Shown piece by piece: positions 1 to 64,000 of a stretch of 64,000 bases of DNA. Source of the DNA: a virus; the IMG/VR virus record IMGVR_UViG_3300047091_000002, positions 55,488 to 119,487 of that record; one strand, 5' to 3'. Position numbers and translations under genes: made by a program. Under the pieces are notes generated by a model. It saw only the letters and a program-made list of their open reading frames with translations, had not been told where the DNA came from and ran no database searches. Positions within the stretch are counted from its first letter, which is position 1, and the number at the start of each line of letters is the position of its first letter.

Positions 1-1221
1 TATTCCAGTAATAGTAGCTAAGACAGTAGATCCAGCATCCGCATTTAATAGACTTTCTGCTATTGTTACTTGCAATCCACCGGGGGTAAATTGAGCTAAC
101 CAATTGTACGAATATTGAATTGTGCCAGAAGGTGCGGGACCTCCTTGCATAAATGGTGTTGCCTGAGAAAAAGTTGCTCCTCCTACTACTGCACCCATCG
201 AGCCTGGGTTTACTGAAACTCCTAATACAGTGATATTATTTCTACCAATAAATCCGCATACTACGCCTGATCCAGTATTATGAATATCCGATACTTCAAC
301 AGTAGTGGGATAGTGAATAGGAGTTATTTTCGGTAAGGTAGTTTCATCAGTAGCACCTATATCCCCACCATCCATTGAGACATTAAGTAACTCGGCAGCA
401 TCAAGTCCGTAAGGCGTAGCTCCTAATTTAAATGATGAATCTAAAGCATCTATCTCTCTAAATTCCATTACAGTAGAGTTAGGACCACCGGCAACATTTC
501 CCTTAATTCTTTGGTAATTGATTATTTGCTCAGAAGGAACAATAGGTTCTTTAAACGGTGAAAAATCGTGATCATCTTTATCTACTGAAAGTCCCGATAT
601 GCCAAAACTCGATTCATAATTAGCAGTAATTCCCAATCCACCGGGACTAGATGGATCTAATATAGCGATATAATTACCGGCAGCTACATTTTGTTGTCTT
701 AATATATCCGATAATTTGCCAAAATCCTCTGTATTAAGATATGGTACGCTATTACCATCAACTATATTGGTTACAACTAACGTAGAATCAAGAAGTGGAA
801 TAAGAGTTCTTAAAATCTCCCCAGATGTAGATTCAATAAATTCCATCTTCGGAAGAGGAATTCTATCGCAAGCCGTCAATCTATCAATTAAATCATACGT
901 ATAAACAACGATAGGTGCGGAAGCCGCTCCAGCATAAAAAGTAGTCTGGGTAGTTACGGGAATCATTTGAAACACCTCTCCCGTAGGAACTACTATACTG
1001 AATGCACTTTGAACTCCCGGAGCGGCTTCTGGATTATCGGTAGCATCAATCATTACAGAAGCTACAGCACCTAATCCTTTTCTTACGGTTAATTGAAATT
1101 TCTCCCACACGACGGAATGAGAAAAATCCGAGTTTCCACCAATTAACCGAAGATCGGTCTTTGTACTAGCCGTTGCTCCATACAGAGCAACTCCATATTT
1201 TTTCGTGTTATATTTCGCCAT
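1..1221 (-). CDS. Minor tail / tail-tip protein, partial at window edge
   Basis: An open frame of 407 codons starts with ATG at 1221 and runs off the left edge without a stop. The N-terminus (MAKYNTKKYGVALYG) resembles the tyrosine- and glycine-rich starts of many phage minor tail proteins. The rest is rich in Gly, Ser, Thr and Val and looks beta-structured, as expected for a virion protein. It is the first gene after the tape measure apart from the small barrel-like protein, where distal tail and tail-tip genes normally sit. The exact role is inferred from position. No clear Shine-Dalgarno precedes it, and the gap to the upstream gene is 14 bases. Confidence 0.75.
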   Translation of the reverse strand, partial: MAKYNTKKYGVALYGATASTKTDLRLIGGNSDFSHSVVWEKFQLTVRKGLGAVASVMIDATDNPEAAPGVQSAFSIVVPTGEVFQMIPVTTQTTFYAGAASAPIVVYTYDLIDRLTACDRIPLPKMEFIESTSGEILRTLIPLLDSTLVVTNIVDGNSVPYLNTEDFGKLSDILRQQNVAAGNYIAILDPSSPGGLGITANYESSFGISGLSVDKDDHDFSPFKEPIVPSEQIINYQRIKGNVAGGPNSTVMEFREIDALDSSFKLGATPYGLDAAELLNVSMDGGDIGATDETTLPKITPIHYPTTVEVSDIHNTGSGVVCGFIGRNNITVLGVSVNPGSMGAVVGGATFSQATPFMQGGPAPSGTIQYSYNWLAQFTPGGLQVTIAESLLNADAGSTVLATITGI

Positions 1222-1235
1222 ACAAGATTAATTAT

Positions 1236-1853
1236 TTAAAATTTCACAAACAATCCAACTTTACCACCATACGATTCTCCAATGTAGTGCTTACTAGGAT
1301 CGAATGTAGCGACAAATCTAGCTATAGAAACTCTGCCCGAACTATAAAATCCTATATTACCTATTATAGGTTTAAAATATTCTACAACTACTGTCATACC
1401 CTTCAATGAATTCGGATCAGCTAGGGTCCCGCGTATAGGTCCAAGAAAGCTAAGAGTTCCTACAAAATCACTTGCTTTAATTCCTATTCCTACTGAATCA
1501 CGAGATACGGTTTTGGTGTACTTGGAATTTCTATGGCTTGTAATTGATCCACTTCCTAATATAAATATATTATCGGTTAGATAGAACCTAGCACCTATTC
1601 CACATACTAAAGTATGCCCATCAGATAAGAAAGTTTTTTCTGATGCCAACCACTCAGTATTAAGGATGCCTTCCCAACGAGGTGAGAATTTATAATATCC
1701 TGTTAAACTAGCCCCGCTGGTAGGTGCTTTATAGGAAAATTGAGAATTATCTGCAATATCATATGCAACAACTATTTTAGCTTTCTCCTGCGCTCCGCAA
1801 GAAAGACTAACTAAACATAATAGAATGAAAGAATAAAGAATCTTTCTAAACAT
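1236..1853 (-). CDS. Exported small outer-membrane beta-barrel-like protein
   Basis: The 205-residue product begins with a typical signal peptide: a charged MFRK start, a hydrophobic core, then SLSCGAQ. The cysteine is not in a perfect lipobox, so signal peptidase I cleavage after GA seems as likely as lipidation. The mature part alternates polar and hydrophobic residues, has many aromatics, and ends in KVGLFVKF; a terminal Phe in such a strand is the usual signal for outer-membrane barrel insertion. Lambda lom, another barrel gene in a tail region, is a precedent. It sits between the tape measure and the next tail gene. Surface alteration or superinfection exclusion is inference only. Confidence 0.7.
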   Translation of the reverse strand: MFRKILYSFILLCLVSLSCGAQEKAKIVVAYDIADNSQFSYKAPTSGASLTGYYKFSPRWEGILNTEWLASEKTFLSDGHTLVCGIGARFYLTDNIFILGSGSITSHRNSKYTKTVSRDSVGIGIKASDFVGTLSFLGPIRGTLADPNSLKGMTVVVEYFKPIIGNIGFYSSGRVSIARFVATFDPSKHYIGESYGGKVGLFVKF

Positions 1854-1861
1854 TTTTCTCC

Positions 1862-4800
1862 TTATTGATTTACAGTTCTATACCTTGATAGAAGACTTGG
1901 ATTAATACGTCCCGAAAGTTGTAATTGCTTACTCGCGTCGATCCCAACTTTTTGAGTCTCAACGGGTTGCCCATTTACTCTTAAATTAAGATTAATATCC
2001 TGCGTAGCTCCGATAGAACGAGTTAAACTGGGTAACTTATCAACCACTCCTTGCCAAGCAAGAGCGGCTTGAGTTAGTTTATCCGCTGCAAGTCCTAAAT
2101 CAGCGGCGGAATCTCGACTTAATTTGCGGATGAATTTTTCTATATCGAGCCTTTGGTTAACAAAATCGAGTTTTTGTTTTTCTCCGGCTAACTGATCTTC
2201 TATTTCTTTTTGCTGTTTGCGAAAATCTCTTTCGAGTTCTACAAGACGTTTTCGTTTGCTTTCCGCTTCGGAAACTTTAGGATCGATTCTACCCTCTAAT
2301 AGTATATCTCTCTGACTTTTAGCAAAATCATCGGCACTCTTTTTTAATTGATCAAGCAAATCGGCTTGAGTCTTTTTAATCTCATCCGTAATTTCACCAA
2401 TGGATAGTTTTAAGAAATCTCGAATATCTCCTATAGCATTTAAGGCATCTTGAGGATTTTCAAAAGAATCGAAAAATTCCTTAACTTGTTTTTTAAGATC
2501 CGTTATTTGTTTAGCAAAATCTCTAACATTTGCCGGAAGTTTTAGAAGTTCTAACGCAGTTCTAAAATTATCCTGAACTTCCTTCGCTTTATCTCTAAGA
2601 TTAGCTATCTCATCATTTATATCCTTTGTTATTTGTTTTAACTGATCTGCACCACCTTTACGACCACTTAATTGTCTACGAGCATCTTCAAGTTTTGTCT
2701 GTAATTGTCGTATCCCATCACCTAAACCAATAGCTCCATTAGAGATAGCTTTTTTAAGATCATCTATTCCAGCAGTAATCGCTTCCGCCATCTCTTTGGT
2801 TTTTTGTTTAGCTCTAGCTCCAAAGAAGGAAACGATTCCTCCGACAGTTTCTACTATAGCGCCTATAGTCTTAGCTACTGGATGTGGTATTTGCGATATG
2901 CCACGACCAATAGTAGAAATTATTTGTCCCTTATCTCCGCTTCCTATAGCCCCTATTATATCCGCCGCAACATTTAAAGCTGTAAGAGCAAAAGCACCAA
3001 CTTTTTGTACGACATTTGCTTTTCCGGGCGTGGCAAAACGACCAAGTATATCATCTACACTAGATCCAAATTCACTAGTATCCGCACCATTGAGTAAATC
3101 TCCCCCGATACTAGGCGTAACTCTTCTAGGTCTTGTTTCTTCTCCAGATACAACTTGCTTAAATCCTAAAGCTGCTTTAATTATTATATCTAGAAATTGA
3201 TTTCCAGTAACTAAAAGCCTATCATCGAAGTTTTTTCCAGCATTTTCTATTGTTCCAGCAGCTTTCTCTAATGCCTCCGCCGGAGATTTAGGTCTTCCAC
3301 GCTTGGAAAGAGTTTCTAATAAGTTCGCAAGTCCTTCAAATACACCGGATAATTTATTAAAAGGAAGTCCCTTAAATTTCTTAGTAAACTCGTCAAATTC
3401 TGGGTCCGGTAAAGACTTGATAGCATCAGCAACTTTTCTAAGTCCTTGAGATGTAAGAAATAAGGGGTTAGAAAGTTCAAAAGCACGATTCTTTAATTCA
3501 AATAATTTCTCATTCAAATCATCTATTTGAGATTTAAGATCTAGTTGTTTACGAGCTACTTCTGGATTTTGATTCGCGGTCCCAACATTAGGAAATTCAG
3601 TATTTAATCTCTGTTGTAATCCTGCTTTTTGTTGTTCAAGTAATTGAAGTCTTTCCTGAGTTATTCTAAGTAACGCATTACGAGATTCATTCTCATTTAA
3701 AATCCCGATCTCTTTTTGCTTTTCAACAATACGTTCTATAATGTCAAGTCGCTTAAGATCGAATTCGTTTAATTCATTTTGGAGTTTTAACTGATCTAGC
3801 TGGATGTCTCTTTGCTCTACAAGATGCTTTAATAGCGCTACAGCGCTCTCTCTGCGATTTTTATCAAGTTCTAATAGTAACTCAGCCTTCTTACTTTGAT
3901 CAACATTTAAATCGATTAGAACCTGCGTAGCTTCTGCAACCTGTTTGACTTTTTCAGGATCGAGTTTTAGCTGACCACCAACAGTTATTATTGAAGCTTG
4001 GAGATCTACAATCTGCCGCTGTATTTCTCGTCCTTGGTTGGCTAGATCATCAAGAATAGCCTTACTTGCTTTCGGAGAAGTAGCACGTTTCTTATCTAAA
4101 TCAACTAATTTAGTTTTTAATTCTGCAATTTTATCTGCAATTTGAAAGAATAAATCAAAGCCTCCAGCAGAATTAAAGAATTGAGTAAATTCATCTTCGG
4201 AAGTAAGTTTCTGAACTCCAATTGCTTCCTTAAAGGAGCCTACAAGATTTTTGATTCGTTCTCTGGCAGTTAGAATTTCTTGTTCAAAATCAGCGTTTAG
4301 AAAAGGAAATAATTGTTCCTTTAACTGCTGTTCTCTTATTTCTCTTTGTTTTTTACTCGCCTCGAATTGCGCTTGCTCGTTTTGTCCACCACTGAATATA
4401 CCTAATCCAAATAAAATATCGGTGATTTGAGCGCGAGATTGTTCTGCTCTATTAAGTAATTCAAAATTGGCATCAACCTCTTTTTTCTTTAGATCAAGTC
4501 TTTCCTTTGTAGCTTTACGAACTGTATCCGTAATTTGATCTTCGGCTTTTCCTAAATCTTCTACTCTTTTAATAAAAACATCTATCTTTTCGCCAGTTAA
4601 CTTCTCGAAAGATTCTAAGTCTCTATCTCGAAGATCGGTTTTCTTTTTGTCTTTCTTTTTATCTCTTGGACCTTGTTTTTGATCTGCGATTAATTTAGCA
4701 AAACCAATGTTTGCATCAATTAACTCTTGTCTAGCTCTCGAAACTTGATCATTAAGATTAAAGGCATTCTCTATCAGTTGAGATTCAAACTCCGATGCTG

Positions 4801-7573
4801 CTTGAAAAGGAATCTCTCCTGCCTGCGCTAATTCCTGAATAATTTTACGACGGCGATTTACGTATCTCTCGGATTCTTTCTCGACTAAATCTCCAACTTT
4901 TTTAAGTAAAGAAAGTTGTCTCTCTACTTCCTTTAAGAAATCGGAAAGTTGATCTCGCTCTCCACCTTTTTTCTTTTTCCCTTCTGTAGATGGAAGTTTG
5001 GTAGGAGTTTTTAACAAAGAGGCTATAACAGTTTTCTTGCGCTCTAAATCAGCAATCTCTTCTTCTGTTTTAGCTTGCGCTATTTGGGCTGCAAGCGCAG
5101 CGTCGGCATTAAGAAAAAATGCCCCACTTGTTGCTGCAAGTGCTACTGCTAATTGCTGTTCAGCAAAGATTTTTTGTTTTGTTGCAATCGTACTATCAAT
5201 AGTAGCAATTGATTGTTTAACTATCTGGGCAGTAGTATATCCCGTAGCTTGGGATAATAAATTAAGTCGATTGATTGCCTCTGTTCTTTCTAATCCAGAA
5301 ATTTGAAGTATTTTATTATATTCTCGTAATTTAATGGTGGCATCATCACCAAGGGCATTTGCCCCACGAAGTTCTACTCTATATTCCTCTAGTATTTTTT
5401 GATTTTTAGCTAATTCACCAGCCTGATTCTCAAAAGATTTATTACTAAAATTTATAAGCTCAGCAAGTTTTTGGATTTCAGGATTAAAATCCTTAACTTT
5501 TTCTAGAAATGCTTCTGGATTTTTTAATATTTCATCAAATGTAACACCGAGCGCCTGCCCCGCTATTTTAAGATCTTCAATAGTCTTTTGAAATTTTTCT
5601 ATATCGGCTTGATCAAGTGCAGATCCTAGTGTTTCTTTTGGATCTATGATAGGTTTTCTGGAAAGAAAATTTTCAAGTTCATCTTTTAAATTTTTAGTTT
5701 TCTTTGCAAAATCCGAATTAATTAATCTTCCAAATGCATCTGCTTGTTTTTGTGTCCTAGCACTTAATTTTTCAAGAGCTTGGTCAATATCTTCAAGTCC
5801 CTTTTTAGTTAATTTACCCGTTTCAAGCGCTTTAACAGTAGAATCATCAAGTAATTGAAGAAGCGTATCTCGAAGTTTAATTAATTCCTGCTCTTGTTCT
5901 TTAGTTCTATTTTTTATATCCGAGAGAGCTTTTAATTCAAGCGCCTCATTTAAGATATTATAAGATTTAGCTAAATCACTTATATGTTGCTCGCTTTTTT
6001 GAAGTTGTTTATCTAATTCTTCTTCGCCTTTTCTTCGTTCATCGGCACTGCCTGACCATTCATCAATAAGACTTTTAATAAATATTATTGCCGCTATAAT
6101 TAATGCTGCTCTACTTAAAAACCCCACTATAGCAGTTGTGACTACCCTTGTTCCTGCTGCAACACCAATTAAAGCAGCCTGAGAACCTTTCATAGCAGCA
6201 GCATAAGCTAATTGTCCGGCAGTAGCCGCCTCTGTAGCAGTGGCACCGGCTGCGAGCGCAGCAGTTTCAGCTTCCGTTAGCGCAGTTAAAGCCCCTGTTT
6301 GAATCACAACTTGCTTAATGGCCTCTGCATAAGCAAGTTTTGCAGATGTTATAATACCTAAAGGTGCCCGAAGTCTTATTAAAGATGCAAATACTCCATT
6401 AATTAAGCCAGTAAAAATTTTTATAATTAGAATAAACGATACAAAATTTGCAAGTGGACCACTTACTAAAGTTGAAAGTGTTCTAAGAAATGCGTTAAGA
6501 ACCTTTAACAGGGTCCCAAGACTTATTACTCCAGTATCGAGTCTTTCTCCAAATGCGGTAAACAGATTAACTAATTCTCTAATTACCCCTCTAACATCCG
6601 GCAATAATTTGGTTAAAGCATCTTGGATCTTATTTACATCTTTATTAAATACGGCACTGAAAGGACTGAAGGAATTATCATCATTAATAAATTTATCTCG
6701 AATGTTAATTAATTCTCTTCGTAATGTTTCAAATATAGGTTGAACTGCTCTAGCCCCACCTATTTGAAAAATATCCGCAATAGATGCCTTAACATTGATA
6801 AAATTATCCGAAACTTCTTTAGCTAATGCTCCGAAAGATCGAGTTTTAGCTTCGATGAATTCAAATACTGTTCCAGTGCGTATCGCTTCTTTTAATAATT
6901 TTCTTTGCTCTGCGGTAACTAAACCAAGATTTCTTCCTAGTTGATTGGTTGCTCGAACTGTGCCCGTAAGAATCTGAGCAATGGATGTTCCTACCTTACT
7001 CTGCTCTATGCCAAAAGCACCTGCCGCTAGAACAAGTCTTTTGGTGATTATCTCTATTTGTTCTTGGGAAAGTCCTATTTGCTGTCCCACTGCTAACGCA
7101 GTTTGTAGAGTTTGAACATATTCTTTAGTGGTAGTTACAGTTTGAACTGCCGAAATTTGTGCAGCTTGAAAAAGTCGTTCGGATTCTATTCTTAAGGCGG
7201 CTAAAAGATCAGGAGTTAATTGTCCTTTTCTTTCTGCTATTGGTGCAGCTAAAATAGCTACGAAGGATGTTGAAAGTCTTTGGAATTCAGCGGCATTTCC
7301 TATACTCTCCTTTAAAAGAGTGTTGAATAATCTTAAAGCGCCGAATACGCCTGCCGCACCTAATCCAATTCCTAAAGCAGCTAAAAATCTACCTCCAAAT
7401 CTAGTTACAGAATTTCCAAGTGTGTTAAAACCTTGAGAAGCTGCAATAGCACCTTGCTTCACAGAGACTAATCGTATGTTACCCTGCTGAAGACTTCCCA
7501 ACATTTGATTCATAGCGCCAATGAATTGTTGGGCATTGCCTACAAAATTGAAAGTAACTGTGAAATTAGCCAA
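1862..7573 (-). CDS. Tail tape measure protein
   Basis: At 1903 residues this is the longest gene in the window. It is mostly helical and coiled coil, rich in Lys, Glu, Gln, Leu and Ala, and interrupted by hydrophobic stretches near residues 66-87, 374-400, 475-505 and about 1590. That is the classic tape-measure pattern: a scaffold for tail assembly that sets tail length and is later ejected. At about 1.5 angstrom per residue the tail would be about 285 nm. It follows the two chaperone-like genes and the 386-residue tail protein, with one base between stop and start. No lysozyme or peptidase motif was seen by eye. Confidence 0.95.
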   Translation of the reverse strand: MANFTVTFNFVGNAQQFIGAMNQMLGSLQQGNIRLVSVKQGAIAASQGFNTLGNSVTRFGGRFLAALGIGLGAAGVFGALRLFNTLLKESIGNAAEFQRLSTSFVAILAAPIAERKGQLTPDLLAALRIESERLFQAAQISAVQTVTTTKEYVQTLQTALAVGQQIGLSQEQIEIITKRLVLAAGAFGIEQSKVGTSIAQILTGTVRATNQLGRNLGLVTAEQRKLLKEAIRTGTVFEFIEAKTRSFGALAKEVSDNFINVKASIADIFQIGGARAVQPIFETLRRELINIRDKFINDDNSFSPFSAVFNKDVNKIQDALTKLLPDVRGVIRELVNLFTAFGERLDTGVISLGTLLKVLNAFLRTLSTLVSGPLANFVSFILIIKIFTGLINGVFASLIRLRAPLGIITSAKLAYAEAIKQVVIQTGALTALTEAETAALAAGATATEAATAGQLAYAAAMKGSQAALIGVAAGTRVVTTAIVGFLSRAALIIAAIIFIKSLIDEWSGSADERRKGEEELDKQLQKSEQHISDLAKSYNILNEALELKALSDIKNRTKEQEQELIKLRDTLLQLLDDSTVKALETGKLTKKGLEDIDQALEKLSARTQKQADAFGRLINSDFAKKTKNLKDELENFLSRKPIIDPKETLGSALDQADIEKFQKTIEDLKIAGQALGVTFDEILKNPEAFLEKVKDFNPEIQKLAELINFSNKSFENQAGELAKNQKILEEYRVELRGANALGDDATIKLREYNKILQISGLERTEAINRLNLLSQATGYTTAQIVKQSIATIDSTIATKQKIFAEQQLAVALAATSGAFFLNADAALAAQIAQAKTEEEIADLERKKTVIASLLKTPTKLPSTEGKKKKGGERDQLSDFLKEVERQLSLLKKVGDLVEKESERYVNRRRKIIQELAQAGEIPFQAASEFESQLIENAFNLNDQVSRARQELIDANIGFAKLIADQKQGPRDKKKDKKKTDLRDRDLESFEKLTGEKIDVFIKRVEDLGKAEDQITDTVRKATKERLDLKKKEVDANFELLNRAEQSRAQITDILFGLGIFSGGQNEQAQFEASKKQREIREQQLKEQLFPFLNADFEQEILTARERIKNLVGSFKEAIGVQKLTSEDEFTQFFNSAGGFDLFFQIADKIAELKTKLVDLDKKRATSPKASKAILDDLANQGREIQRQIVDLQASIITVGGQLKLDPEKVKQVAEATQVLIDLNVDQSKKAELLLELDKNRRESAVALLKHLVEQRDIQLDQLKLQNELNEFDLKRLDIIERIVEKQKEIGILNENESRNALLRITQERLQLLEQQKAGLQQRLNTEFPNVGTANQNPEVARKQLDLKSQIDDLNEKLFELKNRAFELSNPLFLTSQGLRKVADAIKSLPDPEFDEFTKKFKGLPFNKLSGVFEGLANLLETLSKRGRPKSPAEALEKAAGTIENAGKNFDDRLLVTGNQFLDIIIKAALGFKQVVSGEETRPRRVTPSIGGDLLNGADTSEFGSSVDDILGRFATPGKANVVQKVGAFALTALNVAADIIGAIGSGDKGQIISTIGRGISQIPHPVAKTIGAIVETVGGIVSFFGARAKQKTKEMAEAITAGIDDLKKAISNGAIGLGDGIRQLQTKLEDARRQLSGRKGGADQLKQITKDINDEIANLRDKAKEVQDNFRTALELLKLPANVRDFAKQITDLKKQVKEFFDSFENPQDALNAIGDIRDFLKLSIGEITDEIKKTQADLLDQLKKSADDFAKSQRDILLEGRIDPKVSEAESKRKRLVELERDFRKQQKEIEDQLAGEKQKLDFVNQRLDIEKFIRKLSRDSAADLGLAADKLTQAALAWQGVVDKLPSLTRSIGATQDINLNLRVNGQPVETQKVGIDASKQLQLSGRINPSLLSRYRTVNQ

Positions 7574-8734
7574 TTATATAATGACTCCGATATTCGCTAA
7601 AAAGGTTTGAAAGTTAGGATCCGCTAGAAGAACGAATCCGCCTCTAACAGTTCCACCTGATGCTGGCGGTAGGGCAGCCAAAGCACCTCCAGAATAAATT
7701 GCTTTGAATCTTAATGTAGATTTCCTAGAAGGAGATGCTTGAATATAAGGAACAACTTGGTCTTTTCCTACTCCTAAAAATATTCCTGAAATAATAGACC
7801 AATTAGGAAGTCTAATTAATTTATTCCAAAATGGATCATTCGGTTGAATACTTGACGGGCCTTGAGCATTTAAATTACCAAGAGCTAAACCCTGACTCAA
7901 ATTAGGAATTAAGCCCTTTATCTGTCTCAAAGTACCGCCTATAACAGTTTTTAATTGCGCTTGGGTCCCTGCAACTTGAGCAACTTTCAGCAATTGGGCA
8001 TGATTAATTCTTCCTTTTTGAGTTATACTCGTAATAACTCGTCTTGCTCCAAAACTATTTTCTAGATCTTGTTGATTGGTATTGATCGGAGAAATAGGAA
8101 TTGGAGAAGTTCCAGATCTAAGAACTGGAATATCTTTTGGATTAGGAGAACTTCCTCCAACTATAGATAATTGAATTCCTATTCCGCGATCAACACCGCC
8201 GGATTTCTTAAATTTCGTACTGGCCCGTGTAGTTCTAAAATTCTTTTTTATTCTCCCAGCAGTAAATGATCTTGTAATTATTGGATTAGCCCGTGAAATA
8301 GGATTATTTCTAGGTAAAACATCTTTATCGTCCGTAGAAGTATTTGCCCAAGCTCCAAATAAAGATTGAACTTCTTGATCTAGTTGGGCCTGAACGGCGG
8401 CGTTACCTCGTGTGATTATATCATATCCTTTAGCTGCCCTAACTCCAAAAGAAAGATTAAGATCAGGACTTGTAGTGATAAATGCTAATGCTTTTCCTTT
8501 CGGAGCAGCAAAAGATTTTCTTCCGGTATTTACTGCATCAAAATAAAAGAAATTTCCTCCTCCTTTTTCGGATGACGCGGCCCAATTATCCATTTTTAAA
8601 CCAAAATTTACCGTGGGTTTATTAAATACCGAGCCGATATTCTTTTTATGCTCATCTATTAATTTCTTAAAGAATGCTGTCCATTCTGGTAGATTGGATA
8701 CAACTGAAAATAAAGGACCATTGAAAGTTGGCAT
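7574..8734 (-). CDS. Tail protein of unknown role upstream of the tape measure
   Basis: The 386-residue product is not recognised. It has a Trp- and Phe-containing N-terminus (PEWTAFFKKLIDEHKKN), a basic Ser/Thr-rich middle, and a Gly/Ala-rich end. It lies exactly between the chaperone-like pair and the tape measure, with its stop one base from the tape-measure start, so it is surely part of the tail operon. It could be a tail completion protein or a tape-measure-associated protein. No catalytic motif is visible. Confidence 0.65.
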   Translation of the reverse strand: MPTFNGPLFSVVSNLPEWTAFFKKLIDEHKKNIGSVFNKPTVNFGLKMDNWAASSEKGGGNFFYFDAVNTGRKSFAAPKGKALAFITTSPDLNLSFGVRAAKGYDIITRGNAAVQAQLDQEVQSLFGAWANTSTDDKDVLPRNNPISRANPIITRSFTAGRIKKNFRTTRASTKFKKSGGVDRGIGIQLSIVGGSSPNPKDIPVLRSGTSPIPISPINTNQQDLENSFGARRVITSITQKGRINHAQLLKVAQVAGTQAQLKTVIGGTLRQIKGLIPNLSQGLALGNLNAQGPSSIQPNDPFWNKLIRLPNWSIISGIFLGVGKDQVVPYIQASPSRKSTLRFKAIYSGGALAALPPASGGTVRGGFVLLADPNFQTFLANIGVII

Positions 8735-8736
8735 TT

Positions 8737-9483
8737 TTATGTACCTAAATGTTGTTGACTGTATCTTCCAGCACGATCTGGTCCCATTTCATCAAAGGAT
8801 TTCCATTTACGCCCCTCGAAAAATATTTCATCCTCAGTTCCATGAGAAGATTCACTCCCAGAACTAGATTCATCTTTAGCTTTCTTATAAGCCCAAGCAG
8901 ATGATTGTCCTTTTAAATAAACTTGTGGGACGGTAGTTTCTAATGCCTCTGACCGAGAACAATGATAAGCTGATTGAAGTCGTTCAATTAAACATTCGGG
9001 ATTGTCGTCAGATGGATCGGGTTCTCTCTGTTTCTCTTCATCATCCGGGTGTGGAAATAACTTTCTTATTCTTCCTATTTCAAAGTTATGCACCCATTGT
9101 TGTAGAGTAGCATTAAGCAGTGCCAAAGGATTCTTAAAATTTACGGCATTTTCTAAAGAAGTATTTAGCGATAATGCTCCGCATCTTGGTAAGGTATCAA
9201 GTAAAATAGATCGAACTTCTACCTTATATACCTCCAGAAAATCTAATAAAGGTAATTCACTATCTACAAATAATTTATATAGTTCTTCTAAAGGTGAAAT
9301 AGCAGAACGAAATCTCTCTAGATTACCCAATCCAAGATGCAGAATTGGCAAATAAGAGCCATTTATACACGCATATCTATTTGCCAAATCAGGAGTATTA
9401 AGTAATAATCTAGCCTTATCCTGTGCAGTTAGACTAAGATTGGGCGAGGATTCCGAACTCTTCGATGACACGTTTTGCCTCAC
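8737..9483 (-). CDS. Second tail assembly chaperone (GTG start or frameshift product)
   Basis: The 248-residue frame overlaps the end of the preceding chaperone-like gene by 50 bases in another frame (+1, equivalent to -2). Two overlapping genes between major tail protein and tape measure usually encode the G and GT tail chaperones, the second made by ribosomal frameshifting. The apparent start is GTG with no clear Shine-Dalgarno, which fits frameshift expression. I see no convincing slippery site, so reinitiation remains possible. Residues around 170-205 (LIERLQSAYHCSRSEALETT) resemble the helical C-terminal segment common in such chaperones. The tail of the protein is acidic and Ser-rich. 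Confidence 0.7.
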   Translation of the reverse strand: MRQNVSSKSSESSPNLSLTAQDKARLLLNTPDLANRYACINGSYLPILHLGLGNLERFRSAISPLEELYKLFVDSELPLLDFLEVYKVEVRSILLDTLPRCGALSLNTSLENAVNFKNPLALLNATLQQWVHNFEIGRIRKLFPHPDDEEKQREPDPSDDNPECLIERLQSAYHCSRSEALETTVPQVYLKGQSSAWAYKKAKDESSSGSESSHGTEDEIFFEGRKWKSFDEMGPDRAGRYSQQHLGT

Positions 9484-10027
9484 CTATTTCAGCAAATAAG
9501 TTATCTGCCTTAATTTGAAGGAGAACTGCTTTAACTAAATTAGGATTCCAAGGACGCTTTGCCAATCTCATAACTTCCGACTCAGTGATTCTAGGATTAG
9601 TACCACGACATACCATCGCAACTAATTTAGGCAACGTTTCTCCTAATTCACGAACGGCAGATCCCACATCTATTTCATTAAGCAGGGCAACAGTATCGGA
9701 ATCGGTTAAATCAATTTCAACTTTTCCATCTTCGGTAGGTTGACTATTCTGAACTCCGTAATTACCCATAGTTCCTATCAAATTCAAAGCTCTCATAACT
9801 ACAGGAACTACCCCTAAAAGGAATTCACTGGCATCTCGATATACTTGATCGGAGTCATCTTGACGATCTGCAAAAGCTATAACATCAAAATTCAAGTCTC
9901 CTAAATTAAATTTATTGCTAATCACCTCTTCCTCTACAGATGTAAGAAGTTGTTTTCTATATGTAGTAGGAATTGTACCAGTTTCAATGTTTACTTCTTG
10001 TATTCTCGCTTTTCTTTCTCGTGGCAT
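9434..10027 (-). CDS. First tail assembly chaperone
   Basis: The 197-residue acidic, helical protein is encoded directly after the major tail protein, in the slot of lambda gpG and its equivalents. Such chaperones bind the tape measure and recruit tail tube subunits; they are absent from finished virions. A strong Shine-Dalgarno (AGGAGAAAG) precedes the ATG at 10027. Its last 50 bases overlap the next frame. The gene lies downstream of a hairpin that, on the other strand, is the terminator of a small RNA locus. Confidence 0.75.
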   Translation of the reverse strand: MPRERKARIQEVNIETGTIPTTYRKQLLTSVEEEVISNKFNLGDLNFDVIAFADRQDDSDQVYRDASEFLLGVVPVVMRALNLIGTMGNYGVQNSQPTEDGKVEIDLTDSDTVALLNEIDVGSAVRELGETLPKLVAMVCRGTNPRITESEVMRLAKRPWNPNLVKAVLLQIKADNLFAEIGEAKRVIEEFGILAQS

Positions 10028-10052
10028 TTCTTTCTCCTATAATTAAAAAAAT

Positions 10053-10081
10053 TTGACAAATTGAATTATTTGAGTTATAAT
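10053..10081 (+). promoter_or_regulatory. Perfect sigma70-type promoter for a small RNA
   Basis: TTGACA at 10053-10058 and TATAAT at 10076-10081 are separated by exactly 17 bases. Both hexamers are exact consensus, and the promoter faces against all flanking genes. The predicted start is near 10088. TTGACAAAT, the extended -35 seen at five other promoters here, is present. Confidence 0.85.
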
Positions 10082-10087
10082 ATTTGC

Positions 10088-10176
10088 AGATTGGGATTAA
10101 ACCAATATTTGGCAGGATTCTTGATGAATTGTACCGGAGAGAGTTACGGGAATTTCCCTCTCCGGTTAATTTTTTA
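10088..10176 (+). ncRNA. Small RNA, about 89 nt, antisense to the tail-gene junction
   Basis: A perfect promoter is followed after about 45 bases by an intrinsic terminator: ACCGGAGAG (10133-10141) pairs with CTCTCCGGT (10158-10166), followed by AATTTTTTA. A second small hairpin, ATTGG/CCAAT, lies at 10090-10106. No useful reading frame fits inside. The RNA would be complementary to the leftward mRNA between the major tail protein and the first chaperone. Function is unknown; an antisense or trans-acting regulatory RNA is the natural guess. Expression is predicted, not shown. Confidence 0.72.
10133..10176 (+). terminator. Intrinsic terminator of the small RNA
   Basis: A 9-bp perfect stem is followed by a T-rich run in the plus direction. 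In the leftward direction the same hairpin lies just after the major tail protein stop but has no U-run, so there it may only protect or attenuate the mRNA. Confidence 0.75.
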
Positions 10177-10188
10177 TGAAGTTATGTA

Positions 10189-10827
10189 TTAGGCTAATAG
10201 TCTTACGTGCTGCAAGATAACATCTCGATCTCCAGCAGCGGCATTATTGTATCCAAACAATCCCCATTTACCCGCTACAGCATTAATAGGTTCTACAAAA
10301 TCGGAAACCGACATATCTCCATCATTAATTGCTAATGGAGTATAATACCAATCCTGTTGTGCAGTAACAGAGTTATCATCCGAAACAAGATTAATATTCC
10401 AATCTTGAACTACTAGAAGCGATACGTAGCCCCCTAGCGTTCCACCATACCACATCGTTTGATAGGCTCTACTGGGAGAAGCGGCACCCGTAGTAAGTGG
10501 GGCAGGCATACCAGTTGCTTTAGCGATAATCGGCAATTCATAACGCATAAAGTTTGCTTCAACTTGTCCCGATTGTGCTGTAATAAATCTTGCCCTCTCA
10601 ACAGGGATCGAGCCTGTCGAAACAGACGTAGTAGTTCGATTCAAAGTGACCTTTACCTGACCTTTTTCCGTAGGTCCAAGATAAGACCATCCGGCAGGAA
10701 AAGCCTCATTTTCAATAGGTGTTACTGTAGAAGGAAGTGCAAGATTTGCAGCACCTATCAACATAAATCTACCGGGCAATGGAAAACTGTAAGCATGAAC
10801 TGTACCAGAGGTACCTAACTTCGCCAT
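10189..10827 (-). CDS. Major tail (tube) protein
   Basis: The 212-residue, beta-rich protein sits just before the chaperone-like pair and tape measure, the fixed place of the tail tube subunit. Its composition (Gly, Ala, Thr, Val, Trp; few charges, no cysteine) suits a structural protein. It begins MAKLGTSGTVHAYSF and has a good Shine-Dalgarno (GGAGATAAAA). A strong hairpin follows the stop, as at the major capsid gene, consistent with abundant mRNA. No sheath gene is adjacent, so a non-contractile tail is favoured. Confidence 0.82.
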   Translation of the reverse strand: MAKLGTSGTVHAYSFPLPGRFMLIGAANLALPSTVTPIENEAFPAGWSYLGPTEKGQVKVTLNRTTTSVSTGSIPVERARFITAQSGQVEANFMRYELPIIAKATGMPAPLTTGAASPSRAYQTMWYGGTLGGYVSLLVVQDWNINLVSDDNSVTAQQDWYYTPLAINDGDMSVSDFVEPINAVAGKWGLFGYNNAAAGDRDVILQHVRLLA

Positions 10828-10851
10828 TTTTATCTCCTATCAATCAAGTTA

Positions 10852-11088
10852 TTAACTCGCGGACACATTTGCCCGAAGTCGTTCATACTCTCTGCACCCG
10901 GTAATAAATTTTCTGGATGCGGTATCAGGGAGACCCGATTCTAGAGAGAATGCTAAAAATTGGTTCTGCTCGGCGGTTAAAGTGTCTGTAGGTCTAGAAA
11001 AAGCCTTAGACATTATCCATATCTCCCAAACACGCCGAGCATTGTCAACTGTAGTGCCCATAAGGGCTGCGAGTCTCGCGTAATCCAT
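10852..11088 (-). CDS. Small helical protein of the tail operon
   Basis: A 78-residue, all-helical protein (MDYARLAALMGTTVDNARRV) with a Shine-Dalgarno (AGGAGAAATATA). The first 30 residues could form a helix-turn-helix. It is not recognised. Its place between the tail-terminator-like gene and the major tail protein makes a head-tail or tail accessory role likely. Confidence 0.65.
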   Translation of the reverse strand: MDYARLAALMGTTVDNARRVWEIWIMSKAFSRPTDTLTAEQNQFLAFSLESGLPDTASRKFITGCREYERLRANVSAS

Positions 11089-11105
11089 TATATTTCTCCT
11101 AATTT

Positions 11106-11669
11106 CTAAAATGAAAAATCGTGATAATTAATATTTAAGCTAATCGAATTTCTAATATCACCACTCTCAAACGCAGCGGAATCATCTCCAAATTCATAGC
11201 CGCCGGTATCAAACCAATCCCCAGAAAATTTTGTATTAAGCGGCAAAGATCCAGTATAATCCCATATTTCAACTACTCCATCGGATAAAGTTTCTAAAAC
11301 TTTCTGCATTACGTTTCTTACCTCTGTACTGATAAGAACGGGATCGATATTTCCATCTATTTCTCGAAATGTAGTTATTTTTACCGGAAGTAAATATCGT
11401 TTATTTTTAGGAAATCTATGAACAGATGCATCCTGTTCTGGAAAGAATTCTATATTAACTCCCTTGTAAAGAGGATCTTGCCCTTGTTCTAGTACTGTTA
11501 TTCCATATTGCAAGGTCGAACCATCTGTCATCGAAATAACTGGAAATTGCACATACCCATATGAATTATACGTAAGTACGGAATCCATTTGTCTAGTTCC
11601 AAGGGAAAGATAAAGAGCTAATTTTCGATAAAAACTTTGTCTTATCGCATCTCGATAATTAGTTGGCAT
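11106..11669 (-). CDS. Tail terminator / tail completion-like protein
   Basis: The 187-residue product starts MPTNYRDAIRQSFYRKLALY and continues with beta-type sequence. It lies between the connector genes and the major tail protein, where tail terminators (lambda gpU, HK97 gp10 type) are found. Assignment is by position, size and general composition, not by a diagnostic motif. It overlaps the end of the small upstream gene by 11 bases, suggesting coupled translation. Confidence 0.6.
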   Translation of the reverse strand: MPTNYRDAIRQSFYRKLALYLSLGTRQMDSVLTYNSYGYVQFPVISMTDGSTLQYGITVLEQGQDPLYKGVNIEFFPEQDASVHRFPKNKRYLLPVKITTFREIDGNIDPVLISTEVRNVMQKVLETLSDGVVEIWDYTGSLPLNTKFSGDWFDTGGYEFGDDSAAFESGDIRNSISLNINYHDFSF

Positions 11670-11799
11670 TTTCCTTTTCAGTTAACGCAGCAGAAGCCAA
11701 TAGTGAAAACATTTTTAAGGCTTCTTGAATATCAACACATTCAAATTCTTCCGTTTTTGGTTCATTATTTCCAGATTGAGTAGTAAGTGTATACTTCAT
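11659..11799 (-). CDS. Small acidic protein, 46 aa
   Basis: I prefer the ATG at 11799 (MKYTLTTQSGN); an upstream TTG at 11841 would add 14 unconvincing residues. The product is unknown. It overlaps the tail-terminator-like gene by 11 bases. The 90 bases upstream also hold a short Cys-containing frame without an accepted start codon, perhaps a remnant. Confidence 0.5.
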   Translation of the reverse strand: MKYTLTTQSGNNEPKTEEFECVDIQEALKMFSLLASAALTEKENAN

Positions 11800-11888
11800 A
11801 TAAATTAAATAGCATTTAAATTTACAGCTTCCCGCATGCAATCATCGCAAAGATATATGTATTCCTGTGACTTTTTAAAATAAAATAA

Positions 11889-11908
11889 TTTACGGAATCT
11901 AGTCCGTA
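11889..11908 (-). terminator. Intrinsic terminator after connector gene
   Basis: TACGGA (11903-11908 read leftward) pairs with TCCGTA (11891-11896) around a 6-base loop. The leftward strand then reads AATTATTTTATTTT. It follows the 151-residue gene and may reduce transcription into the tail genes. Confidence 0.55.
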
Positions 11909-11935
11909 GTATTTACTGTATTTTTTATCCACATA

Positions 11936-12391
11936 TTATGGTTTCTTATATGCGCGAGCTAGTATAATATACTGAGCCTGAACTCTCCCAAGAATCGGTT
12001 TTACGAAACCTCTTTCTATTATATAAACTGCGGATCCGTATTGAATTCCGCCTTTTTGTTGTCCTGTGATACTTGAAAGAAATTCTTCGCACCTATCAGA
12101 TAGAGTATTCGTAGGAAGACGATCTACAAAACTATCTGCTAATATTTTGAAAATTCTTTGATCTTGTTCTATACCGCCGCCAAAATAGGCTGAAATATCT
12201 TCTCCCGGCTGATCTTGTATAATTGGAGGAGGATCAATTGTAAAAGTTTCTGTAGTTACACCGGGTGGTTTAAATTTATCAATAACGGTATTTGTATATC
12301 TTAAAAAAGAGACAGGGCGATCACTTCCACCTAACTTTTTAAATAACTTTCGATACTTCCCCAATACTCGTTGTTCGGTTTGTCTCGGCAA
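11936..12391 (-). CDS. Head-tail connector / head completion candidate
   Basis: The 151-residue protein has a basic N-terminus (MPRQTEQRVLGKYRKLFKKL), then a Pro-rich stretch and a beta-type C-terminus. It lies two bases after the 287-residue connector-like gene, where neck and completion proteins are found. No family motif is recognised; the role is from gene order. Confidence 0.55.
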   Translation of the reverse strand: MPRQTEQRVLGKYRKLFKKLGGSDRPVSFLRYTNTVIDKFKPPGVTTETFTIDPPPIIQDQPGEDISAYFGGGIEQDQRIFKILADSFVDRLPTNTLSDRCEEFLSSITGQQKGGIQYGSAVYIIERGFVKPILGRVQAQYIILARAYKKP

Positions 12392-12393
12392 AT

Positions 12394-13257
12394 TTAATTC
12401 CTATAATCATTTAGCAGCGATTGGGCATCCTCTGGTATGGGATCAATACCCATTCTTGATAAACGATCTGTAATTACATCGAGAGTAGACGTTAATCTTA
12501 ATGTATTAGGTTCATAGGTTAGACGATCTTCGATAGTCATTGCAATAGCGTGCTTAATTTCTTCTGGTACTACTCGATAAACTCCAATACCAATCGCCTG
12601 ATTTCCTGTCAGTACAGGAGAAATAGTCAATACATTTCCCGTTACATCAATAACTAAATACTCCGGTACTGTTCCAGCAGTGGTATCTCCAATTGTAATA
12701 GAAGTTTCACCCTCTATCACACCTGTAGAATCTACTACAGTAATTTGATTTGCTCCACTAGATGCACCTATAGCTAATTTAGTATCTACTAAGAACCCTG
12801 CTTTAACTTCTATAGTTGCATACCAGCCATAGGCTCCGCGAATACGAGAAAGTTCTCCCCCATAATAAAGTCTTCCATAATCAATATCAAGAGAAGAAAA
12901 AAGTTCTATTCTGCCCGATGATAAGTCAAGAAAATCTTCCAGATCAGCGGGAATTGATACATCAATCCATCTACCTAATTTTTCTCGTTGTCCATATGGA
13001 GTTCGCCTGAAAGGAGTAATTCTAAGTCCCGTGGTATAAGCTCTAGGAAATATATTCAAAATCGGTCGAATCGGAATTCTTCCTACTAACGAAGCATTAA
13101 ATTCAAAGGATTTTTTATAATATTTTATTGAAAGACTTCTCTTACAATAAGCATCAATAAGCCTAGATGCAGTCTTAATAATAGATAGCTCTTGTCCCAA
13201 TGGAATATCAGTACGTGTCACATAATCTGTAAGTTCAACAGTCTTAAGATAGTTCAT
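12394..13257 (-). CDS. Head-tail connector (adaptor) protein
   Basis: The N-terminal part (MNYLKTVELTDYVTRTDIPL ... IIKTASRLIDAYCKRSLS) is the helical start seen in HK97 gp6-like adaptors, which assemble as a ring under the portal. A beta-rich insertion fills about residues 60-220, with a helical end (EEIKHAIAMTIEDRLTYEP). At 287 residues it is longer than the common 100-residue adaptors. Its start overlaps the stop of the zinc-ribbon gene. Confidence 0.65.
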   Translation of the reverse strand: MNYLKTVELTDYVTRTDIPLGQELSIIKTASRLIDAYCKRSLSIKYYKKSFEFNASLVGRIPIRPILNIFPRAYTTGLRITPFRRTPYGQREKLGRWIDVSIPADLEDFLDLSSGRIELFSSLDIDYGRLYYGGELSRIRGAYGWYATIEVKAGFLVDTKLAIGASSGANQITVVDSTGVIEGETSITIGDTTAGTVPEYLVIDVTGNVLTISPVLTGNQAIGIGVYRVVPEEIKHAIAMTIEDRLTYEPNTLRLTSTLDVITDRLSRMGIDPIPEDAQSLLNDYRN

Positions 13258-13742
13258 TAATCTTTTAGAGTAGACGCAGCTTGTTTAGCTGTAATTCCCT
13301 TACGACCAACATTTGCAGGATGTGTTATTTCTTTAGCTTGTTTAATACGATTTTCTTGCCATTCTCGATATTCACGAGGATTCTTAAGATAGTCAGGTTG
13401 TTTCACTCCTGATTTTTTAATTTTTTCTGCATTTCTACGTGCAATTACCTCGTTATCTCGTTTTTTACGTATCTCATCGAGTCTATCACTCGCCTCTCTA
13501 GCTCGTCCTGCTACGAGATCGGAGTTAGATTTTCCATAATCGGTTGCATGAAATCCCGATCCAGATACAGCATTTGCTCCCCCTAGACAAAAATTAGAAT
13601 TGGCTGGTTGAAGATGAAATATTTTATTTCTATTACACATCTCGCAAAAATGCAAGCACCTCTTCTTAGTGCTGGCTCCAATTTTCTCCAATGTTTCAAA
13701 TACAGAATCGCATTCAGGACAAATATATTGTCTAAGTGGCAT
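13257..13742 (-). CDS. FmdB-like zinc-ribbon protein in head operon
   Basis: The first residues, MPLRQYICPECDSVFE, match the start of FmdB-type zinc ribbons; a second cysteine cluster (CLHFCEMC) follows near residue 30. The remaining 110 residues are highly charged and helical (161 in total). Similar zinc-ribbon head proteins occur in several phages, but the function is not known. It is translated with the connector gene (stop and start overlap). Confidence 0.6.
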   Translation of the reverse strand: MPLRQYICPECDSVFETLEKIGASTKKRCLHFCEMCNRNKIFHLQPANSNFCLGGANAVSGSGFHATDYGKSNSDLVAGRAREASDRLDEIRKKRDNEVIARRNAEKIKKSGVKQPDYLKNPREYREWQENRIKQAKEITHPANVGRKGITAKQAASTLKD

Positions 13743-13768
13743 TTATTTTATTCTCGCTTTTAAATAAA

Positions 13769-14074
13769 TTATTCTATCTTTAAATTTTCGTAAACAACAT
13801 TAATAAGAATCTGCACCCAATTATCTTTAATATCTACAGCATCTTTAGTAGCCATTGCTTTGATATTATCGAAAGCCTGCTGTTCCCACACTTTAAGATC
13901 CGCAGTACCATGAATTTCTCGAAGTTTCTTTAGTTCATCTATAGCAGTATCTTTATATTTCTCGAAAAATTGTTTAAATCCTTCACGAGTAAATATCTCA
14001 AGAACTACTTTCTCGATACCCTGTGCTATCTTGGTTCCCTTTATCTTCGACCAAAGCTTCCTTAATCCGAACAT
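13769..14074 (-). CDS. Small helical protein, 101 aa
   Basis: A basic, amphipathic N-terminus (MFGLRKLWSKIKGTKIAQ) is followed by charged helix. No signal or clear membrane span is present. It overlaps the preceding membrane-protein gene by 77 bases in another frame. Partner of the membrane protein, or minor head protein; not recognised. Confidence 0.6.
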   Translation of the reverse strand: MFGLRKLWSKIKGTKIAQGIEKVVLEIFTREGFKQFFEKYKDTAIDELKKLREIHGTADLKVWEQQAFDNIKAMATKDAVDIKDNWVQILINVVYENLKIE

Positions 14075-14324
14075 CTGCTATCTCCTTTTGCAGGGAGACT
14101 TTATCCAGCCTCTCTCGCAATTCTTGTATTTCGTTTATAAATTGTTTATTTTGTCCTAGAGAATGTATCGCCTTAGCACAGGCATCTGCCCAGCGATTAT
14201 CGAATTCCCAAGGAGTAAGTCTCGCAATAACTGAAAATAAACCTATTACTACACCTGCACCTATTAATAGACTATCCCAATTATGTACCACCCAATTAGC
14301 AGTTCCTAATAAATCTATAGACAT
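13998..14324 (-). CDS. Membrane protein with coiled coil (holin-like shape)
   Basis: The 108-residue product has one hydrophobic span at about residues 16-36 (LLIGAGVVIGLFSVIARL) and then a charged, heptad-like C-terminal helix. Size and layout recall small holins, but no lysin gene is adjacent and its place right after the capsid gene is unusual for lysis. It overlaps the next gene by 77 bases. Confidence 0.6.
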   Translation of the reverse strand: MSIDLLGTANWVVHNWDSLLIGAGVVIGLFSVIARLTPWEFDNRWADACAKAIHSLGQNKQFINEIQELRERLDKVSLQKEIADVRIKEALVEDKGNQDSTGYRESSS

Positions 14325-14334
14325 AAACTCAATT

Positions 14335-14367
14335 GGCGGGATGAGCCGCGAGAAAACCCATCCCGCC
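14335..14367. terminator. Strong hairpin after the capsid gene
   Basis: GGCGGGATG (14335-14343) and CATCCCGCC (14359-14367) form a perfect 9-bp stem. It lies between the capsid stop and the next leftward gene. No U-run follows leftward, so it may act as an mRNA-stabilising or partial termination structure. Confidence 0.6.
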
Positions 14368-14403
14368 GCCTTTAGCTCGAAGTTACCTCCGAACTAAATT
14401 TAA

Positions 14404-15459
14404 TTACAGAGACTTTGTAGCACCGTAGAGGGTGCGACTAAAGCGGGTATCAACTCCTTTAGTTTTTCCATCTCCCGGATTAGGATCCAAGGGAGAAATA
14501 AAACTATGTTCAATCCAAATTACTGAACTGAATCGTCCGTAATCCGTGATCTCCCAAGGTCTAACTTCTACCGGCATTCCTATTAACTGAACCAGCGGCC
14601 CAGCACCCTGTCCTCGTAGGAAATCTTCTCGTTCTCGATTAATTAGACCTTCCGCAGAACCTAACGGGAAAAGACCGAACAAAGAAGTACCAAACATAAA
14701 TGCCTGAGAAGCATTAAACGTGGGAGAAGTTCCACCAGTTTTCTTAGGAATATTATTGGATTCAATGAAACGAACACCTCCGTAGACTCCAAGTTCCCCA
14801 GTGAAAATCGGGGCGCTGGACGCAATACCACGAGTAGTAGCATCAAGGAATTTTTGTTCTTGTAAAAGCGTACTCTTAATAAGAGGATCAATTATTGCAA
14901 TGAAGTTTCCATCGGGGAATTGCGGAATATGGGCATCCGACATCGAACCAGCAACCTTGAGGAAAAAATCCGTGGTATAGTAATCAGTTCCAGCAAGGGT
15001 AGCAAGTGATGTCCCACCAACATAATTGCGATACGTATTTTGCTCAAAGCGATAACGGGCCAACGAATCTCGCCAATTATGGTAATCCTCTGCGAGAACA
15101 GAACCATTAATTTCTGCAATATCATGAATAGAGTGTTTTACATCATATTCTTTAAGTTGATAAGCATTTTTCAAGAGATATTCTTCAAGAGTAATCTCTT
15201 GTTTATTCATCGAAAAATTCTGTACCGCATTATCGGATACTTTCGATGCTAGGGTCGCAAGCTTACGATCCGTAGTAGGATCACTTACAGGATCGGCAAA
15301 TACTGGACCTTCTACCCTGATAGTATCTCCGGGTTGGGCAGTAAAGTCGAACTGCTCCATAACAAATTGGTGAAAAATGTACTTAGGTACAGGTTCCATG
15401 TGAAGTCGCTGTTCCATCAAAGGAATCAGTTCATCTGGATAAGTCGGGGTCGTCGCCAT
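14404..15459 (-). CDS. Major capsid protein (HK97 fold, N4 gp56-like)
   Basis: The 351-residue protein follows the scaffold-like gene and has features of N4-gp56-type capsid proteins: an early segment predicting the N-arm and E-loop (DTIRVEGPVFADPVSDPTTD), a long central helix region, and the late motif GVYGGVRFIESNNIP typical of the A/P-domain end. It forms the icosahedral shell. A good Shine-Dalgarno (AAAGGAGATAAAAG) precedes it and a strong hairpin follows it, consistent with high expression. Confidence 0.85.
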   Translation of the reverse strand: MATTPTYPDELIPLMEQRLHMEPVPKYIFHQFVMEQFDFTAQPGDTIRVEGPVFADPVSDPTTDRKLATLASKVSDNAVQNFSMNKQEITLEEYLLKNAYQLKEYDVKHSIHDIAEINGSVLAEDYHNWRDSLARYRFEQNTYRNYVGGTSLATLAGTDYYTTDFFLKVAGSMSDAHIPQFPDGNFIAIIDPLIKSTLLQEQKFLDATTRGIASSAPIFTGELGVYGGVRFIESNNIPKKTGGTSPTFNASQAFMFGTSLFGLFPLGSAEGLINREREDFLRGQGAGPLVQLIGMPVEVRPWEITDYGRFSSVIWIEHSFISPLDPNPGDGKTKGVDTRFSRTLYGATKSL

Positions 15460-15529
15460 CTTTTATCTCCTTTAGAATCGTATCTTAGCGCAGTCCCTTT
15501 GATGGAAGCAGCGCAAATAAAATAGTAGT

Positions 15530-16399
15530 TTACGCTACAGCGCGGCTTTGTGCCGCAATAACCTTATCAATCGTAGGTCTATTTAAATTATAAAATTTAC
15601 GAGCCTCTACTTTAGCTTCTGCATGTTTCCGATGTTTATCTACCGGATTCAATCCACTAAACGGGGCTAGAAATTCGGCAGCAGTTTTTTCCTGGTCCTG
15701 CCAATCTGCATAGATTGCCATTTCAGAATCGCTAATACCTTCCATCTCTCTATCCACTCGCATGGGTTTACGGCTACCATCCTTGCGAGAAATTTCTGCA
15801 TCTATCTCGGATTTATTCTGATTATAAATGCGTCTACGTTCCATTTTCTCTTCGGGATCATCTGTTTTCGCTAAAGCAAAATATCGTTTACTATACGAAG
15901 AAAGTTTAGAGGCACTTGCCGAATCCTGTCCAGAAACCTCTTCAATATCAGGCGGCTGTGATCGAATTTGCAAATGTTCAGAGATAAGTTTATTCTGTTC
16001 CTGAACATCATCTGACGTTTGCTTTGCATTAGATGCAAGTTCGGTAAAAGCTGCAAGCTGGCTATCTGCTTGAGCAAGGGCAGTAGATAGCCTCTCAGTC
16101 TCAATCTCTAAACTCTGAACATGCGTATCAAGAGATGCATTTTCCCCAATCACTTTCTCAAGATCTTTGGCAAGAGCTTCATTTTCGTTGGCTAATTCGG
16201 AATTAATTTTAGCTAAAGCGGCTGCACGAGTATCTTCTGATGCAGTAGCTTCCTTCAAACTGTCATTCTCTTCGGTCAGAGCTTGAACGATGTTAGCGTT
16301 CTCAGTAGCTACATCCTCAAGTTCTTTAACTCTTGCTTCAAGTTCTTTAACCCGCGCAAGCGCTTGTCCCATTTCTACGGGAGCTTCAATCTTAGGCAT
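15530..16399 (-). CDS. Capsid scaffold-like coiled-coil protein
   Basis: The 289-residue protein is heptad-rich in its first 140 residues (RVKELEARVKELEDVATEN), then has a polar linker and a charged helical C-terminus. It lies directly before the major capsid gene, the place of scaffolding proteins, which template shell assembly and leave or are cleaved. The Shine-Dalgarno is AGGAGAAAG. Confidence 0.75.
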   Translation of the reverse strand: MPKIEAPVEMGQALARVKELEARVKELEDVATENANIVQALTEENDSLKEATASEDTRAAALAKINSELANENEALAKDLEKVIGENASLDTHVQSLEIETERLSTALAQADSQLAAFTELASNAKQTSDDVQEQNKLISEHLQIRSQPPDIEEVSGQDSASASKLSSYSKRYFALAKTDDPEEKMERRRIYNQNKSEIDAEISRKDGSRKPMRVDREMEGISDSEMAIYADWQDQEKTAAEFLAPFSGLNPVDKHRKHAEAKVEARKFYNLNRPTIDKVIAAQSRAVA

Positions 16400-16410
16400 T
16401 TTTCTTTCTC

Positions 16411-17424
16411 CTATGAAGTAATAGTTTGCGAACCTACTGGCATGGCTAACTTAGTGTTATCCCAAGTAAGATGCTCCGTAGTAAACGCTTGTGAATTTGC
16501 ATGTCTGTGAAGAAGCGCAGTTGCTTTTTCGATAGCTTGCGCCTCCGTTTTGTTGGGCATCAATTGTATGCCTGCCCTGGTAACTGCTCCGTCTGATACA
16601 AGTCCAAATGTCAGAGCGTCGTCAACACCTGTCATAACACAACTAATTAGATTACCTTCTTCTGTTCTTCCTCCTGTGAAACCATGTTCATCACACTCTG
16701 TAAAACAGAAAGAATGCGTAAGAGGAGTCATACATTCGGAACAGAGATCGGTTCCCGGAGTAGTAGAGAAACATACCGATTCATCCTTAATTAGACCTGA
16801 TTTAATTTTTGATATGGTATCATCTCCTGCTATAAAAGGAAACGCTACTGTTCCCCATAAGGCAGTATATACTCCATCATAGGCATTTCCGCCGGGAAGT
16901 ATAGACATCATTTTATCAGTAGGTCTATTAGGATGAAGATTTGAACTAGGATCATACCCTAACCCTAAATCAATAATTCTACATCTAGCATCTTGAACTC
17001 TAAAGGAATGATTAAAATCGTTTGCTCGACCTAAATATTTAGTATAAAGATCGGATAATCCTTTAAAACTCATTACTGCGGAGCGATCTCTAATCAAATC
17101 ATTGTCAAACAGAAGTATTTGAGCTACAAAACCGTTTTCATCAAGAATTCCTCCGCCGGTAACTTCTTTATATCGTGCAATCTCTTCTTTAGTGGGCGGT
17201 CCAGCATTGCGAGTCATTCCCAAGGTTTCATAACTAGGTGCCTCAGCCCTACCTACGGGGATATTAACATCGGCTATACCTAATTCAGAAAGAGTAGAAA
17301 ACAACATCCTGTGGGCTTCTGTGGATGTTATCATTTTTCCAGAAGATGTAGTGATATTATACCACTTAAGAAGTCGTTTACGAACAGATTTACGTTCTTG
17401 CTCAGTCAATTTTATTAGTGCCAT
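16411..17424 (-). CDS. Head protein between portal and scaffold, possible maturation protease
   Basis: The 337-residue protein overlaps the portal gene end by 23 bases. Its position is where prohead proteases lie, and it has scattered candidates (an early GRANDFNHSF, a later SCVMTGVDDALTFGLVSDG), but I cannot name a catalytic set. A Cys-rich loop (CSECMTPLTHSFCFTECD) in the middle suggests metal binding. Alternative: a portal-associated structural protein. Confidence 0.5.
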   Translation of the reverse strand: MALIKLTEQERKSVRKRLLKWYNITTSSGKMITSTEAHRMLFSTLSELGIADVNIPVGRAEAPSYETLGMTRNAGPPTKEEIARYKEVTGGGILDENGFVAQILLFDNDLIRDRSAVMSFKGLSDLYTKYLGRANDFNHSFRVQDARCRIIDLGLGYDPSSNLHPNRPTDKMMSILPGGNAYDGVYTALWGTVAFPFIAGDDTISKIKSGLIKDESVCFSTTPGTDLCSECMTPLTHSFCFTECDEHGFTGGRTEEGNLISCVMTGVDDALTFGLVSDGAVTRAGIQLMPNKTEAQAIEKATALLHRHANSQAFTTEHLTWDNTKLAMPVGSQTITS

Positions 17425-18994
17425 AAATACCCAACTCTTCTCTTACTATTTGACGAAGTTGATTTTCACGTTCTGCATCATCTATCAATAACTCTTTTAA
17501 TAATAAACGTTGTACTGAATTAACTTGAGTTTGATTTTCTTCATCATTATTATCAGCACCAACTCCCTTACCTTGATCGTTATTATTTGATATATCTGGA
17601 GATGACGCGAGTGGAAAAATACCGTTTTCTCTTTCTCGCATCATAGCCCTTACTAACGCTTTAGAATCTTGATAACCTAATTGTTGGTGGGCTGTTTCAA
17701 GGGGAATCATCCCAATTGTCCACTCAAGACTAACTCTTTTAGTCTTTTGACTACGAGATTCACCTATATCGGGCCAAGTAATCTTCCAATCAATTCTCTT
17801 TACGCCGTACTTCTCAGGATTATTTTTATCGTAGCCGTGAAGGGCAAATTCAAGATCAATTGCTGGTCCGAGATGTTCTGTAAAATCTTGCCTAAGAGAA
17901 TTAATCTTACGGGCATATTTTTGGTCTAGAGAATTGGATAAATGTCTTCCAGCTATATCCTTTGGATTCCCCGTTATGTGTCCGGGTATCCCCAAAGCCT
18001 CAACAAAACGATTTTCTAAATCTCTATGAGTCTCTAATAAAGCTCGTATAGAATCGGCATCACTAGTATTAGGAAATTCAATTTCAACTTCTCCGGTTCT
18101 TACTACATAAAAGCGGTTAATATCTGCTGGATTATCTCTAAGTTCTTGCTTATAATCCTTTATCTCTTTTTCAGAAGGTCCATCTAAACGACCTTGTTTG
18201 CCTAATTTATGTAATTCCGGCGGAACTGCCCTAGTATGAATAGCTACTATAAGATCTAACTCAATAAGTTTAAATTGTTCCCAACGACCTTTCAGCGGTT
18301 CATAAATAGAATCTCCAAAGGGTTTATAATCTTTTCCTCTATACTTGAAATGAACTATTTGTTGCGGAATTGTCCAATGAACGGGGTATCTATCACGGGC
18401 TATCAAACATTGATCGTATCCTATCAAGTGACCTAAATCATCGTGTACGGGGCGCATTTGCCAAGTCGGCAGCATCATAATACAATCTACCTGACCTAGA
18501 CCTGTTTCAGTATTTAGATCGATATGCTGTTCCACAAAACAATTTCCAGCTTCAACCATTTCGTGGATAATATGTTTGGTTCTATATCCAACTCCGGTTC
18601 GATTAGCAAAACTTTCACCGATAACTTGCATATCTTCGCAAAGCTTTTCAGCTACTTCTTCCGAAGCTTCAGAGTCATCTAGCGGCTCTACTTTAACGGA
18701 GATGCCCCAGGCGCACCGCTCTCCATTTTCATCAAGAGCCGCATCCTCTGCCATTTGCCAAAGTGCCTGATCCGCAGGGGGCATGTTGGCTTTTACATCC
18801 ATTATATAGGAGAAAAGAGAAAAATCTCTTGTAGGGCGTTCTATGCGAACATTCCCCTGCTGCCCTAATAATTGAAGACGTTCTTTTTGGAGAGGAGGTT
18901 TACCAGATCTAAGGGGCGGTTTCTCGCTAACACGCCCCATCATACGATCTATTATTTCTCGAAGAAGTTTGAGTACCGAACGTGGTCTCGCCAA
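17402..18994 (-). CDS. Portal protein
   Basis: The 530-residue protein has the composition and order of phage portals: a basic N-terminus, a central wing with conserved Trp and Pro, a stem-like segment (FYVVRTGEVEIEFPN), a long helix (HLSNSLDQKYARKINSLRQDF), and an acidic, Asn/Gln-rich C-terminus. The dodecameric portal forms the DNA channel and docks the terminase. It lies between the terminase region and the capsid genes. The layout is closer to T4 gp20-type portals than to short HK97 portals. Confidence 0.85.
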   Translation of the reverse strand: MARPRSVLKLLREIIDRMMGRVSEKPPLRSGKPPLQKERLQLLGQQGNVRIERPTRDFSLFSYIMDVKANMPPADQALWQMAEDAALDENGERCAWGISVKVEPLDDSEASEEVAEKLCEDMQVIGESFANRTGVGYRTKHIIHEMVEAGNCFVEQHIDLNTETGLGQVDCIMMLPTWQMRPVHDDLGHLIGYDQCLIARDRYPVHWTIPQQIVHFKYRGKDYKPFGDSIYEPLKGRWEQFKLIELDLIVAIHTRAVPPELHKLGKQGRLDGPSEKEIKDYKQELRDNPADINRFYVVRTGEVEIEFPNTSDADSIRALLETHRDLENRFVEALGIPGHITGNPKDIAGRHLSNSLDQKYARKINSLRQDFTEHLGPAIDLEFALHGYDKNNPEKYGVKRIDWKITWPDIGESRSQKTKRVSLEWTIGMIPLETAHQQLGYQDSKALVRAMMRERENGIFPLASSPDISNNNDQGKGVGADNNDEENQTQVNSVQRLLLKELLIDDAERENQLRQIVREELGIYGTNKID

Positions 18995-19024
18995 GATTTT
19001 CCTAAATAGGTAAGTTATTATAAA

Positions 19025-19381
19025 TTACACTTCAAAAGCTATTTGAATGTTTCCAGCCAAATTAGAAGCCCCACTTATGGAGGCTCGACTAGGGTAGTTG
19101 CCAGTTTTGATTTCTCCTACTTCTCTTGCTAATTCCGCTGAGAACATTGCAAAGGCTTCAGATGTTTCATCATCAAGACCGGGAACAAAATTAACCTGAA
19201 ACGTTTGCGCTCTTTCGTTAGAAAAGACCATTACAAATCGTATCGCGTCTTTTCCAACTGCTACAGTAAGTGTGGTATAGTCTTCATCGTGCGGATTACG
19301 AAGAGTTTGGTTTATTTGAACAGCAATAGATTCAATATTATAATCGAATCCAAGATCAGTAGTCAGATTAAAAATCGCCAA
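19025..19381 (-). CDS. Small head-region protein, 118 aa
   Basis: Beta-type N-terminus (MAIFNLTTDLGFDYNIESIA) and a helical end. It lies between a fibre-like protein and the portal. Not recognised; probably a minor virion protein. No Cys and no membrane span. Confidence 0.6.
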   Translation of the reverse strand: MAIFNLTTDLGFDYNIESIAVQINQTLRNPHDEDYTTLTVAVGKDAIRFVMVFSNERAQTFQVNFVPGLDDETSEAFAMFSAELAREVGEIKTGNYPSRASISGASNLAGNIQIAFEV

Positions 19382-19411
19382 CTATTGTCCCCCTTAGATA
19401 CTAAAAATATA

Positions 19412-20179
19412 TTACCAACTTGGAATATATCGAGTTATCCCATTATCATCCACGGGAATCCATTTTGTGGGATTTCCAGTGACCGGACCTGCTGTAAGAG
19501 TCGGTACATTGCTAGTGCTTCCAGCAGGAAAAGCATTATTAAATGCTCGCATCAAAAAATTAGGATTAAAACTATAATAATCTCTAACCATTATATCACG
19601 AAATGCACTTGCCGCATCATTTAAAATTTTTACTACCTGATCACCGCCATCAGATTTAATACAAAGTCCCGCAGCACCAAGTACAAAGGTCGATGCCCGT
19701 ATTACGCCCCAATTAGCTAAAGTACCGGAGCTATTAAAGGTATAAACTGAGAGAGTACCCTGCCCAAAATTGTCGTCTGTAAATACTATAGCGGGATTAT
19801 TCGTTTGTGATCCGTTAAATATAAACGCTCCAGAGTTTCGAGCAATTCCTAATGTTATCGCTACGCCGTTATCAGTAACCAGTGACGAGCCGCCCGAAGC
19901 GTTAATAGTTGTATCCGTAATACTTAAATTAGTTCCAAGGCTTAGATACTTATGGGCAGTTCCACTATGATCCCAAAATAGAAGTCTATCACTTCCAGGT
20001 GAAGTCAGGGCTGCAATATCTGAAAGATTTGAATTAAGTGGTTGTCGTGAACTAATAAGATTCCCAACTTCAACATAATTCGTTACCGGAGTATCTCCAG
20101 ACATATCAGCAATCGCTAGACGATCTAATAGTCCCGGAACTCCGAGTTCTAATAACTCCCAAATAGTTTTATTAGCCAT
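19412..20179 (-). CDS. Fibre-like structural protein (head or tail fibre type)
   Basis: The N-terminus (MANKTIWELLELGVPGLLDRLAIADMSGD), with the following VEVGNLI, is the kind of repeat-capping start seen in phage fibre and head-fibre proteins. The rest is low in charge, rich in Asn, Ser, Thr and Gly, and beta-like. Its place between large terminase and portal is unusual for a tail fibre, so a capsid-borne fibre or decoration protein is equally possible (255 residues). Confidence 0.6.
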   Translation of the reverse strand: MANKTIWELLELGVPGLLDRLAIADMSGDTPVTNYVEVGNLISSRQPLNSNLSDIAALTSPGSDRLLFWDHSGTAHKYLSLGTNLSITDTTINASGGSSLVTDNGVAITLGIARNSGAFIFNGSQTNNPAIVFTDDNFGQGTLSVYTFNSSGTLANWGVIRASTFVLGAAGLCIKSDGGDQVVKILNDAASAFRDIMVRDYYSFNPNFLMRAFNNAFPAGSTSNVPTLTAGPVTGNPTKWIPVDDNGITRYIPSW

Positions 20180-20214
20180 TTATCCTTTGAAATCTCGCTA
20201 ATAAAATTGTTAGA

Positions 20215-20373
20215 TTATTCAATTACTATGAAGATTCCATCTTCAGTAACAAGATTTATATCGGGAGAAACAAGTAGTCTGAATTGTTCTTCGTGCATGT
20301 AGCCACTTCCAGATGTACCGGATTTTCCTAATTGAGATCCATAGCAAGTAACTAAATACCCAAGTGATTTCAT
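20215..20373 (-). CDS. Small protein, 52 aa
   Basis: ATG at 20373 immediately follows the stop of the upstream gene (TTAAATGAAATC), so it is translationally coupled. Sequence starts MKSLGYLVTCYGSQLGKSGT. Not recognised. Confidence 0.6.
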   Translation of the reverse strand: MKSLGYLVTCYGSQLGKSGTSGSGYMHEEQFRLLVSPDINLVTEDGIFIVIE

Positions 20374-20673
20374 TTAATCCCCAAATACATATTGTGCTAT
20401 AGCTCCAGAAGTCTCCTCAATTATTTGAAGAGTTACTCCCTCAAGGTCAATTATAACTGGTTGATCCCCCACCTTAAGAACAAATCCTACAGTAGCAGAT
20501 GGAACATCATTTGATCCGAGTGTAAATCTGATATTTTGGGCTAATGCTTGTATAAGAATTTTTCCACGAGTTCCAGCAATAGAAGAAAGATCTGTAACTG
20601 TTGAAAGAGTGGTATCTGAAACATGATCTCCCTGCGGATAGAATTTGTTGACTACTGCGATTTCATCTGGCAT
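20374..20673 (-). CDS. Small beta-type protein, 99 aa, downstream of terminase
   Basis: The product (MPDEIAVVNKFYPQGDHVSD) is beta-rich and acidic. It starts 11 bases inside the end of the large terminase gene and is coupled to the next gene at its stop. Possibly a decoration or fibre-attachment protein; not recognised. Confidence 0.6.
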   Translation of the reverse strand: MPDEIAVVNKFYPQGDHVSDTTLSTVTDLSSIAGTRGKILIQALAQNIRFTLGSNDVPSATVGFVLKVGDQPVIIDLEGVTLQIIEETSGAIAQYVFGD

Positions 20674-22699
20674 TATTAGCTCCGGCTAAATTAGTTTGTT
20701 GATTTTCAGCTAACTTTCTCGCAGCTTCTTCCTTATCTAATCTTTCTTGAATTACTGCGTAATCTTTTATTGGTCTTCCCCAACCATCTAGGTTTCTCTT
20801 AGCAGTAGTTCCGAATCTTCCATTTGCATATATGGCTGTTCCTACAGGAATTCTAAATTTATCTGATATTTCTCTTAATTGAGAACTGGTGATAACGTTG
20901 CGAATATTATCTTGGGTCACGCGAATAGAAGAAGCGGATGTAGGTCTATAGGACTGCCCCATACGAGAGGCTTCTTTTGCTATCCAAGCACCAATGGCTG
21001 TATCAGGAGTTACATCAATATCGTCGTATGTAAATGTCTGCATATCCCAAATAAAAGTACAAAGCGGACATCCGCAGGTTGTTGAATCTTTAGGATTAAG
21101 TTCCACTATATGATGCCTTGGATGAGGAACCGGAACTCTCCAGCCACCTTGAGAAAATTCAATATCCAACCCAGGAAGTCCAATTTCCCTATCCATTTTA
21201 TTTATTTTTCCAGTATGGAAGGGTTGTATCACATTATGACAGGTTAATCCCATCGTTGGGAACCATTTAATAATCTCTTCTTGGAGAGTATTACTTTCAA
21301 CAAATATTAAACGAGGTCTGTATTCAAGATAGGCGGCTTCTAATTGATAACAGAAGGTAGGTTGATCCCAGTACGGTCCTTGGCTTGGGGCCATTTTTAT
21401 ATCAAGAACCTGCTTTACACCATCAGGTCGAATACCGAGAATAAAAATTACCGTACCGCGTCTTTTTGCGCTTGACATATCGCAACCAATATAAACGGGC
21501 CATGTTCTATCAAAATATGAAGGATGCGAAGAATCGCTTGCTAACTTCCAATCTTCTGAGTAAACGTATACTCTACCGGGAAGAAAATTAGGAAAGAATA
21601 AATCTCCAGATGCTTGAGGTCTTTGCCTGAATCCTTTTTGATATGCCTTCTGCCCTAATTTAGATTCGATTTTCTTTAAATAATCGGGTGATCGAAGCGC
21701 CCATCCTGGACCAGTAAATTCTATAGGATTTGCAATAGGACGATCCAAATAACTTTGAAACTTTGTAGTATCTATTCGGTTATCGAATATTTCATCTCTC
21801 CAATTCTTAAAATCCTCTGGTACAGGATGTTGATCATCTTGCATTGCCCCATAAATCGAATAATCTAGATGTGTGCGATCTTCCGAAACTGCCTGCACCA
21901 TCGTACAATAGGCATCAGGGCTTGCTATAAACCTTGTTGCATAAATATCTTGTGCGTGGTATCTCGTACCAATAGCGCAAAGAATAGAATCCATACAAAG
22001 AATTTCACCATCAATTGCTACTACTTGTTCTCCGCTTGCACGAGAAAGCCATTGAGTCGAAAACAGGCGATCTAACTCATCTCTTTTAGCTACACTGGAA
22101 CTATTAGATTCTGATGCAATATCATCAGGAATAATCACATCAGCACGAGCGCCATTTCCAGCATTAGCGGTATAACCATATGCGCTAAGGGACGAATCAA
22201 CAGAACTTACAAATCCGTCTATTCCATCAAGTGAATAGCGTTTAATATTTAAAACATGTTGATTCCAACTTCGGTCTTCATCAGCCTGAACATGAGGAAA
22301 TACTTCTTTATACTCTGGGGAAAACTTGATATAACGACCGACTTCCTCTAGCCGTTCACTTGCTGCCTTATCCGTAGCAGATACTAACATTATTCTAAGA
22401 TTAGGGTTCCTTCCAAGTAGCCATAAAGGAAGGGCAAGGGCTATCGTTACAGTTTTACAAAATGTCATCGGAGCAATAATAAGACATTCTTTATTATTTT
22501 TCCAGCAATATCGAAGGTGTTTCCACCAAGCCATTTGATGCGGAGCAACTGTAACTTTACGACCCTGCTTATCCCTAATAACATATTCAAGAAAATGCAT
22601 AAAATCCAATCTGGCTAGTTGAATTTTAGCTAATTTCTTTTTGTATTCTTGAGGAATTACAGGCTGTTTTTGTTTACGGGGTCTAATCTTGGATGGCAT
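20663..22699 (-). CDS. terL: Terminase large subunit
   Basis: The 678-residue protein has both terminase domains. The ATPase has a deviant Walker A (APMTFCKT, residues 76-83, Lys82; Cys replaces the usual Gly before Lys) and Walker B (DVIIPDD, 187-193). The RNase H-like n nuclease begins with VYIGCDMSS (Asp407), and FVESN (Glu468) supplies the next acidic strand. FRQRP near 357 is also typical. TerL packages and cuts DNA at the portal. It lies downstream of the small-subunit candidate and upstream of the portal. Confidence 0.95.
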   Translation of the reverse strand: MPSKIRPRKQKQPVIPQEYKKKLAKIQLARLDFMHFLEYVIRDKQGRKVTVAPHQMAWWKHLRYCWKNNKECLIIAPMTFCKTVTIALALPLWLLGRNPNLRIMLVSATDKAASERLEEVGRYIKFSPEYKEVFPHVQADEDRSWNQHVLNIKRYSLDGIDGFVSSVDSSLSAYGYTANAGNGARADVIIPDDIASESNSSSVAKRDELDRLFSTQWLSRASGEQVVAIDGEILCMDSILCAIGTRYHAQDIYATRFIASPDAYCTMVQAVSEDRTHLDYSIYGAMQDDQHPVPEDFKNWRDEIFDNRIDTTKFQSYLDRPIANPIEFTGPGWALRSPDYLKKIESKLGQKAYQKGFRQRPQASGDLFFPNFLPGRVYVYSEDWKLASDSSHPSYFDRTWPVYIGCDMSSAKRRGTVIFILGIRPDGVKQVLDIKMAPSQGPYWDQPTFCYQLEAAYLEYRPRLIFVESNTLQEEIIKWFPTMGLTCHNVIQPFHTGKINKMDREIGLPGLDIEFSQGGWRVPVPHPRHHIVELNPKDSTTCGCPLCTFIWDMQTFTYDDIDVTPDTAIGAWIAKEASRMGQSYRPTSASSIRVTQDNIRNVITSSQLREISDKFRIPVGTAIYANGRFGTTAKRNLDGWGRPIKDYAVIQERLDKEEAARKLAENQQTNLAGANNAR

Positions 22700-22707
22700 T
22701 AACTCTT

Positions 22708-22851
22708 TTATACAACTCTTCGCCCTTGTATTAAATCAATAATTAAAACAATTAAAGCTATTACAAGAAATAGATGAATTAATCCTCCGATACCGCCAAT
22801 TAATCCCAGTAACCATAGAATTAGTAAGATAAGAAATACGTACCAAAGCAT
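22708..22851 (-). CDS. DUF5670-like small membrane protein
   Basis: The 47-residue frame (MLWYVFLILLILWLLGLIGG) is two hydrophobic spans ending in QGRRVV. The pattern, including the LGLIGG...GGLIHL core and terminal GRR, matches the widespread lmo0937/DUF5670 family of bacterial membrane peptides. It lies nine bases before the large terminase gene. Function is unknown; carriage by a phage is unusual. Confidence 0.65.
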   Translation of the reverse strand: MLWYVFLILLILWLLGLIGGIGGLIHLFLVIALIVLIIDLIQGRRVV

Positions 22852-22860
22852 AGTATTTAT

Positions 22861-23232
22861 CTAAAAAGGTCTGCATCCTTTATCATATCCGACTAGAAAT
22901 CCACGTTTATACTCTTCACTGTTTGCATGCCTATAATCGAATACAAAGTTCGGTTCGCAGGGGAAGTTACGTCTATAATCTCGTCTACCATTATATAAAC
23001 CATCCCAATAACCACGTTGGTAATCATCGTGTATAAATTGTCTTCGATGCCAATAAGGATAGCGTCGATCAAGTCGAGGTAATATATAAAGTCTAAACTT
23101 TAAACGATTTTGATTTCCTCGTCGCTGCTCATACCTATGACGTGGTTGCTCACTTCTATGTTGAGGAAAAGCTGTTACGGATAAAAGCAGTATCGCAAGT
23201 AAACTCGCTATAACTGATTTAATCTTTCTCAT
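22861..23232 (-). CDS. Secreted basic protein with signal peptide
   Basis: Start chosen at ATG 23232, after GGAG. Residues 1-26 (MRKIKSVIASLLAILLLSVT) are a signal peptide with cleavage likely at TAF. The mature protein is very rich in Arg, Tyr, His and Asn, with repeated RRY-type motifs, and contains a YWDGLYNGRRDYRR segment like small surface or periplasmic proteins. Two Cys may form a disulfide. Function is unknown. Confidence 0.65.
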   Translation of the reverse strand: MRKIKSVIASLLAILLLSVTAFPQHRSEQPRHRYEQRRGNQNRLKFRLYILPRLDRRYPYWHRRQFIHDDYQRGYWDGLYNGRRDYRRNFPCEPNFVFDYRHANSEEYKRGFLVGYDKGCRPF

Positions 23233-23256
23233 TTTCATCTCCAACTAAAAGAAAAT

Positions 23257-23283
23257 GAGCCGACCAACTAAGATCGGCTCTAA
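23257..23283 (-). terminator. Intrinsic terminator upstream of secreted protein gene
   Basis: GAGCCGA pairs with TCGGCTC, followed leftward by ATTTTCTTTT. It ends the small-gene unit at 23299-25502 and separates it from the terminase unit. Confidence 0.65.
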
Positions 23284-23298
23284 TACAGTAAAATCAAC

Positions 23299-23508
23299 CT
23301 ACCCCTCTGCTGGGGTATTACTTACTATCGCCTCTCCCAGCCGTATTGCTTGCGCTCGCATCCCATCTACGATAGCCTGAACTCGAACAGGATCTTCCTT
23401 CTCGGCTTCCACGCGATCTGCAAAACCGTTAATCAAGGCAACCGCAGAATCCACTACGGTAGTAATATTAGCAACCTCCGCCTCAAGCGGACTAAGATCT
23501 GTAGGCAT
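23299..23508 (-). CDS. Small helical phage protein, 69 aa (paralogue of next)
   Basis: MPTDLSPLEAEVANITTVVD is followed by helical sequence ending NTPAEG. It shares EDP-VQ, R-QA-L and V--NTP spacing with the 116-residue neighbour, and both resemble the common phage family of small helical proteins with AVTLINGF-type cores. Function unknown. Confidence 0.6.
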   Translation of the reverse strand: MPTDLSPLEAEVANITTVVDSAVALINGFADRVEAEKEDPVRVQAIVDGMRAQAIRLGEAIVSNTPAEG

Positions 23509-23551
23509 TTTTAAAAGCTCCTTTCGTTAATTAACACTAACAGAAGGTTAC

Positions 23552-23902
23552 TCAACTATTTGGGATATTCTCTTGAACGGCACTACTAAGTGCCTCAGTC
23601 TGTTCTCTAAGTTTATTGGCTAATACCTGGACTTTGGGATCTTCATTAGTTTCTAATTCATCCGCAATGCCCTGAACAAGAGTTTTAATAGATTCGTCAA
23701 GCGCGGTTCCCGCCGCTATCTTTTCCGTAAGAGCAACTAGATCTGCCGATTGTTCTTTCTCTGTTTTGAAAATAATTCTCAAAAGTCGAGAAGTGTGATC
23801 CCGAACTTCTTCTATCTGGCTAGATAGATTTTGAAGATCGAAAAAGAATGATAAAACGTTCGGATCTCTCGATTCGATTGTAATCTTTGTAGATTCGCTC
23901 AT
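23552..23902 (-). CDS. Coiled-coil phage protein, 116 aa
   Basis: The acidic, heptad-rich protein ends LREQTEALSSAVQENIPNS, closely like the end of the 69-residue neighbour. The pair probably arose by duplication. Its start codon follows directly after the stop of the membrane-protein gene. Confidence 0.6.
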   Translation of the reverse strand: MSESTKITIESRDPNVLSFFFDLQNLSSQIEEVRDHTSRLLRIIFKTEKEQSADLVALTEKIAAGTALDESIKTLVQGIADELETNEDPKVQVLANKLREQTEALSSAVQENIPNS

Positions 23903-23903
23903 A

Positions 23904-24062
23904 CTAAAAACCTGTTAGTTTAGTGGCATTAGCGAATGCGAAAGCCATCATTCCCGCGATAGCGCACCATTTTCCAAGTTCGGCTATTTTTCGGTTAGTA
24001 ACATCTAAGTAAAATATAGTACCAACTATAAACATCAATATTGGCACAAGAGCTGTTAACAT
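23904..24062 (-). CDS. Small membrane protein, two spans
   Basis: From ATG 24062 the 52 residues form two hydrophobic spans (MLTALVPILMFIVGTIFYL, then WCAIAGMMAFAFA). An earlier ATG at 24098 adds 12 residues but lacks a Shine-Dalgarno. Possible holin or envelope protein; not recognised. Confidence 0.6.
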   Translation of the reverse strand: MLTALVPILMFIVGTIFYLDVTNRKIAELGKWCAIAGMMAFAFANATKLTGF

Positions 24063-24190
24063 TTTAATATCTTCTATACTTATTATAGCAAATATCATGC
24101 CAAACTATAAAATCTCAAAAAAGGGTGGAACCGACTCCAGACACGGCAGGGTTTATGAGACCTAACTGTGGACTTCCTCTTTCCGCGAAT

Positions 24191-24352
24191 TTATTCGGTT
24201 CGAGATTCTACGAAATCGTACATGTGTTGAAACATGTCATTAGCAATAGTCACCAGTTCATTTCCTAGTGTTGAATTTGTTTCTAGTTCGATAGAAACCT
24301 TTTCAGATGCGATTCCAATCTGTGTCTCTAAACCAGTTTTAATTTTTACCAT
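24191..24352 (-). CDS. Small protein, 53 aa
   Basis: MVKIKTGLETQIGIASEKVS, acidic, ending FVESRTE. Too short for the usual gene finders, but the codons look coding and it lies in line with its neighbours. Not recognised. Confidence 0.55.
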   Translation of the reverse strand: MVKIKTGLETQIGIASEKVSIELETNSTLGNELVTIANDMFQHMYDFVESRTE

Positions 24353-24362
24353 ATTTAACTCA

Positions 24363-24536
24363 CTAAGTGTTAAAAGATTTTACAATAAAGATAGGCAAGT
24401 TAGGGGCACATTCTTGAAACCAAGGTACGTAATCATAAGCGTACCTATGACCGCAATTGATATTTATTTTTGATGGTACGACTATATTAGGCACGGATTC
24501 ATACGCAGTCCGTAGAAACTTTACAAGTTCATACAC
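24363..24536 (-). CDS. Small protein, 57 aa, GTG start likely
   Basis: The frame (MYELVKFLRTAYESVPNIVV) is preceded by AAGG nine bases before GTG at 24536. The frame is open for another 17 coding-like codons upstream to the terminase-small-like stop, so a non-canonical earlier start is possible. Cys28 and His30 are present but no full zinc motif. Not recognised. Confidence 0.5.
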   Translation of the reverse strand: MYELVKFLRTAYESVPNIVVPSKININCGHRYAYDYVPWFQECAPNLPIFIVKSFNT

Positions 24537-24589
24537 CTTTAGATGCCTTAGAGACTCTGAAAAAATATCAACATTCCAAACTATCGTAT

Positions 24590-25237
24590 TTAACTCGCTA
24601 AATCTGCCTCTAACTGCTCTTTCGATTTCGATTCATATCCTTCAAACGGATTGACTTGTTTCGGCTCACTCTTTTTATTTGAACCTGTCAAGGTAATTAA
24701 CTGCAAATTAAAATTCCGCATTTCCATTGAGATTCTAGTGATTGAGTTTATATGGCCCTGTCTGGCGTGAACTAATTTAAGGTAAAAATCTCTATCTGTT
24801 TCTGCGAACTTCTCTCCCGACGGTATAGTACCTGGATGCAATTCAGGATTAAACTCTACGGATTTTCCACCTGATAGTAAGTAGTTAATACCTCTATCCA
24901 ACTCTGCTATCTTACTATTAATTTCGTGTAACTTAACTATTAAAGAGCCTATCATCCGGCGGGTAGATTCTATTAACTTTAGTTTCTCAAGTTCGGGATC
25001 TCGAATTTCGAGTTCCCGCTTCATCAACTCTACCGCAGCCATTACAGCATCTTCTTTTACATTTCGTTCTTTACGAAATCTAATGGCTACTGCGGTTTCA
25101 CTTTCACCGCTTATAACAGAGTCCCAAATCTCACAAGCCTCGGATTGGCTTACATATTCACGAGGTCTTCCAGTTCTGGTTTTTTCTTCTGGAATTAATT
25201 CTTTAATTTGTTCAAAAAGTTCTTCTGCTGGTTGCAT
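24590..25237 (-). CDS. Terminase small subunit candidate
   Basis: The 215-residue protein begins with a possible HTH region (RTGRPREYVSQSEACEIWDS ... AVAIRFRKERNV), followed by a long coiled coil (about 80-150) and an acidic tail. This order, DNA-binding head, oligomerising helices, tail, is that of small terminases, which select the genome for packaging. It lies upstream of large terminase in the same direction, although with several small genes between. No Shine-Dalgarno is visible. A general DNA-binding protein remains possible. Confidence 0.5.
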   Translation of the reverse strand: MQPAEELFEQIKELIPEEKTRTGRPREYVSQSEACEIWDSVISGESETAVAIRFRKERNVKEDAVMAAVELMKRELEIRDPELEKLKLIESTRRMIGSLIVKLHEINSKIAELDRGINYLLSGGKSVEFNPELHPGTIPSGEKFAETDRDFYLKLVHARQGHINSITRISMEMRNFNLQLITLTGSNKKSEPKQVNPFEGYESKSKEQLEADLAS

Positions 25238-25271
25238 ATTCTAGGAGGTGGTAGGTCAACACTATGCAAGT

Positions 25272-25334
25272 CTAAGCTCGCTTATCCGTTTTAATTACGG
25301 GGCGCAATGCGCTATTAGAGTGTCTAGCACCCAT
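25272..25334 (-). CDS. Possible 20-aa peptide
   Basis: ATG 25334 follows a very strong Shine-Dalgarno (AGGGGGTGAAG) that includes the stop of the upstream gene. The frame MGARHSNSALRPVIKTDKRA then stops. It may be a leader peptide for the next gene or chance. Confidence 0.3.
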   Translation of the reverse strand: MGARHSNSALRPVIKTDKRA

Positions 25335-25343
25335 CTTCACCCC

Positions 25344-25502
25344 CTAGAAACTTTTTATACTCTGTCGAACTAGAGATTCTTTAAACTGCCTAAGAAGTTC
25401 AGGCTTATTCTTAGCCTTGGCTTCCTTCTCTACTTTTTCCTGAATCTCTTTTGTCAGTAAGTCTTTAGCCAACTGCTGAATACTGGGAACCATCGAATTC
25501 AT
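25344..25502 (-). CDS. Small helical protein, 52 aa
   Basis: MNSMVPSIQQLAKDLLTKEI continues as a Lys- and Glu-rich helix to KSF. GAGG lies 12 bases before the ATG. Not recognised. Confidence 0.55.
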   Translation of the reverse strand: MNSMVPSIQQLAKDLLTKEIQEKVEKEAKAKNKPELLRQFKESLVRQSIKSF

Positions 25503-25626
25503 TTTTATTTTATCCTCTACTATTAATATATTATTTAATGAATTAGTTACTATAATTTTTGTAACTTATTGAAAACAAAATAGATAGTATATGGACTTTT
25601 TCCGTGCATACCGGCTCCATAATTCG

Positions 25627-26277
25627 CTATATTCTACTATCTATTGCACTTATTGACACGGAATTCTGCTCCACTTGATTTCGATAATCATCATAAGAAA
25701 AATTTCCACGATTTAAAGCCTTACGATTCTCTCTTAACCACTTGTTTACTTCAGGATCATTACCATAACGATCCTTTAAATCTCTGTAATTGCTCTTTCT
25801 AGGACGACCTGCTTTGGATTTAAGTGCATCTAGTTTCTTTCTCTTTATATCAGGAATAGAAAAATCCGATACATAGTGAATTATTGCATCTTCAATATCC
25901 CCGGTTTTCTTACGGGCTAAATCACAATCAATCTTAAAACATAAAGCCCAGGGATAACTCATTCCTGAGTAAGATAGAGATGATTGAGGGGCATAAAGAG
26001 ATCCCGCTGTAGTATATTGAAACTTTAATGGTTTTTGCCCATCACCATCTTTAATCATTATCGGCTTAACGCTCACCGCATTACGATAATTCTTCTTTTT
26101 TAATCCAACGTGATTTTCATCATCGTGGACTACGGAAACATCATAATTCCCGTGACGCAAATAAACACGCACCATCGTCTTATAATGAGTTCGCACAGGA
26201 GCCGCAAGTTTATTATATATTTGTTTTAGTTGCTCAATGGAATTATAATCCGGTAATTTATCTTCTTTATGTACCAT
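25627..26277 (-). CDS. Basic protein with AT-hook-like motif, 216 aa
   Basis: The N-terminal 120 residues are mixed, then KAGRPRKSN (about 155-163) resembles an AT-hook, which binds the DNA minor groove. The C-terminus is polar and charged. Probably a DNA-binding phage protein; no family recognised. It stands alone between the exported protein and the small-gene run. Confidence 0.55.
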   Translation of the reverse strand: MVHKEDKLPDYNSIEQLKQIYNKLAAPVRTHYKTMVRVYLRHGNYDVSVVHDDENHVGLKKKNYRNAVSVKPIMIKDGDGQKPLKFQYTTAGSLYAPQSSLSYSGMSYPWALCFKIDCDLARKKTGDIEDAIIHYVSDFSIPDIKRKKLDALKSKAGRPRKSNYRDLKDRYGNDPEVNKWLRENRKALNRGNFSYDDYRNQVEQNSVSISAIDSRI

Positions 26278-26317
26278 AATTAAAGTAGGGGAGGATTTCT
26301 CCTCCCGTGAAGTACCA

Positions 26318-26743
26318 TTAAAGAATTTTTATCATCGCTGATTCTGCAATGACTCGTCTAGTATCTAAATCAAAGCTGACAAAGGAGGCTGTGGCAACAA
26401 AGTTTCCAGTAACCCCGGAAGGAATAACATAATGAAATGTGTCCTGATCGGCAGATTCCCCCGCAAGGGTTTTCTGACCAGAAAATATCTCATCTATAGT
26501 TCCATCAGGTCTTGTCATAGTAACCGTTAACAAGAAATCACCCGATCCCATATGACAATTCTGGTACTTCACATCCATAATTATTTCAACAGGATTTAAC
26601 GGATCATCTACAAAAATATCCGGTATCTGAGCAGGCAGACAATCCATGCAAACAGGCGCAGCATGGATTGCCGTAGCAAACTGGACAGCAAATCCAAAAA
26701 CAAACAAACTGACGAGTATTAGTGTGGCTAGAACTTTCTTCAT
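26318..26743 (-). CDS. Exported Ig-like domain protein, 141 aa
   Basis: Residues 1-29 are a signal peptide (MKKVLATLILVSLFVFGFAV, cleavage likely after IHA). The mature 110 residues are beta-type with three Cys near the start (CMDC and NCH) and TVTMTRPDGTIDEIF, like a single Ig-fold domain. A good Shine-Dalgarno (AAGGAGAATA) precedes it. Periplasmic or surface role inferred. Confidence 0.65.
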   Translation of the reverse strand: MKKVLATLILVSLFVFGFAVQFATAIHAAPVCMDCLPAQIPDIFVDDPLNPVEIIMDVKYQNCHMGSGDFLLTVTMTRPDGTIDEIFSGQKTLAGESADQDTFHYVIPSGVTGNFVATASFVSFDLDTRRVIAESAMIKIL

Positions 26744-26761
26744 TATTCTCCTTGTATTTTT

Positions 26762-26905
26762 TTAAAGTTGTACCGCATTCACGGCATCTCCAGTCACAAG
26801 TACCAGCTTTCGTCCAACAATCACTATACGATTAGGTAGCCGGATCATGGTCGTTTTAAACCGACTTGATACCGATGGATTTTCTAGTAACGAATTACTT
26901 TCCAT
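26762..26905 (-). CDS. Leaderless 47-aa peptide
   Basis: ATG 26905 lies about three bases after the predicted start of transcription from promoter 26915-26943. The product (MESNSLLENPSVSSRFKTTM) is basic and ends in hydrophobic beta-type sequence. It precedes the exported Ig-like protein in the same transcript and may be a leader peptide or an independent protein. Confidence 0.5.
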   Translation of the reverse strand: MESNSLLENPSVSSRFKTTMIRLPNRIVIVGRKLVLVTGDAVNAVQL

Positions 26906-26914
26906 ACATTAGAT

Positions 26915-26943
26915 AGTGTAACATATATTTCATTATTTGTCAA
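26915..26943 (-). promoter_or_regulatory. Sigma70-type promoter, leftward
   Basis: On the minus strand TTGACA (26943-26938) and TACACT (26920-26915) have a 17-base spacer and carry the extended TTGACAAAT. Transcription would start near 26908 and cover the 47-residue peptide and exported protein. Confidence 0.7.
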
Positions 26944-26966
26944 GCTTTATTCTTAACTATATGAAT

Positions 26967-27314
26967 CTATTGATCATAAGCGTCTTGAATTGCCTCATCT
27001 AGTCTACGCAATAAAGCTTCTGCATCACACTGTTCCCAAATAGCAAATAATTGATCGTTATCGAACATACCGTCTCTATAGGTGTCGTCAAAATCCATAA
27101 GTAGACCTGTGCCATAACTTCTAGCATCAAATAACTTATCGGAGAATTCTATAGTATCATTACAAGCAATTGCACTATTTATTTTTTGATACCGGAAATC
27201 ATTCTCATAAGATTCATCCTTAATACATAAATCTCCAAATATACAAGGTTCATATTTAGAGAATAATGTGCCTTTTGGCAAACTTAGAAAAGTCTCACGA
27301 TTAACTATTTTCAT
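26967..27314 (-). CDS. Hypothetical protein, 115 aa
   Basis: Acidic protein (MKIVNRETFLSLPKGTLFSK), start overlapping the stop of the preceding gene. Contains a central LLMDFDDTYRDG segment. Similar small proteins occur in large phages but no function is known to me. Confidence 0.6.
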   Translation of the reverse strand: MKIVNRETFLSLPKGTLFSKYEPCIFGDLCIKDESYENDFRYQKINSAIACNDTIEFSDKLFDARSYGTGLLMDFDDTYRDGMFDNDQLFAIWEQCDAEALLRRLDEAIQDAYDQ

Positions 27315-27495
27315 ATTTCTCTGTAACTAAAGTAGTTTCTTTTCTATTCATATACTCTAATTGATATTTTAACCACTCGTTTATTTTATAATCCCTTAAC
27401 GACTGCAAATCACAGCAGGAATTAAATAATAGACTTAATCTGCAAAGATCCTTGTAGGTAAGATCTATTTTTTCTAAATTCATATTATATTCCAT
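27301..27495 (-). CDS. Hypothetical protein, 64 aa
   Basis: ATG 27495 (MEYNMNLEKIDLTYKDLCRL) or ATG 27483, which has GGA eight bases upstream. It overlaps the end of the interrupted frame before it and the start of the gene after it, so it is part of a coupled chain. Not recognised. Confidence 0.55.
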   Translation of the reverse strand: MEYNMNLEKIDLTYKDLCRLSLLFNSCCDLQSLRDYKINEWLKYQLEYMNRKETTLVTEKYENS

Positions 27496-27646
27496 ATATT
27501 CGCTTATCCCAATAAGACTTTTCAATCTCAGTTAAATCTTCATAAACTTTAAAGCCTTCCCCGGTCCAATATTTCCAAATCGGCGGACCTCATTTAATAG
27601 GATTAGACTTAGGTAATTCAATAGTTTCTAAATCAGAATTACTCAT
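27485..27646 (-). pseudogene. Small gene interrupted by one TGA
   Basis: ATG 27646 overlaps the stop of the gene before (ATGA). After 18 codons a TGA (27592-27590) interrupts an otherwise open frame of 53 codons whose second half (GPPIWKYWTGEGFKVYEDL) looks like protein. The frame ends exactly where the next gene starts. A TGG to TGA change of one Trp codon is the simplest explanation. TGA is used as a normal stop elsewhere in the window. Confidence 0.55.
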
Positions 27647-27996
27647 TTAATTGTTCCGTATTGTTTAAGTCTGCCGATGATCTTATCATAACATATCTCT
27701 GAACAGGCAAGAATAGATGCAATTCCCTCTGAATTTTCCTGCTTATAGCATACCCAATCTCGTTCAGAAGAATACTTATTTGCTACAGCCTTAGTACCAA
27801 GTTCAAAAATTCCGCATTCAGCGCAGATAAACATTTTATTTATGTAGGAAAATCTCTCAGGATAAAGAGACCTTATTGTGGTATCTCTAATACCCTCGAA
27901 TTCATCATCCTTTACTAAACCAAATTTAACGTGTGGATGTAAATAATCCGTAATAAATCTGTAGTCATTTTGTAATTTTATATTATCTAAACTCAT
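27643..27996 (-). CDS. Hypothetical protein with Cys pair, 117 aa
   Basis: Start at ATG 27996 (MSLDNIKLQNDYRFITDYLH), after AAGGGGAATT and overlapping the preceding stop; a longer frame to 28095 is not favoured. ICAEC and later Cys suggest metal binding. Not recognised. Confidence 0.6.
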   Translation of the reverse strand: MSLDNIKLQNDYRFITDYLHPHVKFGLVKDDEFEGIRDTTIRSLYPERFSYINKMFICAECGIFELGTKAVANKYSSERDWVCYKQENSEGIASILACSEICYDKIIGRLKQYGTIK

Positions 27997-28184
27997 AATT
28001 CCCCTTTTCCAAACTTTTCCGCCCCTATCTCCAATAAAGTATTCCCTATAGCAGAAAGCGTAACTAATAGAAGAAGAAAGATAATTAGTTCCCAATCCGG
28101 TAAGCCCCCGTCAATACCAAATAATATAATAGTGAAAATAAGGACCGCATCTATAAACCATCTAAGAATTCTATATTTAAACAC
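27993..28184 (-). CDS. Small membrane protein, leaderless GTG start
   Basis: The 63 residues contain two hydrophobic spans (AVLIFTIILFGI and ELIIFLLLLVTLSAIG). The start is GTG at 28184, which coincides with the start of transcription predicted from the perfect promoter 28191-28219. It is the first gene of the leftward block and is coupled (ATGA) to the next. Confidence 0.6.
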   Translation of the reverse strand: MFKYRILRWFIDAVLIFTIILFGIDGGLPDWELIIFLLLLVTLSAIGNTLLEIGAEKFGKGEL

Positions 28185-28190
28185 TATGAT

Positions 28191-28219
28191 ATTATAACAT
28201 AATTAAATTAATTTGTCAA
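28191..28219 (-). promoter_or_regulatory. Perfect sigma70-type promoter of the leftward block
   Basis: Minus strand TTGACA (28219-28214), 17-base spacer, TATAAT (28196-28191), with extended TTGACAAAT. The start of transcription falls on the GTG of the first gene. Confidence 0.85.
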
Positions 28220-29449
28220 GTATTAAAGTGCAATATTTAAAACTTTTGAAAAGTATAGAAAATATATTAGGAAAATATCGAAATGTGTGAAGTGCCTAAT
28301 CTTATCTAATTCTAAATTTCTATCTAAACTTAACAAAATCCAACATTTAGAAAGATTAAAATCGATAAGCATTTATTTAGAGAGACAGTGAAGACTTTTG
28401 ATAAACCTTTCTCGCCACAATACCCTTAATATTTATATATATTTTATATAAGATTAGAGCAATTTATATACCAGGTTGATGTGGCTAGTGAGAACTTTCT
28501 CTTTCAGAGAAAGAGCGTTTTTGTTCCTTTGTTTTCTATACCTTAATCAATACTGACTGGTAGGTAGGTAGAACTACCGTTTGGTAGGTGATTATATATG
28601 TTGATATATATAGAGTTATAAAGCGTTTAGTAGATGATACATAGGTGTGGGAATAAGGTATATATAGTTCTATTATGAAACATAAGAGAATAAATATAAT
28701 AGAATGAATATGTTAGATAAAGCCTAACATATATTTATCTACTACATTTGTAGTTAGTTGCACAATAATGCAGCACTACTCTGCGATGAGAGGGTGTCAT
28801 TTATGTTGAGGTTTTTGATGTTTTTCTAAAAATAGATGTGCAGGAGTATAATGATAAAATCGGGTGCTTAGAAAGATATATAAATATCATAAGTATATGA
28901 TAATAAATAAGATAATGAATAAATAAATATAATAAGATAGACTAGATGCATTGAGAAGTAGACAGAGTATTAGAGTATCATATCTCTATAGCTATATACT
29001 ACTATCTATCTAAGTATAAGAAAATAAAGAAGTAAGTATAATAAAAGAAAATAGATATAAATATCGTAAATATAAGAAAAGAATAGAGATAATAGAAATA
29101 GAGTGAATGTAGACAGTACATATCCTTATCTATTCGGTATATTATATGGTACTAACTAGGAAAGTATATCTATATAGTTTGGTATATGGTTCATGCTGTA
29201 TCTTGTGGCGTGTATAGGGCTATGTAATTGTTATACATCCTTATCTGCTTACTATCTTGTAGAGTGTGCATTGTGATGTGTAAGGCAGTATGATTATACT
29301 GCTATACTCTCTATAGCATGTGCAGTGCATAGATGTTGTTATCTATAGGGTATATCCGTATATGCTATGGTGGGCCAGTGTGTTGTAGCCCTTATATGTC
29401 CTATATAGAGGAATAGTTCTATTGAGCTTGTGTTGTATACGTTTTTATA
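28220..29449. other. AT-rich gene-free divergent region
   Basis: About 1.2 kb without a credible reading frame, dominated by A/T runs and short TATATA or ATAGATA tracts, between the leftward and rightward gene blocks. It holds a hairpin with a T-run at 28495-28522 and a small palindrome near 28709 (ATGTTAG...CCTAACAT). A replication origin or regulatory region is possible, but no iteron array was recognised. Confidence 0.5.
28495..28522 (+). terminator. Hairpin plus T-run in the divergent region
   Basis: CTTTCTCT (28495-28502) pairs with AGAGAAAG (28506-28513), then AGCGTTTTTG. A three-base loop makes it tight. If it is a terminator, a short rightward transcript must start upstream; I found only a weak promoter (TTGATA near 28398). 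Confidence 0.45.
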
Positions 29450-29479
29450 TTGACATTCCCTTATACTCTATGTTATACC
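29450..29479 (+). promoter_or_regulatory. Promoter for the small membrane protein
   Basis: TTGACA at 29450-29455, then TATACC at 29474-29479 preceded by TGT, an extended -10 with an 18-base spacer. It drives the gene at 29518. Confidence 0.55.
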
Positions 29480-29517
29480 CTTTATTCGGTTCTAAATTTT
29501 AGGTTGGAGGGTAGGAA

Positions 29518-29655
29518 ATGAACAATCAGTGTGCAGCAGTTATTCTAGTTTTAGTAGCAATCGTCGTTGTGTGGGGCGATATTCTTATTCATAACAGCAA
29601 GGTGGTAAGGGTGGCAGGTAAGGGTAGCGCAGGCAGTAAGTATAGCAAAAGATAG
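29518..29655 (+). CDS. Small single-span membrane protein, 45 aa
   Basis: A strong Shine-Dalgarno (TTGGAGGGTAGG) precedes the ATG. The first 20 residues (MNNQCAAVILVLVAIVVVWG) are one membrane span and the rest is basic and Gly/Ser-rich. The unit has its own promoter and terminator (29688-29716), so it is probably well expressed. Could be an early host-envelope effector; not recognised. Confidence 0.65.
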   Translation: MNNQCAAVILVLVAIVVVWGDILIHNSKVVRVAGKGSAGSKYSKR

Positions 29656-29687
29656 TTGTAGGTCAATAAATTCTCATCGAATGTATA

Positions 29688-29716
29688 GGCTAGGCTATCG
29701 CAGTCTAGCCTTTTTT
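29688..29716 (+). terminator. Terminator T1 (GGCTAG family)
   Basis: GGCTAGGCT and AGTCTAGCC pair (9 bp with one G-U) around ATCGC, followed by TTTTTT. First of six related terminators between here and 34108. Confidence 0.75.
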
Positions 29717-30310
29717 GTGTCTACTCGACTATTTTAGCTGCGTTAGCTTAAACTGCGTTAGCATCTTTAGTTTGTAAGCCTGTAATTAGTAATGTCTAAT
29801 CTATTAGTATTACAGTATCATCGTTCCTGTAATTCCCTTTTCAGTAAGTCTATATCTCTTGTGTCACACTATATAAGATTTATTTATTTAGTGTATAAGG
29901 TTTATATAGAAAACCGGGGATTTATCGCATTATCGGACTCAAGTTAAGTTGTTCATTCTAAAGGTAGTTAGGGGAAGTGCAAAAAAGGGTATACCGCAGT
30001 ACCCTCTACATCTGGGCTTTGATGAGTCTACTATATTAGTTTCTATCAGTTACAAGGGTTTCAACAGGAAAAGGGCAAGTTGTGGAAAACTCGTTACAGG
30101 GCATCCTAGAGCGTTTTTTCTGGCATTATAGTTGCTTCGCGTGTGCGCGTTCTATTCTACTCTATTTCGAGATAATAAGATGTAATTTGTAAAACAGGAT
30201 ATATCTCTTACAAAGTAGTTTGTAAGTATCTATCAAGAGTACAGAGGTTACTTCAAGTTCCTTGAGCAAGTGCTATGCCAATTATTTTTATATATTCCTT
30301 TATTTTTTGC
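29717..30310. other. Intergenic region without a supported gene
   Basis: A 60-codon frame starting with TTG at 29949 has no Shine-Dalgarno and no recognisable sequence; I do not accept it. A partly palindromic stretch (GTAAT...ATTAC near 29783-29814) may be structured. Otherwise I see nothing. Confidence 0.4.
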
Positions 30311-30338
30311 TTGACATTAGTTTGAATCTGTAGATAAT
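30311..30338 (+). promoter_or_regulatory. Promoter upstream of leader RNA
   Basis: TTGACA at 30311-30316 and GATAAT at 30333-30338 with 16-base spacing. Transcription would start near 30345. Confidence 0.65.
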
Positions 30339-30344
30339 AGGGGC

Positions 30345-30610
30345 TGTCGCAGGAAAGCGGCAAAATCGAGCAAGGCGCGGGGAGCGCAAGGATTTGAATA
30401 AACCAAGTGGCTTGCGCGATTAACTCGAAAGGGTGAAAGGCAAGTTTAGAATAAAGGTTTGTAACTTGCGAAGTTGTTTACTGGCTAGACTTTGATTCGC
30501 TTAGATGTTCGATTCTAACCGATGAAATCCGCAAGTAAAAGATAGATAAAATGCAACCAGTATCTACAGTATTTAATAAAAGAAAAGGCTAGGCGCAAGT
30601 CTAGCCTTTT
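30345..30610 (+). ncRNA. Structured leader RNA or independent ncRNA, about 265 nt
   Basis: No reading frame is seen between the promoter and a 10-bp terminator hairpin (30583-30610). The RNA is richer in G and C than its flanks and has visible helices: GTCGC/GCGGC with a six-base loop at the 5' end and GCAAGTT (30440-30446) with AACTTGC (30463-30469). The terminator ends ten bases before the next gene, so the element could be a riboswitch-like attenuator of that operon, or a free-standing RNA. It does not match tmRNA or RNase P by eye. Confidence 0.55.
30583..30610 (+). terminator. Terminator T2 (GGCTAG family)
   Basis: AAAAGGCTAG pairs perfectly with CTAGCCTTTT around GCGCAAGT. It ends the leader RNA immediately before the 63-residue gene. 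Confidence 0.75.
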
Positions 30611-30619
30611 GGGGTTGTT

Positions 30620-30811
30620 ATGGTCAAAAGTGAGATCAAAAGAGGGATGCGAGTATATGATTGCCGGTCAATGCGATATGGTATCGTATTGGCGGTTTTT
30701 TCTTCTAGTGTGAAACTGAGACTTGAGGATAGACAAGGCGAGGTTAGAAAGTATCCTCTTGAGACTGTTTCCTCAGTTTCGACTATAAGTAAAGAGAGGG
30801 TAATTCTATGA
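30620..30811 (+). CDS. Small SH3-like protein, 63 aa
   Basis: The compact beta sequence (RGMRVYDCRSMRYGIVLAVF) resembles small KOW/SH3-type barrels that bind nucleic acid or protein. The start lies ten bases after terminator T2. It overlaps the next gene by four bases. The function is not recognised. Confidence 0.55.
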   Translation: MVKSEIKRGMRVYDCRSMRYGIVLAVFSSSVKLRLEDRQGEVRKYPLETVSSVSTISKERVIL

Positions 30812-31836
30812 ATAAAAATGCTAGAAAAAAGGCATATAAGGCGAGTGAAGAAAAGAGCTTGCATACTCGCAAGATAGTACCCTCAGAGGGTATATCAGCT
30901 ATTTTAGTTGATAAGCAAGTAGCGGCAAGCATAAAGCGAATAGTAAATGATAAGGTAGATACCGCGCTACTTCGTGAGCGCATAGGGCTATTTTCTCGAT
31001 TAGATAAGATTAGTTTTGAATCTTCTTTCGCTTTGCAAGTAAAATCACTTAAGGTAATATTATTTGCCTCAGATGGTTCGAGTAGGCGTATCGGAGCGGG
31101 AAGGCGTAATGATGTACTTAGTATGTCTTATAAGCCTAATGCGGGTTCGCATCAAAGGGGTGATACGCACAGGCGAGAATGGACAGAGCTTAAAAAACTA
31201 AATGTTCATACACCCTCTAAGCTCTTAACCCGCTCTGCTCTAATAGATGCAGAGTTTTTGACTGCTAGGGTGGAAGGCAAATTGATTGAATTTTTATCGG
31301 GATCAATGAGGGCAATTACCCTTGCCACTTCGGGCAATAACGTAGCGGTATCGGGAAGTCAATATAATGACTTTCAATTAATTCGCAAACGCAAGGGCAA
31401 TAAGCAATTAGCAAGCAAGTCGGATGCGGGGGGATTTGTATATCACTCCAAATTTGAATATAGCGGACCTATTAACGCAGAAGGGGAACGGGGAACCATA
31501 ATCGGTATCCCTGCTGGCAGGCGTAAATTTGATAAAGAAGGTAATAAAATTGAGTACGCCAGCGATGAACCAGAATTGCCTGTTGATTTATCAACTAAAA
31601 CTATCCCTGAATCTAAATCAAGGGTGGGCAACGCAAGGAAAGAAATTCGATTTGGCAAGGCTGATACCCGCAAACCGGCGGTGGGGGCTGATCCTGCGAA
31701 GTTAGATTATTATCGCAGAATAGATAAAGAATCGGCTTTGCGCGAATCAAAATTGATTGTAGCGTCACTTGTTGCGCGTTCTTCAATCGAGATTGTTTTA
31801 ACTCTTTTAGCTACTCAAATTAACCTATTTGAGTAA
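30808..31836 (+). CDS. Basic hypothetical protein, 342 aa
   Basis: A strongly basic protein (MNKNARKKAYKASEEKSLHT), probably nucleic-acid associated. No motif is recognised. It overlaps the preceding gene (ATGA) and is ended by terminator T3, so the two form one unit, probably under the promoter at 30311. A possible early DNA-binding protein. Confidence 0.6.
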   Translation: MNKNARKKAYKASEEKSLHTRKIVPSEGISAILVDKQVAASIKRIVNDKVDTALLRERIGLFSRLDKISFESSFALQVKSLKVILFASDGSSRRIGAGRRNDVLSMSYKPNAGSHQRGDTHRREWTELKKLNVHTPSKLLTRSALIDAEFLTARVEGKLIEFLSGSMRAITLATSGNNVAVSGSQYNDFQLIRKRKGNKQLASKSDAGGFVYHSKFEYSGPINAEGERGTIIGIPAGRRKFDKEGNKIEYASDEPELPVDLSTKTIPESKSRVGNARKEIRFGKADTRKPAVGADPAKLDYYRRIDKESALRESKLIVASLVARSSIEIVLTLLATQINLFE

Positions 31837-31888
31837 ATGTTGCGATAGTCTCTAAAGAGTCAGTTAGTACAGTAGAATACCCTCTCTT

Positions 31889-31921
31889 ATGCCTAGACTC
31901 TTAAATGAGTCTAGGCATTTT
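31889..31921 (+). terminator. Terminator T3 (CTAGRC family)
   Basis: ATGCCTAGACTC and GAGTCTAGGCAT form a perfect 12-bp stem around TTAAAT, followed by TTTT. Confidence 0.8.
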
Positions 31922-31967
31922 GTATTGAGTAGTCCTTTGATTACTCTAATTTAACTTAAAAAGGAAA

Positions 31968-32975
31968 ATGAACCCTATGACTAATGAAGTGAACAACTTA
32001 ACAGATGCAAGCGCATCTGAGGTAACTAACAATGCAACAGAACAGAAGAAAACTCCTAAACCAGCGAAGCAAGTAACCCAATCTCAACCTAGCCTGATGG
32101 AACGGGCTATCGGATATTGCAGGCAGCTTGATAAAGAAATCAAGAGAGAGGGGAAGGCTGGCGCAGGGATTAGCCGCGATGCGGCGATTGCAGAGACTCA
32201 AGAGAGTATGCGGTTGATGTTTGCAATTACCGTGCTAGGTACTTTCGCGACTGTCGCAAAGCTTTTCAGGCAATATCACACTAGACTCAAATCAGAGGTA
32301 GAAAACTTTGATGAAGGTCTATTCTGGAAGGATGATAAGATTGCTCAAGAGATAATCAACCGGGCATCAAGCTCGATTGATACTGAGCTTAACGGTACGC
32401 CTAAATTGACTAAAGAGGGCACTGTTAAATACAAGCGTGATAAGGTAGTGTCACGCCTAGCTAACATAGTTGCCCCCTTGATTCAATTAGGAATTAGGTC
32501 AGAGGATATTATGCTACGTCTAATGCTCAAGATGAAATTGGACTCTAGCGCCGATTTCGCAAAAGCATTAGATACGGTAGTTAGAGGGTGTGAATTGTTT
32601 CGTCCGGTTTACTCAGCCGTGCGGTATCTCAAATATGCGGGTCTAATTGTTGCAAAGAAGGAAGATAAACAGCAAGAATTTGACTTGTACAGAGTGATTG
32701 CGAATCGGGCTGACATTGATGGATTGACAAGTCAAGGGGCTGCAAATGCGCTTAATGATGTAGTCAATACCGCGTATCAGTTTTTTACAAAAGAGCCGTC
32801 GAAGATACTTACTCCTGAGCAAGTTGCGTTCGTAGTGGAACAAGTAAATGCTCATAACGCAGGAGTTAGAGCGAGAATTCAGAAGGGAGAGAAGAAAGCG
32901 GACATCCCTAGCCTGTTGTGGGAAAATGTCAAGCTGGCAAAGTCTAACGCCGCGAGCGCTGGCACAAATGCGTAA
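31968..32975 (+). CDS. Hypothetical protein, 335 aa
   Basis: ATG at 31968, or 31977, which has better spacing from AAGGA. A Thr/Ala/Lys-rich tail-like N-terminus (about 45 residues) is followed by mostly helical sequence with conserved-looking QESMRLMFAITVLGTF and CELFRPVYSAVRYLKYAG. It has its own terminator on each side. Not recognised; perhaps an abundant early protein. Confidence 0.6.
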   Translation: MNPMTNEVNNLTDASASEVTNNATEQKKTPKPAKQVTQSQPSLMERAIGYCRQLDKEIKREGKAGAGISRDAAIAETQESMRLMFAITVLGTFATVAKLFRQYHTRLKSEVENFDEGLFWKDDKIAQEIINRASSSIDTELNGTPKLTKEGTVKYKRDKVVSRLANIVAPLIQLGIRSEDIMLRLMLKMKLDSSADFAKALDTVVRGCELFRPVYSAVRYLKYAGLIVAKKEDKQQEFDLYRVIANRADIDGLTSQGAANALNDVVNTAYQFFTKEPSKILTPEQVAFVVEQVNAHNAGVRARIQKGEKKADIPSLLWENVKLAKSNAASAGTNA

Positions 32976-33010
32976 GTAATCAAGGGTAAATCACTACAAG
33001 TAGACCGTTT

Positions 33011-33042
33011 AAGGTTAGGTACTGAGAAGTATCTAGCCTTTT
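33011..33042 (+). terminator. Terminator T4 (GGTTAG family)
   Basis: AAGGTTAGGTAC pairs with GTATCTAGCCTT (12 bp with G-U pairs) around TGAGAA, followed by TTTTG. Confidence 0.7.
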
Positions 33043-33220
33043 GCGGTTGAATAGTTTGATTGAATGCTCCCGTTTAGGCGATACTTTGCAACAACTAAGC
33101 AACAAGTCTAAGTTGAATTCTAGCTATAGGTTACGAATAAGTTAACTAGATAGCAGATTCTAAAATGATTAGTTTGTGTGCGGGTATCGCCTATTACTAA
33201 ATTAGTGAAGGAGGAAGAGT

Positions 33221-33367
33221 ATGCCTGAGAACTTTGAAAGCAGTTTAGTATCTGAATTTACTCAAAACTGGATTGACGATCTACAGGCTAAGATTAAAGC
33301 AAAAGGACTCAATCCAAATATGGTTAGGTACGTATGCGAAGATTGCGACCAGAATTCTTACGCATAA
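33221..33367 (+). CDS. Small protein with Cys pair, 48 aa
   Basis: GGAGGAAGAG precedes ATG 33221. The product is acidic and ends YVCEDCDQNSYA; one CxxC could bind zinc as a dimer. The motif ACTAAATTAGT lies at 33196-33206, just before the Shine-Dalgarno. Confidence 0.6.
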   Translation: MPENFESSLVSEFTQNWIDDLQAKIKAKGLNPNMVRYVCEDCDQNSYA

Positions 33368-33425
33368 GGGGGGTAAGCTATGAAACCAAGCTGCGGGGTT
33401 TTAATTTCTGACTAACAGAATAAAA

Positions 33426-33451
33426 TGTAGAGGGTAACAGTACCCTCTACA
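33426..33451 (-). terminator. Terminator of the leftward nuclease gene
   Basis: TGTAGAGGGTA and TACCCTCTACA form a perfect 11-bp stem around a four-base loop, overlapping the stop at 33447. In the leftward direction TTTTATT follows. Confidence 0.75.
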
Positions 33452-33866
33452 TAACATCAAAATTTGAAGGTATATACATAATTTCGTTTTTATTATCGGG
33501 AAAGACTAACGCCAAAACATCGTATTTAGTTGTATTTACTGGCTTTGCATAGGTTATCTTTCCCTTATGAGATATTCTTGCGGTTTTAATTTCTATTCTA
33601 TAGAGTTGGTCATTTTTTTGCGCTATGATGTCAGCAGAACAAGACGGGGAAACAGCCCTAAAAACCTCGAACCCTCTATGAAGTAGATCAGCGCACACTA
33701 TTAACTCGGACGCAGCCCCCGTACTAGCTGGCGTACTGGCAGATATTGTAAGCGGTTTAGGAAGCGCGTAACTTAGAGATTTACACTTTTTAGTACAAAA
33801 AAGTTGTCGGTATTTATATACAGATTTGTATTGCTTACCGCAATTTTTACAAGATTTGTAAAACAT
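33447..33866 (-). CDS. PD-(D/E)XK endonuclease with zinc finger
   Basis: The 139-residue protein begins with a zinc-binding motif (Cys6, Cys9, Cys24, Cys28) and continues with TGAASELIVCADLLHRGFEV, then SADIIA (Asp79) and IEIKTA (Glu92, Lys94). This glutamate, D, ExK order is the PD-(D/E)XK nuclease core as in group I-intron-associated and Holliday-resolvase-like enzymes. It is transcribed against its neighbours from its own promoter (start at the ATG, so leaderless) to its own terminator. A mobile (homing-type) nuclease is likely. Confidence 0.75.
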   Translation of the reverse strand: MFYKSCKNCGKQYKSVYKYRQLFCTKKCKSLSYALPKPLTISASTPASTGAASELIVCADLLHRGFEVFRAVSPSCSADIIAQKNDQLYRIEIKTARISHKGKITYAKPVNTTKYDVLALVFPDNKNEIMYIPSNFDVM

Positions 33867-33872
33867 TTTAAT

Positions 33873-33901
33873 ATTTTATCACAGTTACAGCGATTTGTCA
33901 A
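33873..33901 (-). promoter_or_regulatory. Promoter of the leftward nuclease gene
   Basis: Minus strand TTGACA (33901-33896), 17-base spacer, TAAAAT (33878-33873), with extended TTGACAAAT. The predicted transcript starts at the ATG (33866). Confidence 0.75.
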
Positions 33902-33918
33902 ATACGTTTGGGACATCT

Positions 33919-33950
33919 AGGCAAGGTATCTAATACGGTATCTTGCCTTT
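33919..33950 (+). terminator. Terminator T5 (GGCAAG family)
   Basis: GGCAAGGTATC pairs with GGTATCTTGCC around TAATAC, followed by TTT. It resembles T6 and its flank (GCTAGGTT) is also repeated. Confidence 0.65.
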
Positions 33951-34077
33951 AAGCATTGCTAGGTTTGTTTGTAGGTTAGTTACTAATGAAAGTGAGGTAT
34001 CTATATGCTGCCCTAGATAATCTGCGGTTGCGAGATTAAAAAGGCATACAAACAAAGAATACAATTTTAACGCAATT

Positions 34078-34108
34078 GGCAAGGTGGATTTATTCTATCT
34101 TGCCTTTT
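34078..34108 (+). terminator. Terminator T6 (GGCAAG family)
   Basis: GGCAAGGTGGA pairs with TCTATCTTGCC and is followed by TTTTG. It directly precedes the giant structured RNA region. The 125 bases between T5 and T6 hold no credible gene. Confidence 0.65.
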
Positions 34109-34109
34109 G

Positions 34110-35832
34110 CTGTCGCTAGGTTCGATTTTAAGAGGTTTTTACTTCTAGAATGAATCTTTCCTAGTCTAAGGCGCAACGATTCGTTAAAAACGATTCTAGC
34201 GCATTTATTAACATACTCTATGCCTATAGATATTTTCTAGGGTATAGGGTTTAACCGATTCTGCAATATCGGAAAAATTGCAATGCTAAACACTCTTTAT
34301 CGAAGTGGCGGAAAGCACGTTAGCGGGACGCTGACCCTTATTCGCAAGCATTATAAGTAAATCGGTTATGTCAGAGTAACGAGTCAGATCAATGACGTTC
34401 AACACAATTGACTGTGATATTTGACTTGCTGATTAATCCATTAGCGACGTATAGGGCAAGGGCTGATTACGTTAAGCTATAAAGTTTTGTTATTGACCGG
34501 AGATGACCGAGGCCACATTGTAAAATGAGGGTACACGCTACCTCCCAACGCAGTGACGAAGGAAAACTGCGTTCAAGATGCGACGAAAGCACCTTGTCTC
34601 AATAACAAATCAGGCAATACCCGTGAAGTGGTGGAGTAGTCGGTTCTAGGTTGGAAGTAGAAGGAAACTTCTATATAATATCTAGTGACGCTGGCAAAGA
34701 GTGGCAGAGGGAAATTAAATATAAATTTTCTTTATAGGGGCTGCCCTTCCTAGCTATAGGGTTTAACCCGTCGTAAGTAGTATAAAAAACGACAAGATAC
34801 AGCCGTCACTTTAGGTTCCTAGAACATAGACAAAATTACATAGACAGGATTTCGTGAATGCTATGGCTACTCACGAAACTAGGGACTTTTATTCCTAGTA
34901 GTACGAGATTGACGACCGGGGCGTGTCTCATTTAGCAATCGGTATGTTTATTATAGAGAATTGCATATTGAGCGTGTGAACGTGTGTGTCGTCAACCGAA
35001 CGGCTACCTTATGTGATAGTTAAAAAAGCCTAGTCAGATAGTCCAATAGATGTAAAACTGCGTAATCACGGAGTACCGACTGGTACTCTAGCTGGCAAAA
35101 CCTTAGTGAGATATGTAATTGAGCATATCAAAACTCTTTGTACCTAGTTTCGTGGTCGTTGCGCGTTCTTTTTTGTAGCATCATGCGAGGATAAAAAAGA
35201 ACAAGTTTAAGAAACCTACGCAGTTTTACTAAATTAGTCAATCGTGAAATCTTCGTGATTCCAGATAACATGCTGGGCGAGATTACTCGTTGCTATAACT
35301 CATAGTGTGACGAGACTCGATAAATGATTGACTAATTTAGTCACATCGAGCGATAATAGAGTATATAACTCTGGAGCTTGGACCTAATCACTGACGATAA
35401 ACTCTATGATTAGCGGGTAGAACGCGAATGCCCGAATAGCCGATAGCTGCGGATCAATTGTAATGGATAGTCATCAAGGATTTTCCACCTCTTAAACTCC
35501 TGGATTCTCCGTATACATCCCCATATGACTATCTGTTTCAGTTGATCCATATGCGACGAAGGCTTAATTTGCGCGTCGTTTCTTGATTCATCTAAAAGAA
35601 ACGTTACAACCAGATGACAACCTACCTTAGATTATTCTCTATTAACCTCAAAGTTCCCTGTAATGCAGTCTCAAAGTTCCTTAGCGATTTGAAAAGACAT
35701 TTCGGATAGATTTATTCTATCGGAATTAACGATAAACGATTACAGTGATTTGAGTACAATTCAGATAACTATATTAGTTATTGGAGCTAACGACAAGTTA
35801 ATATGGTAATTTAAGGTAGGTTGAAAGATAAT
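34110..35832 (+). ncRNA. Giant structured non-coding RNA region
   Basis: About 1.7 kb without any credible reading frame contains many perfect complementary pairs in one orientation: 34486-34496 with 34599-34609 (11 bp), 34547-34554 with 34566-34573 (8), 34684-34690 with 34804-34810 (7), 34850-34857 with 34871-34878 (8), 34909-34916 with 34988-34995 (8), 35054-35064 with 35217-35227 (11), 35165-35174 with 35193-35202 (10), 35228-35243 with 35326-35341 (16), 35466-35474 with 35525-35533 (9), and 35619-35629 with 35812-35822 (11). Helices abut and nest like a folded RNA, and the last closes just before a tRNA. Large ornate RNAs beside phage tRNAs (GOLLD, ROOL) are known; membership is unproven. 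A boxA-like CACTCTTTA lies at 34290-34298. Strand is inferred from the tRNA. The ends are approximate. Confidence 0.8.
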
Positions 35833-35834
35833 TT

Positions 35835-35907
35835 GGGGCTATGGACAAGTGGTTAAGTCGTTTCCCTTTCAAGGAAAAGATCGAGGGTTCAAATCCCTCT
35901 AGCCCTA
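35835..35907 (+). tRNA. tRNA-Glu (UUC)
   Basis: The full cloverleaf is present: acceptor GGGGCTA/TAGCCCT, D stem GAC/GTC, anticodon stem TTTCC/GGAAA with loop CTTTCAA (anticodon TTC), and T arm GAGGG-TTCAAAT-CCCTC. Discriminator A, no encoded CCA. It begins twelve bases after the last helix of the giant RNA and is probably cut from the same transcript. Confidence 0.95.
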
Positions 35908-35956
35908 CATAATATCGAAAATAGATTTTTAGAAAAACAATAGAAAGGCATCACCA

Positions 35957-36106
35957 ATGATTTCAACAGTACAGGAATTAATTGATCAATTGAAAAAATT
36001 TGATCCGTTGGCAAAACCGATGATCTACAATCCCAACATGGAATGCGATGAGGAAATACACGCCATAACAGCATTTCCCCAAGAGAATGTTGTTATTTTA
36101 GATTAA
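35957..36106 (+). CDS. Small acidic protein, 49 aa
   Basis: MISTVQELIDQLKKFDPLAK, a common kind of short phage protein. AAAGG lies upstream. Its stop overlaps the next ATG (TAATG). It opens the block behind the tRNA, which is somewhat richer in G and C than what follows. Confidence 0.6.
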   Translation: MISTVQELIDQLKKFDPLAKPMIYNPNMECDEEIHAITAFPQENVVILD

Positions 36107-36228
36107 TGACTTGGAAAAAAGAGGTTGATTCTGTGAGCGCAAGCTTATACGGAAATTACAGCATTGAAAGCTTAAAAAGAATTCATACTGGTTCGCGCCT
36201 AGTGTGTCTTTCGATAGGTTCTGCGTAA
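36106..36228 (+). CDS. Small basic protein, 40 aa
   Basis: MTWKKEVDSVSASLYGNYSI, start overlapping the previous stop. Not recognised. Confidence 0.45.
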   Translation: MTWKKEVDSVSASLYGNYSIESLKRIHTGSRLVCLSIGSA

Positions 36229-36243
36229 AACTTGGAGGTTTTA

Positions 36244-36459
36244 ATGTCTTACCACGCCAACTACTACGACCGGGAGCCTTACCACTTTGAGCAAATCTCT
36301 TTTGAAGAAATGCTTGGATGGGTCGCTCGTGAAAGTAAGCTAACCGGTGAAAAGCAATCTGATCTTATGAGCCTGATCTGCGGAAACGGGATGCGAAATT
36401 CATTTGGAAATATTGTCCGCAGAGTTGGCCCGGACAGATTCTATATTTACCTTTACTGA
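36244..36459 (+). CDS. Hypothetical protein, 71 aa
   Basis: Start at ATG 36244, behind GGAGG. MSYHANYYDREPYHFEQISF; rich in Tyr, with a G- and C-richer codon choice than genes further right. Not recognised. Confidence 0.6.
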   Translation: MSYHANYYDREPYHFEQISFEEMLGWVARESKLTGEKQSDLMSLICGNGMRNSFGNIVRRVGPDRFYIYLY

Positions 36460-36483
36460 TGCCCGTTTACTGAGATAACCGTT

Positions 36484-36600
36484 ATGAAATTTTTACAACT
36501 CCTAATCAATCAATTCGCGATCAACGTCACAACCGCAGATGGCGAAGACCTAAACATCAATGTCCTCAACCTGACGGCGGTTACAAAATCCAAGTATTGA
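36484..36600 (+). CDS. Small protein, 38 aa
   Basis: MKFLQLLINQFAINVTTADG; beta-like. No clear Shine-Dalgarno. Not recognised. Confidence 0.4.
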   Translation: MKFLQLLINQFAINVTTADGEDLNINVLNLTAVTKSKY

Positions 36601-36614
36601 ATCTATGAGGTATT

Positions 36615-36959
36615 ATGTTCTCAACTACAATAGAATCTGGGGGAATGAAGAGATCCCTTACGTTATTTGTTGACGACATAGATGTAGGATTTATTTTTAT
36701 CCGTATTGACAAATTAACGGGGACATTTTCTACTCTTAATGTTTATTATAAATATAGAGGGAAGGGATACGCCCAACAAATACTTAAAGATGCTATTAAG
36801 CATTGCCAACTCCTCGGACTACGGAAAATTGAAACCTCTATTCTTGCCAAAAACAAAACCTCAATGCACATACACAAGAAAGTCGGATTCGAGATAGTTT
36901 CATCAAAATCTACCATTCAAGGAAAAGAATTCTTTTTACGGAAAATTTTGTCTAAATAG
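36615..36959 (+). CDS. GNAT-family N-acetyltransferase
   Basis: The 114-residue protein contains the acetyl-CoA-binding motif YRGKGYAQQIL (residues 47-57) and the later NKTSMHIHKKVGFE (80-93), the usual Asn and GF positions of GNAT enzymes. It is shorter than most members (about 150), lacking part of the N-terminal strands. The acceptor is unknown; phage members may modify host or phage proteins. Confidence 0.8.
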   Translation: MFSTTIESGGMKRSLTLFVDDIDVGFIFIRIDKLTGTFSTLNVYYKYRGKGYAQQILKDAIKHCQLLGLRKIETSILAKNKTSMHIHKKVGFEIVSSKSTIQGKEFFLRKILSK

Positions 36960-36968
36960 GAGAATAGC

Positions 36969-37172
36969 ATGGACAACAAACAATTTGTACGAATCGCTTG
37001 GCTTGCTATCGAACAACTTCAAAATCGGTACGAAAATGATAGAGAATGGAGAATAGGATACCGAGATGAAGCCCTTGAGATATTTGATTCTTTGACTGAT
37101 AAGCAAAGAGAAGAGATGTATCAGCAATACAGAGTATCAAGGCACGACATTGAAACGTGGGGAGGTTATTAA
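36969..37172 (+). CDS. Hypothetical protein, 67 aa
   Basis: Shine-Dalgarno AGGAGAATAG. Helical, acidic (MDNKQFVRIAWLAIEQLQNR). Its stop overlaps the ATG of the following interrupted frame. Confidence 0.6.
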   Translation: MDNKQFVRIAWLAIEQLQNRYENDREWRIGYRDEALEIFDSLTDKQREEMYQQYRVSRHDIETWGGY

Positions 37173-37252
37173 TGCCAACCCACATCTGTCTTGTAACTAA
37201 TATTTAAGATGGTCCTTGTTACGAATGTGATGCAGAAAGTGAGAAATTAATC
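37172..37252 (+). pseudogene. Short frame with TAA, in frame with the next gene
   Basis: ATG 37172 overlaps the preceding stop and follows GGAGG. After 11 codons a TAA (37205-37207) stops it, but the same frame then continues (DGPCYECDAESEKLI) into the ATG of the next gene. Either a small zinc-ribbon gene lost by mutation or an N-terminal extension of the next protein. Confidence 0.35.
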
Positions 37253-37612
37253 ATGGATAACGAAAAGACAGCTTCCATAAATCTAGATGGCATTAAAATG
37301 AAGGTAGTTTCATCTAGTGGAGTTATTGGTTCCGAAACTATTTTTACTTTTTGGCAAACTGGGAATCTTGTGTACGCCGATTACGTTGGCGGAGATATAA
37401 TTAAAGGATTTCTAGCGGGAAAAAGTTCAAATAACGGAGAAGAACTTGACTTTCGATATGTTCAGTTAGACATCAATGGAAATTTTGACAGTGGCACTTC
37501 AACATGCGATGTTTTTAGAAACAAAAAAGGAAATATTGAAATGCGGGAATACTTTGCGTGGACCTCTCGAAAAGGAGAGGGAAAAAATATACTGAAGGAA
37601 ATAAAAGAATAA
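37253..37612 (+). CDS. Avidin-like barrel protein (often named N-acetylglutamate synthase)
   Basis: The 119-residue sequence, with SETIFTFWQTGNLVYADYVGGDI, GELDF-like EELDFRYVQLD, and the final FAWTSRKGEGKNILKEI, follows a small bacterial family commonly but doubtfully annotated N-acetylglutamate synthase. The repeated beta strands suggest a small barrel. Biochemical function is not established. Confidence 0.6.
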   Translation: MDNEKTASINLDGIKMKVVSSSGVIGSETIFTFWQTGNLVYADYVGGDIIKGFLAGKSSNNGEELDFRYVQLDINGNFDSGTSTCDVFRNKKGNIEMREYFAWTSRKGEGKNILKEIKE

Positions 37613-37614
37613 TT

Positions 37615-37779
37615 ATGTTGCCTAAATTAGTTAAGAGAAACGCAATCCAACCTAAACAACTAATTCTGAAGCCTACCTTACGAGACCTCTCGCGTAATCT
37701 AACTCTGATAGTTAAAGAATTTAGGGCTACGAAGAGGTTGGAGAATTCCAGAAACCAATTTCAACAACTATTTAAGTAA
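37615..37779 (+). CDS. Basic small protein, 54 aa
   Basis: MLPKLVKRNAIQPKQLILKP; highly basic helix after a Pro-rich start. ATG 37615 is chosen. Not recognised. Confidence 0.5.
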   Translation: MLPKLVKRNAIQPKQLILKPTLRDLSRNLTLIVKEFRATKRLENSRNQFQQLFK

Positions 37780-37793
37780 AAGAGACTTCGGAT

Positions 37794-38069
37794 ATGAATA
37801 AAAGGATAATTTCTTGGAGCGTTGGTGAAGTAACATTCAGTCGGGGTTTTATCTTCGGAAATTATAATAATTCCTACTCGGCATTTACTAAGTTAATTAA
37901 AGAAGCCAAGAAGGATTTCCCTAGCCTGTCTAACGAAGACATCGAGTTAAGTAAAATAACCAAAAGCTCTTATATGAAGGGCTTTATCTTTGTTAGCTTC
38001 CCCGTCAGAGCTAAGATGGTTCACAAAGAGTATTCAAATTGGAGTAGATTCGATTTTGATGATCATTAG
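37794..38069 (+). CDS. Hypothetical protein, 91 aa
   Basis: MNKRIISWSVGEVTFSRGFI, aromatic and basic. Ends close to the Shine-Dalgarno of the next gene. Not recognised. Confidence 0.55.
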   Translation: MNKRIISWSVGEVTFSRGFIFGNYNNSYSAFTKLIKEAKKDFPSLSNEDIELSKITKSSYMKGFIFVSFPVRAKMVHKEYSNWSRFDFDDH

Positions 38070-38077
38070 GAGGATGT

Positions 38078-38218
38078 ATGAAACTATATAGATTTTATTG
38101 GAATGGCGGGAGAATGATTGATAAGACTGGCGAAACACCACAAGAAGCTATCCAAAAAATAGAATTCAAAGATATTCTTGATGCCCCGGATAGTTACGAA
38201 GAAATTTTTGAAGAATAA
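38078..38218 (+). CDS. Small acidic protein, 46 aa
   Basis: TTAGGAGGATGT precedes ATG. MKLYRFYWNGGRMIDKTGET, ending in acidic residues. Not recognised. Confidence 0.55.
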   Translation: MKLYRFYWNGGRMIDKTGETPQEAIQKIEFKDILDAPDSYEEIFEE

Positions 38219-38267
38219 AAGAGCTTAATGAAAACGGACACGTTAAAATAACATTCGGAGGTTAGTT

Positions 38268-38417
38268 ATGACTACAGTTATATATGAGAAGATTGATCCC
38301 AGTCTAGGCAGTATAACAGCAGCAGGGTGGGTTGCATTGACATTGTTTGCATTGCACCTAATTGCAATTTCCATAAACCATATAAAAGTAACAACCTTGA
38401 ACCTTAACCAACGATAA
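38268..38417 (+). CDS. Small membrane protein, 49 aa
   Basis: CGGAGG precedes ATG. One hydrophobic span (AAGWVALTLFALHLIAISI) in the middle. Not recognised. Confidence 0.55.
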   Translation: MTTVIYEKIDPSLGSITAAGWVALTLFALHLIAISINHIKVTTLNLNQR

Positions 38418-38427
38418 AGGATATACT

Positions 38428-38664
38428 ATGAGATATAAATCTGATAAAACACTTGGATGCGGTTGTTTTTTGTTAATTATTGCATTTAATCTTACCGTTG
38501 GCGCTCTAGCATTTCAATACTCTCTCTCTACAGTATTCGGGAAAAACATCCCTTGGTACGGAGATGTTATTGCGGGGTTATTTCTAGGGGAATTTACAAT
38601 TCCTTGTGCTATCGTTTGTTGGATTATAACACTTTGCGGAGTTGAAGCTCCCTTTGTAAGATAA
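38428..38664 (+). CDS. Membrane protein, 78 aa
   Basis: Two hydrophobic spans (CGCFLLIIAFNLTVGALAF and FTIPCAIVCWIITLCGV) after a basic start. Possible superinfection or membrane protein; not recognised. Confidence 0.6.
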   Translation: MRYKSDKTLGCGCFLLIIAFNLTVGALAFQYSLSTVFGKNIPWYGDVIAGLFLGEFTIPCAIVCWIITLCGVEAPFVR

Positions 38665-38687
38665 AGATGGGGTAGAGGAACCCTAAA

Positions 38688-39008
38688 ATGACAGAAAGAA
38701 TTTTTGCATGTTGCGGAGGAACCAGCCCTTATCATATAAAATATTGTCAGTATGCGCCCGAAAACAAAGATAAGCAGCTTGTAGTCAAGCCAGTAATTCC
38801 CTTACTAGGCGATGATGGAAAGCCGAATGGGCGTTATTATGCTGATTTCCCAGAGAAAACCATAATACACGGATGGAATACGGAGAGGGTTGCCGTATAT
38901 GCATACGGAGTTGCTCCAAAAAATGTAATATGTGAAGAACCTAGATATTTTTCGTATGTCGGTACGTGTTTAACAGAAGTTCAATATATTGATTCGGAGG
39001 AATGTTAG
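38688..39008 (+). CDS. Hypothetical protein, 106 aa
   Basis: Starts MTERIFACCGGTSPYHIKYC; Cys-rich at both ends. It stops one base before the next ATG. Not recognised. Confidence 0.55.
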   Translation: MTERIFACCGGTSPYHIKYCQYAPENKDKQLVVKPVIPLLGDDGKPNGRYYADFPEKTIIHGWNTERVAVYAYGVAPKNVICEEPRYFSYVGTCLTEVQYIDSEEC

Positions 39009-39194
39009 ATGTCAACAATTATAATTTCTTGTCACTGCGAGAATTCCTATCAGGATGAAAAATATGGATTCCATAAAAGAGTTCATAACCTTACAACACT
39101 ACCCAAAATTTCAGAAGGACAGCAGACAAAAGGTGGTAGACCAGTTAAAGCCAGATGCACAATCTGTTCAAATGTTAAAGAAGTTAAAAATTAG
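39009..39194 (+). CDS. Small Cys-containing protein, 61 aa
   Basis: MSTIIISCHCENSYQDEKYG, with CHC and a later CTIC: a likely four-Cys zinc site. GGAGGA lies before the start. Confidence 0.55.
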   Translation: MSTIIISCHCENSYQDEKYGFHKRVHNLTTLPKISEGQQTKGGRPVKARCTICSNVKEVKN

Positions 39195-39203
39195 GAAAAT
39201 ACA

Positions 39204-39644
39204 ATGGATATTGAAAAGGATTTGCAAAATCTTGCCGTACTTAGGGCAAACAACAAGGGACACATAATTGGTATTTTTAATGCGCTCGATGAAAATATAC
39301 AAGAGGCTATATGCCCTAGATGTAATAAATCTGTATTTATCAATTTGAAACGATTCTCATCTCAACTTATGACAGGTAGGGCATTATTTGAAGAATGCCA
39401 AGAATCGCTGCTAACAGCAAAATTTGGATTTGAAGTTACTGAAAATCTCTCGAATTATCCAAGCGTATATCAAGATGAAACCACCCTTAGAGTCATCTTA
39501 ACTGGTTGGAAGGGGTCAACCGTAATCTATGAGGCTCTAAAATTCGCTTTGGAAAATGATTTTCTTACCAAATGCGCGGCAGACGGAGTTTCTAAAGAAG
39601 AAGTTCAACAAGCTTTACATGCTCTAGGCGGAGTAGTTGACTAG
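39204..39644 (+). CDS. Hypothetical protein with Cys pair, 146 aa
   Basis: MDIEKDLQNLAVLRANNKGH, with a CPRC knuckle near residue 38 and a mainly helical C-terminus. Not recognised. Confidence 0.55.
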   Translation: MDIEKDLQNLAVLRANNKGHIIGIFNALDENIQEAICPRCNKSVFINLKRFSSQLMTGRALFEECQESLLTAKFGFEVTENLSNYPSVYQDETTLRVILTGWKGSTVIYEALKFALENDFLTKCAADGVSKEEVQQALHALGGVVD

Positions 39645-39659
39645 AAAAACGAGGTTATT

Positions 39660-39839
39660 ATGAGAAGTAACAAATACTTCCATCCAGAAAAATATTCCAA
39701 TTCCATTACTATTTTAGATAGATTAGTTGATACAAGCCCGATGTCTAAAACAGGGAATGATTGGATAAAAAGGATAAGGGGCAGATTAATGGAGTCAGAA
39801 AATTATCTTGCGTGGGAGTATAAAGTCAAAAAATCATGA
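39660..39839 (+). CDS. Small basic protein, 59 aa
   Basis: GAGG precedes ATG 39660. MRSNKYFHPEKYSNSITILD. Coupled to the next gene (ATGA). Confidence 0.55.
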   Translation: MRSNKYFHPEKYSNSITILDRLVDTSPMSKTGNDWIKRIRGRLMESENYLAWEYKVKKS

Positions 39840-39991
39840 AGGCTACGATTATTAAAACTACTATCATCTGTATAGTTCAATGTCCCAATTGCAAATACAA
39901 ACAAGACTACGCAAATCAAAGAGAACCCGGAGATCCCTTTTGGTGCTGTATGTGCAATTGGAAAGGCGAGGTTGGTAAAAATGCCGCTTAA
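39836..39991 (+). CDS. Zinc-ribbon microprotein, 51 aa
   Basis: CPNC and CCMC pairs about 20 residues apart form a standard zinc ribbon (QCPNCKYKQDYANQRE). Overlaps neighbours on both sides. Confidence 0.6.
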   Translation: MKATIIKTTIICIVQCPNCKYKQDYANQREPGDPFWCCMCNWKGEVGKNAA

Positions 39992-40202
39992 AGAATATGA
40001 AGTTAGAAATATACTTACAAATACGATAGTTGTGGAAGCTTATTTGGATTTACTTAGTCGCAATCTTTTTACCCATCCAAATTCATACCCAGAAGATGTA
40101 GAAAAAGAACTTCCAAAAATAATAGAAATGGTAGGAATACTTTCTCGAACCACAACTAGACTATTAGAAATCTATGATAACCGTAATTCTAATCTCACCT
40201 AA
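39981..40202 (+). CDS. Hypothetical protein, 73 aa
   Basis: ATG 39981 behind GAGG is preferred to the earlier GTG. MPLKEYEVRNILTNTIVVEA; helical. Overlaps the SPOUT gene by 29 bases. Confidence 0.55.
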   Translation: MPLKEYEVRNILTNTIVVEAYLDLLSRNLFTHPNSYPEDVEKELPKIIEMVGILSRTTTRLLEIYDNRNSNLT

Positions 40203-40635
40203 AGACGAATTTAATGTTGCTCAATCCTTAAGAAATCTAGCAGAATTAGCCGGAGATGAGCCAGCTAAATTAGTTGTTGTTAATCGTAGATACGTACCGG
40301 CAACAGGAGAAAAAGGCGATAGAAAACCCCGACCCTTTAGAATGAAGGCGTATGACCACGTTCAAGTTGAATATCATGAATCAATTCCTAATTGGGCTTA
40401 TCTTGATTCTGGAAGAACTGTTGTGGTAGAATGTTTAGACTGGGCTACATCCCTTCCTACCTTTAAACACCCTAAAAATCCTATCTATATATTCGGACCA
40501 GAAGATGGAAATATCCCTAAATGGATTATCGAAAAGACAAAGAAGTATGTTAAAGTAGAGACTCTCGAATGTCTCAACTTGGCAATGGCAGTGGGGATTG
40601 TAATTTATGACAAGAAAATTAATCGCCAGGCGTAG
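40174..40635 (+). CDS. SPOUT (TrmH/SpoU-like) RNA methyltransferase
   Basis: The C-terminal half carries the trefoil-knot signatures of SpoU/TrmH enzymes: IFGPEDGNIPKWI (about 107-118) and LNLAMAVGIVIYD (134-146), the latter normally beginning SLN but here CLN. The N-terminus (MITVILISPKDEFNVAQSLR) includes the usual N-AQSLRNL RNA-binding/active-site segment. Such enzymes 2'-O-methylate tRNA or rRNA using SAM. At 153 residues it matches minimal TrmL-like size. A shorter relative is at 60407. Confidence 0.8.
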   Translation: MITVILISPKDEFNVAQSLRNLAELAGDEPAKLVVVNRRYVPATGEKGDRKPRPFRMKAYDHVQVEYHESIPNWAYLDSGRTVVVECLDWATSLPTFKHPKNPIYIFGPEDGNIPKWIIEKTKKYVKVETLECLNLAMAVGIVIYDKKINRQA

Positions 40636-40879
40636 ACCCGGAAATTGTTTCCTATGTAACAGCGGAGATGCGGTATTTGGCATGGATATTCAATGGTCGG
40701 ATACCTCAACCAATGCCCATGCCACAGATTTAATATGTAGAAAATGCTTCGAGGAGTTCTACAAAACTTATACAAACCTATTTTTGCCGGAATTGGATTG
40801 GGCACAAATAGATTTTTCCAAACGAGTATTTAAATCTCCAGTAACTCTAACTTTGGAGGAAGAAGATGTTATTACTTAA
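40607..40879 (+). CDS. Zinc-ribbon protein, 90 aa
   Basis: CFLC at 14-17 and CRKC at 44-47 make a zinc-binding knuckle pair; a basic N-terminus (MTRKLIARRRPGN) may bind nucleic acid. Overlaps the SPOUT gene, so it is coupled. Confidence 0.6.
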   Translation: MTRKLIARRRPGNCFLCNSGDAVFGMDIQWSDTSTNAHATDLICRKCFEEFYKTYTNLFLPELDWAQIDFSKRVFKSPVTLTLEEEDVIT

Positions 40880-41249
40880 TCCCAACCCCCATGTTAATGA
40901 TCGGAGTGTCCCTGATTTACGATGGCTAGGTTATTTTTGCGATCAAGATAAGATGTTCCATAAAGATGGGGTATCTCAATTCTACAATACCCATTGTATT
41001 ACCTGCGGAACTAGAGTTATAGATGTGAATTATCGAGTATTCATACTCCCCACTCCAAAAACCTCGATAGAAGCGCTACAAATGATAGCAGAGATTGCTA
41101 AGGAGATAATTTCTAACGCGCAGGGTATTGCGTTTGATCAACATAAAATTCTTCTAATATGCGAGTATATGTTAAAGGTTAAAATAGAATGCAATTGCTA
41201 TATGTGCAGACATAACATGTACCCAATTCAAATGCAATACGTAGAGTAA
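40866..41249 (+). CDS. Cys-rich hypothetical protein, 127 aa
   Basis: CITC near residue 45 and CNCYMC near 113 are possible zinc ligands. GGAGGA precedes the start. Not recognised. Confidence 0.55.
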   Translation: MLLLNPNPHVNDRSVPDLRWLGYFCDQDKMFHKDGVSQFYNTHCITCGTRVIDVNYRVFILPTPKTSIEALQMIAEIAKEIISNAQGIAFDQHKILLICEYMLKVKIECNCYMCRHNMYPIQMQYVE

Positions 41250-41273
41250 ATTCTACATCAAAAGGAGAATAAA

Positions 41274-41612
41274 ATGGATATTTACGATGAGGAAATACAA
41301 AGATTAACTACTGCTAGTAGGATTGCTATAATGGATTCGTGGTATGGTGCAGGCCCATTATTCCAGTTCTTAAATAAAACTGGAAAATTTGAAATATTTG
41401 GCTTTTGCCCTACTATGGTAAAAGGAAGCATTTGGGAAAGGAGCAAAGATTTCTATGTAGAATCTATAGGATTTGAATTAACCCGACTAATCACTGACTC
41501 TTCTATACCTCCTACTGCAAGTTTGATTACAAACGAGCATTTACCAGAGTTTGCAAAAATACAACGAGCGGCTGATAGAATATTTCAACGAGATCCTAAC
41601 AGGTTTAAATAA
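41274..41612 (+). CDS. MDIYD-family protein A, 112 aa
   Basis: Starts MDIYDEEIQRL, with AAGGAGAATA upstream. The next gene starts almost identically and has the same length and end region, so these are tandem duplicates. Not recognised. Confidence 0.6.
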   Translation: MDIYDEEIQRLTTASRIAIMDSWYGAGPLFQFLNKTGKFEIFGFCPTMVKGSIWERSKDFYVESIGFELTRLITDSSIPPTASLITNEHLPEFAKIQRAADRIFQRDPNRFK

Positions 41613-41622
41613 GGAAATTAGT

Positions 41623-41949
41623 ATGGATATTTATGATCTTGAAATCGATTATCTTCAAAAACATCCAGAGGATATAATGTTGCATTATAGAAAAGCCACT
41701 CCGCTTTTCGGATATGCGAGGCATCCAGATCACTATGTAGCTTTTATAGGATGCCTCGTGCTGATTCGGAGATTTAGCTTCGCAGTTGCAGAAACAGACG
41801 AATTAACCGAGGGTATTAGGGCGGATGAAAATATTCCGATTAGTGACGTGGATATATCCGTTGATAATCTCCACATATTTGCTCAATGGCAGCGACGGAT
41901 AGATATTATCCTTAACCGCCCTGTCGCCGCATCATTCTTGCCTAGGTGA
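41623..41949 (+). CDS. MDIYD-family protein B, 108 aa
   Basis: Start at ATG 41623 after AAGGAAATT; 'MDIYDLEIDYLQ' parallels the preceding gene, as do YARHPDHYVAF and the FAQWQRRIDIIL ending. Last gene before a promoter-driven cassette. Confidence 0.6.
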   Translation: MDIYDLEIDYLQKHPEDIMLHYRKATPLFGYARHPDHYVAFIGCLVLIRRFSFAVAETDELTEGIRADENIPISDVDISVDNLHIFAQWQRRIDIILNRPVAASFLPR

Positions 41950-41961
41950 TATTGAGATAAC

Positions 41962-41991
41962 TTGCGAAACTATCTTAGTTAGATGTATAAT
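41962..41991 (+). promoter_or_regulatory. Promoter of the duplicated-domain gene
   Basis: TTGCGA (41962-41967), 18-base spacer, TATAAT (41986-41991). A tight hairpin (ATAAGA/TCTTAT near 42021-42036) lies in the predicted leader. Confidence 0.6.
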
Positions 41992-42077
41992 AATTAACTA
42001 CTACAGCAATCGAAATTTGATAAGACTTGTCTTATTGTAAATCGTTAACCCTAATATTAGGAGAAAGTAAACAGAAA

Positions 42078-42917
42078 ATGAGTACAGTAAAATCATTAGC
42101 AAAAACGGATAGGGATTATACCCCTGTCCGGTTCAGGTTTTTAGCCGCCGGGCAGATGAAGATTCAAGTGAATCTTTCACCCCCCGTTAATCGCAGTTAC
42201 GGGCTTCGTTCTATTGGAGCATTTGAACCTGTAAATGCAACAGAAGCGGATGCCCATCTTGCTTTCTTTAAGTCCGCTACCAAATCAAATTCTCTAGCCG
42301 GAACTAAGGAACAGTACGCAGAAGCGTTGGTTCGAGAATCGAACGGAAATTTGAAGTGGCAAGTTCCGGTATCAAATCCTCACGGATTTAGTTCACATAT
42401 AGTTCGAGATGGATATGTTTCTTTCGTTTCAAGTGGGGCTGATCATCCAGAACTTGTTGCGTTCCTCACTCCCAAAACTGCTCTAAAAATGGGAATAGCA
42501 GCAGTCGCCCCCAATAATCTGGTAGAAGCGTTTGTACCATCTCTTGCTGGCACTGGTGCGGAGTATTTGCGGGGTCAAATCCGAATTACATCTAATGGAC
42601 GAATCAGATTTCAGGCTGCGCTAACGAAAGCTGAAAATCGTGACTACGGATTTGCAGAGAAGACTGAAAAGAATAGTACATACCGTGGACTATTCGATGT
42701 AGTTATCGCAAATGCTTCTGGAAAAAATTCGTCTTTGGCTGATACCGGACAGACATATTCGGAGGTGCGAGTTCGCGCCAGTGATTCAAATCTTAAGTGG
42801 CAGGTCCCAGCTACAAGTATGGAGGGAGTACCTCCCAGCAATCAACGAAAAGGATACATTTCCTTTACCACAAAAGGAATTCTTCCTGAGTTGCTTGAGT
42901 TTCTAAATAACCAGTAA
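42078..42917 (+). CDS. Duplicated-domain beta protein, 279 aa
   Basis: Start at ATG 42078. The protein is two copies of a roughly 135-residue unit; each has SLA-T--Y at its middle, then NLKWQVP and G-(Y)(V/I)SF..., ending PEL(V/L)-FL. A third, single copy is encoded at 44801. The gene has its own promoter (41962) and terminator (42947), so it is probably made in quantity. Family not recognised; it brackets the phosphohistidine-domain gene and may be its partner or substrate (inference). Confidence 0.6.
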   Translation: MSTVKSLAKTDRDYTPVRFRFLAAGQMKIQVNLSPPVNRSYGLRSIGAFEPVNATEADAHLAFFKSATKSNSLAGTKEQYAEALVRESNGNLKWQVPVSNPHGFSSHIVRDGYVSFVSSGADHPELVAFLTPKTALKMGIAAVAPNNLVEAFVPSLAGTGAEYLRGQIRITSNGRIRFQAALTKAENRDYGFAEKTEKNSTYRGLFDVVIANASGKNSSLADTGQTYSEVRVRASDSNLKWQVPATSMEGVPPSNQRKGYISFTTKGILPELLEFLNNQ

Positions 42918-42946
42918 ATAAAATAGTAGCTCACGTTAATTCGATA

Positions 42947-42977
42947 CGGGGGAAAAATTCCCCCGTAATTTTTTTGT
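42947..42977 (+). terminator. Intrinsic terminator
   Basis: ACGGGGG and CCCCCGT pair around AAAAATT; AATTTTTTTG follows. Among the clearest terminators in the window. Confidence 0.9.
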
Positions 42978-43083
42978 AACTAATTCAGATAAAGGATATT
43001 TATATAACCAACTCATGGAAAGATTATGTGATAGCGTCCCAAGGACGCAAAAAGCCCAAGGTTGCCGTAAACTTGGACGAATA

Positions 43084-44808
43084 ATGTTTAAAATCGGATT
43101 GCCTTCCGGGTTTAATCTTGCTCATGCCTACCTAACAAATATTAAAGATGTTAAAAACGGGAACACATTTTATCAGGATTCCGAGAAAGAAAAATTCGTT
43201 AGACCGGCTCCAACGGAACCTCGACATGGCTTTGTGGACAGCCGAGTAGTAAGGGTATCCGAATTCGATTCCGTGTTACCTAAAATTGCCGATGAAATGA
43301 TAGCGGCAGGGGAGCCGAATGGAGAAATGATTATTGCATCAACGATTACAGCTAGAGGGAATTCCGTTATAACTCCATGTCGGATAGTGGCTGGTCCCGG
43401 AAATGACGGGGCAACAAACGGCAAAAATACCACTGAAATACCACTTAAAATAGAATTTTTGCTTAACACTTTATTTGAGGAATTAGGAATATTCGATCAT
43501 ATAAATTTTTTTAAAGGTTGGCCCTACATAGAATTGGTAGATCCAATAATAAAGGGAGACAGTTCTCCGAAAATGCGTACGTCGCAATATACCCAAATTA
43601 GAGGAGGACCTAAACCTCCCAGCTACGGAGAAGGTAGGAAAATAAAAGTAGAAAGAGTGATTAAAGTGGAGCAGGATGCGAAAGATCCAGCAGCACTTTT
43701 GAAATGGGAATATCTTGTAAATGAGCTTAAGAAATTCGTAATTGAAGAAAATATTACGAAAACTCCCGTAATATGGCATCCAGGGGGTGCCATAACATCT
43801 CATTATGGTGCTCATGCCACAATCAATGATATACCGTATCTCACTGGTGAGGAGCCGGTAGTTGGACAAGTGATGGACACTGTTCAAGTTATTGGAGATA
43901 AAATAGATATTCATCAGATACGAGAAGGATTGTTAGCAGGATTAGCATCATCGAATATTGATTTTAACTCGGCATCGGAATATTTGCGAGGTGCTGTGGG
44001 GATCATCCATTTGATGGGTTATTTGGATCCTTGCCATCCCGCTACCGCACGACTTATCGGATTTGCATTCGGTAGAGCGGTGCGAGTTTTAATAGCCTTG
44101 CCATGCGGAGAAGCTAGACATGCAACCGTAGATTCTTTTTTCCTTAAAAATTTATTATTGGATTCGCTTATAGATAGAGTATCCGTATATTCCAAGATCT
44201 GGAGTATGGATATTACAGAAGCATTATCAAAACTCGGAAGTTGCCAATATCTATTTCAGAATATTAAATGGGGTGCCGGATATGGGGGTCCAAAATGGGC
44301 TAAATGCACGAAATCTTTGTTAAATTTTGTTAAAGCTATTGAAATTTTTATACGTAAGCCTACAATAGTTAGATCTAAAAGATTAATCATCCTATTTAAT
44401 GCCGTTGTTAATGAAGCGCATAACGGCGGATGGTGGTTTAACAAACTATTACATGATAATTATACGCTTGATACCATTAAGCGTTTGCCGATTTTGGCAA
44501 TTCCTGGATTTATGATAGTAGAAAGTCAAATTTCTTCTTCAGAAGAATACAAGCCTGTAGAAATGGTGAAGATATTTAAAGAAGGGTTCGAGAAGACAGA
44601 AAAAATGATTCCGAAGTATATTCCACCAATAAAGAATTCGGAAATAACCGAATATTGTGATTGCGAATGTTGTTGCAAAGAAGCAAAAACGCTGCTAGTG
44701 AAAAAAGAAATTCCAAAAATACCCAAAATTGAAGAAATGTTATCCAGTAAGAAAAAGAAATTGGGAGTTGGATCTATAATATCGGAGGCTAAGAAAAGAA
44801 ATGCTTAA
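43084..44808 (+). CDS. PEP-utilising-enzyme-like protein with phosphohistidine domain
   Basis: From ATG 43084 the product has 574 residues (an upstream ATG at 43015 gives 597). Residues 232-261 (PGGAITSHYGAHATINDIPY) fit the mobile domain of PEP synthase, PPDK and rifampin phosphotransferase, GGxTSH..., with His240 as the expected phospho-carrier. Earlier segments (FVDSRVVR near 50, GPGNDGATNGK near 104) resemble a degenerate ATP-grasp part. The C-terminal half is helical, then CDCECCC and a Lys-rich end. It probably moves phosphate or nucleotide groups onto an unknown acceptor. The start of the next gene overlaps its stop. Confidence 0.65.
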   Translation: MFKIGLPSGFNLAHAYLTNIKDVKNGNTFYQDSEKEKFVRPAPTEPRHGFVDSRVVRVSEFDSVLPKIADEMIAAGEPNGEMIIASTITARGNSVITPCRIVAGPGNDGATNGKNTTEIPLKIEFLLNTLFEELGIFDHINFFKGWPYIELVDPIIKGDSSPKMRTSQYTQIRGGPKPPSYGEGRKIKVERVIKVEQDAKDPAALLKWEYLVNELKKFVIEENITKTPVIWHPGGAITSHYGAHATINDIPYLTGEEPVVGQVMDTVQVIGDKIDIHQIREGLLAGLASSNIDFNSASEYLRGAVGIIHLMGYLDPCHPATARLIGFAFGRAVRVLIALPCGEARHATVDSFFLKNLLLDSLIDRVSVYSKIWSMDITEALSKLGSCQYLFQNIKWGAGYGGPKWAKCTKSLLNFVKAIEIFIRKPTIVRSKRLIILFNAVVNEAHNGGWWFNKLLHDNYTLDTIKRLPILAIPGFMIVESQISSSEEYKPVEMVKIFKEGFEKTEKMIPKYIPPIKNSEITEYCDCECCCKEAKTLLVKKEIPKIPKIEEMLSSKKKKLGVGSIISEAKKRNA

Positions 44809-45256
44809 TACGAAATTAGAAAAATTTGAAGTGGTTAACTCTCTAGCCGGGACGGAAAAGAAATATCTCAAAATACAATTTCGACTTGAAAAAACCATTC
44901 TAAGAATTCAATGCCCTCTTGAAAATTCGCTTAATAGACCGTACGGATTTTGCATTGAATCGTCTAATTTAGAAGTATTAGATCTTGAAATTTTCAAACA
45001 GTTACAAAAGATTGCTAAGGCAGTATCGTCATTAGCTATATCCAATCAAGTATATTTCGTAGGATATGTTCGATTGGAAAAGAACAAAATCAAGTGGCAG
45101 GTAGAATGTCCGAACCTGCATCTCGTCGAATCAGGAATAGTGATGTTGCCATTTATTCGCGGCGCTACGGAAAAAACAGCATATGCATCCTTTAATACGT
45201 CGAGTCTTGCTATAAAAGGACTTTCCGAGGTTATTACAAATGTTTTAGGAAAATAG
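44801..45256 (+). CDS. Single-copy relative of the duplicated-domain protein
   Basis: The 151 residues contain NSLAGTEKKYLKIQFR near the start and IKWQVECPN later, matching the 42078 repeat. The stop is TAG; the same frame then stays open for 51 Lys-rich codons to 45412, just inside the next gene. The stop may be a mutation, a true end, or a readthrough point. Confidence 0.6.
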   Translation: MLNTKLEKFEVVNSLAGTEKKYLKIQFRLEKTILRIQCPLENSLNRPYGFCIESSNLEVLDLEIFKQLQKIAKAVSSLAISNQVYFVGYVRLEKNKIKWQVECPNLHLVESGIVMLPFIRGATEKTAYASFNTSSLAIKGLSEVITNVLGK

Positions 45257-45412
45257 TCTTCAGAAGAAATTGAAATCTCGAAAAATATAATTGGTAACAA
45301 TATACTCGAAATACAACCCAAAAATACAATAAAAATTAAGAACAAAGTAAAGCCCCAGCCTAAAGGAAAAAAGATAAAAAAGGAGATCGTGGATGAGGTG
45401 GTTTATTTTTAA
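45257..45412 (+). other. Open Lys-rich extension behind a TAG
   Basis: Fifty-one codons continue the 44801 frame (SSEEIEISKNIIGNNILEIQ...), basic towards the end, and stop 20 bases inside the phosphatase gene. There is no start codon with a Shine-Dalgarno of its own. Frames on either side are closed, so the segment looks like former or readthrough coding sequence. Confidence 0.45.
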
Positions 45413-46949
45413 GCGAGATGTTGAATTTTGTGATTCCCCGTTACCTATGTACATTCTCTTGTTATCTGAAAGTGATGTGCAGGTCGAAGTTGAGAAAACC
45501 TTAGCACGAGAACGGCTTGAAGAAATAATGGGAATAGAGGCATCAGAATATTATAGTTACTTCGGATTTCTTTTACGTGACGCTGACAAATCCGAAAATG
45601 CAGTTTTATTCGATTTTTGTAAAACTTGCAACGTTTCGGCAACATCTGTTACGATATTAGGAGAAAATTATATGAATAAAGAAAAAAAGATTTGGCAAGT
45701 GTTCTCGAAAAATTCAAAAACTATAACAGGATGTTTTTACTGTGTAGTTTGCGAGGATACGCGGACGGCTGCTTTAAACCGAATTCCACGCGATAAGTTG
45801 GGTGATTTTCCATTATATCTTGGTGCAATAGATGCCGCATCCGTTGATGAAATGGTGGATGCCTGTCGGGATAAACTTCAAATTGATCTAATGCTAGAGC
45901 TGGATTTGGTAATCTGTAGGGTAATCGACACTGATCAAACTGATGAATTAGCGTCAAATACGGATTTTACATGCTTCGTCAATGTTAGATCCGCATCTAG
46001 ATTCGATTATGTCGTCATCGAGGCTCCAGAAGATATAGCTCACAGCATATTCGATTATAAATTTGGGAAAAGCATATTTGATGGATTTGCGGGAGCGGGA
46101 GAACCCGATCTCAACGGAATAGATTCTAAAAAAGTAATACAAGAAATGATCAGGATAGGAATAATAGAAAAAGCCGATAAGGAAACTACCCTTGTTATAG
46201 ACAGTGATACTGTAACCGGACTAATCGAATTTATTAATAAAGGTGACAGAAAATTGGAAGAGTACGGAAAGAAAATCAGTGTAAGTCCTTATATAGTAGA
46301 TAAAATTACAGGAATATTGAAACCTAATCCAAATCACGTCAAGGCAAATGGAAAAAATTCTCTAGCCGAGGTTCCAAAAAAAATAGAGCCGCCATGTCAT
46401 AATGGAGATACCCTGGCTATCAAATTGGGAAAACTTTCGATTTATTGCGGAGGTAGTTCTAGGGGTGGAGGTTTTACACCTGTTAAACTAGTTGTCGATC
46501 TTAAGGGGTCGGAACTTCAGGTAGTCAGAGTATTCGGAGGCGATCCTGATTGGGAGGCAGTTGGACATTTAGTAAAAGATAATCACGTAATAAGTATTAA
46601 CTGGCCCGACTACGATGTACCTAATTTAGGTAAAAAGTTCTGGCAAGCATTCGTTGCCACCCTACTTAAGAAGTCAGCGAAGACCGAATATTCAATCTAT
46701 GTAGGATGTTTAGGTGGACATGGTAGAACGGGCACTGCGATGGCTATTATAGCTCACCTTTTAGGTATTTGTAAGAACGAAGATCCAGTAACATTTATTA
46801 GAAATAAACATTGTAAAAATGCAGTGGAATCCGAAAGGCAATTAAAATATATAGAAAAAATCTGTGGAATTTCTCTTCCAAAGGAAGCAAAAATAATCCA
46901 TAAAACTTCTGGAGTACAACATAATTTTCCTAATTGGGGGGCAGTTTAA
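45393..46949 (+). CDS. Tyrosine/dual-specificity phosphatase with N-terminal extension
   Basis: The C-terminal 150 of 518 residues have all the phosphatase hallmarks: WPD loop (NWPDYDVP, Asp406), P-loop CLGGHGRTG (Cys439, Arg445; CX5R), and a Q-loop-like Gln in ESERQLKYIE. The usual His before the Cys is replaced by Gly. The first 350 residues are unrecognised and may bind substrate. A protein, lipid or RNA 5'-phosphate could be the substrate; adjacency to the phosphohistidine-domain gene hints at opposing reactions. Confidence 0.8.
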   Translation: MRWFIFKRDVEFCDSPLPMYILLLSESDVQVEVEKTLARERLEEIMGIEASEYYSYFGFLLRDADKSENAVLFDFCKTCNVSATSVTILGENYMNKEKKIWQVFSKNSKTITGCFYCVVCEDTRTAALNRIPRDKLGDFPLYLGAIDAASVDEMVDACRDKLQIDLMLELDLVICRVIDTDQTDELASNTDFTCFVNVRSASRFDYVVIEAPEDIAHSIFDYKFGKSIFDGFAGAGEPDLNGIDSKKVIQEMIRIGIIEKADKETTLVIDSDTVTGLIEFINKGDRKLEEYGKKISVSPYIVDKITGILKPNPNHVKANGKNSLAEVPKKIEPPCHNGDTLAIKLGKLSIYCGGSSRGGGFTPVKLVVDLKGSELQVVRVFGGDPDWEAVGHLVKDNHVISINWPDYDVPNLGKKFWQAFVATLLKKSAKTEYSIYVGCLGGHGRTGTAMAIIAHLLGICKNEDPVTFIRNKHCKNAVESERQLKYIEKICGISLPKEAKIIHKTSGVQHNFPNWGAV

Positions 46950-46970
46950 TACCTATTTTATAGAGGTCGG

Positions 46971-47165
46971 ATGAATGAAGATAAAATATTTCAAGCTTTA
47001 GAACTTAAAGAGTTTGAATATAATAGTGCTTATTTTCAAGCACTTCACTATGATACATTAGCAAAAAGAAGTTTAGAGCAAGGAGAAATGTCTAAGTATC
47101 TGATTTATTTAGATATTTCAAATCGTGCTATTGCAATACTTAAACAATATGAAGAATTACCGTAA
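46971..47165 (+). CDS. Small helical protein, 64 aa
   Basis: GAGGTCGG precedes the ATG. MNEDKIFQALELKEFEYNSA; TPR-like helices at most. Not recognised. Confidence 0.55.
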   Translation: MNEDKIFQALELKEFEYNSAYFQALHYDTLAKRSLEQGEMSKYLIYLDISNRAIAILKQYEELP

Positions 47166-47174
47166 GGAGCAGAT

Positions 47175-47360
47175 ATGCAAAGAGTTATCAGTGAATCTAG
47201 TGCCAATTTATTAGCGAGGGAATTGAATACCTTCGTAATGAATGGGTGGAAAATAGGTCCCGGTTCAATTTATGGAATATCTCTTAATCGAAATAGAGAT
47301 GTAGGAGAATATACCGAACCTCATTTTGAACAATATTGGATTGGAGTAATAGAGATATGA
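47175..47360 (+). CDS. Hypothetical protein, 61 aa
   Basis: AAGGAGCAGAT precedes ATG. MQRVISESSANLLARELNTF; ends in beta sequence with WIGVIEI. Resembles short phage DUF1737-type proteins (LN-F---GW), tentative. Coupled to the next gene. Confidence 0.5.
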   Translation: MQRVISESSANLLARELNTFVMNGWKIGPGSIYGISLNRNRDVGEYTEPHFEQYWIGVIEI

Positions 47361-47491
47361 GAGATAAATTTTGGTGTTTTCTTACAAATCATAAACATTA
47401 TTGGACAAATCCTAGATTTGAAGATGGTCGAGCGGTCCTTACGTGTTACGGTTGTTCTAGAACCAAGTCAATAATTGGAGTGTTTCGATGA
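47357..47491 (+). CDS. Small Cys-containing protein, 44 aa
   Basis: MRDKFWCFLTNHKHYWTNPR, later CYGC. ATGA overlaps on both ends. Confidence 0.5.
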   Translation: MRDKFWCFLTNHKHYWTNPRFEDGRAVLTCYGCSRTKSIIGVFR

Positions 47492-47601
47492 TTTGGAAAC
47501 TCAATAGAACAAGACGCATTAAGGTTTTATCTCTTCCGTTTCCATACACTCTAGAAAGGCCATTCTGGAAAGACTTAAACTTCTCCGTGGATAATGTGTG
47601 A
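47488..47601 (+). CDS. Small basic protein, 37 aa
   Basis: MIWKLNRTRRIKVLSLPFPY. Overlaps its neighbours by four bases. Not recognised. Confidence 0.45.
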   Translation: MIWKLNRTRRIKVLSLPFPYTLERPFWKDLNFSVDNV

Positions 47602-47792
47602 AAACAGTAATTGTTGATAAAAAATTCGTTAAATAGATTCGTAAACAAGGTTGTCCGAACCAAACGATAAGCAATTTTTGTCTAGAAAAAGGAATGGGAG
47701 AAAGAATGGAATTTTTTATTGTAGATTCGGAAACAGTTCACCTAGAATGGTGTTCGCCCAAAGTAAAAAGGAGACCGGCAAATGATACATAA
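47598..47792 (+). pseudogene. Nonsense-mutated paralogue of the 49905 gene
   Basis: GTG 47598 overlaps the preceding stop. The frame (VKTVIVDKKFVK, then TAG at 47634-47636, then IRKQGCP...KGMGERMEF) lines up with the intact protein at 49905 (KTVITDKKFIKWLREHGCP...KGMGERMEL). TAG stands where the paralogue has Trp. TGG to TAG is a single change, so this looks like an inactivated copy. Confidence 0.65.
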
Positions 47793-47985
47793 GTCCAATC
47801 GTTACACCGATAATCACGTTTTAACCAGTAAGGCAGTAATTTCTTATACTCCGCAAGGATTAACTCAGGGATGCGGCTGTTCTTTTATTGTTAATCCGAA
47901 AGGCAGAGGTAGAATAGTTACAAAACATTGCCCGAAACATAAATCTAGCATATTAAGATCACATTCGATAGATCAACTAACTTAG
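47782..47985 (+). CDS. Small Cys-containing protein, 67 aa
   Basis: AAAAGGAGACCGG precedes the start. CGCSF and KHCPKH could bind zinc. Its stop lies inside a perfect palindrome CAACTAACTTAGTTG. Confidence 0.55.
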   Translation: MIHKSNRYTDNHVLTSKAVISYTPQGLTQGCGCSFIVNPKGRGRIVTKHCPKHKSSILRSHSIDQLT

Positions 47986-48005
47986 TTGAGGAGATAAAAA
48001 ATAAG

Positions 48006-48194
48006 ATGCTAGTAAAACTTCGAGATATACAAGAAAAAACTGTATTCCACCTAGGTAATAAATACAAAAAAGGGTGGGTATATAGGGGAAATTCGGTTCG
48101 TTGCGAACCATTTTTAGGAGGTCAATTTCAAACAAATCCTGATTTAGGAGAATGGATTGATCTAAATTCTGATGTAGAGGTAACAAAATCATAA
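48006..48194 (+). CDS. Hypothetical protein, 62 aa
   Basis: GAGGAG lies 15-20 bases upstream. MLVKLRDIQEKTVFHLGNKY; beta-type. Not recognised. Confidence 0.5.
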   Translation: MLVKLRDIQEKTVFHLGNKYKKGWVYRGNSVRCEPFLGGQFQTNPDLGEWIDLNSDVEVTKS

Positions 48195-48209
48195 GTCAAG
48201 GAGAATATA

Positions 48210-48539
48210 ATGCAGGTAAAACTTATTAGAGGTATTAAAGATGGAAGAGACTTTATAGAATTTTGGGGAGATACGGTTGCGTATGGCAGATCGCCTATTG
48301 GAATTAGTAGATCTCTAACAGGAACAACTGACGAGCAAGATATAGGAATTTTTTTCACAGCTCGCAGCGTGTGGTTTAGATATGGTGCGTACTATAAAGA
48401 ATTTCTGTTCGACGATTCCTTGTCTCTAAAATCAGATAATTTAAGAGATCTGAAAAGAAAATTAGAAAATAGAATACGCATTGTAAAGGAGTGGGTAAAT
48501 AGTATAGATAAAACAGAAACATTGGAGTTTAATCTATGA
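48210..48539 (+). CDS. Hypothetical protein, 109 aa
   Basis: AAGGAGAATATA precedes the ATG. MQVKLIRGIKDGRDFIEFWG, with a helical Arg-rich end. Not recognised. Confidence 0.55.
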   Translation: MQVKLIRGIKDGRDFIEFWGDTVAYGRSPIGISRSLTGTTDEQDIGIFFTARSVWFRYGAYYKEFLFDDSLSLKSDNLRDLKRKLENRIRIVKEWVNSIDKTETLEFNL

Positions 48540-48607
48540 AACTAGATTACTTGGGGATAATATGTCAGATAATACTGCTGATGAAATAGGGGAGAAAGGT
48601 ATTTTAA

Positions 48608-48796
48608 ATGAAGATTCAATTAGTTGATCTTGAGGAAATGTTTAATAACTCCACTGGAATCAACAGTAAAATGTCTGGAGCAGAAAGATTTACTGTATGG
48701 GAATATGTCGCCCAACAACTAGAACAAACCGCAATTCAAATTAGAGGACAGCAATCAATGTTGCTTAAAAATTTGATTTTGGAGAAATCGAAATGA
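48608..48796 (+). CDS. Small protein, 62 aa
   Basis: MKIQLVDLEEMFNNSTGINS, helical. Coupled to the next (ATGA). Not recognised. Confidence 0.5.
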   Translation: MKIQLVDLEEMFNNSTGINSKMSGAERFTVWEYVAQQLEQTAIQIRGQQSMLLKNLILEKSK

Positions 48797-48966
48797 AGAT
48801 AAAACGGAAATTCGTTTTTTCATCGGATGATTTTGCAAGACTACCAACGGAATTATGTAGTGTCATAATAAGATCACTTGATAGTTCTGAAGTGAGGGTA
48901 ACGCGCAAAACAATCGAAAATCTCGAAGCCGATCTTTGTAGATGGCTTAAAGATCAACTAGTCTAA
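48793..48966 (+). CDS. Small protein, 57 aa
   Basis: MKIKRKFVFSSDDFARLPTE; basic start, helical. Overlaps the preceding gene by four bases. Not recognised. Confidence 0.55.
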   Translation: MKIKRKFVFSSDDFARLPTELCSVIIRSLDSSEVRVTRKTIENLEADLCRWLKDQLV

Positions 48967-48981
48967 AATAAGGAGAAAATC

Positions 48982-49224
48982 ATGGAAGAAATACCAGGAA
49001 TCAAACTTCTACCAGAAGATGTTGATAAGTACGTCGAAACCTGTGGGTATCTAGGATTTATGGGTAGTATAGGAACTGAAAAATCTCGGATAATAGTTGC
49101 TTTAAATGATGGTTATTATCTTATGACTCAAGAAGAGGTTCTTGATCCCATTGTCAAGGAGATACTCGACAAAGAAGCTAACGAACATTTCGATTCGTTA
49201 GGCTATACCGCTCTACCCGTATAG
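48982..49224 (+). CDS. Acidic hypothetical protein, 80 aa
   Basis: AAGGAGAAAATC precedes ATG. MEEIPGIKLLPEDVDKYVET. Not recognised. Confidence 0.55.
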   Translation: MEEIPGIKLLPEDVDKYVETCGYLGFMGSIGTEKSRIIVALNDGYYLMTQEEVLDPIVKEILDKEANEHFDSLGYTALPV

Positions 49225-49232
49225 GAGAATTT

Positions 49233-49457
49233 ATGACATTTGGAGATTCGTTTTTTGAAGCGTTTATTACCGATTTATGTGAATTTCTTACTACAAAGCA
49301 AGCCGTATTTGATGATTCGGTATCTCAAAAAGAGTTAGAAAAAATGCGAGACAAATTGGAAAAATCTATTGAAGTGTATATGGATCATAAAATAGTTAAA
49401 AAAGGAAGTGAATTCTTTAAGTTAGTAGATTACGTCGGGCAAAACGATGATCTATAA
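49233..49457 (+). CDS. Acidic helical protein, 74 aa
   Basis: TAGGAGAATTT precedes ATG. MTFGDSFFEAFITDLCEFLT. Not recognised. Confidence 0.55.
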   Translation: MTFGDSFFEAFITDLCEFLTTKQAVFDDSVSQKELEKMRDKLEKSIEVYMDHKIVKKGSEFFKLVDYVGQNDDL

Positions 49458-49496
49458 TCGAGGGCATGATGTATGTAGAATTTGAAAGGAGTTAAG

Positions 49497-49853
49497 ATGA
49501 GCGAAGGTAAACGTCTTGTTTTCGGTACGTTTCGTCCTTGTATGATTCCGTGCGGCCATTCTCGTGCCGATTGCTCAAATTGTAGAGGGAGAGTCGAGGA
49601 GTATTCAGAGATAAGGCTTTGCATCTGTTCGCACCACACGGAATTCTCTCTTGAAGATCAACTGGCTGTCATTAGGTACAGGCTGGACGAGTTTGATGAC
49701 GTACAGCGCGAGCAGTACCAAGATGTACAGAACGACAGAAGATGTCAGCTAGAGCGGGAAGCCGCTGTGGCGAAAGAAATATTCAAGCTTGGTGGAGGCC
49801 CGAAACACGCACGGCGACCTTCAAGCGGGCAATTGTACGGAGACAAGGACTAA
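49497..49853 (+). CDS. Cys-rich protein with G/C-rich codons, 118 aa
   Basis: Start at ATG 49497 after AAAGGAG. The N-terminal half has six Cys and several His (CMIPCGHSRADCSNCRG, CICSHH), likely binding zinc; the rest is a charged helix. Base and codon use are clearly richer in G and C than all neighbours, and G/C-rich hairpins follow, so recent transfer is likely. Confidence 0.6.
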   Translation: MSEGKRLVFGTFRPCMIPCGHSRADCSNCRGRVEEYSEIRLCICSHHTEFSLEDQLAVIRYRLDEFDDVQREQYQDVQNDRRCQLEREAAVAKEIFKLGGGPKHARRPSSGQLYGDKD

Positions 49854-49855
49854 GG

Positions 49856-49900
49856 AGCCGCCGCTCCGGCCTAAAGGCTTCGGAGCCTCCTTTCGGAGGA
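49856..49900 (+). repeat. G/C-rich double hairpin after the Cys-rich gene
   Basis: GGAGC/GCTCC, GGCT-TCGG-AGCC and CCTCC/GGAGG follow one another within 45 bases. No T-run follows, and the last arm includes a Shine-Dalgarno (CGGAGGAACAG) for the next gene, which could be hidden by pairing. Confidence 0.5.
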
Positions 49901-49904
49901 ACAG

Positions 49905-50123
49905 ATGAAAAATAAAATTAAAACTGTAATCACTGATAAAAAATTTATTAAATGGTTAAGAGAACATGGGTGTCCTGATTTTTATAGTAGCTTCATACTT
50001 ATAAAAGGAATGGGAGAAAGAATGGAGTTGGAAATCGTTAATGATAAAATAGTAGAATTAACTTGGTACGGAAGACCGAAAAATAAATCATTGAAAATCT
50101 TACACATCGATGTAAAAGATTAA
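49905..50123 (+). CDS. Hypothetical protein, 72 aa (intact paralogue of 47598)
   Basis: MKNKIKTVITDKKFIKWLRE; its KKF-K-(L/I)R--GCP and KGMGERME segments recur in the interrupted copy at 47598. The Shine-Dalgarno is within the preceding hairpins. Function unknown. Confidence 0.6.
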   Translation: MKNKIKTVITDKKFIKWLREHGCPDFYSSFILIKGMGERMELEIVNDKIVELTWYGRPKNKSLKILHIDVKD

Positions 50124-50140
50124 ATTCTAAGGAGGTATTT

Positions 50141-50587
50141 ATGAAACTTAAAATATTCGCTTGGTTCCTGTTAATTGGCTATTTCGTGTTCATTTATTGT
50201 CAAGAAATTAGCAGTGCAAAACTACGCGCACAAGATAAGCAAGGACAAATGCATCAAATTTTAAAAAAAGACGAGGCCATAAATCCAAATTCCTTTCATA
50301 TTCATAGATATTCGGATGTAAGATTTAGACTTGTAGAAATTCTTGAAGTCGGAGACAACGTATTAAAAACGGCGGATTTAGAGGAACAGACAATTGGTGC
50401 CGATCTAATATATGAAATTGATCCTTTGTTTACTACATTAGAAGCAGTAAAAGGAAAAGATGGAAAAATAGAACGAATTTCTAGTAAGATGCTAAAACTA
50501 AAAGAGTTAAAGCATAAACAAGGAGTTCTTTCGTATTGTAGTTTCTGTAATAGAGCAATAAGTTTAATGATCTGGAAGGAGAAATAA
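50141..50587 (+). CDS. Membrane-anchored or exported protein, 148 aa
   Basis: AAGGAGG precedes ATG. A basic start and hydrophobic stretch (FAWFLLIGYFVFIYC) form a signal anchor. The rest is polar with a late CSFC. Not recognised. Confidence 0.55.
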   Translation: MKLKIFAWFLLIGYFVFIYCQEISSAKLRAQDKQGQMHQILKKDEAINPNSFHIHRYSDVRFRLVEILEVGDNVLKTADLEEQTIGADLIYEIDPLFTTLEAVKGKDGKIERISSKMLKLKELKHKQGVLSYCSFCNRAISLMIWKEK

Positions 50588-50673
50588 TGAAGAAAAATAA
50601 AGTAACAGTGTTGGCTGAGTTAAAATTGGGAAAGAAAAGGTTCCTTTTATACAGGATATTATTCTTAGATTAG
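50587..50673 (+). CDS. Possible peptide, 28 aa
   Basis: ATG overlaps the preceding stop (TAATG), following GGAG. MKKNKVTVLAELKLGKKRFL. May be chance. Confidence 0.3.
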   Translation: MKKNKVTVLAELKLGKKRFLLYRILFLD

Positions 50674-50682
50674 AGAATTTTA

Positions 50683-50868
50683 ATGTTAACAAAAAGACAA
50701 AAAGAAAATTACCTTAAAGAACCTAGTAAATGTCCTAAATGCATATCAGATGATATTGACGTAATTGTTGCATTTGATGGAAATAATCAGGGTATACAAT
50801 GCCTAACGTGTGATTTTTATTGGATTGACATCTATGAACTGGTTGACATAATAGAAAACGAGGATTAA
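50683..50868 (+). CDS. Zinc-ribbon microprotein, 61 aa
   Basis: CPKC and CLTC spaced by about 23 residues, then an acidic helix. Preceded by GATTAGAGAATTTTA, a short sequence also found before the 52658 gene. Confidence 0.6.
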   Translation: MLTKRQKENYLKEPSKCPKCISDDIDVIVAFDGNNQGIQCLTCDFYWIDIYELVDIIENED

Positions 50869-50872
50869 ATTC

Positions 50873-51019
50873 TTGAAATATTGCAAATACATCGAGACAA
50901 TCGCTACATACGCCTGGCAAAGATGGATATGTTGTTGGTGCGAATACGATAATATAATATACTCAAAACAATGCAACAAATGCGGAAGAAGTGGTTGTGA
51001 ATCAGTTTTCAAAGATTAG
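50873..51019 (+). CDS. Zinc-ribbon microprotein, 48 aa, TTG start
   Basis: GAGG lies nine bases before TTG 50873. CCWC and CNKC pairs form a zinc ribbon. The start is tentative. Confidence 0.45.
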   Translation: MKYCKYIETIATYAWQRWICCWCEYDNIIYSKQCNKCGRSGCESVFKD

Positions 51020-51033
51020 ATACGGAGATATAC

Positions 51034-51663
51034 ATGGGATCAAGTAGAATAACGAATAATTCTTATAGAAATTACATTGAAAAGTTCATGGCTAGGAAGT
51101 CGGCAATAGACTTAATGCCGTTCTTTCAACCCACTGGAAATCCTGCTAAGGAAATCACTGAAAGCTATGCAATGTGGGAAACTGCCAAGCTTTTAGGACT
51201 AGATTCTAAAGATGAAGTAGTCTGCATAGTTGTAGGAGATGGCTCTACACCCCGTACAGCGGCTCTAGTGGCGTTTTCAAGTGTTTGGGAATGTCATTCT
51301 ATAGATCCTAAAATAAACCTCTTAAACTGGCAGGAAACGCTTTCTAGACATATCGCAATAGGGGAACCTATTAGACGATTAGAGATTTATCCTAAATACG
51401 CCAAAGAAGTCTCCATTGATTGTCAAGGTAAGAGAACTTTAATCTTACTTCCCCACTCCCATGCTAATATGAAAGATGCTTTAGATGTAGCAAAGAATTC
51501 TTCTAGAATAGATATAATATCAATGCCTTGTTGCGAACCTATCCCCAGTTGGGCAATGGAAAAGAAATTTACCCTAAAACATAACTTGAAAGTATTTGAT
51601 GATGAAGCAGTGTGGAGTCCTAAAAGAAGAATATTTATTTGGGAGGATATGGGAAATATATGA
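51034..51663 (+). CDS. SAM-dependent-methyltransferase-like protein
   Basis: The 209-residue protein contains VVCIVVGDGSTPRTAAL (62-78) and then ECHSIDP (86-92), which fit motif I and the acidic end of strand 2 of a Rossmann methyltransferase. Later strands (RTLILLPHSH, RIDIISMPCC) keep the alternating pattern. The substrate is unknown. Coupled to the next frame. Confidence 0.55.
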   Translation: MGSSRITNNSYRNYIEKFMARKSAIDLMPFFQPTGNPAKEITESYAMWETAKLLGLDSKDEVVCIVVGDGSTPRTAALVAFSSVWECHSIDPKINLLNWQETLSRHIAIGEPIRRLEIYPKYAKEVSIDCQGKRTLILLPHSHANMKDALDVAKNSSRIDIISMPCCEPIPSWAMEKKFTLKHNLKVFDDEAVWSPKRRIFIWEDMGNI

Positions 51664-51940
51664 ACGAAACAGAAATAGATTTTCTAAAGACGCACTTTAA
51701 ATATAAAAAGGTATGGGCCGTTATCTACACACAGGACGGCTGGGAGACCGGATACGTTACGGGACTTACTCTTACACAAGCGTAAAGAAAAATCAACATA
51801 GAAGATTCAGGGAATTTAAGTTTCGTAAAGTTGTTTCTGGAAATTCGATGAATTCGTAGCTTATATGGTTTGCAGAATATTATATGAAGACGAACTTCTA
51901 TCTGATAAAGGTTTGCAACTAAAATAGTTAAGGAGAAAAT
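51660..51940 (+). pseudogene. Broken gene: 41-aa frame and two shifted continuations
   Basis: ATG 51660 overlaps the preceding stop and encodes MNETEIDFLKTHFKYKKVWA to a TAA at 51783. Coding-like sequence continues in a second frame (KKNQHRRFREFKFRKVVSG) and then a third (FWKFDEFVAYMVCRILYEDE, ending TAG near 51928). Two frame changes fit decay or sequence errors; alternatively only the 41-residue protein is made. Confidence 0.4.
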
Positions 51941-51941
51941 T

Positions 51942-52049
51942 ATGGGAGATAGAGAAGCAAAAGAACATGTTGACAAGATTAAAGCATTCGTAAAGAGATT
52001 GAACGATCTACTAGAGGTCAGATTAAAAGAGTTTGCAGAATTTAGATAA
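51942..52049 (+). CDS. Small helical protein, 35 aa
   Basis: AAGGAGAAAATT precedes ATG. MGDREAKEHVDKIKAFVKRL. Preceded by the AACTAAAATAGTT motif. Confidence 0.5.
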   Translation: MGDREAKEHVDKIKAFVKRLNDLLEVRLKEFAEFR

Positions 52050-52182
52050 TTAGTGCATGAAGGAAGCATATTTAATCTTGTAGTTACTTCGGCAATCCGT
52101 CGGATCTGAAACAGACGTAGGTAAAAACTTTGGATATATAATTCCCAACTTGACTAGTAACAATATATTTTAAGGAGATAAA

Positions 52183-52452
52183 ATGAAACGAGATTACACA
52201 AATGAATTTACAAAAATGGGTAAGCGAAAATATAAAGATCAATTAGCTTGTGGAACTATTCCTGAATTAACCGTTGCCGGACAACAAGAATATCTTGCTA
52301 ACGACGGTGGAGCAAGAATAGATTTTGATTTAGCAAATGGTGCCGAACTGGATATGGAATTTCGGCTAGGAAGAATTAGCTATTCTGAATATCTTCGCTT
52401 ATTTGACGAAAATAAATGCGCCGAGCGTGGCTGGACCATTCTCTCAAACTAA
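52183..52452 (+). CDS. Hypothetical protein, 89 aa
   Basis: AAGGAGATAAA precedes ATG. MKRDYTNEFTKMGKRKYKDQ; acidic second half. The stop lies inside an 11-bp hairpin with one bulge (CTCTCAAACTAA...TTAGTTGAGAG). Confidence 0.55.
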   Translation: MKRDYTNEFTKMGKRKYKDQLACGTIPELTVAGQQEYLANDGGARIDFDLANGAELDMEFRLGRISYSEYLRLFDENKCAERGWTILSN

Positions 52453-52479
52453 ATTAGTTGAGAGCGGTAAGGAAATATT

Positions 52480-52626
52480 ATGAAATGTCGTAATTGCAAA
52501 GAAGATATACAACCTTGTAAATGCTTTCGTAATAAATGTGTTGATTGCGGAAAGCCAGTTGGTAATATAACATTTACTGCCTGCGATTCCTGTTGGGATA
52601 AGAAATATAAATCTGAAGATACGTGA
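52480..52626 (+). CDS. Zinc-finger microprotein, 48 aa
   Basis: MKCRNCKEDIQPCKCF...; seven or more Cys in CxxC-like pairs, enough for two zinc sites. Confidence 0.6.
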   Translation: MKCRNCKEDIQPCKCFRNKCVDCGKPVGNITFTACDSCWDKKYKSEDT

Positions 52627-52657
52627 ATAGATTAGAAAATTTTAATGTTGAGGAATT

Positions 52658-52816
52658 ATGCACAAACACTATTGTAATAAATGCTTCTCTATAATAGAAT
52701 GCAAGACTAGAAAGTGCGTAGAACGATATTATCGGCTATGTAAGCAATGTTCAGAGGGATTACGAGGACAAAGAAGGGTTTCAGTAAATGGAAAATGGAG
52801 ATATATAAAAGATTAG
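52658..52816 (+). CDS. Zinc-finger microprotein, 52 aa
   Basis: CNKC, IECK, KCV and CKQC Cys pairs with a basic end (RGQRRVSVNGKWR). Last gene before a promoter-driven RNA and the nuclease cluster. Confidence 0.55.
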   Translation: MHKHYCNKCFSIIECKTRKCVERYYRLCKQCSEGLRGQRRVSVNGKWRYIKD

Positions 52817-52847
52817 AAAAATTTAATCTAGAAATAAAGAATAGGAC

Positions 52848-52876
52848 TTGACAAATTGATTTAAATGTGTTATAGT
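52848..52876 (+). promoter_or_regulatory. Sigma70-type promoter of a structured RNA
   Basis: TTGACA (52848-52853), 17-base spacer, TATAGT (52871-52876), with extended TTGACAAAT. Closely like the promoter at 62349. Confidence 0.8.
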
Positions 52877-52882
52877 AATAAA

Positions 52883-53340
52883 TGCTCGATGCAAGAGCAA
52901 ATGGTCTGATGTTGTAGTTGATAATTAAATAGACCTTAAATCGCACTAATCGTGCATCCTGGTGACAGGACGTGGAATGGTAGGGCTTGTCGTATATGAA
53001 GCTACAGTATAGGCTCAACATAACTGAGGTAAACATCGGCACGATGGATAGTATGACCAATAGCTCTGCATCCATCAGTAGCGCAACCTCAAAGAGCAAC
53101 TACGCTGTAGCCCCGCTGCTCGTTGTCCACGAAAATCCGCCCCTTACGTGCTTCCATTTTTACTAGGAAGTCGGTACGGCTATACGAGATAACCGGCACA
53201 TCAAAAAGCGACGGGGAACTCAAGTTGAAACTTGACTACGACCTTTAGATGTATACCTAATAGTTGTTCGGTAGTGATACACATCGTATTTTACCGAATA
53301 GCTAGGTAGGTATACGTTTGTCCATAGCTTAGAAGAATCT
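52883..53340 (+). ncRNA. Structured RNA, about 340-460 nt
   Basis: No gene is seen behind the promoter, but helices are dense: GCTC/GAGC (52883-52897 region), GGTCT/AGACC, GCAC/GTGC (52943-52955), TCCTG-GTGA-CAGGA with a GNRA loop (52957-52970), TGAGGT (53025-53030) with ACCTCA (53086-53091) around GATGGAT/ATCCATC, and a 3' domain GTATACCTA (53251-53259) with TAGGTATAC (53307-53315) around TTCGGTA/TACCGAA. The element TTGATAATTAAATAGA near 52918 is shared with the RNA at 62384. The 3' end is uncertain. Group I intron signatures were not found. Confidence 0.65.
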
Positions 53341-53384
53341 AAGTTGTGGTATTTTAAATAATACTTCTTTAAAAACATTTTATA

Positions 53385-53400
53385 TACTGTATATACAGTA
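53385..53400. promoter_or_regulatory. Palindrome, possible operator
   Basis: TACTGTATATACAGTA is a perfect 16-base palindrome upstream of the HNH gene. It has CTG...CAG ends like LexA boxes but the spacing is too short for the E. coli type. Confidence 0.4.
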
Positions 53401-53465
53401 TTAAAGATTATTAGATACAATAATTACAGATTTATATACTATAAAATAGTATTCAGGAATTAACT

Positions 53466-54197
53466 ATCAAATCTTGTATTAAATGTAAAGAGAACTACCC
53501 TAGAACTACTAAGTATTTCTACAGTAAAACCAGTTCATCAGATAGATTACGTAACGAGTGCAAGTCCTGTTTTAAAACAATCACAAATAAAATTCGTAGA
53601 CGATTAGTTAATCGTAGAAGGGCTTGCGGTATATGTTATTCCTGTAAAGAAAGGGTTCTGCCCGGAAAAACTTTTTGTAGTGACTGTAATGCCAAAATAA
53701 ACAAGCGAAACAAAGCCCGTCGCAAGAAACGAAAGGAAAGACGTGAATGCGTTCAGTGCGGTTCCCCTGATATTAAAGGGAGTTCCTTTTGTAATAAGCA
53801 TTTTCAAGTTCGAGTGGTCGCGCAGAGGAATTACTTATTAAAGCGTAGGCTACAAGGATTATGTAGCGATTGTCCATTACCACTTATTGCCTCCTCGTAC
53901 TGCCTTGAGTGTTGGGTACGACATAATGCAACTAAAGCGACCGGAACCGTTAAAATGTATTTACCCGCTCGCCGTTTGTTAGATAGGCAAAACTGGAGAT
54001 GCGCGTATACTGGAATTAAATTAGTGCCGGGTGTCAATGCAAGTATTGACCACATTCTACCCCTTTCAAGGGGCGGAGCTAAATCCGATATTAACAATCT
54101 ACAATGGGTAGATTTATCCGTCAATCGGGCTAAGAACAATCTTACTCATGAGGAATTTCTTTCTATCTGCCGAATAATAACCGAGCGGTGGAATTAA
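53466..54197 (+). CDS. HNH homing endonuclease with zinc fingers, non-canonical start
   Basis: The frame is open from 53445. An ATG-, GTG- or TTG-led start does not occur until GTG 53814, yet the upstream 115 codons clearly encode four zinc knuckles (CIKC, CKSC, CYSC/CSDC, CVQC). ATC 53466 follows AGGA at good distance; ATT 53451 is an alternative. The C-terminus has an HNH nuclease (WRCAYTG, SIDHILPLSRGG, NNLQW, NRAK). Such enzymes cut DNA to spread themselves. Confidence 0.7.
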   Translation: MKSCIKCKENYPRTTKYFYSKTSSSDRLRNECKSCFKTITNKIRRRLVNRRRACGICYSCKERVLPGKTFCSDCNAKINKRNKARRKKRKERRECVQCGSPDIKGSSFCNKHFQVRVVAQRNYLLKRRLQGLCSDCPLPLIASSYCLECWVRHNATKATGTVKMYLPARRLLDRQNWRCAYTGIKLVPGVNASIDHILPLSRGGAKSDINNLQWVDLSVNRAKNNLTHEEFLSICRIITERWN

Positions 54198-54372
54198 TTC
54201 TAAGTTGATGTAGTTAAGATTCTATATTATAAAACTTCCTTATACTCTCTAAGTTAGTAGTTAAGATACTGAAATAACGATAAGTAGTAAGATTAGAAGT
54301 TAAAGAAAAGATAAACTTCCTTTGTAAATACTTACACTAAACAATAATTAGAAATATAGATACTCGGTTAGT

Positions 54373-54906
54373 ATGAATACTACTAGATTTGTTAAGATTT
54401 CAGCAAGAAGAATGAAGAAACGCCCTACTAAGTATGAGTATATCTTTAGGGAAAGACTTATTAAGGCTGAAATTGCACATAGATTTCAAGTTGAGATAGG
54501 AAATTACATTGCGGATTTTCTATTTCCCGATAAGATGTTAATCGTAGAAATTGATGGGAGGTGGCACGAAGACCCCAAACAAGTAATATACGACTCCAAA
54601 AGAACCGAAGTCTTTGAAAAGATTGGATATACTGTTATTCGGGTAAAGAATCAGAATGTTAAAGATTTTTCATTAGAGACTATAATAGATATACCGAATC
54701 GAACCTCAAAAGAGTATAAGAAGGCAATCGCCAGAGCTAAGAACTTTCGTAATGTTGCCTTCTGTACTGTATGCCAAAAAGATACTCCTGTCACTAACTC
54801 AAATAAGTTTATGCCTCACGGTAGTCGTGGTTCCTGCCCTCTTAGTGGAAAATTCGTCTCAAAAGACCTAAAACTTATTTCTAGACACCCGGAAAGAACT
54901 CTTTAA
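54373..54906 (+). CDS. Vsr/DUF559-like (PD-(D/E)XK) endonuclease with zinc tail
   Basis: The core YIADFLFPDKMLIVEIDGRWH (Asp48, Glu59, Asp61, His65) and SKRTEVFEKIGYTVIRV fit the Vsr-like/DUF559 nuclease fold, known from homing endonucleases of phage. The C-terminus (CTVC...HGSRGSCPLSGK, Cys131, Cys134, His149, Cys155) is a zinc-binding tail shared with the 55586 gene. 177 residues; no clear Shine-Dalgarno. Confidence 0.75.
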   Translation: MNTTRFVKISARRMKKRPTKYEYIFRERLIKAEIAHRFQVEIGNYIADFLFPDKMLIVEIDGRWHEDPKQVIYDSKRTEVFEKIGYTVIRVKNQNVKDFSLETIIDIPNRTSKEYKKAIARAKNFRNVAFCTVCQKDTPVTNSNKFMPHGSRGSCPLSGKFVSKDLKLISRHPERTL

Positions 54907-54951
54907 TTCCCTTCCTATTAAACCAAATTAGTGTGGAGAAAATCAATTACG

Positions 54952-55128
54952 ATGAAACAAGAGACTGTATAAAGATATACCTTTCAAGATTCATCCCTTC
55001 ATTGGGTGCTAAGTGAGGTGACTGCTTTTGTTAAAAGGAATGAAAGCAATTATGTTATACATAAATTGGAACTTGTTCCTAGCGTGGAGGCTAACACAGT
55101 TGTTCTTGAGATGACAGAAATACTTTAA
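54952..55128 (+). pseudogene. Small gene interrupted by TAA
   Basis: ATG 54952 has GGAGA upstream. After MKQETV a TAA (54970-54972) stops it, while the same frame continues as coding-like sequence (RYTFQDSSLHWVLSEVTAFV...) for 51 codons to TAA 55126. No alternative start with a Shine-Dalgarno is visible inside. Confidence 0.45.
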
Positions 55129-55201
55129 ATATAATGACATACTCAAGAAATTTCTACCCCGAATCTAAATACGCTTAGACATCCGAAGAGAGATTAACTA
55201 T

Positions 55202-55330
55202 ATGAAATTAAAGACAATAGCAGAAGTATTATGGTTTCTTGATAGTTTAGATGGGTACGGATTATTGGTATCGGACGAGGATTTAGTTGCCGAAAGATTG
55301 AAAGAACTAGATAATGATTTGATAGATTAG
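55202..55330 (+). CDS. Small acidic protein, 42 aa
   Basis: AGAGAG precedes ATG. MKLKTIAEVLWFLDSLDGYG. Not recognised. Confidence 0.5.
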   Translation: MKLKTIAEVLWFLDSLDGYGLLVSDEDLVAERLKELDNDLID

Positions 55331-55341
55331 GAGTTGCCGGT

Positions 55342-55518
55342 ATGAAAATAGAATTTGAGGAAGTAAGTCTTTATGTTAGCGCCGAACCCGGTATGGAGGG
55401 TTGCGTTGAAATAGGAGAAAAGGGTTTAGAGTGGAAAAATTCTGTTGGATTTTCTTCGATTCATACAGCTATAAGAGATTTAAAGAAGGTTGTATCTTTT
55501 CTTGAGGACTACGTATAA
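55342..55518 (+). CDS. Small protein, 58 aa
   Basis: TAGGAG precedes ATG 55342. MKIEFEEVSLYVSAEPGMEG; alpha/beta. Not recognised. Confidence 0.55.
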   Translation: MKIEFEEVSLYVSAEPGMEGCVEIGEKGLEWKNSVGFSSIHTAIRDLKKVVSFLEDYV

Positions 55519-55550
55519 CAAACTGCACACTACTGTATGCTAATTAATAC

Positions 55551-55579
55551 TTGTATTTACACTTATCTTGTGTTATAAT
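55551..55579 (+). promoter_or_regulatory. Promoter of the HNH gene, leaderless
   Basis: TTGTAT (55551-55556), 17-base spacer, TATAAT (55574-55579). The predicted start coincides with ATG 55586. Confidence 0.65.
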
Positions 55580-55585
55580 ACATGA

Positions 55586-56179
55586 ATGATATTTGATGTT
55601 AAGACTGTTTCCGCCAAAATTGGCTATAAAGCCAAACCTCCTGTAAATACATACTCTATCCCTATGCGCCTTATGGAATTAGGGTATAAAAACTATAAAG
55701 ATTATCTTAGATCGGATCATTGGCAATCTTTCCGAAAAAGATTCTTTTCTGAATCTGCAATTTGTAAGCGCCTTACGATAAAGTTCGGCAGACCTGTATG
55801 CCAGTATTGCCATTCCGGTAGAAATTTAAATATCCATCATCGAACTTATAAACGACTAGGGGGTGAACGGCTTAGTGATGTCGTATTAGTGTGCCAAGAT
55901 TGCCATAAGAGAATTCATGATTTCAACAAGACCTCTCGAAAAGGTTTATGGTCTGCCACTTCTAGAGTCGGTCGTAAACAAAAGAAATTAAAGCTCAAGA
56001 AGGATACGCCTAGTATCAGGCGTTGGATTTGTCCAAGTTGTAAGAAGTTTATGTATTTAGATAGATTTGATAATTTTGTTCTTCACGGAAATCCTAAAAA
56101 TAGATGCCCTATGAGCGGAAAAACTAATCGTAATAACTGCACCAATAAGGAGCCATATGAAATCTTTAGCGCAAATTAA
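55586..56179 (+). CDS. HNH homing endonuclease with zinc tail
   Basis: The 197-residue protein has an HNH site: CQYC (72-75), NIHHRTYKRLGGE (82-94, His84-His85) and VLVCQDCHKRIH (100-111). The C-terminal zinc tail (CPSC, then LHGNPKNRCPMSGK) is nearly the same as in the preceding nuclease. Own promoter with a leaderless ATG suggests an independently mobile gene. The next gene starts within its last 23 bases. Confidence 0.85.
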   Translation: MIFDVKTVSAKIGYKAKPPVNTYSIPMRLMELGYKNYKDYLRSDHWQSFRKRFFSESAICKRLTIKFGRPVCQYCHSGRNLNIHHRTYKRLGGERLSDVVLVCQDCHKRIHDFNKTSRKGLWSATSRVGRKQKKLKLKKDTPSIRRWICPSCKKFMYLDRFDNFVLHGNPKNRCPMSGKTNRNNCTNKEPYEIFSAN

Positions 56180-56324
56180 AAATATTCAGGATAAATTAAA
56201 AGAAGAATATTTTGCTAAAAAGCAACTTCTTCCAACTCTTAATAGCTCAGATAAAATTAGACTAACAAGTGAACTACTTGATATGCAAATAGGAATAACT
56301 ACATTAGATTTATTCTTTGAATAG
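56157..56324 (+). CDS. Small helical protein, 55 aa
   Basis: AAGGAG lies inside the HNH gene end. MKSLAQIKNIQDKLKEEYFA; coiled coil. Not recognised. Confidence 0.55.
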   Translation: MKSLAQIKNIQDKLKEEYFAKKQLLPTLNSSDKIRLTSELLDMQIGITTLDLFFE

Positions 56325-56495
56325 TTTATATCAAGCCTGCCGAGCAAAAAATTTGCTACTAAAATAGTTCAATAGAGGAACTAATAGCTTAGTGATCCAG
56401 CATTAACATGTGGAAGACGCTGCAAAAGACTAATCTAAGAATAGATGCGCTATGTACGGTATGAATGCTAAGCTAAATTAGTTAAAGGGAATCAT

Positions 56496-56810
56496 ATGAG
56501 TAAGAAATCCATTATCACAAAGTCTCCGCAAGAAAATTCAATAGATTTCGATAAATTGTTACCCGAATTAGATAAACGAACAAAAGATATGTTTGGAATT
56601 AGCTCAGACTATTGCAGCAGAGCGCTTTATTATCTGATACTTGATAATCGTGAACATCTTGAAGGATTCTCGGTTTATTATTTCCATAAAGCCTTTAGGC
56701 AAATTGATGTTACTCCCACGGGTAATTTAGATATGGCATTTTACTCTTTATTAAATGGGGCAAGAATATTTTGGGAAATAATTGAAGAGCTGTATTCATC
56801 TACAGACTAA
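56496..56810 (+). CDS. Hypothetical protein, 104 aa
   Basis: MSKKSIITKSPQENSIDFDK; preceded by CTAAATTAGTTAAAGGG. Helical, acidic. Its stop lies in ACTAACTTAGT. Not recognised. Confidence 0.55.
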   Translation: MSKKSIITKSPQENSIDFDKLLPELDKRTKDMFGISSDYCSRALYYLILDNREHLEGFSVYYFHKAFRQIDVTPTGNLDMAFYSLLNGARIFWEIIEELYSSTD

Positions 56811-56831
56811 CTTAGTAAGAGGAGAAAATAG

Positions 56832-57041
56832 ATGAACGCCTTAACCAAAAATCATAAGGAATTTTTAGAGGAACAAGGTCCAACTATTAAAGAAATATCT
56901 TCTATAGCAGTTAACGATGGTTATGGAAATAAGTTAGGAGATACCTATGAGGAACTAGGTTCTGATCCTGTGGTACTGGGTGGTAAGTACGTGGTTCCTG
57001 AATGGATGGCAGAAATATTTGGAAGAATTGGTAAACGATAA
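56832..57041 (+). CDS. Hypothetical protein, 69 aa
   Basis: AAGAGGAGAAAATAG precedes ATG. MNALTKNHKEFLEEQGPTIK. Stop overlaps the next ATG (TAATG). Confidence 0.55.
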   Translation: MNALTKNHKEFLEEQGPTIKEISSIAVNDGYGNKLGDTYEELGSDPVVLGGKYVVPEWMAEIFGRIGKR

Positions 57042-57223
57042 TGCGACTAAATTACAAAAAAGAATTTTTGAATGCTAGAGAAGTTTTAGTTAGAATTGAG
57101 AATATGCACCTTGGCGGATATGTAAGATCCACTAGTAATGGAGAAACAATTGTACCTCTATATTGCAATTGTGATACCTGTTCCGAAGTTAGAAAAATTC
57201 TAAAAAGAACAGATTGCTCTTGA
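57041..57223 (+). CDS. Cys-containing protein, 60 aa
   Basis: MRLNYKKEFLNAREVLVRIE; later CNCDTC. Coupled to the gene before. Not recognised. Confidence 0.55.
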   Translation: MRLNYKKEFLNAREVLVRIENMHLGGYVRSTSNGETIVPLYCNCDTCSEVRKILKRTDCS

Positions 57224-57261
57224 TGGTAGTACGATATGCTTTATCTGGAGAGATTGATATA

Positions 57262-57441
57262 ATGCAAGAAGAAGTAATAATAACATCAGATAGAATTATA
57301 AATGATTCACGATTTTTGTCAACAGTGTTTACCATTAAATCCAGAATAAAATATTCTTTACAATTGCAAAGGTCGCAGAAGGATCTTCTAGATCAACTTG
57401 ATTTAGGTGGATGGAATTGTTTTGGAGAATACCGTGATTAA
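57262..57441 (+). CDS. Hypothetical protein, 59 aa
   Basis: ATG 57262 behind GGAGAGATTG is preferred to earlier starts. MQEEVIITSDRIINDSRFLS. Overlaps the start of the next interrupted frame. Confidence 0.5.
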   Translation: MQEEVIITSDRIINDSRFLSTVFTIKSRIKYSLQLQRSQKDLLDQLDLGGWNCFGEYRD

Positions 57442-57646
57442 AAAATTTTTCGACGATACCTGGTAATATACACCAATATTACTAGAATTTGACAACGGAA
57501 TTAATAGGGCAGTACCTCCTATTATATATAAATATCTTAAAAGAGGATATTCTCCTAGAGAAATGAGTTTATTGATTTCTATATATGCTCTAGAAATCTG
57601 CGCCGAGATAGTCCTTATAGAAGATGCTAAGAGGTTAAAGAAATGA
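57434..57646 (+). pseudogene. Coupled small gene interrupted by TAA
   Basis: GTG 57434 overlaps the preceding stop. After VIKKFFDDTW a TAA (57464-57466) interrupts; the frame then runs YTPILLEFDNGINRAVPPII... to a TGA that overlaps the next ATG (ATGA). Coupling at both ends argues that the 70-codon frame was once translated whole. Confidence 0.5.
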
Positions 57647-58122
57647 TTAAACCAGTATTCGCTATTGATGTTGGTGGGGTTCTAGCCAGTAAACAACACG
57701 ATGGGGAACCCGTAGAAAATTCTTTAGACATTATACCGGAACTCGCCAACCTATATGATCTATGGATAGTATCTATGTGTGGTACTAGGCGTGCAGAAGA
57801 TACCAAACTATGGTTAAGGGAATGGGAATTTGATAGATATATTCCTGTAGATCATCAAATCTATATTCCCTTCAAAGATAAAAATAAAAACTATCAATTG
57901 GATAAAATAAAAGCCAAATACTTTATTGATGATAGGATCAAACATCTTAGACCGGCTATTCAAGTTCCCAGTATAGTGAAATTATTTCATTTTGGAGATG
58001 ATAGAGCAGAGATTTATGCAGATATGAGAAAAGAGTGCTTTTATGAATCCTTAACTAGAAAAGAACCGATTGAATATATCCAGATAACGCATTGGATAGA
58101 AATTTTAACATTTCTAGTATAA
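57643..58122 (+). CDS. HAD-like phosphatase
   Basis: The 159-residue protein has the HAD layout: FAIDVGGVLA (Asp9) as motif I, IVSMCGT as motif II, and YFIDDRIKH as the acidic motif IV. The second Asp of the usual DxD is Gly here, so it may be altered or non-catalytic. Similar small HAD proteins in phage act on nucleotides or nucleic-acid ends. Confidence 0.65.
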   Translation: MIKPVFAIDVGGVLASKQHDGEPVENSLDIIPELANLYDLWIVSMCGTRRAEDTKLWLREWEFDRYIPVDHQIYIPFKDKNKNYQLDKIKAKYFIDDRIKHLRPAIQVPSIVKLFHFGDDRAEIYADMRKECFYESLTRKEPIEYIQITHWIEILTFLV

Positions 58123-58139
58123 TTATGGTGATATAAAAA

Positions 58140-58337
58140 ATGTATAAAACTATTCCAGTTACAGATCAACTTAGAAACGTATATAAAAATACCTACACTA
58201 AAAATTTCTCTAATTGGTGCGGTGCTGTTCATCCAACTCCGGGGCATTGGGTCTGTTCTAGATTAAGTGGACACAAATGCAAAAGACATATTGCACATCT
58301 AGGAAATGGATATATAAAATATATCTGGGAGAATTAA
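58140..58337 (+). CDS. Cys/His-containing protein, 65 aa
   Basis: MYKTIPVTDQLRNVYKNTYT, with WCGAVH, WVCSRLSGHKC and CKRHIAHL: the pattern of a small zinc-binding protein. Overlaps the next frame. Confidence 0.55.
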   Translation: MYKTIPVTDQLRNVYKNTYTKNFSNWCGAVHPTPGHWVCSRLSGHKCKRHIAHLGNGYIKYIWEN

Positions 58338-58498
58338 GATATGTACATTTCGTTGACTGGGTTACTTTTAAAGATCACGCGGTTCATGCAATATGTTGTG
58401 ATTGCGGTATGGATTTTGACCCAATAACTATAGAAGGAAAGCCAATAATTGTTTCTATAGAACGATTAGAAGTATTAAAGTTGGAAAAAGATCAATGA
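58277..58498 (+). CDS. Zinc-binding protein, start uncertain
   Basis: The coding part from about 58337 (RYVHFVDWVTFKDHAVHAIC) contains CCDC. The only ATG in this frame is 58277, inside the preceding gene. GGGAGAA at 58327 suggests a start near 58337, but no accepted start codon is there. Confidence 0.45.
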   Translation: MQKTYCTSRKWIYKIYLGELRYVHFVDWVTFKDHAVHAICCDCGMDFDPITIEGKPIIVSIERLEVLKLEKDQ

Positions 58499-58529
58499 GA
58501 AGATGAATTAAAGAAGGTAACAGAGACCT

Positions 58530-58691
58530 ATGATTAAAAATTTGGATGAAGATTTTGATGAAAATTCTTCAGAACTTGCGCAGCAAATACGTGAAGGTTA
58601 TGCTGCATATTTACGGGGAGATTATATAGATATAGATGAACTCTTACGTGAACTAGAAAAAGGATGTGAAAATGAAGATAAAAAAGATTGA
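58530..58691 (+). CDS. Acidic antitoxin-like small protein, 53 aa
   Basis: MIKNLDEDFDENSSELAQQI followed by a helix with AAYLRGDYIDIDELLRELEK, the style of antitoxin or RHH-less helical tails. No toxin is recognised beside it. Overlaps the next gene by 20 bases. Confidence 0.45.
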   Translation: MIKNLDEDFDENSSELAQQIREGYAAYLRGDYIDIDELLRELEKGCENEDKKD

Positions 58692-58851
58692 TAGTAGTTG
58701 TTCCCATTGTTTCCATCTCTTTACAGGTCCGATTTGGATGATCATTCCCGACGGGCAAGTTTTAGAAAAATGTTGTAAGTGTGGTGCAACTAGATTAGTT
58801 CATATAGATCATTCTTCTAATCATTGGAGACCAAAAATTAAAAAATTCTAG
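58672..58851 (+). CDS. Zinc-ribbon microprotein, 59 aa
   Basis: CSHC and CCKC pairs about 24 residues apart and a basic start and end. ATG 58672 follows AAAAGGATG. Confidence 0.55.
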   Translation: MKIKKIDSSCSHCFHLFTGPIWMIIPDGQVLEKCCKCGATRLVHIDHSSNHWRPKIKKF

Positions 58852-58862
58852 GGGGAAATATA

Positions 58863-59156
58863 ATGTCATCATTTACAAGATGCATGGAATGTTGGAATAT
58901 AATTACCGATAATGGCAACGGGATAGGGCATTCGCTTATTTGTAGCGAGCATATACCATCTAAAGAAACTCCTACAATGCGAGATTTAATTATAAAAAGA
59001 ATTCAAGAATTAAGGATTCCCCCTTTTAACGGGCACGTATGCTTTGGGTCTGAGTATGATCAATATCATACCGACGAAACATTTGAATCTTTCTCCGACC
59101 ATCAATTGGTTCATGCGTTTGAAATTATTTGTAGAACAGCTTATAGACAGAGGTAA
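58863..59156 (+). CDS. Cys-containing protein, 97 aa
   Basis: AGGGGGAAATATA precedes ATG. CMECW at the start and later C/H residues; helical C-terminus. Not recognised. Confidence 0.55.
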   Translation: MSSFTRCMECWNIITDNGNGIGHSLICSEHIPSKETPTMRDLIIKRIQELRIPPFNGHVCFGSEYDQYHTDETFESFSDHQLVHAFEIICRTAYRQR

Positions 59157-59158
59157 AT

Positions 59159-59350
59159 ATGTGGTTAAGAACGACCGATGATAAAAATCCCGATGTAAAA
59201 TGTCCCAATTGCAATCAAGGGTATTTCGATGATTCTGAAGAAAGGATGGACTATGATTCTGATTGGATGATATGTGAAGAATGTTCTAAGAAATTTTATG
59301 TAACTCGTGAACTTATAAGAACTTACAGAATTTCTATAGTGGGAAAATAA
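59159..59350 (+). CDS. Zinc-ribbon microprotein, 63 aa
   Basis: CPNC and CEEC knuckles 21 residues apart (VKCPNCNQGYFDDSEE). Confidence 0.6.
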   Translation: MWLRTTDDKNPDVKCPNCNQGYFDDSEERMDYDSDWMICEECSKKFYVTRELIRTYRISIVGK

Positions 59351-59560
59351 ATGATTCAAACATTTCTCTGCATTGGCGGTCCTTTGGATGGACATAAAGT
59401 AACGGAACAATACGCCGGATCTGATTATTTAGGATTTAATTGTGATTCTCAACCTGCTCACTCTAAATATACTAAAATAAAAGGTAGATGGATGCGGCAT
59501 TTTTTAACTCCTAAACACATTCTAGTCTGGAAAGAATTATTTAAAAGTTATACATATTGA
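59351..59560 (+). CDS. Hypothetical protein, 69 aa
   Basis: MIQTFLCIGGPLDGHKVTEQ begins like the FLCIGGPLDG phage family of small proteins. Function unknown. Starts directly after the preceding stop. Confidence 0.55.
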   Translation: MIQTFLCIGGPLDGHKVTEQYAGSDYLGFNCDSQPAHSKYTKIKGRWMRHFLTPKHILVWKELFKSYTY

Positions 59561-59594
59561 AGAATATCGATGCAAAAAACTATCGAGGTTAATA

Positions 59595-60410
59595 ATGTCA
59601 ATAATACCATCAGACTATTTAGAACAGGTTGCAGCAGGAATAAAACGACGAATCTCTTGGGGTAGGCGAGCCGCTAAAAGACTAAAGAAATTCGTAGGTA
59701 AGGACGATAATATATATATCTCAGATGCACTATCAGAAATGTTCAATCAGATAGAGCATAAAAACGAAATCGTAAGCAATCACATCAATTGGACTTTTGA
59801 TAGATATGTAGGTAAAAGATTCTGGGCTTTAGTTCCAGAGATGCATAAAATATATACTTGGCTAAAGGTTCATAATTACACAATTAAAAAGCCAGATAGT
59901 TTCGATTATAATGATTTGGATAATGGGGCTTTTATAGTTCCTTCTGACGATGCTAAAGAAATATTCATAATTACCTCTCAAAATAGAGACTACCTTTATA
60001 TCCTTGGAGATCAAGATTGGTTTGCAGAACTTCATATCAGAAGACTTTACAGAGAAATTCCTGATCTGAAAAAGATGAAACGTGATTTCGAGTATAAATA
60101 TGAAAAAGAAGAGCAGGATAAGTATAAAAAGGGAATTTATTACGGGGCGGTTCACTCAGAAGCTTTAATGGAATACACCGATGATTATCTCGATAATATT
60201 TACATCAATCGCCCATCACTAAGAACATTTCAAAGATGGAATTTCAAAATGAATCTTAAAGATTCTCGTGATCCCGGATATGTTGTTTCAGTAGTAAGGT
60301 CCCCGCATTCCGTAATAAGATCTGATAGTCCACTAGGAACTATTTACGAGATTAACCGTGCTGCATTTGAGATTCAATCATTATCTTGTGTAATTGACGA
60401 GGAAAAATGA
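59595..60410 (+). CDS. Hypothetical protein, 271 aa
   Basis: A basic N-terminus (YLEQVAAGIKRRISWGRRAA), a middle with many Tyr and Asp, and a Lys/Glu helix (about 155-180). No motif is recognised. It overlaps the SPOUT-like gene by four bases and so belongs with the RNA-related genes that follow. Confidence 0.55.
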   Translation: MSIIPSDYLEQVAAGIKRRISWGRRAAKRLKKFVGKDDNIYISDALSEMFNQIEHKNEIVSNHINWTFDRYVGKRFWALVPEMHKIYTWLKVHNYTIKKPDSFDYNDLDNGAFIVPSDDAKEIFIITSQNRDYLYILGDQDWFAELHIRRLYREIPDLKKMKRDFEYKYEKEEQDKYKKGIYYGAVHSEALMEYTDDYLDNIYINRPSLRTFQRWNFKMNLKDSRDPGYVVSVVRSPHSVIRSDSPLGTIYEINRAAFEIQSLSCVIDEEK

Positions 60411-60733
60411 AATTAATGATTAAATTAATCAAAATTACAGCTAAAAATAAAGAAAAATACGACAACTATTACTCATATGGAAATTATCGCAACGCAAAAA
60501 ATGGCGGGATGTACTGCACTAGGCGAAGGGGACACGCAAAAAAGTTGGAAACGTATACTCATCCAGAAAGAGCTTTTTATATTTTCGGGCCGGAGGATGG
60601 ATCACTAAAAGACGATATTTTATCGAGGTGTAAAGATAAAATCTACATCTCTACCAAGTTCTGCTTAAATTTAGCGATGGCAGTAGGTACAATTCTTTAT
60701 GATAGACAACGACAACGGAAAGCATATATATAA
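60407..60733 (+). CDS. Short SPOUT (TrmH-like) RNA methyltransferase
   Basis: Residues 57-99 (FYIFGPEDGSLKDD, then FCLNLAMAVGTILYD) repeat both knot motifs of the 40174 gene with CLN in place of SLN. The N-terminal half is much shorter and lacks the NVAQSLRNL segment, so it may be a truncated enzyme or need a partner. 108 residues. Confidence 0.65.
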   Translation: MKLMIKLIKITAKNKEKYDNYYSYGNYRNAKNGGMYCTRRRGHAKKLETYTHPERAFYIFGPEDGSLKDDILSRCKDKIYISTKFCLNLAMAVGTILYDRQRQRKAYI

Positions 60734-61046
60734 AAAAGCAAAGATATTTATTCACCCTACTAAGTATATAGGCGATGTGCCAATTGAGATTCTGGCAGAT
60801 TGCACTCGTTATTTAGCAGTGCATAAGAGTATAGATAATGATAAAAAATGGGTAGTTACCCATATTCCTACTGGATTAGGAATATATAATGATTTTAAAT
60901 GCAAGAAGAAAGCGCTTGCTGCTATGGAATATCTATTAAAATATGATTGGAATTTTACTACTACGGAAATTCATAAAGATCTTCCTAAACTTCATTATAA
61001 ACAACTTTGCCAAGGTTATCTTTATGTAAAGAAAAACTTTATTTAG
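60699..61046 (+). CDS. Hypothetical protein, 115 aa
   Basis: MIDNDNGKHIYKKAKIFIHP, alpha/beta and basic. Overlaps the SPOUT gene by 35 bases and lies just before the RNA ligase. Not recognised. Confidence 0.55.
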   Translation: MIDNDNGKHIYKKAKIFIHPTKYIGDVPIEILADCTRYLAVHKSIDNDKKWVVTHIPTGLGIYNDFKCKKKALAAMEYLLKYDWNFTTTEIHKDLPKLHYKQLCQGYLYVKKNFI

Positions 61047-61054
61047 GATATAAT

Positions 61055-62341
61055 ATGTCATATACTGCGATAATTACTAAATTACAAAATGTAAGATCTC
61101 ATTCAAATGCAGATCGCCTAAAACTAGGAAATGCTCAAGGAAATCAAGTAGTAGTTGGATTAAATTCGATGGAGGGAGCTTTAGGAATATATTTTCCTAC
61201 GGATGGGCAACTTTCGGAACAATACGCATCCGCAAATGATTTAATTGGTTATGTTGATCCAGAAACTAAAGAACGCAAGGGCGGATTTTTTGCGAAGAAT
61301 CGTCGGGTGAGAACTCAAAAATTTCGAGGAGAGAAATCAGATGGTTATTTTGCCCCGTTAGAAAGTTTAGCATTTACCGGGATAAATCTTTCCTCTCTTA
61401 AAGATGGTATATCTTTTACAGAATTAAATTCTATTCCAATTTGTAATAAATACGTTACACCTGCTACCGCAAGAATGCTGGTTAATAAAAATCCTCGTAA
61501 ACAAAATCAATTCTTTAATAAGCATATTGATACTGAACAATTTAAACACCGGGGCTTTTATATTCCAAGAGGGGCATTATTATCTTTTACATGTAAACAG
61601 CACGGCACTTCAGGGCGATTTGGATATGTGCTAGATGAAAAAACCGTTCCAAATCCATTGTGGAAACGATTCTTACTACCTCTTAGTAAGCCAAAAACTG
61701 CATTAGAATTCGATTATTTGCACGGTTCAAGAAATGTCATTTTTAATAAATGGGTTGAAGATAGTTACTACGGGGACGAAGGATTTAGATGGAAGGCAAT
61801 AGAACATCTACGGGGACTCTTACATAAAGGAGAAATTCTTTACTATGAACTTGTAGGATTTACTAATACTGGTACACCGATAATGCCGGAAGTTAGTACG
61901 AAGATTTTAAAAGATAAATCAATTGAAAGTCGTTATGGTTCCGTGATGCGATATAAATACGGATGTAATGCAGAGGATACATCGAATCAAACTCGTTTAT
62001 TCGTATATCGTATCACACGAGTATCTAACGATGGAAATGTAATTGATTTATCTTGGGATCAGGTAAAAGCAAGATGCAGAGGATTGGGGGTAACCCACGT
62101 ACCGGAACTTCACGAATCTTTCGTTTATTCAGGTAATTTCGATGAACTATCTAGTCTTGTAGACACTCTTTCCGAGGGTGACGATGTTATTGATCCTTCT
62201 CATATTAGAGAAGGTGTAGTTATTCGTATTGATTTTAATGGTGAACCCTACTTCCTGAAACATAAATCCTTTAGCTTCAAGGTATTAGAAGGACTGGTTA
62301 AAGAAACGGATTCCTATGTAGATATAGAAGAAATTTCATAA
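61055..62341 (+). CDS. RNA ligase (DRB0094/Rnl5-like)
   Basis: From ATG 61055 (TTTAGGATATAAT upstream) the 428-residue protein has an N-terminal OB-like domain (SYTAIITKLQNVRSHSNADR) and nucleotidyltransferase motifs in order: I KQHG (Lys181), III YLHGSRN (221-227), IIIa YYELVG (263-268), IV EGVVIRI (386-392), V LKHKS (401-405). An N-terminal OB domain before motif I is the DRB0094 layout. It would join RNA ends using ATP via a lysyl-AMP. Neighbouring SPOUT gene and RNA loci suggest RNA repair. Confidence 0.85.
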   Translation: MSYTAIITKLQNVRSHSNADRLKLGNAQGNQVVVGLNSMEGALGIYFPTDGQLSEQYASANDLIGYVDPETKERKGGFFAKNRRVRTQKFRGEKSDGYFAPLESLAFTGINLSSLKDGISFTELNSIPICNKYVTPATARMLVNKNPRKQNQFFNKHIDTEQFKHRGFYIPRGALLSFTCKQHGTSGRFGYVLDEKTVPNPLWKRFLLPLSKPKTALEFDYLHGSRNVIFNKWVEDSYYGDEGFRWKAIEHLRGLLHKGEILYYELVGFTNTGTPIMPEVSTKILKDKSIESRYGSVMRYKYGCNAEDTSNQTRLFVYRITRVSNDGNVIDLSWDQVKARCRGLGVTHVPELHESFVYSGNFDELSSLVDTLSEGDDVIDPSHIREGVVIRIDFNGEPYFLKHKSFSFKVLEGLVKETDSYVDIEEIS

Positions 62342-62348
62342 ATATCGC

Positions 62349-62377
62349 TTGACAAATACCTCTATTTATGATATAGT
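62349..62377 (+). promoter_or_regulatory. Sigma70-type promoter of a boxA-containing RNA
   Basis: TTGACA (62349-62354), 17-base spacer, TATAGT (62372-62377), with extended TTGACAAAT, eight bases behind the ligase stop. Confidence 0.8.
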
Positions 62378-62383
62378 ATTAAA

Positions 62384-62555
62384 GTATACGAATGTTCTTT
62401 GACAATTAAATAGATTTACCGTAAGATGGTATTGTATCAGAAAGCTGAACATAAGGCATAGGTGCACTCGATACAAGCCGTGTAAGAGTCGAATTACACT
62501 GTAATTTTACGATATTTGGATGGGGCGATTTCGGTCGCCTCTATCTTCTTTTAAG
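62384..62555 (+). ncRNA. Structured RNA with boxA-like 5' end, about 170 nt
   Basis: The predicted RNA begins with TGTTCTTTGACA (62393-62404), which matches E. coli rrn boxA (TGCTCTTTAACA) at 10 of 12 positions, then ATTAAATAGA. Helices TTGTATC/GATACAA and GTGTAA/TTACAC follow, and the RNA ends in a terminator (62519-62555). No gene lies inside. boxA recruits NusB/S10 and supports antitermination, so the RNA may use host antitermination, or the match may be chance. Confidence 0.65.
62519..62555 (+). terminator. Intrinsic terminator of the boxA RNA
   Basis: GGGGCGA and TCGCCTC pair (7 bp, one G-U) around TTTCGG; TATCTTCTTTT follows. Confidence 0.7.
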
Positions 62556-62563
62556 GAGTTTAA

Positions 62564-62671
62564 ATGCTAAAACGAGTTATTTGCTTTATTTGGGGAAGAC
62601 ATATCCCAAGTACTTTTATAAAAGGTGATATAATAACATCTAAATGTATTAGATGCGGTAAGACGCTATGA
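62564..62671 (+). CDS. Small Cys-containing protein, 35 aa
   Basis: AAGGAG precedes ATG. MLKRVICFIWGRHIPSTFIK, ending KCIRCGKTL: a truncated zinc-knuckle protein. Coupled to the next (ATGA). Confidence 0.5.
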   Translation: MLKRVICFIWGRHIPSTFIKGDIITSKCIRCGKTL

Positions 62672-62874
62672 AGTATAAATATGTAAAGACTATTCATAAG
62701 AAATCTCCATCTTACTGGTGGGATTTCGATACTGATCTGAATATAATAATCGAAAGCGATATTCCAGATAAATCTATACTTGCTAAATTTTTCGTAACCG
62801 AGGATGCAGAATCTCAGATAAAAATGGCAGAGTTTATAATTAAAGAATTGACAGAAGGGCGAATAAGTTTATAA
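62668..62874 (+). CDS. Hypothetical protein, 68 aa
   Basis: MKYKYVKTIHKKSPSYWWDF; ends helical. Overlaps both neighbours. Not recognised. Confidence 0.55.
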   Translation: MKYKYVKTIHKKSPSYWWDFDTDLNIIIESDIPDKSILAKFFVTEDAESQIKMAEFIIKELTEGRISL

Positions 62875-63053
62875 TGCCAGCACATAAAGAAGCCAATATT
62901 TATATTAATAGAATGAAGGATATTAATAGACAAGCTTATGCCAAATCATATTGGAGATTCGTGATGGGATATATTACCATTTGCCCAAGTGATATAGAAA
63001 TTAAAGGTGCAGGTGAGATTAGAGCAAGGTTAGATGACTATGCTGCAATATAG
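62874..63053 (+). CDS. Small protein, 59 aa
   Basis: TAATG overlap with the gene before. MPAHKEANIYINRMKDINRQ. Overlaps the next start by 14 bases. Confidence 0.5.
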   Translation: MPAHKEANIYINRMKDINRQAYAKSYWRFVMGYITICPSDIEIKGAGEIRARLDDYAAI

Positions 63054-64000
63054 TTTATCGAAAGAAGATATAAAAATTAGATATGATTCGGCAGTAAAAG
63101 TTTACCGAGAACATCTAAAGAAGTTTCGATATATGAGGCAGGAAAAAACTGATACGCGGTTTACCTTAAATCACATAGACGATAAAGTTCAAGTTATCGT
63201 AGATAAAGAAAATAGGAAGGTGCTTGTTAAGAGAGGTGATTTCAATCACGCTATTCAGTTATTTAACCCTATCAAGTTTTTCAATTTTTGTAATATGTTA
63301 CTCCTGCCGCCGCAAACTGTTAAAATTTGCTCGAAACTTTCTAGTGCGAATAGACGTAAAGCATATATAGTAGCATCTAATACAGCTTACGGTAAACCGC
63401 TTAAGAAGCTGAGAGACGCGATGGCGCATATAGTAATGCGAGAACTTGATCCTGAGATACTTAGTTTAACTGCAAAGGCTATGGGCATACACGCAACGAC
63501 AGAGGATTATACAATTGTTTGGAAAAACAGAGAATCCATTGAGAAACTATTTCTTACCGCACCTTCTACAATTCCTATATGGATTACTATAGCTAAGATG
63601 AGTGTCGAAGATGCATCAAATTTTCACGATTTGTCAGTTAGTGAAATTAGGACTATGGTATATAATTATTTAGTTCCAACTATTGGTTCATCGAATTTTC
63701 TTTCTTACGATGCAATAGATTGGATTTGTAAAGCCCCGATAAGTTTTGGTCAACTTTTATCTAGAACTTGCGTATCGTGGATTAATCCGTACATTTCTTT
63801 CTTAGAAACATTGGCAGAAACTAAAATATATCCCAGATACAAATTATTTAAAACTTTATTACATAGATTTGCAAGCTCCTTCGATGATGAACGAGCGTAT
63901 AAGAAACTTAAACCACAAGTAGTCGAATTCCTAAAAGAGATGTTCGAGAAAACTCCAAAAAGAAATCTTACAAATTTTATTGATAATGTATTTATTCCTA
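63040..64000 (+). CDS. Large hypothetical protein, N-terminal part
   Basis: ATG 63040 opens a frame of at least 320 codons that runs past the right edge. The start is MLQYSLSKEDIKIRYDSAVK. It has a basic middle (PPQTVKICSKLSSANRRKAY) and later a helical, repetitive part. A DAMAHIVMREL...MGIHATT segment and the overall layout recall TROVE/Ro-like RNA-binding proteins, but I cannot confirm this. Confidence 0.5.
   Translation, partial: MLQYSLSKEDIKIRYDSAVKVYREHLKKFRYMRQEKTDTRFTLNHIDDKVQVIVDKENRKVLVKRGDFNHAIQLFNPIKFFNFCNMLLLPPQTVKICSKLSSANRRKAYIVASNTAYGKPLKKLRDAMAHIVMRELDPEILSLTAKAMGIHATTEDYTIVWKNRESIEKLFLTAPSTIPIWITIAKMSVEDASNFHDLSVSEIRTMVYNYLVPTIGSSNFLSYDAIDWICKAPISFGQLLSRTCVSWINPYISFLETLAETKIYPRYKLFKTLLHRFASSFDDERAYKKLKPQVVEFLKEMFEKTPKRNLTNFIDNVFIP

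Follow-up and report, generated by a model that had tools for sequence, protein, structure and literature searches.

Genomic setting of the ORF-free stretch

The DNA analysed was a window of 64,000 nucleotides, corresponding to positions 55488-119487 of an IMG/VR virus record of 119,487 bp, and coordinates are those of the window unless a locus is named. The longest ORF-free stretch of the record (ORFs of at least 60 amino acids, both strands) lies at 33867-35888 (2,022 bp). Directly upstream is a PD-(D/E)XK endonuclease gene (PDDEXK_5, 33447-33866, minus strand), and at the far end is the only tRNA of the window, a tRNA-Glu (UUC) at 35835-35908 on the plus strand (ARAGORN; 72 bits with the Rfam tRNA model). 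An RNA ligase gene (PHROG 968) is located at 61007-62341 on the plus strand. The second-longest ORF-free stretch, 28185-29948, is AT-rich, contains a switch in the sign of the GC skew and is weakly structured (folding z-scores of -2.6 and -1.4 for two pieces).

The record is classed as that of a tailed phage from PHROG matches to a terminase large subunit and to a major capsid protein. Protein comparisons mark this phage as divergent from known phages: the terminase had no tblastn match at 1e-5 among 50,697 phage records, the DNA polymerase showed ~21-25% identity, and the capsid protein reached at most ~25% identity among the matches listed. A family A DNA polymerase at L002:10296-12230 (plus strand) has an odd motif A, DFANSQLR, where its relatives have DYSQIELR.

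Within 34110-35834, no ORF of at least 50 amino acids was present on either strand, and the largest ORF was 47 amino acids (shuffle mean, 76). No plus-strand ORF of at least 30 amino acids followed a Shine-Dalgarno-like site in the region; of 14 equally long control stretches, 12 contained 1 to 14 such ORFs each. The statement in the first-pass annotation that the region holds no credible gene was borne out by the 47-amino-acid maximum and by the lack of a Shine-Dalgarno-preceded ORF on the plus strand; the region is a long non-coding stretch, as is expected of a giant structured phage ncRNA.

A weak sigma-70-like promoter candidate (TTTACA-17-TAATAT, 9 of 12 matches) was found on the plus strand at 33846-33874, from which a transcript could start near 33881; promoter-like sites were no commoner in the region than in shuffles. 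Between 34105 and 36800 there was no plus-strand terminator-like site, and transcription should therefore run through tRNA-Glu. The hairpin at 34078-34108 looks like the other terminators of the locus, and it may divide the region between two transcripts.

Between 29688 and 34108 lie five terminator-like hairpins similar to one another (CTAGCC or CTTGCC, then a T-run); on the plus strand of the genome, such hairpins were found in this 4.4-kb part only. A candidate small RNA on the plus strand (30330-30615, z -4.7) has a promoter-like TTGACA...TAGATAATA just before 30340 and a terminator-like hairpin at 30588-30612. A structured intergenic stretch on the same strand (33005-33215, z -4.2), with long-range pairing of GGCGATAC and GTATCGCC, may be the leader of a small ORF at 33222.

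Folding, domains and strand

The minimum free energy of 34110-35834, the minimal extent of the proposed giant structured ncRNA on the plus strand, was -521.4 kcal/mol; 12 shuffles averaged -428.6 kcal/mol (sd 15.4), which gives z -6.0. In the same test, z-scores of -2.8 and -0.5 were obtained for two coding control stretches. Exact Watson-Crick helices of at least 10 bp with a span of at most 700 were in excess at 33880-35834 (8 observed; mean 1.25 and largest count 5 in 20 dinucleotide shuffles), the longest being 16 bp, against at most 12 bp in shuffles. Ungapped complementary segments scoring at least 12 numbered 5, against a shuffle mean of 0.33. The region folds well beyond chance, the second property expected of a giant structured phage ncRNA. 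Sliding windows of 250 nt were mostly unremarkable, because the structure is long-range.

On the plus strand, the central multi-branched domain (34618-35419; z -6.56, 20 shuffles) is closed by 34618-34637/35401-35419, a pairing of segments ~790 nt apart with a probability of ~0.8. All long complementary pairs listed in the first-pass annotation were located in the sequence, including two within this domain: 35228-35243/35326-35341 is a perfect 16-bp helix, and 35054-35064/35217-35227, also without mismatch, forms part of a 13-bp helix (35052-35064/35217-35229). A long stem-loop follows at 35451-35548 (35451-35474/35525-35548, 23 pairs including 3 G.U; mean pairing probability, 0.97). The 3' multi-branched domain (35618-35823, 206 nt) is closed by a 19-bp stem, 35618-35636/35805-35823, and has a z-score of -6.90, with 0 of 200 shuffles folding equally well. 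Its end is 11 nt upstream of tRNA-Glu; that the last stem closes just before the tRNA had been noted earlier and is confirmed, with the distance corrected from 12 to 11 bases. A 14-mer, TATAGGGTTTAACC (near-palindromic GGUUUAACC), has two exact copies in the window, at 34243-34256 and 34755-34768 on the plus strand, both within the giant RNA; that the repeated near-palindrome is a contact site is speculative.

A duplicated module was found at the 5' end on the plus strand. Copy A (33919-34071) comprises a 12-bp hairpin (33919-33948) and a candidate 10-bp stem (33964-33973/34047-34056), and copy B (34078-34212) comprises an 11-bp hairpin (34078-34104), which is terminator-like (CCTTTT), and a candidate stem (34114-34131/34184-34201). 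The copies align along their length, with a score of 60 compared with a largest score of 57 among 500 shuffles, and both open with a hairpin of the form GGCAAGGU.../...CUUGCC, the three inner pairs of which change from copy to copy with pairing preserved (A-U, U-G and C-G in copy A; G-U, G-C and A-U in copy B). In the second candidate stem, two positions differ on both sides between A and B (U-A becomes C-G, and G-C becomes U-A); the stem of copy B has two mismatches. Forcing this stem costs 1.6 and 3.5 kcal/mol relative to the free fold; as it lies above the minimum-energy fold, it is treated as hypothetical. By its compensatory changes, drawn from two internal paralogues, the tandem module supports a structured RNA. 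The structure, which had been placed from 34110 onward, probably begins further upstream, near 33905-33919; it is also possible that copy A is a separate small RNA and not part of the giant RNA. Alignment of a putative third copy at 33012-33190 was not significant.

The minus strand of 34110-35834 folds almost equally well (z -5.9), so energy alone cannot decide the strand, and mismatches were therefore counted in strand-neutral inverted repeats, which were picked by Watson-Crick pairing only and hence blind to strand. A G.T on the plus strand is a wobble in plus-strand RNA, while the same site in minus-strand RNA is a C.A mismatch. In this small sample, G.T (G.U) mismatches numbered 8 and A.C mismatches 1. 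The excess of G.U over A.C points to a plus-strand RNA, in the same direction as the tRNA.

Comparison with known RNA families and search for homologues

Searched with Rfam 15 at gathering scores, the whole window gave the tRNA as its sole match, and at E <=10 with permissive filters, 33400-36000 gave nothing credible besides the tRNA. No Rfam family of group I or group II introns matched. The covariance models of ROOL (RF03087, 574 positions) and GOLLD (RF02032, 416 positions) had no match anywhere in the record. As a control, both were run against 49 other records, mostly from large phages whose RNA ligase is related to the one here, in which the ROOL model matched 5 records (337-394 bits) and the GOLLD model 1 (128 bits, E 3e-36, below the curated cut-off of 150); their absence here therefore carries meaning. 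Membership in GOLLD or ROOL, one option of the first-pass annotation, is not supported, since both models miss the region and match other large phages. Its observation that the known giants lie near tRNAs holds in these records: a same-strand tRNA starts 0-40 nt past ROOL in four of the five loci, and the GOLLD copy has an internal tRNA. In one large-phage record that carries both ROOL and tRNAs, a tmRNA gene is predicted as well (L208:519-818, minus strand).

The RNA at 34110-35834 is likewise phage-encoded and close to a tRNA; it shares its setting with ROOL and GOLLD and differs from both in sequence and in model matches. Like ROOL, it is ORF-free and highly structured with a same-strand tRNA just downstream, but it is ~3 times longer and lacks a ROOL model match. 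Like GOLLD, it is a giant multi-domain RNA of a phage that is near or holds tRNAs, but it is ~2 times as long and lacks a GOLLD model match; GOLLD molecules are often >800 nt. Folded by the same method and on the right strand, three ROOL copies and one GOLLD conserved region gave z-scores of -2.4 to -4.6 (those of L205 and L208, which were antisense, were left out), compared with -4.9 to -9.7 for the domains of 34110-35834, which folds at least as well as genuine ROOL and GOLLD copies.

Recent work showed that ROOL, as a homo-octamer, and GOLLD, as a 14-mer, build nanocages made of RNA alone, the function of which is unknown (PMC12286853). A further phage RNA, the ~800-nt ncRNA of ICP1, comes from an ORF-free stretch of ~1 kb and is the most abundant phage transcript of ICP1 (PMC7567579). 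It resembles the present RNA in its origin from an ORF-free phage stretch and in falling outside known RNA families, but it is shorter, ICP1 has no tRNAs, and blastn of the present RNA region against phage records matched tRNA genes only.

Homologues were sought with the RNA and with proteins of the phage. Blastn of the RNA region returned tRNA genes only from phage records, nothing from plasmids, and short chance-like matches only over 50 large-phage records. The pattern CTAG-N0-3-TATAGGGTTTAACC was absent from viral contigs, and a 19-mer of the RNA was absent from genome contigs. For two domains, covariance models built from the single sequence (one run against 77 other records) matched the window itself only, with other scores at or below 10.6 bits. 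Scans of viral contigs with single proteins (the ORF at 31968-32975, terminase and DNA polymerase) gave no relatives, and the capsid protein had only 2 weak matches in genome contigs, both in Acidobacteria MAGs. With a helicase alignment, the best identity was 44% among the matches listed. Three contigs found with a polymerase DNA motif were not kin. An RNA ligase alignment gave 80 loci at up to 52% identity, for which kinship was rejected (no terminase match and hardly any other shared gene), and a terminase fragment picked up 23 loci whose identity across the protein did not exceed ~30%. As no homologue was found, the claim of a new class rests on one sequence.

A proposed giant tRNA-linked RNA and its alternatives

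The probability that a structured plus-strand ncRNA exists here was put at about 0.85. The earlier reading of a very large structured ncRNA abutting tRNA-Glu stands on the folding, the lack of ORFs, the wobble asymmetry and the duplicated module; its GOLLD/ROOL membership is not supported. The best fit is probably a new class, known from one sequence; it would be a further class of an already known kind, the giant structured phage ncRNAs linked to tRNAs. The annotation had also offered a fusion of several such RNAs; the modelled folding pattern and the duplicated 5' module suggest several domains, no piece of which matches a known RNA. That the region yields a single 1.7-1.9 kb molecule, produced jointly with tRNA-Glu, is somewhat better than an even bet.

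An array of separate structured RNAs, with a small one ending at the hairpin 34078-34108 and one or more larger ones following, is doubtful but to be taken seriously: that hairpin is terminator-like and has four similar counterparts within 29.7-34.1 kb, the 5' part is duplicated in tandem, and further structured stretches lie nearby (30330-30615 and 33005-33215), but no plus-strand terminator-like site is present from 34110 onward and the pairing that closes the central domain across ~790 nt has a probability of ~0.8. A GOLLD or ROOL member diverged beyond recognition by the Rfam models would share the setting (a phage, a large ORF-free structured stretch and an adjacent tRNA), and GOLLD, which lies near or holds tRNAs, has a variable 5' region (PMC12286853); it is improbable given a length ~2 times that of GOLLD and no match at E <=10 with models that find 1 GOLLD and 5 ROOL elsewhere. 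An element acting as DNA, such as an origin or a packaging site, would account for the nearly equal z-score of the minus strand, and inverted repeats can have DNA roles, but the 8:1 ratio of G.T over A.C in strand-neutral repeats, the nested, multi-branched and long-range layout across 1.7 kb, the adjacent tRNA and the position of the AT-rich GC-skew switch elsewhere, near 28 kb, make it very improbable. Decayed protein genes, or the remnant of a mobile intron that the PDDEXK_5 gene directly upstream left behind, are scarcely credible, as helices of 16 and 19 bp with z-scores near -7 are not products of decay, no Rfam intron family matched, and blastn gave no similarity to phages or plasmids.

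For the preferred reading of a single giant RNA, we infer the course from transcription to function as follows. The stretch 34110-35834, probably from near 33905, would be transcribed as one plus-strand ncRNA of ~1.7-1.9 kb with a plan of duplicated 5' module, 800-nt central multi-branched domain, long stem-loop and 206-nt 3' domain, and would be co-transcribed with tRNA-Glu. RNase P cleaves 5' of tRNAs, and a cut at 35834/35835 would both free the mature tRNA and create the 3' end of the giant RNA. The product would then work as an RNA in the way of ROOL and GOLLD: a multi-domain scaffold, abundant during infection and perhaps homo-oligomeric; a role as mRNA or cis-regulator appears less likely. 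Because ROOL and GOLLD form RNA-only cages, an oligomeric, RNA-only scaffold is, by analogy, the leading guess for function. The full combination, a new tRNA-linked class of ~1.7-1.9 kb and ~2 times the length of GOLLD, forming an RNA-only multimer and cut by RNase P out of a transcript shared with tRNA-Glu, is tentative and unlikely to hold in every part.

If real, this RNA would be among the largest structured ncRNAs described from a phage. It would be a third tRNA-linked giant, unrelated to the other two and much larger, and would point to repeated acquisition of such RNAs by phages; it would also provide an independent case for testing what giant RNAs do and whether the position 5' of a tRNA (release by RNase P, a link to translation) matters.
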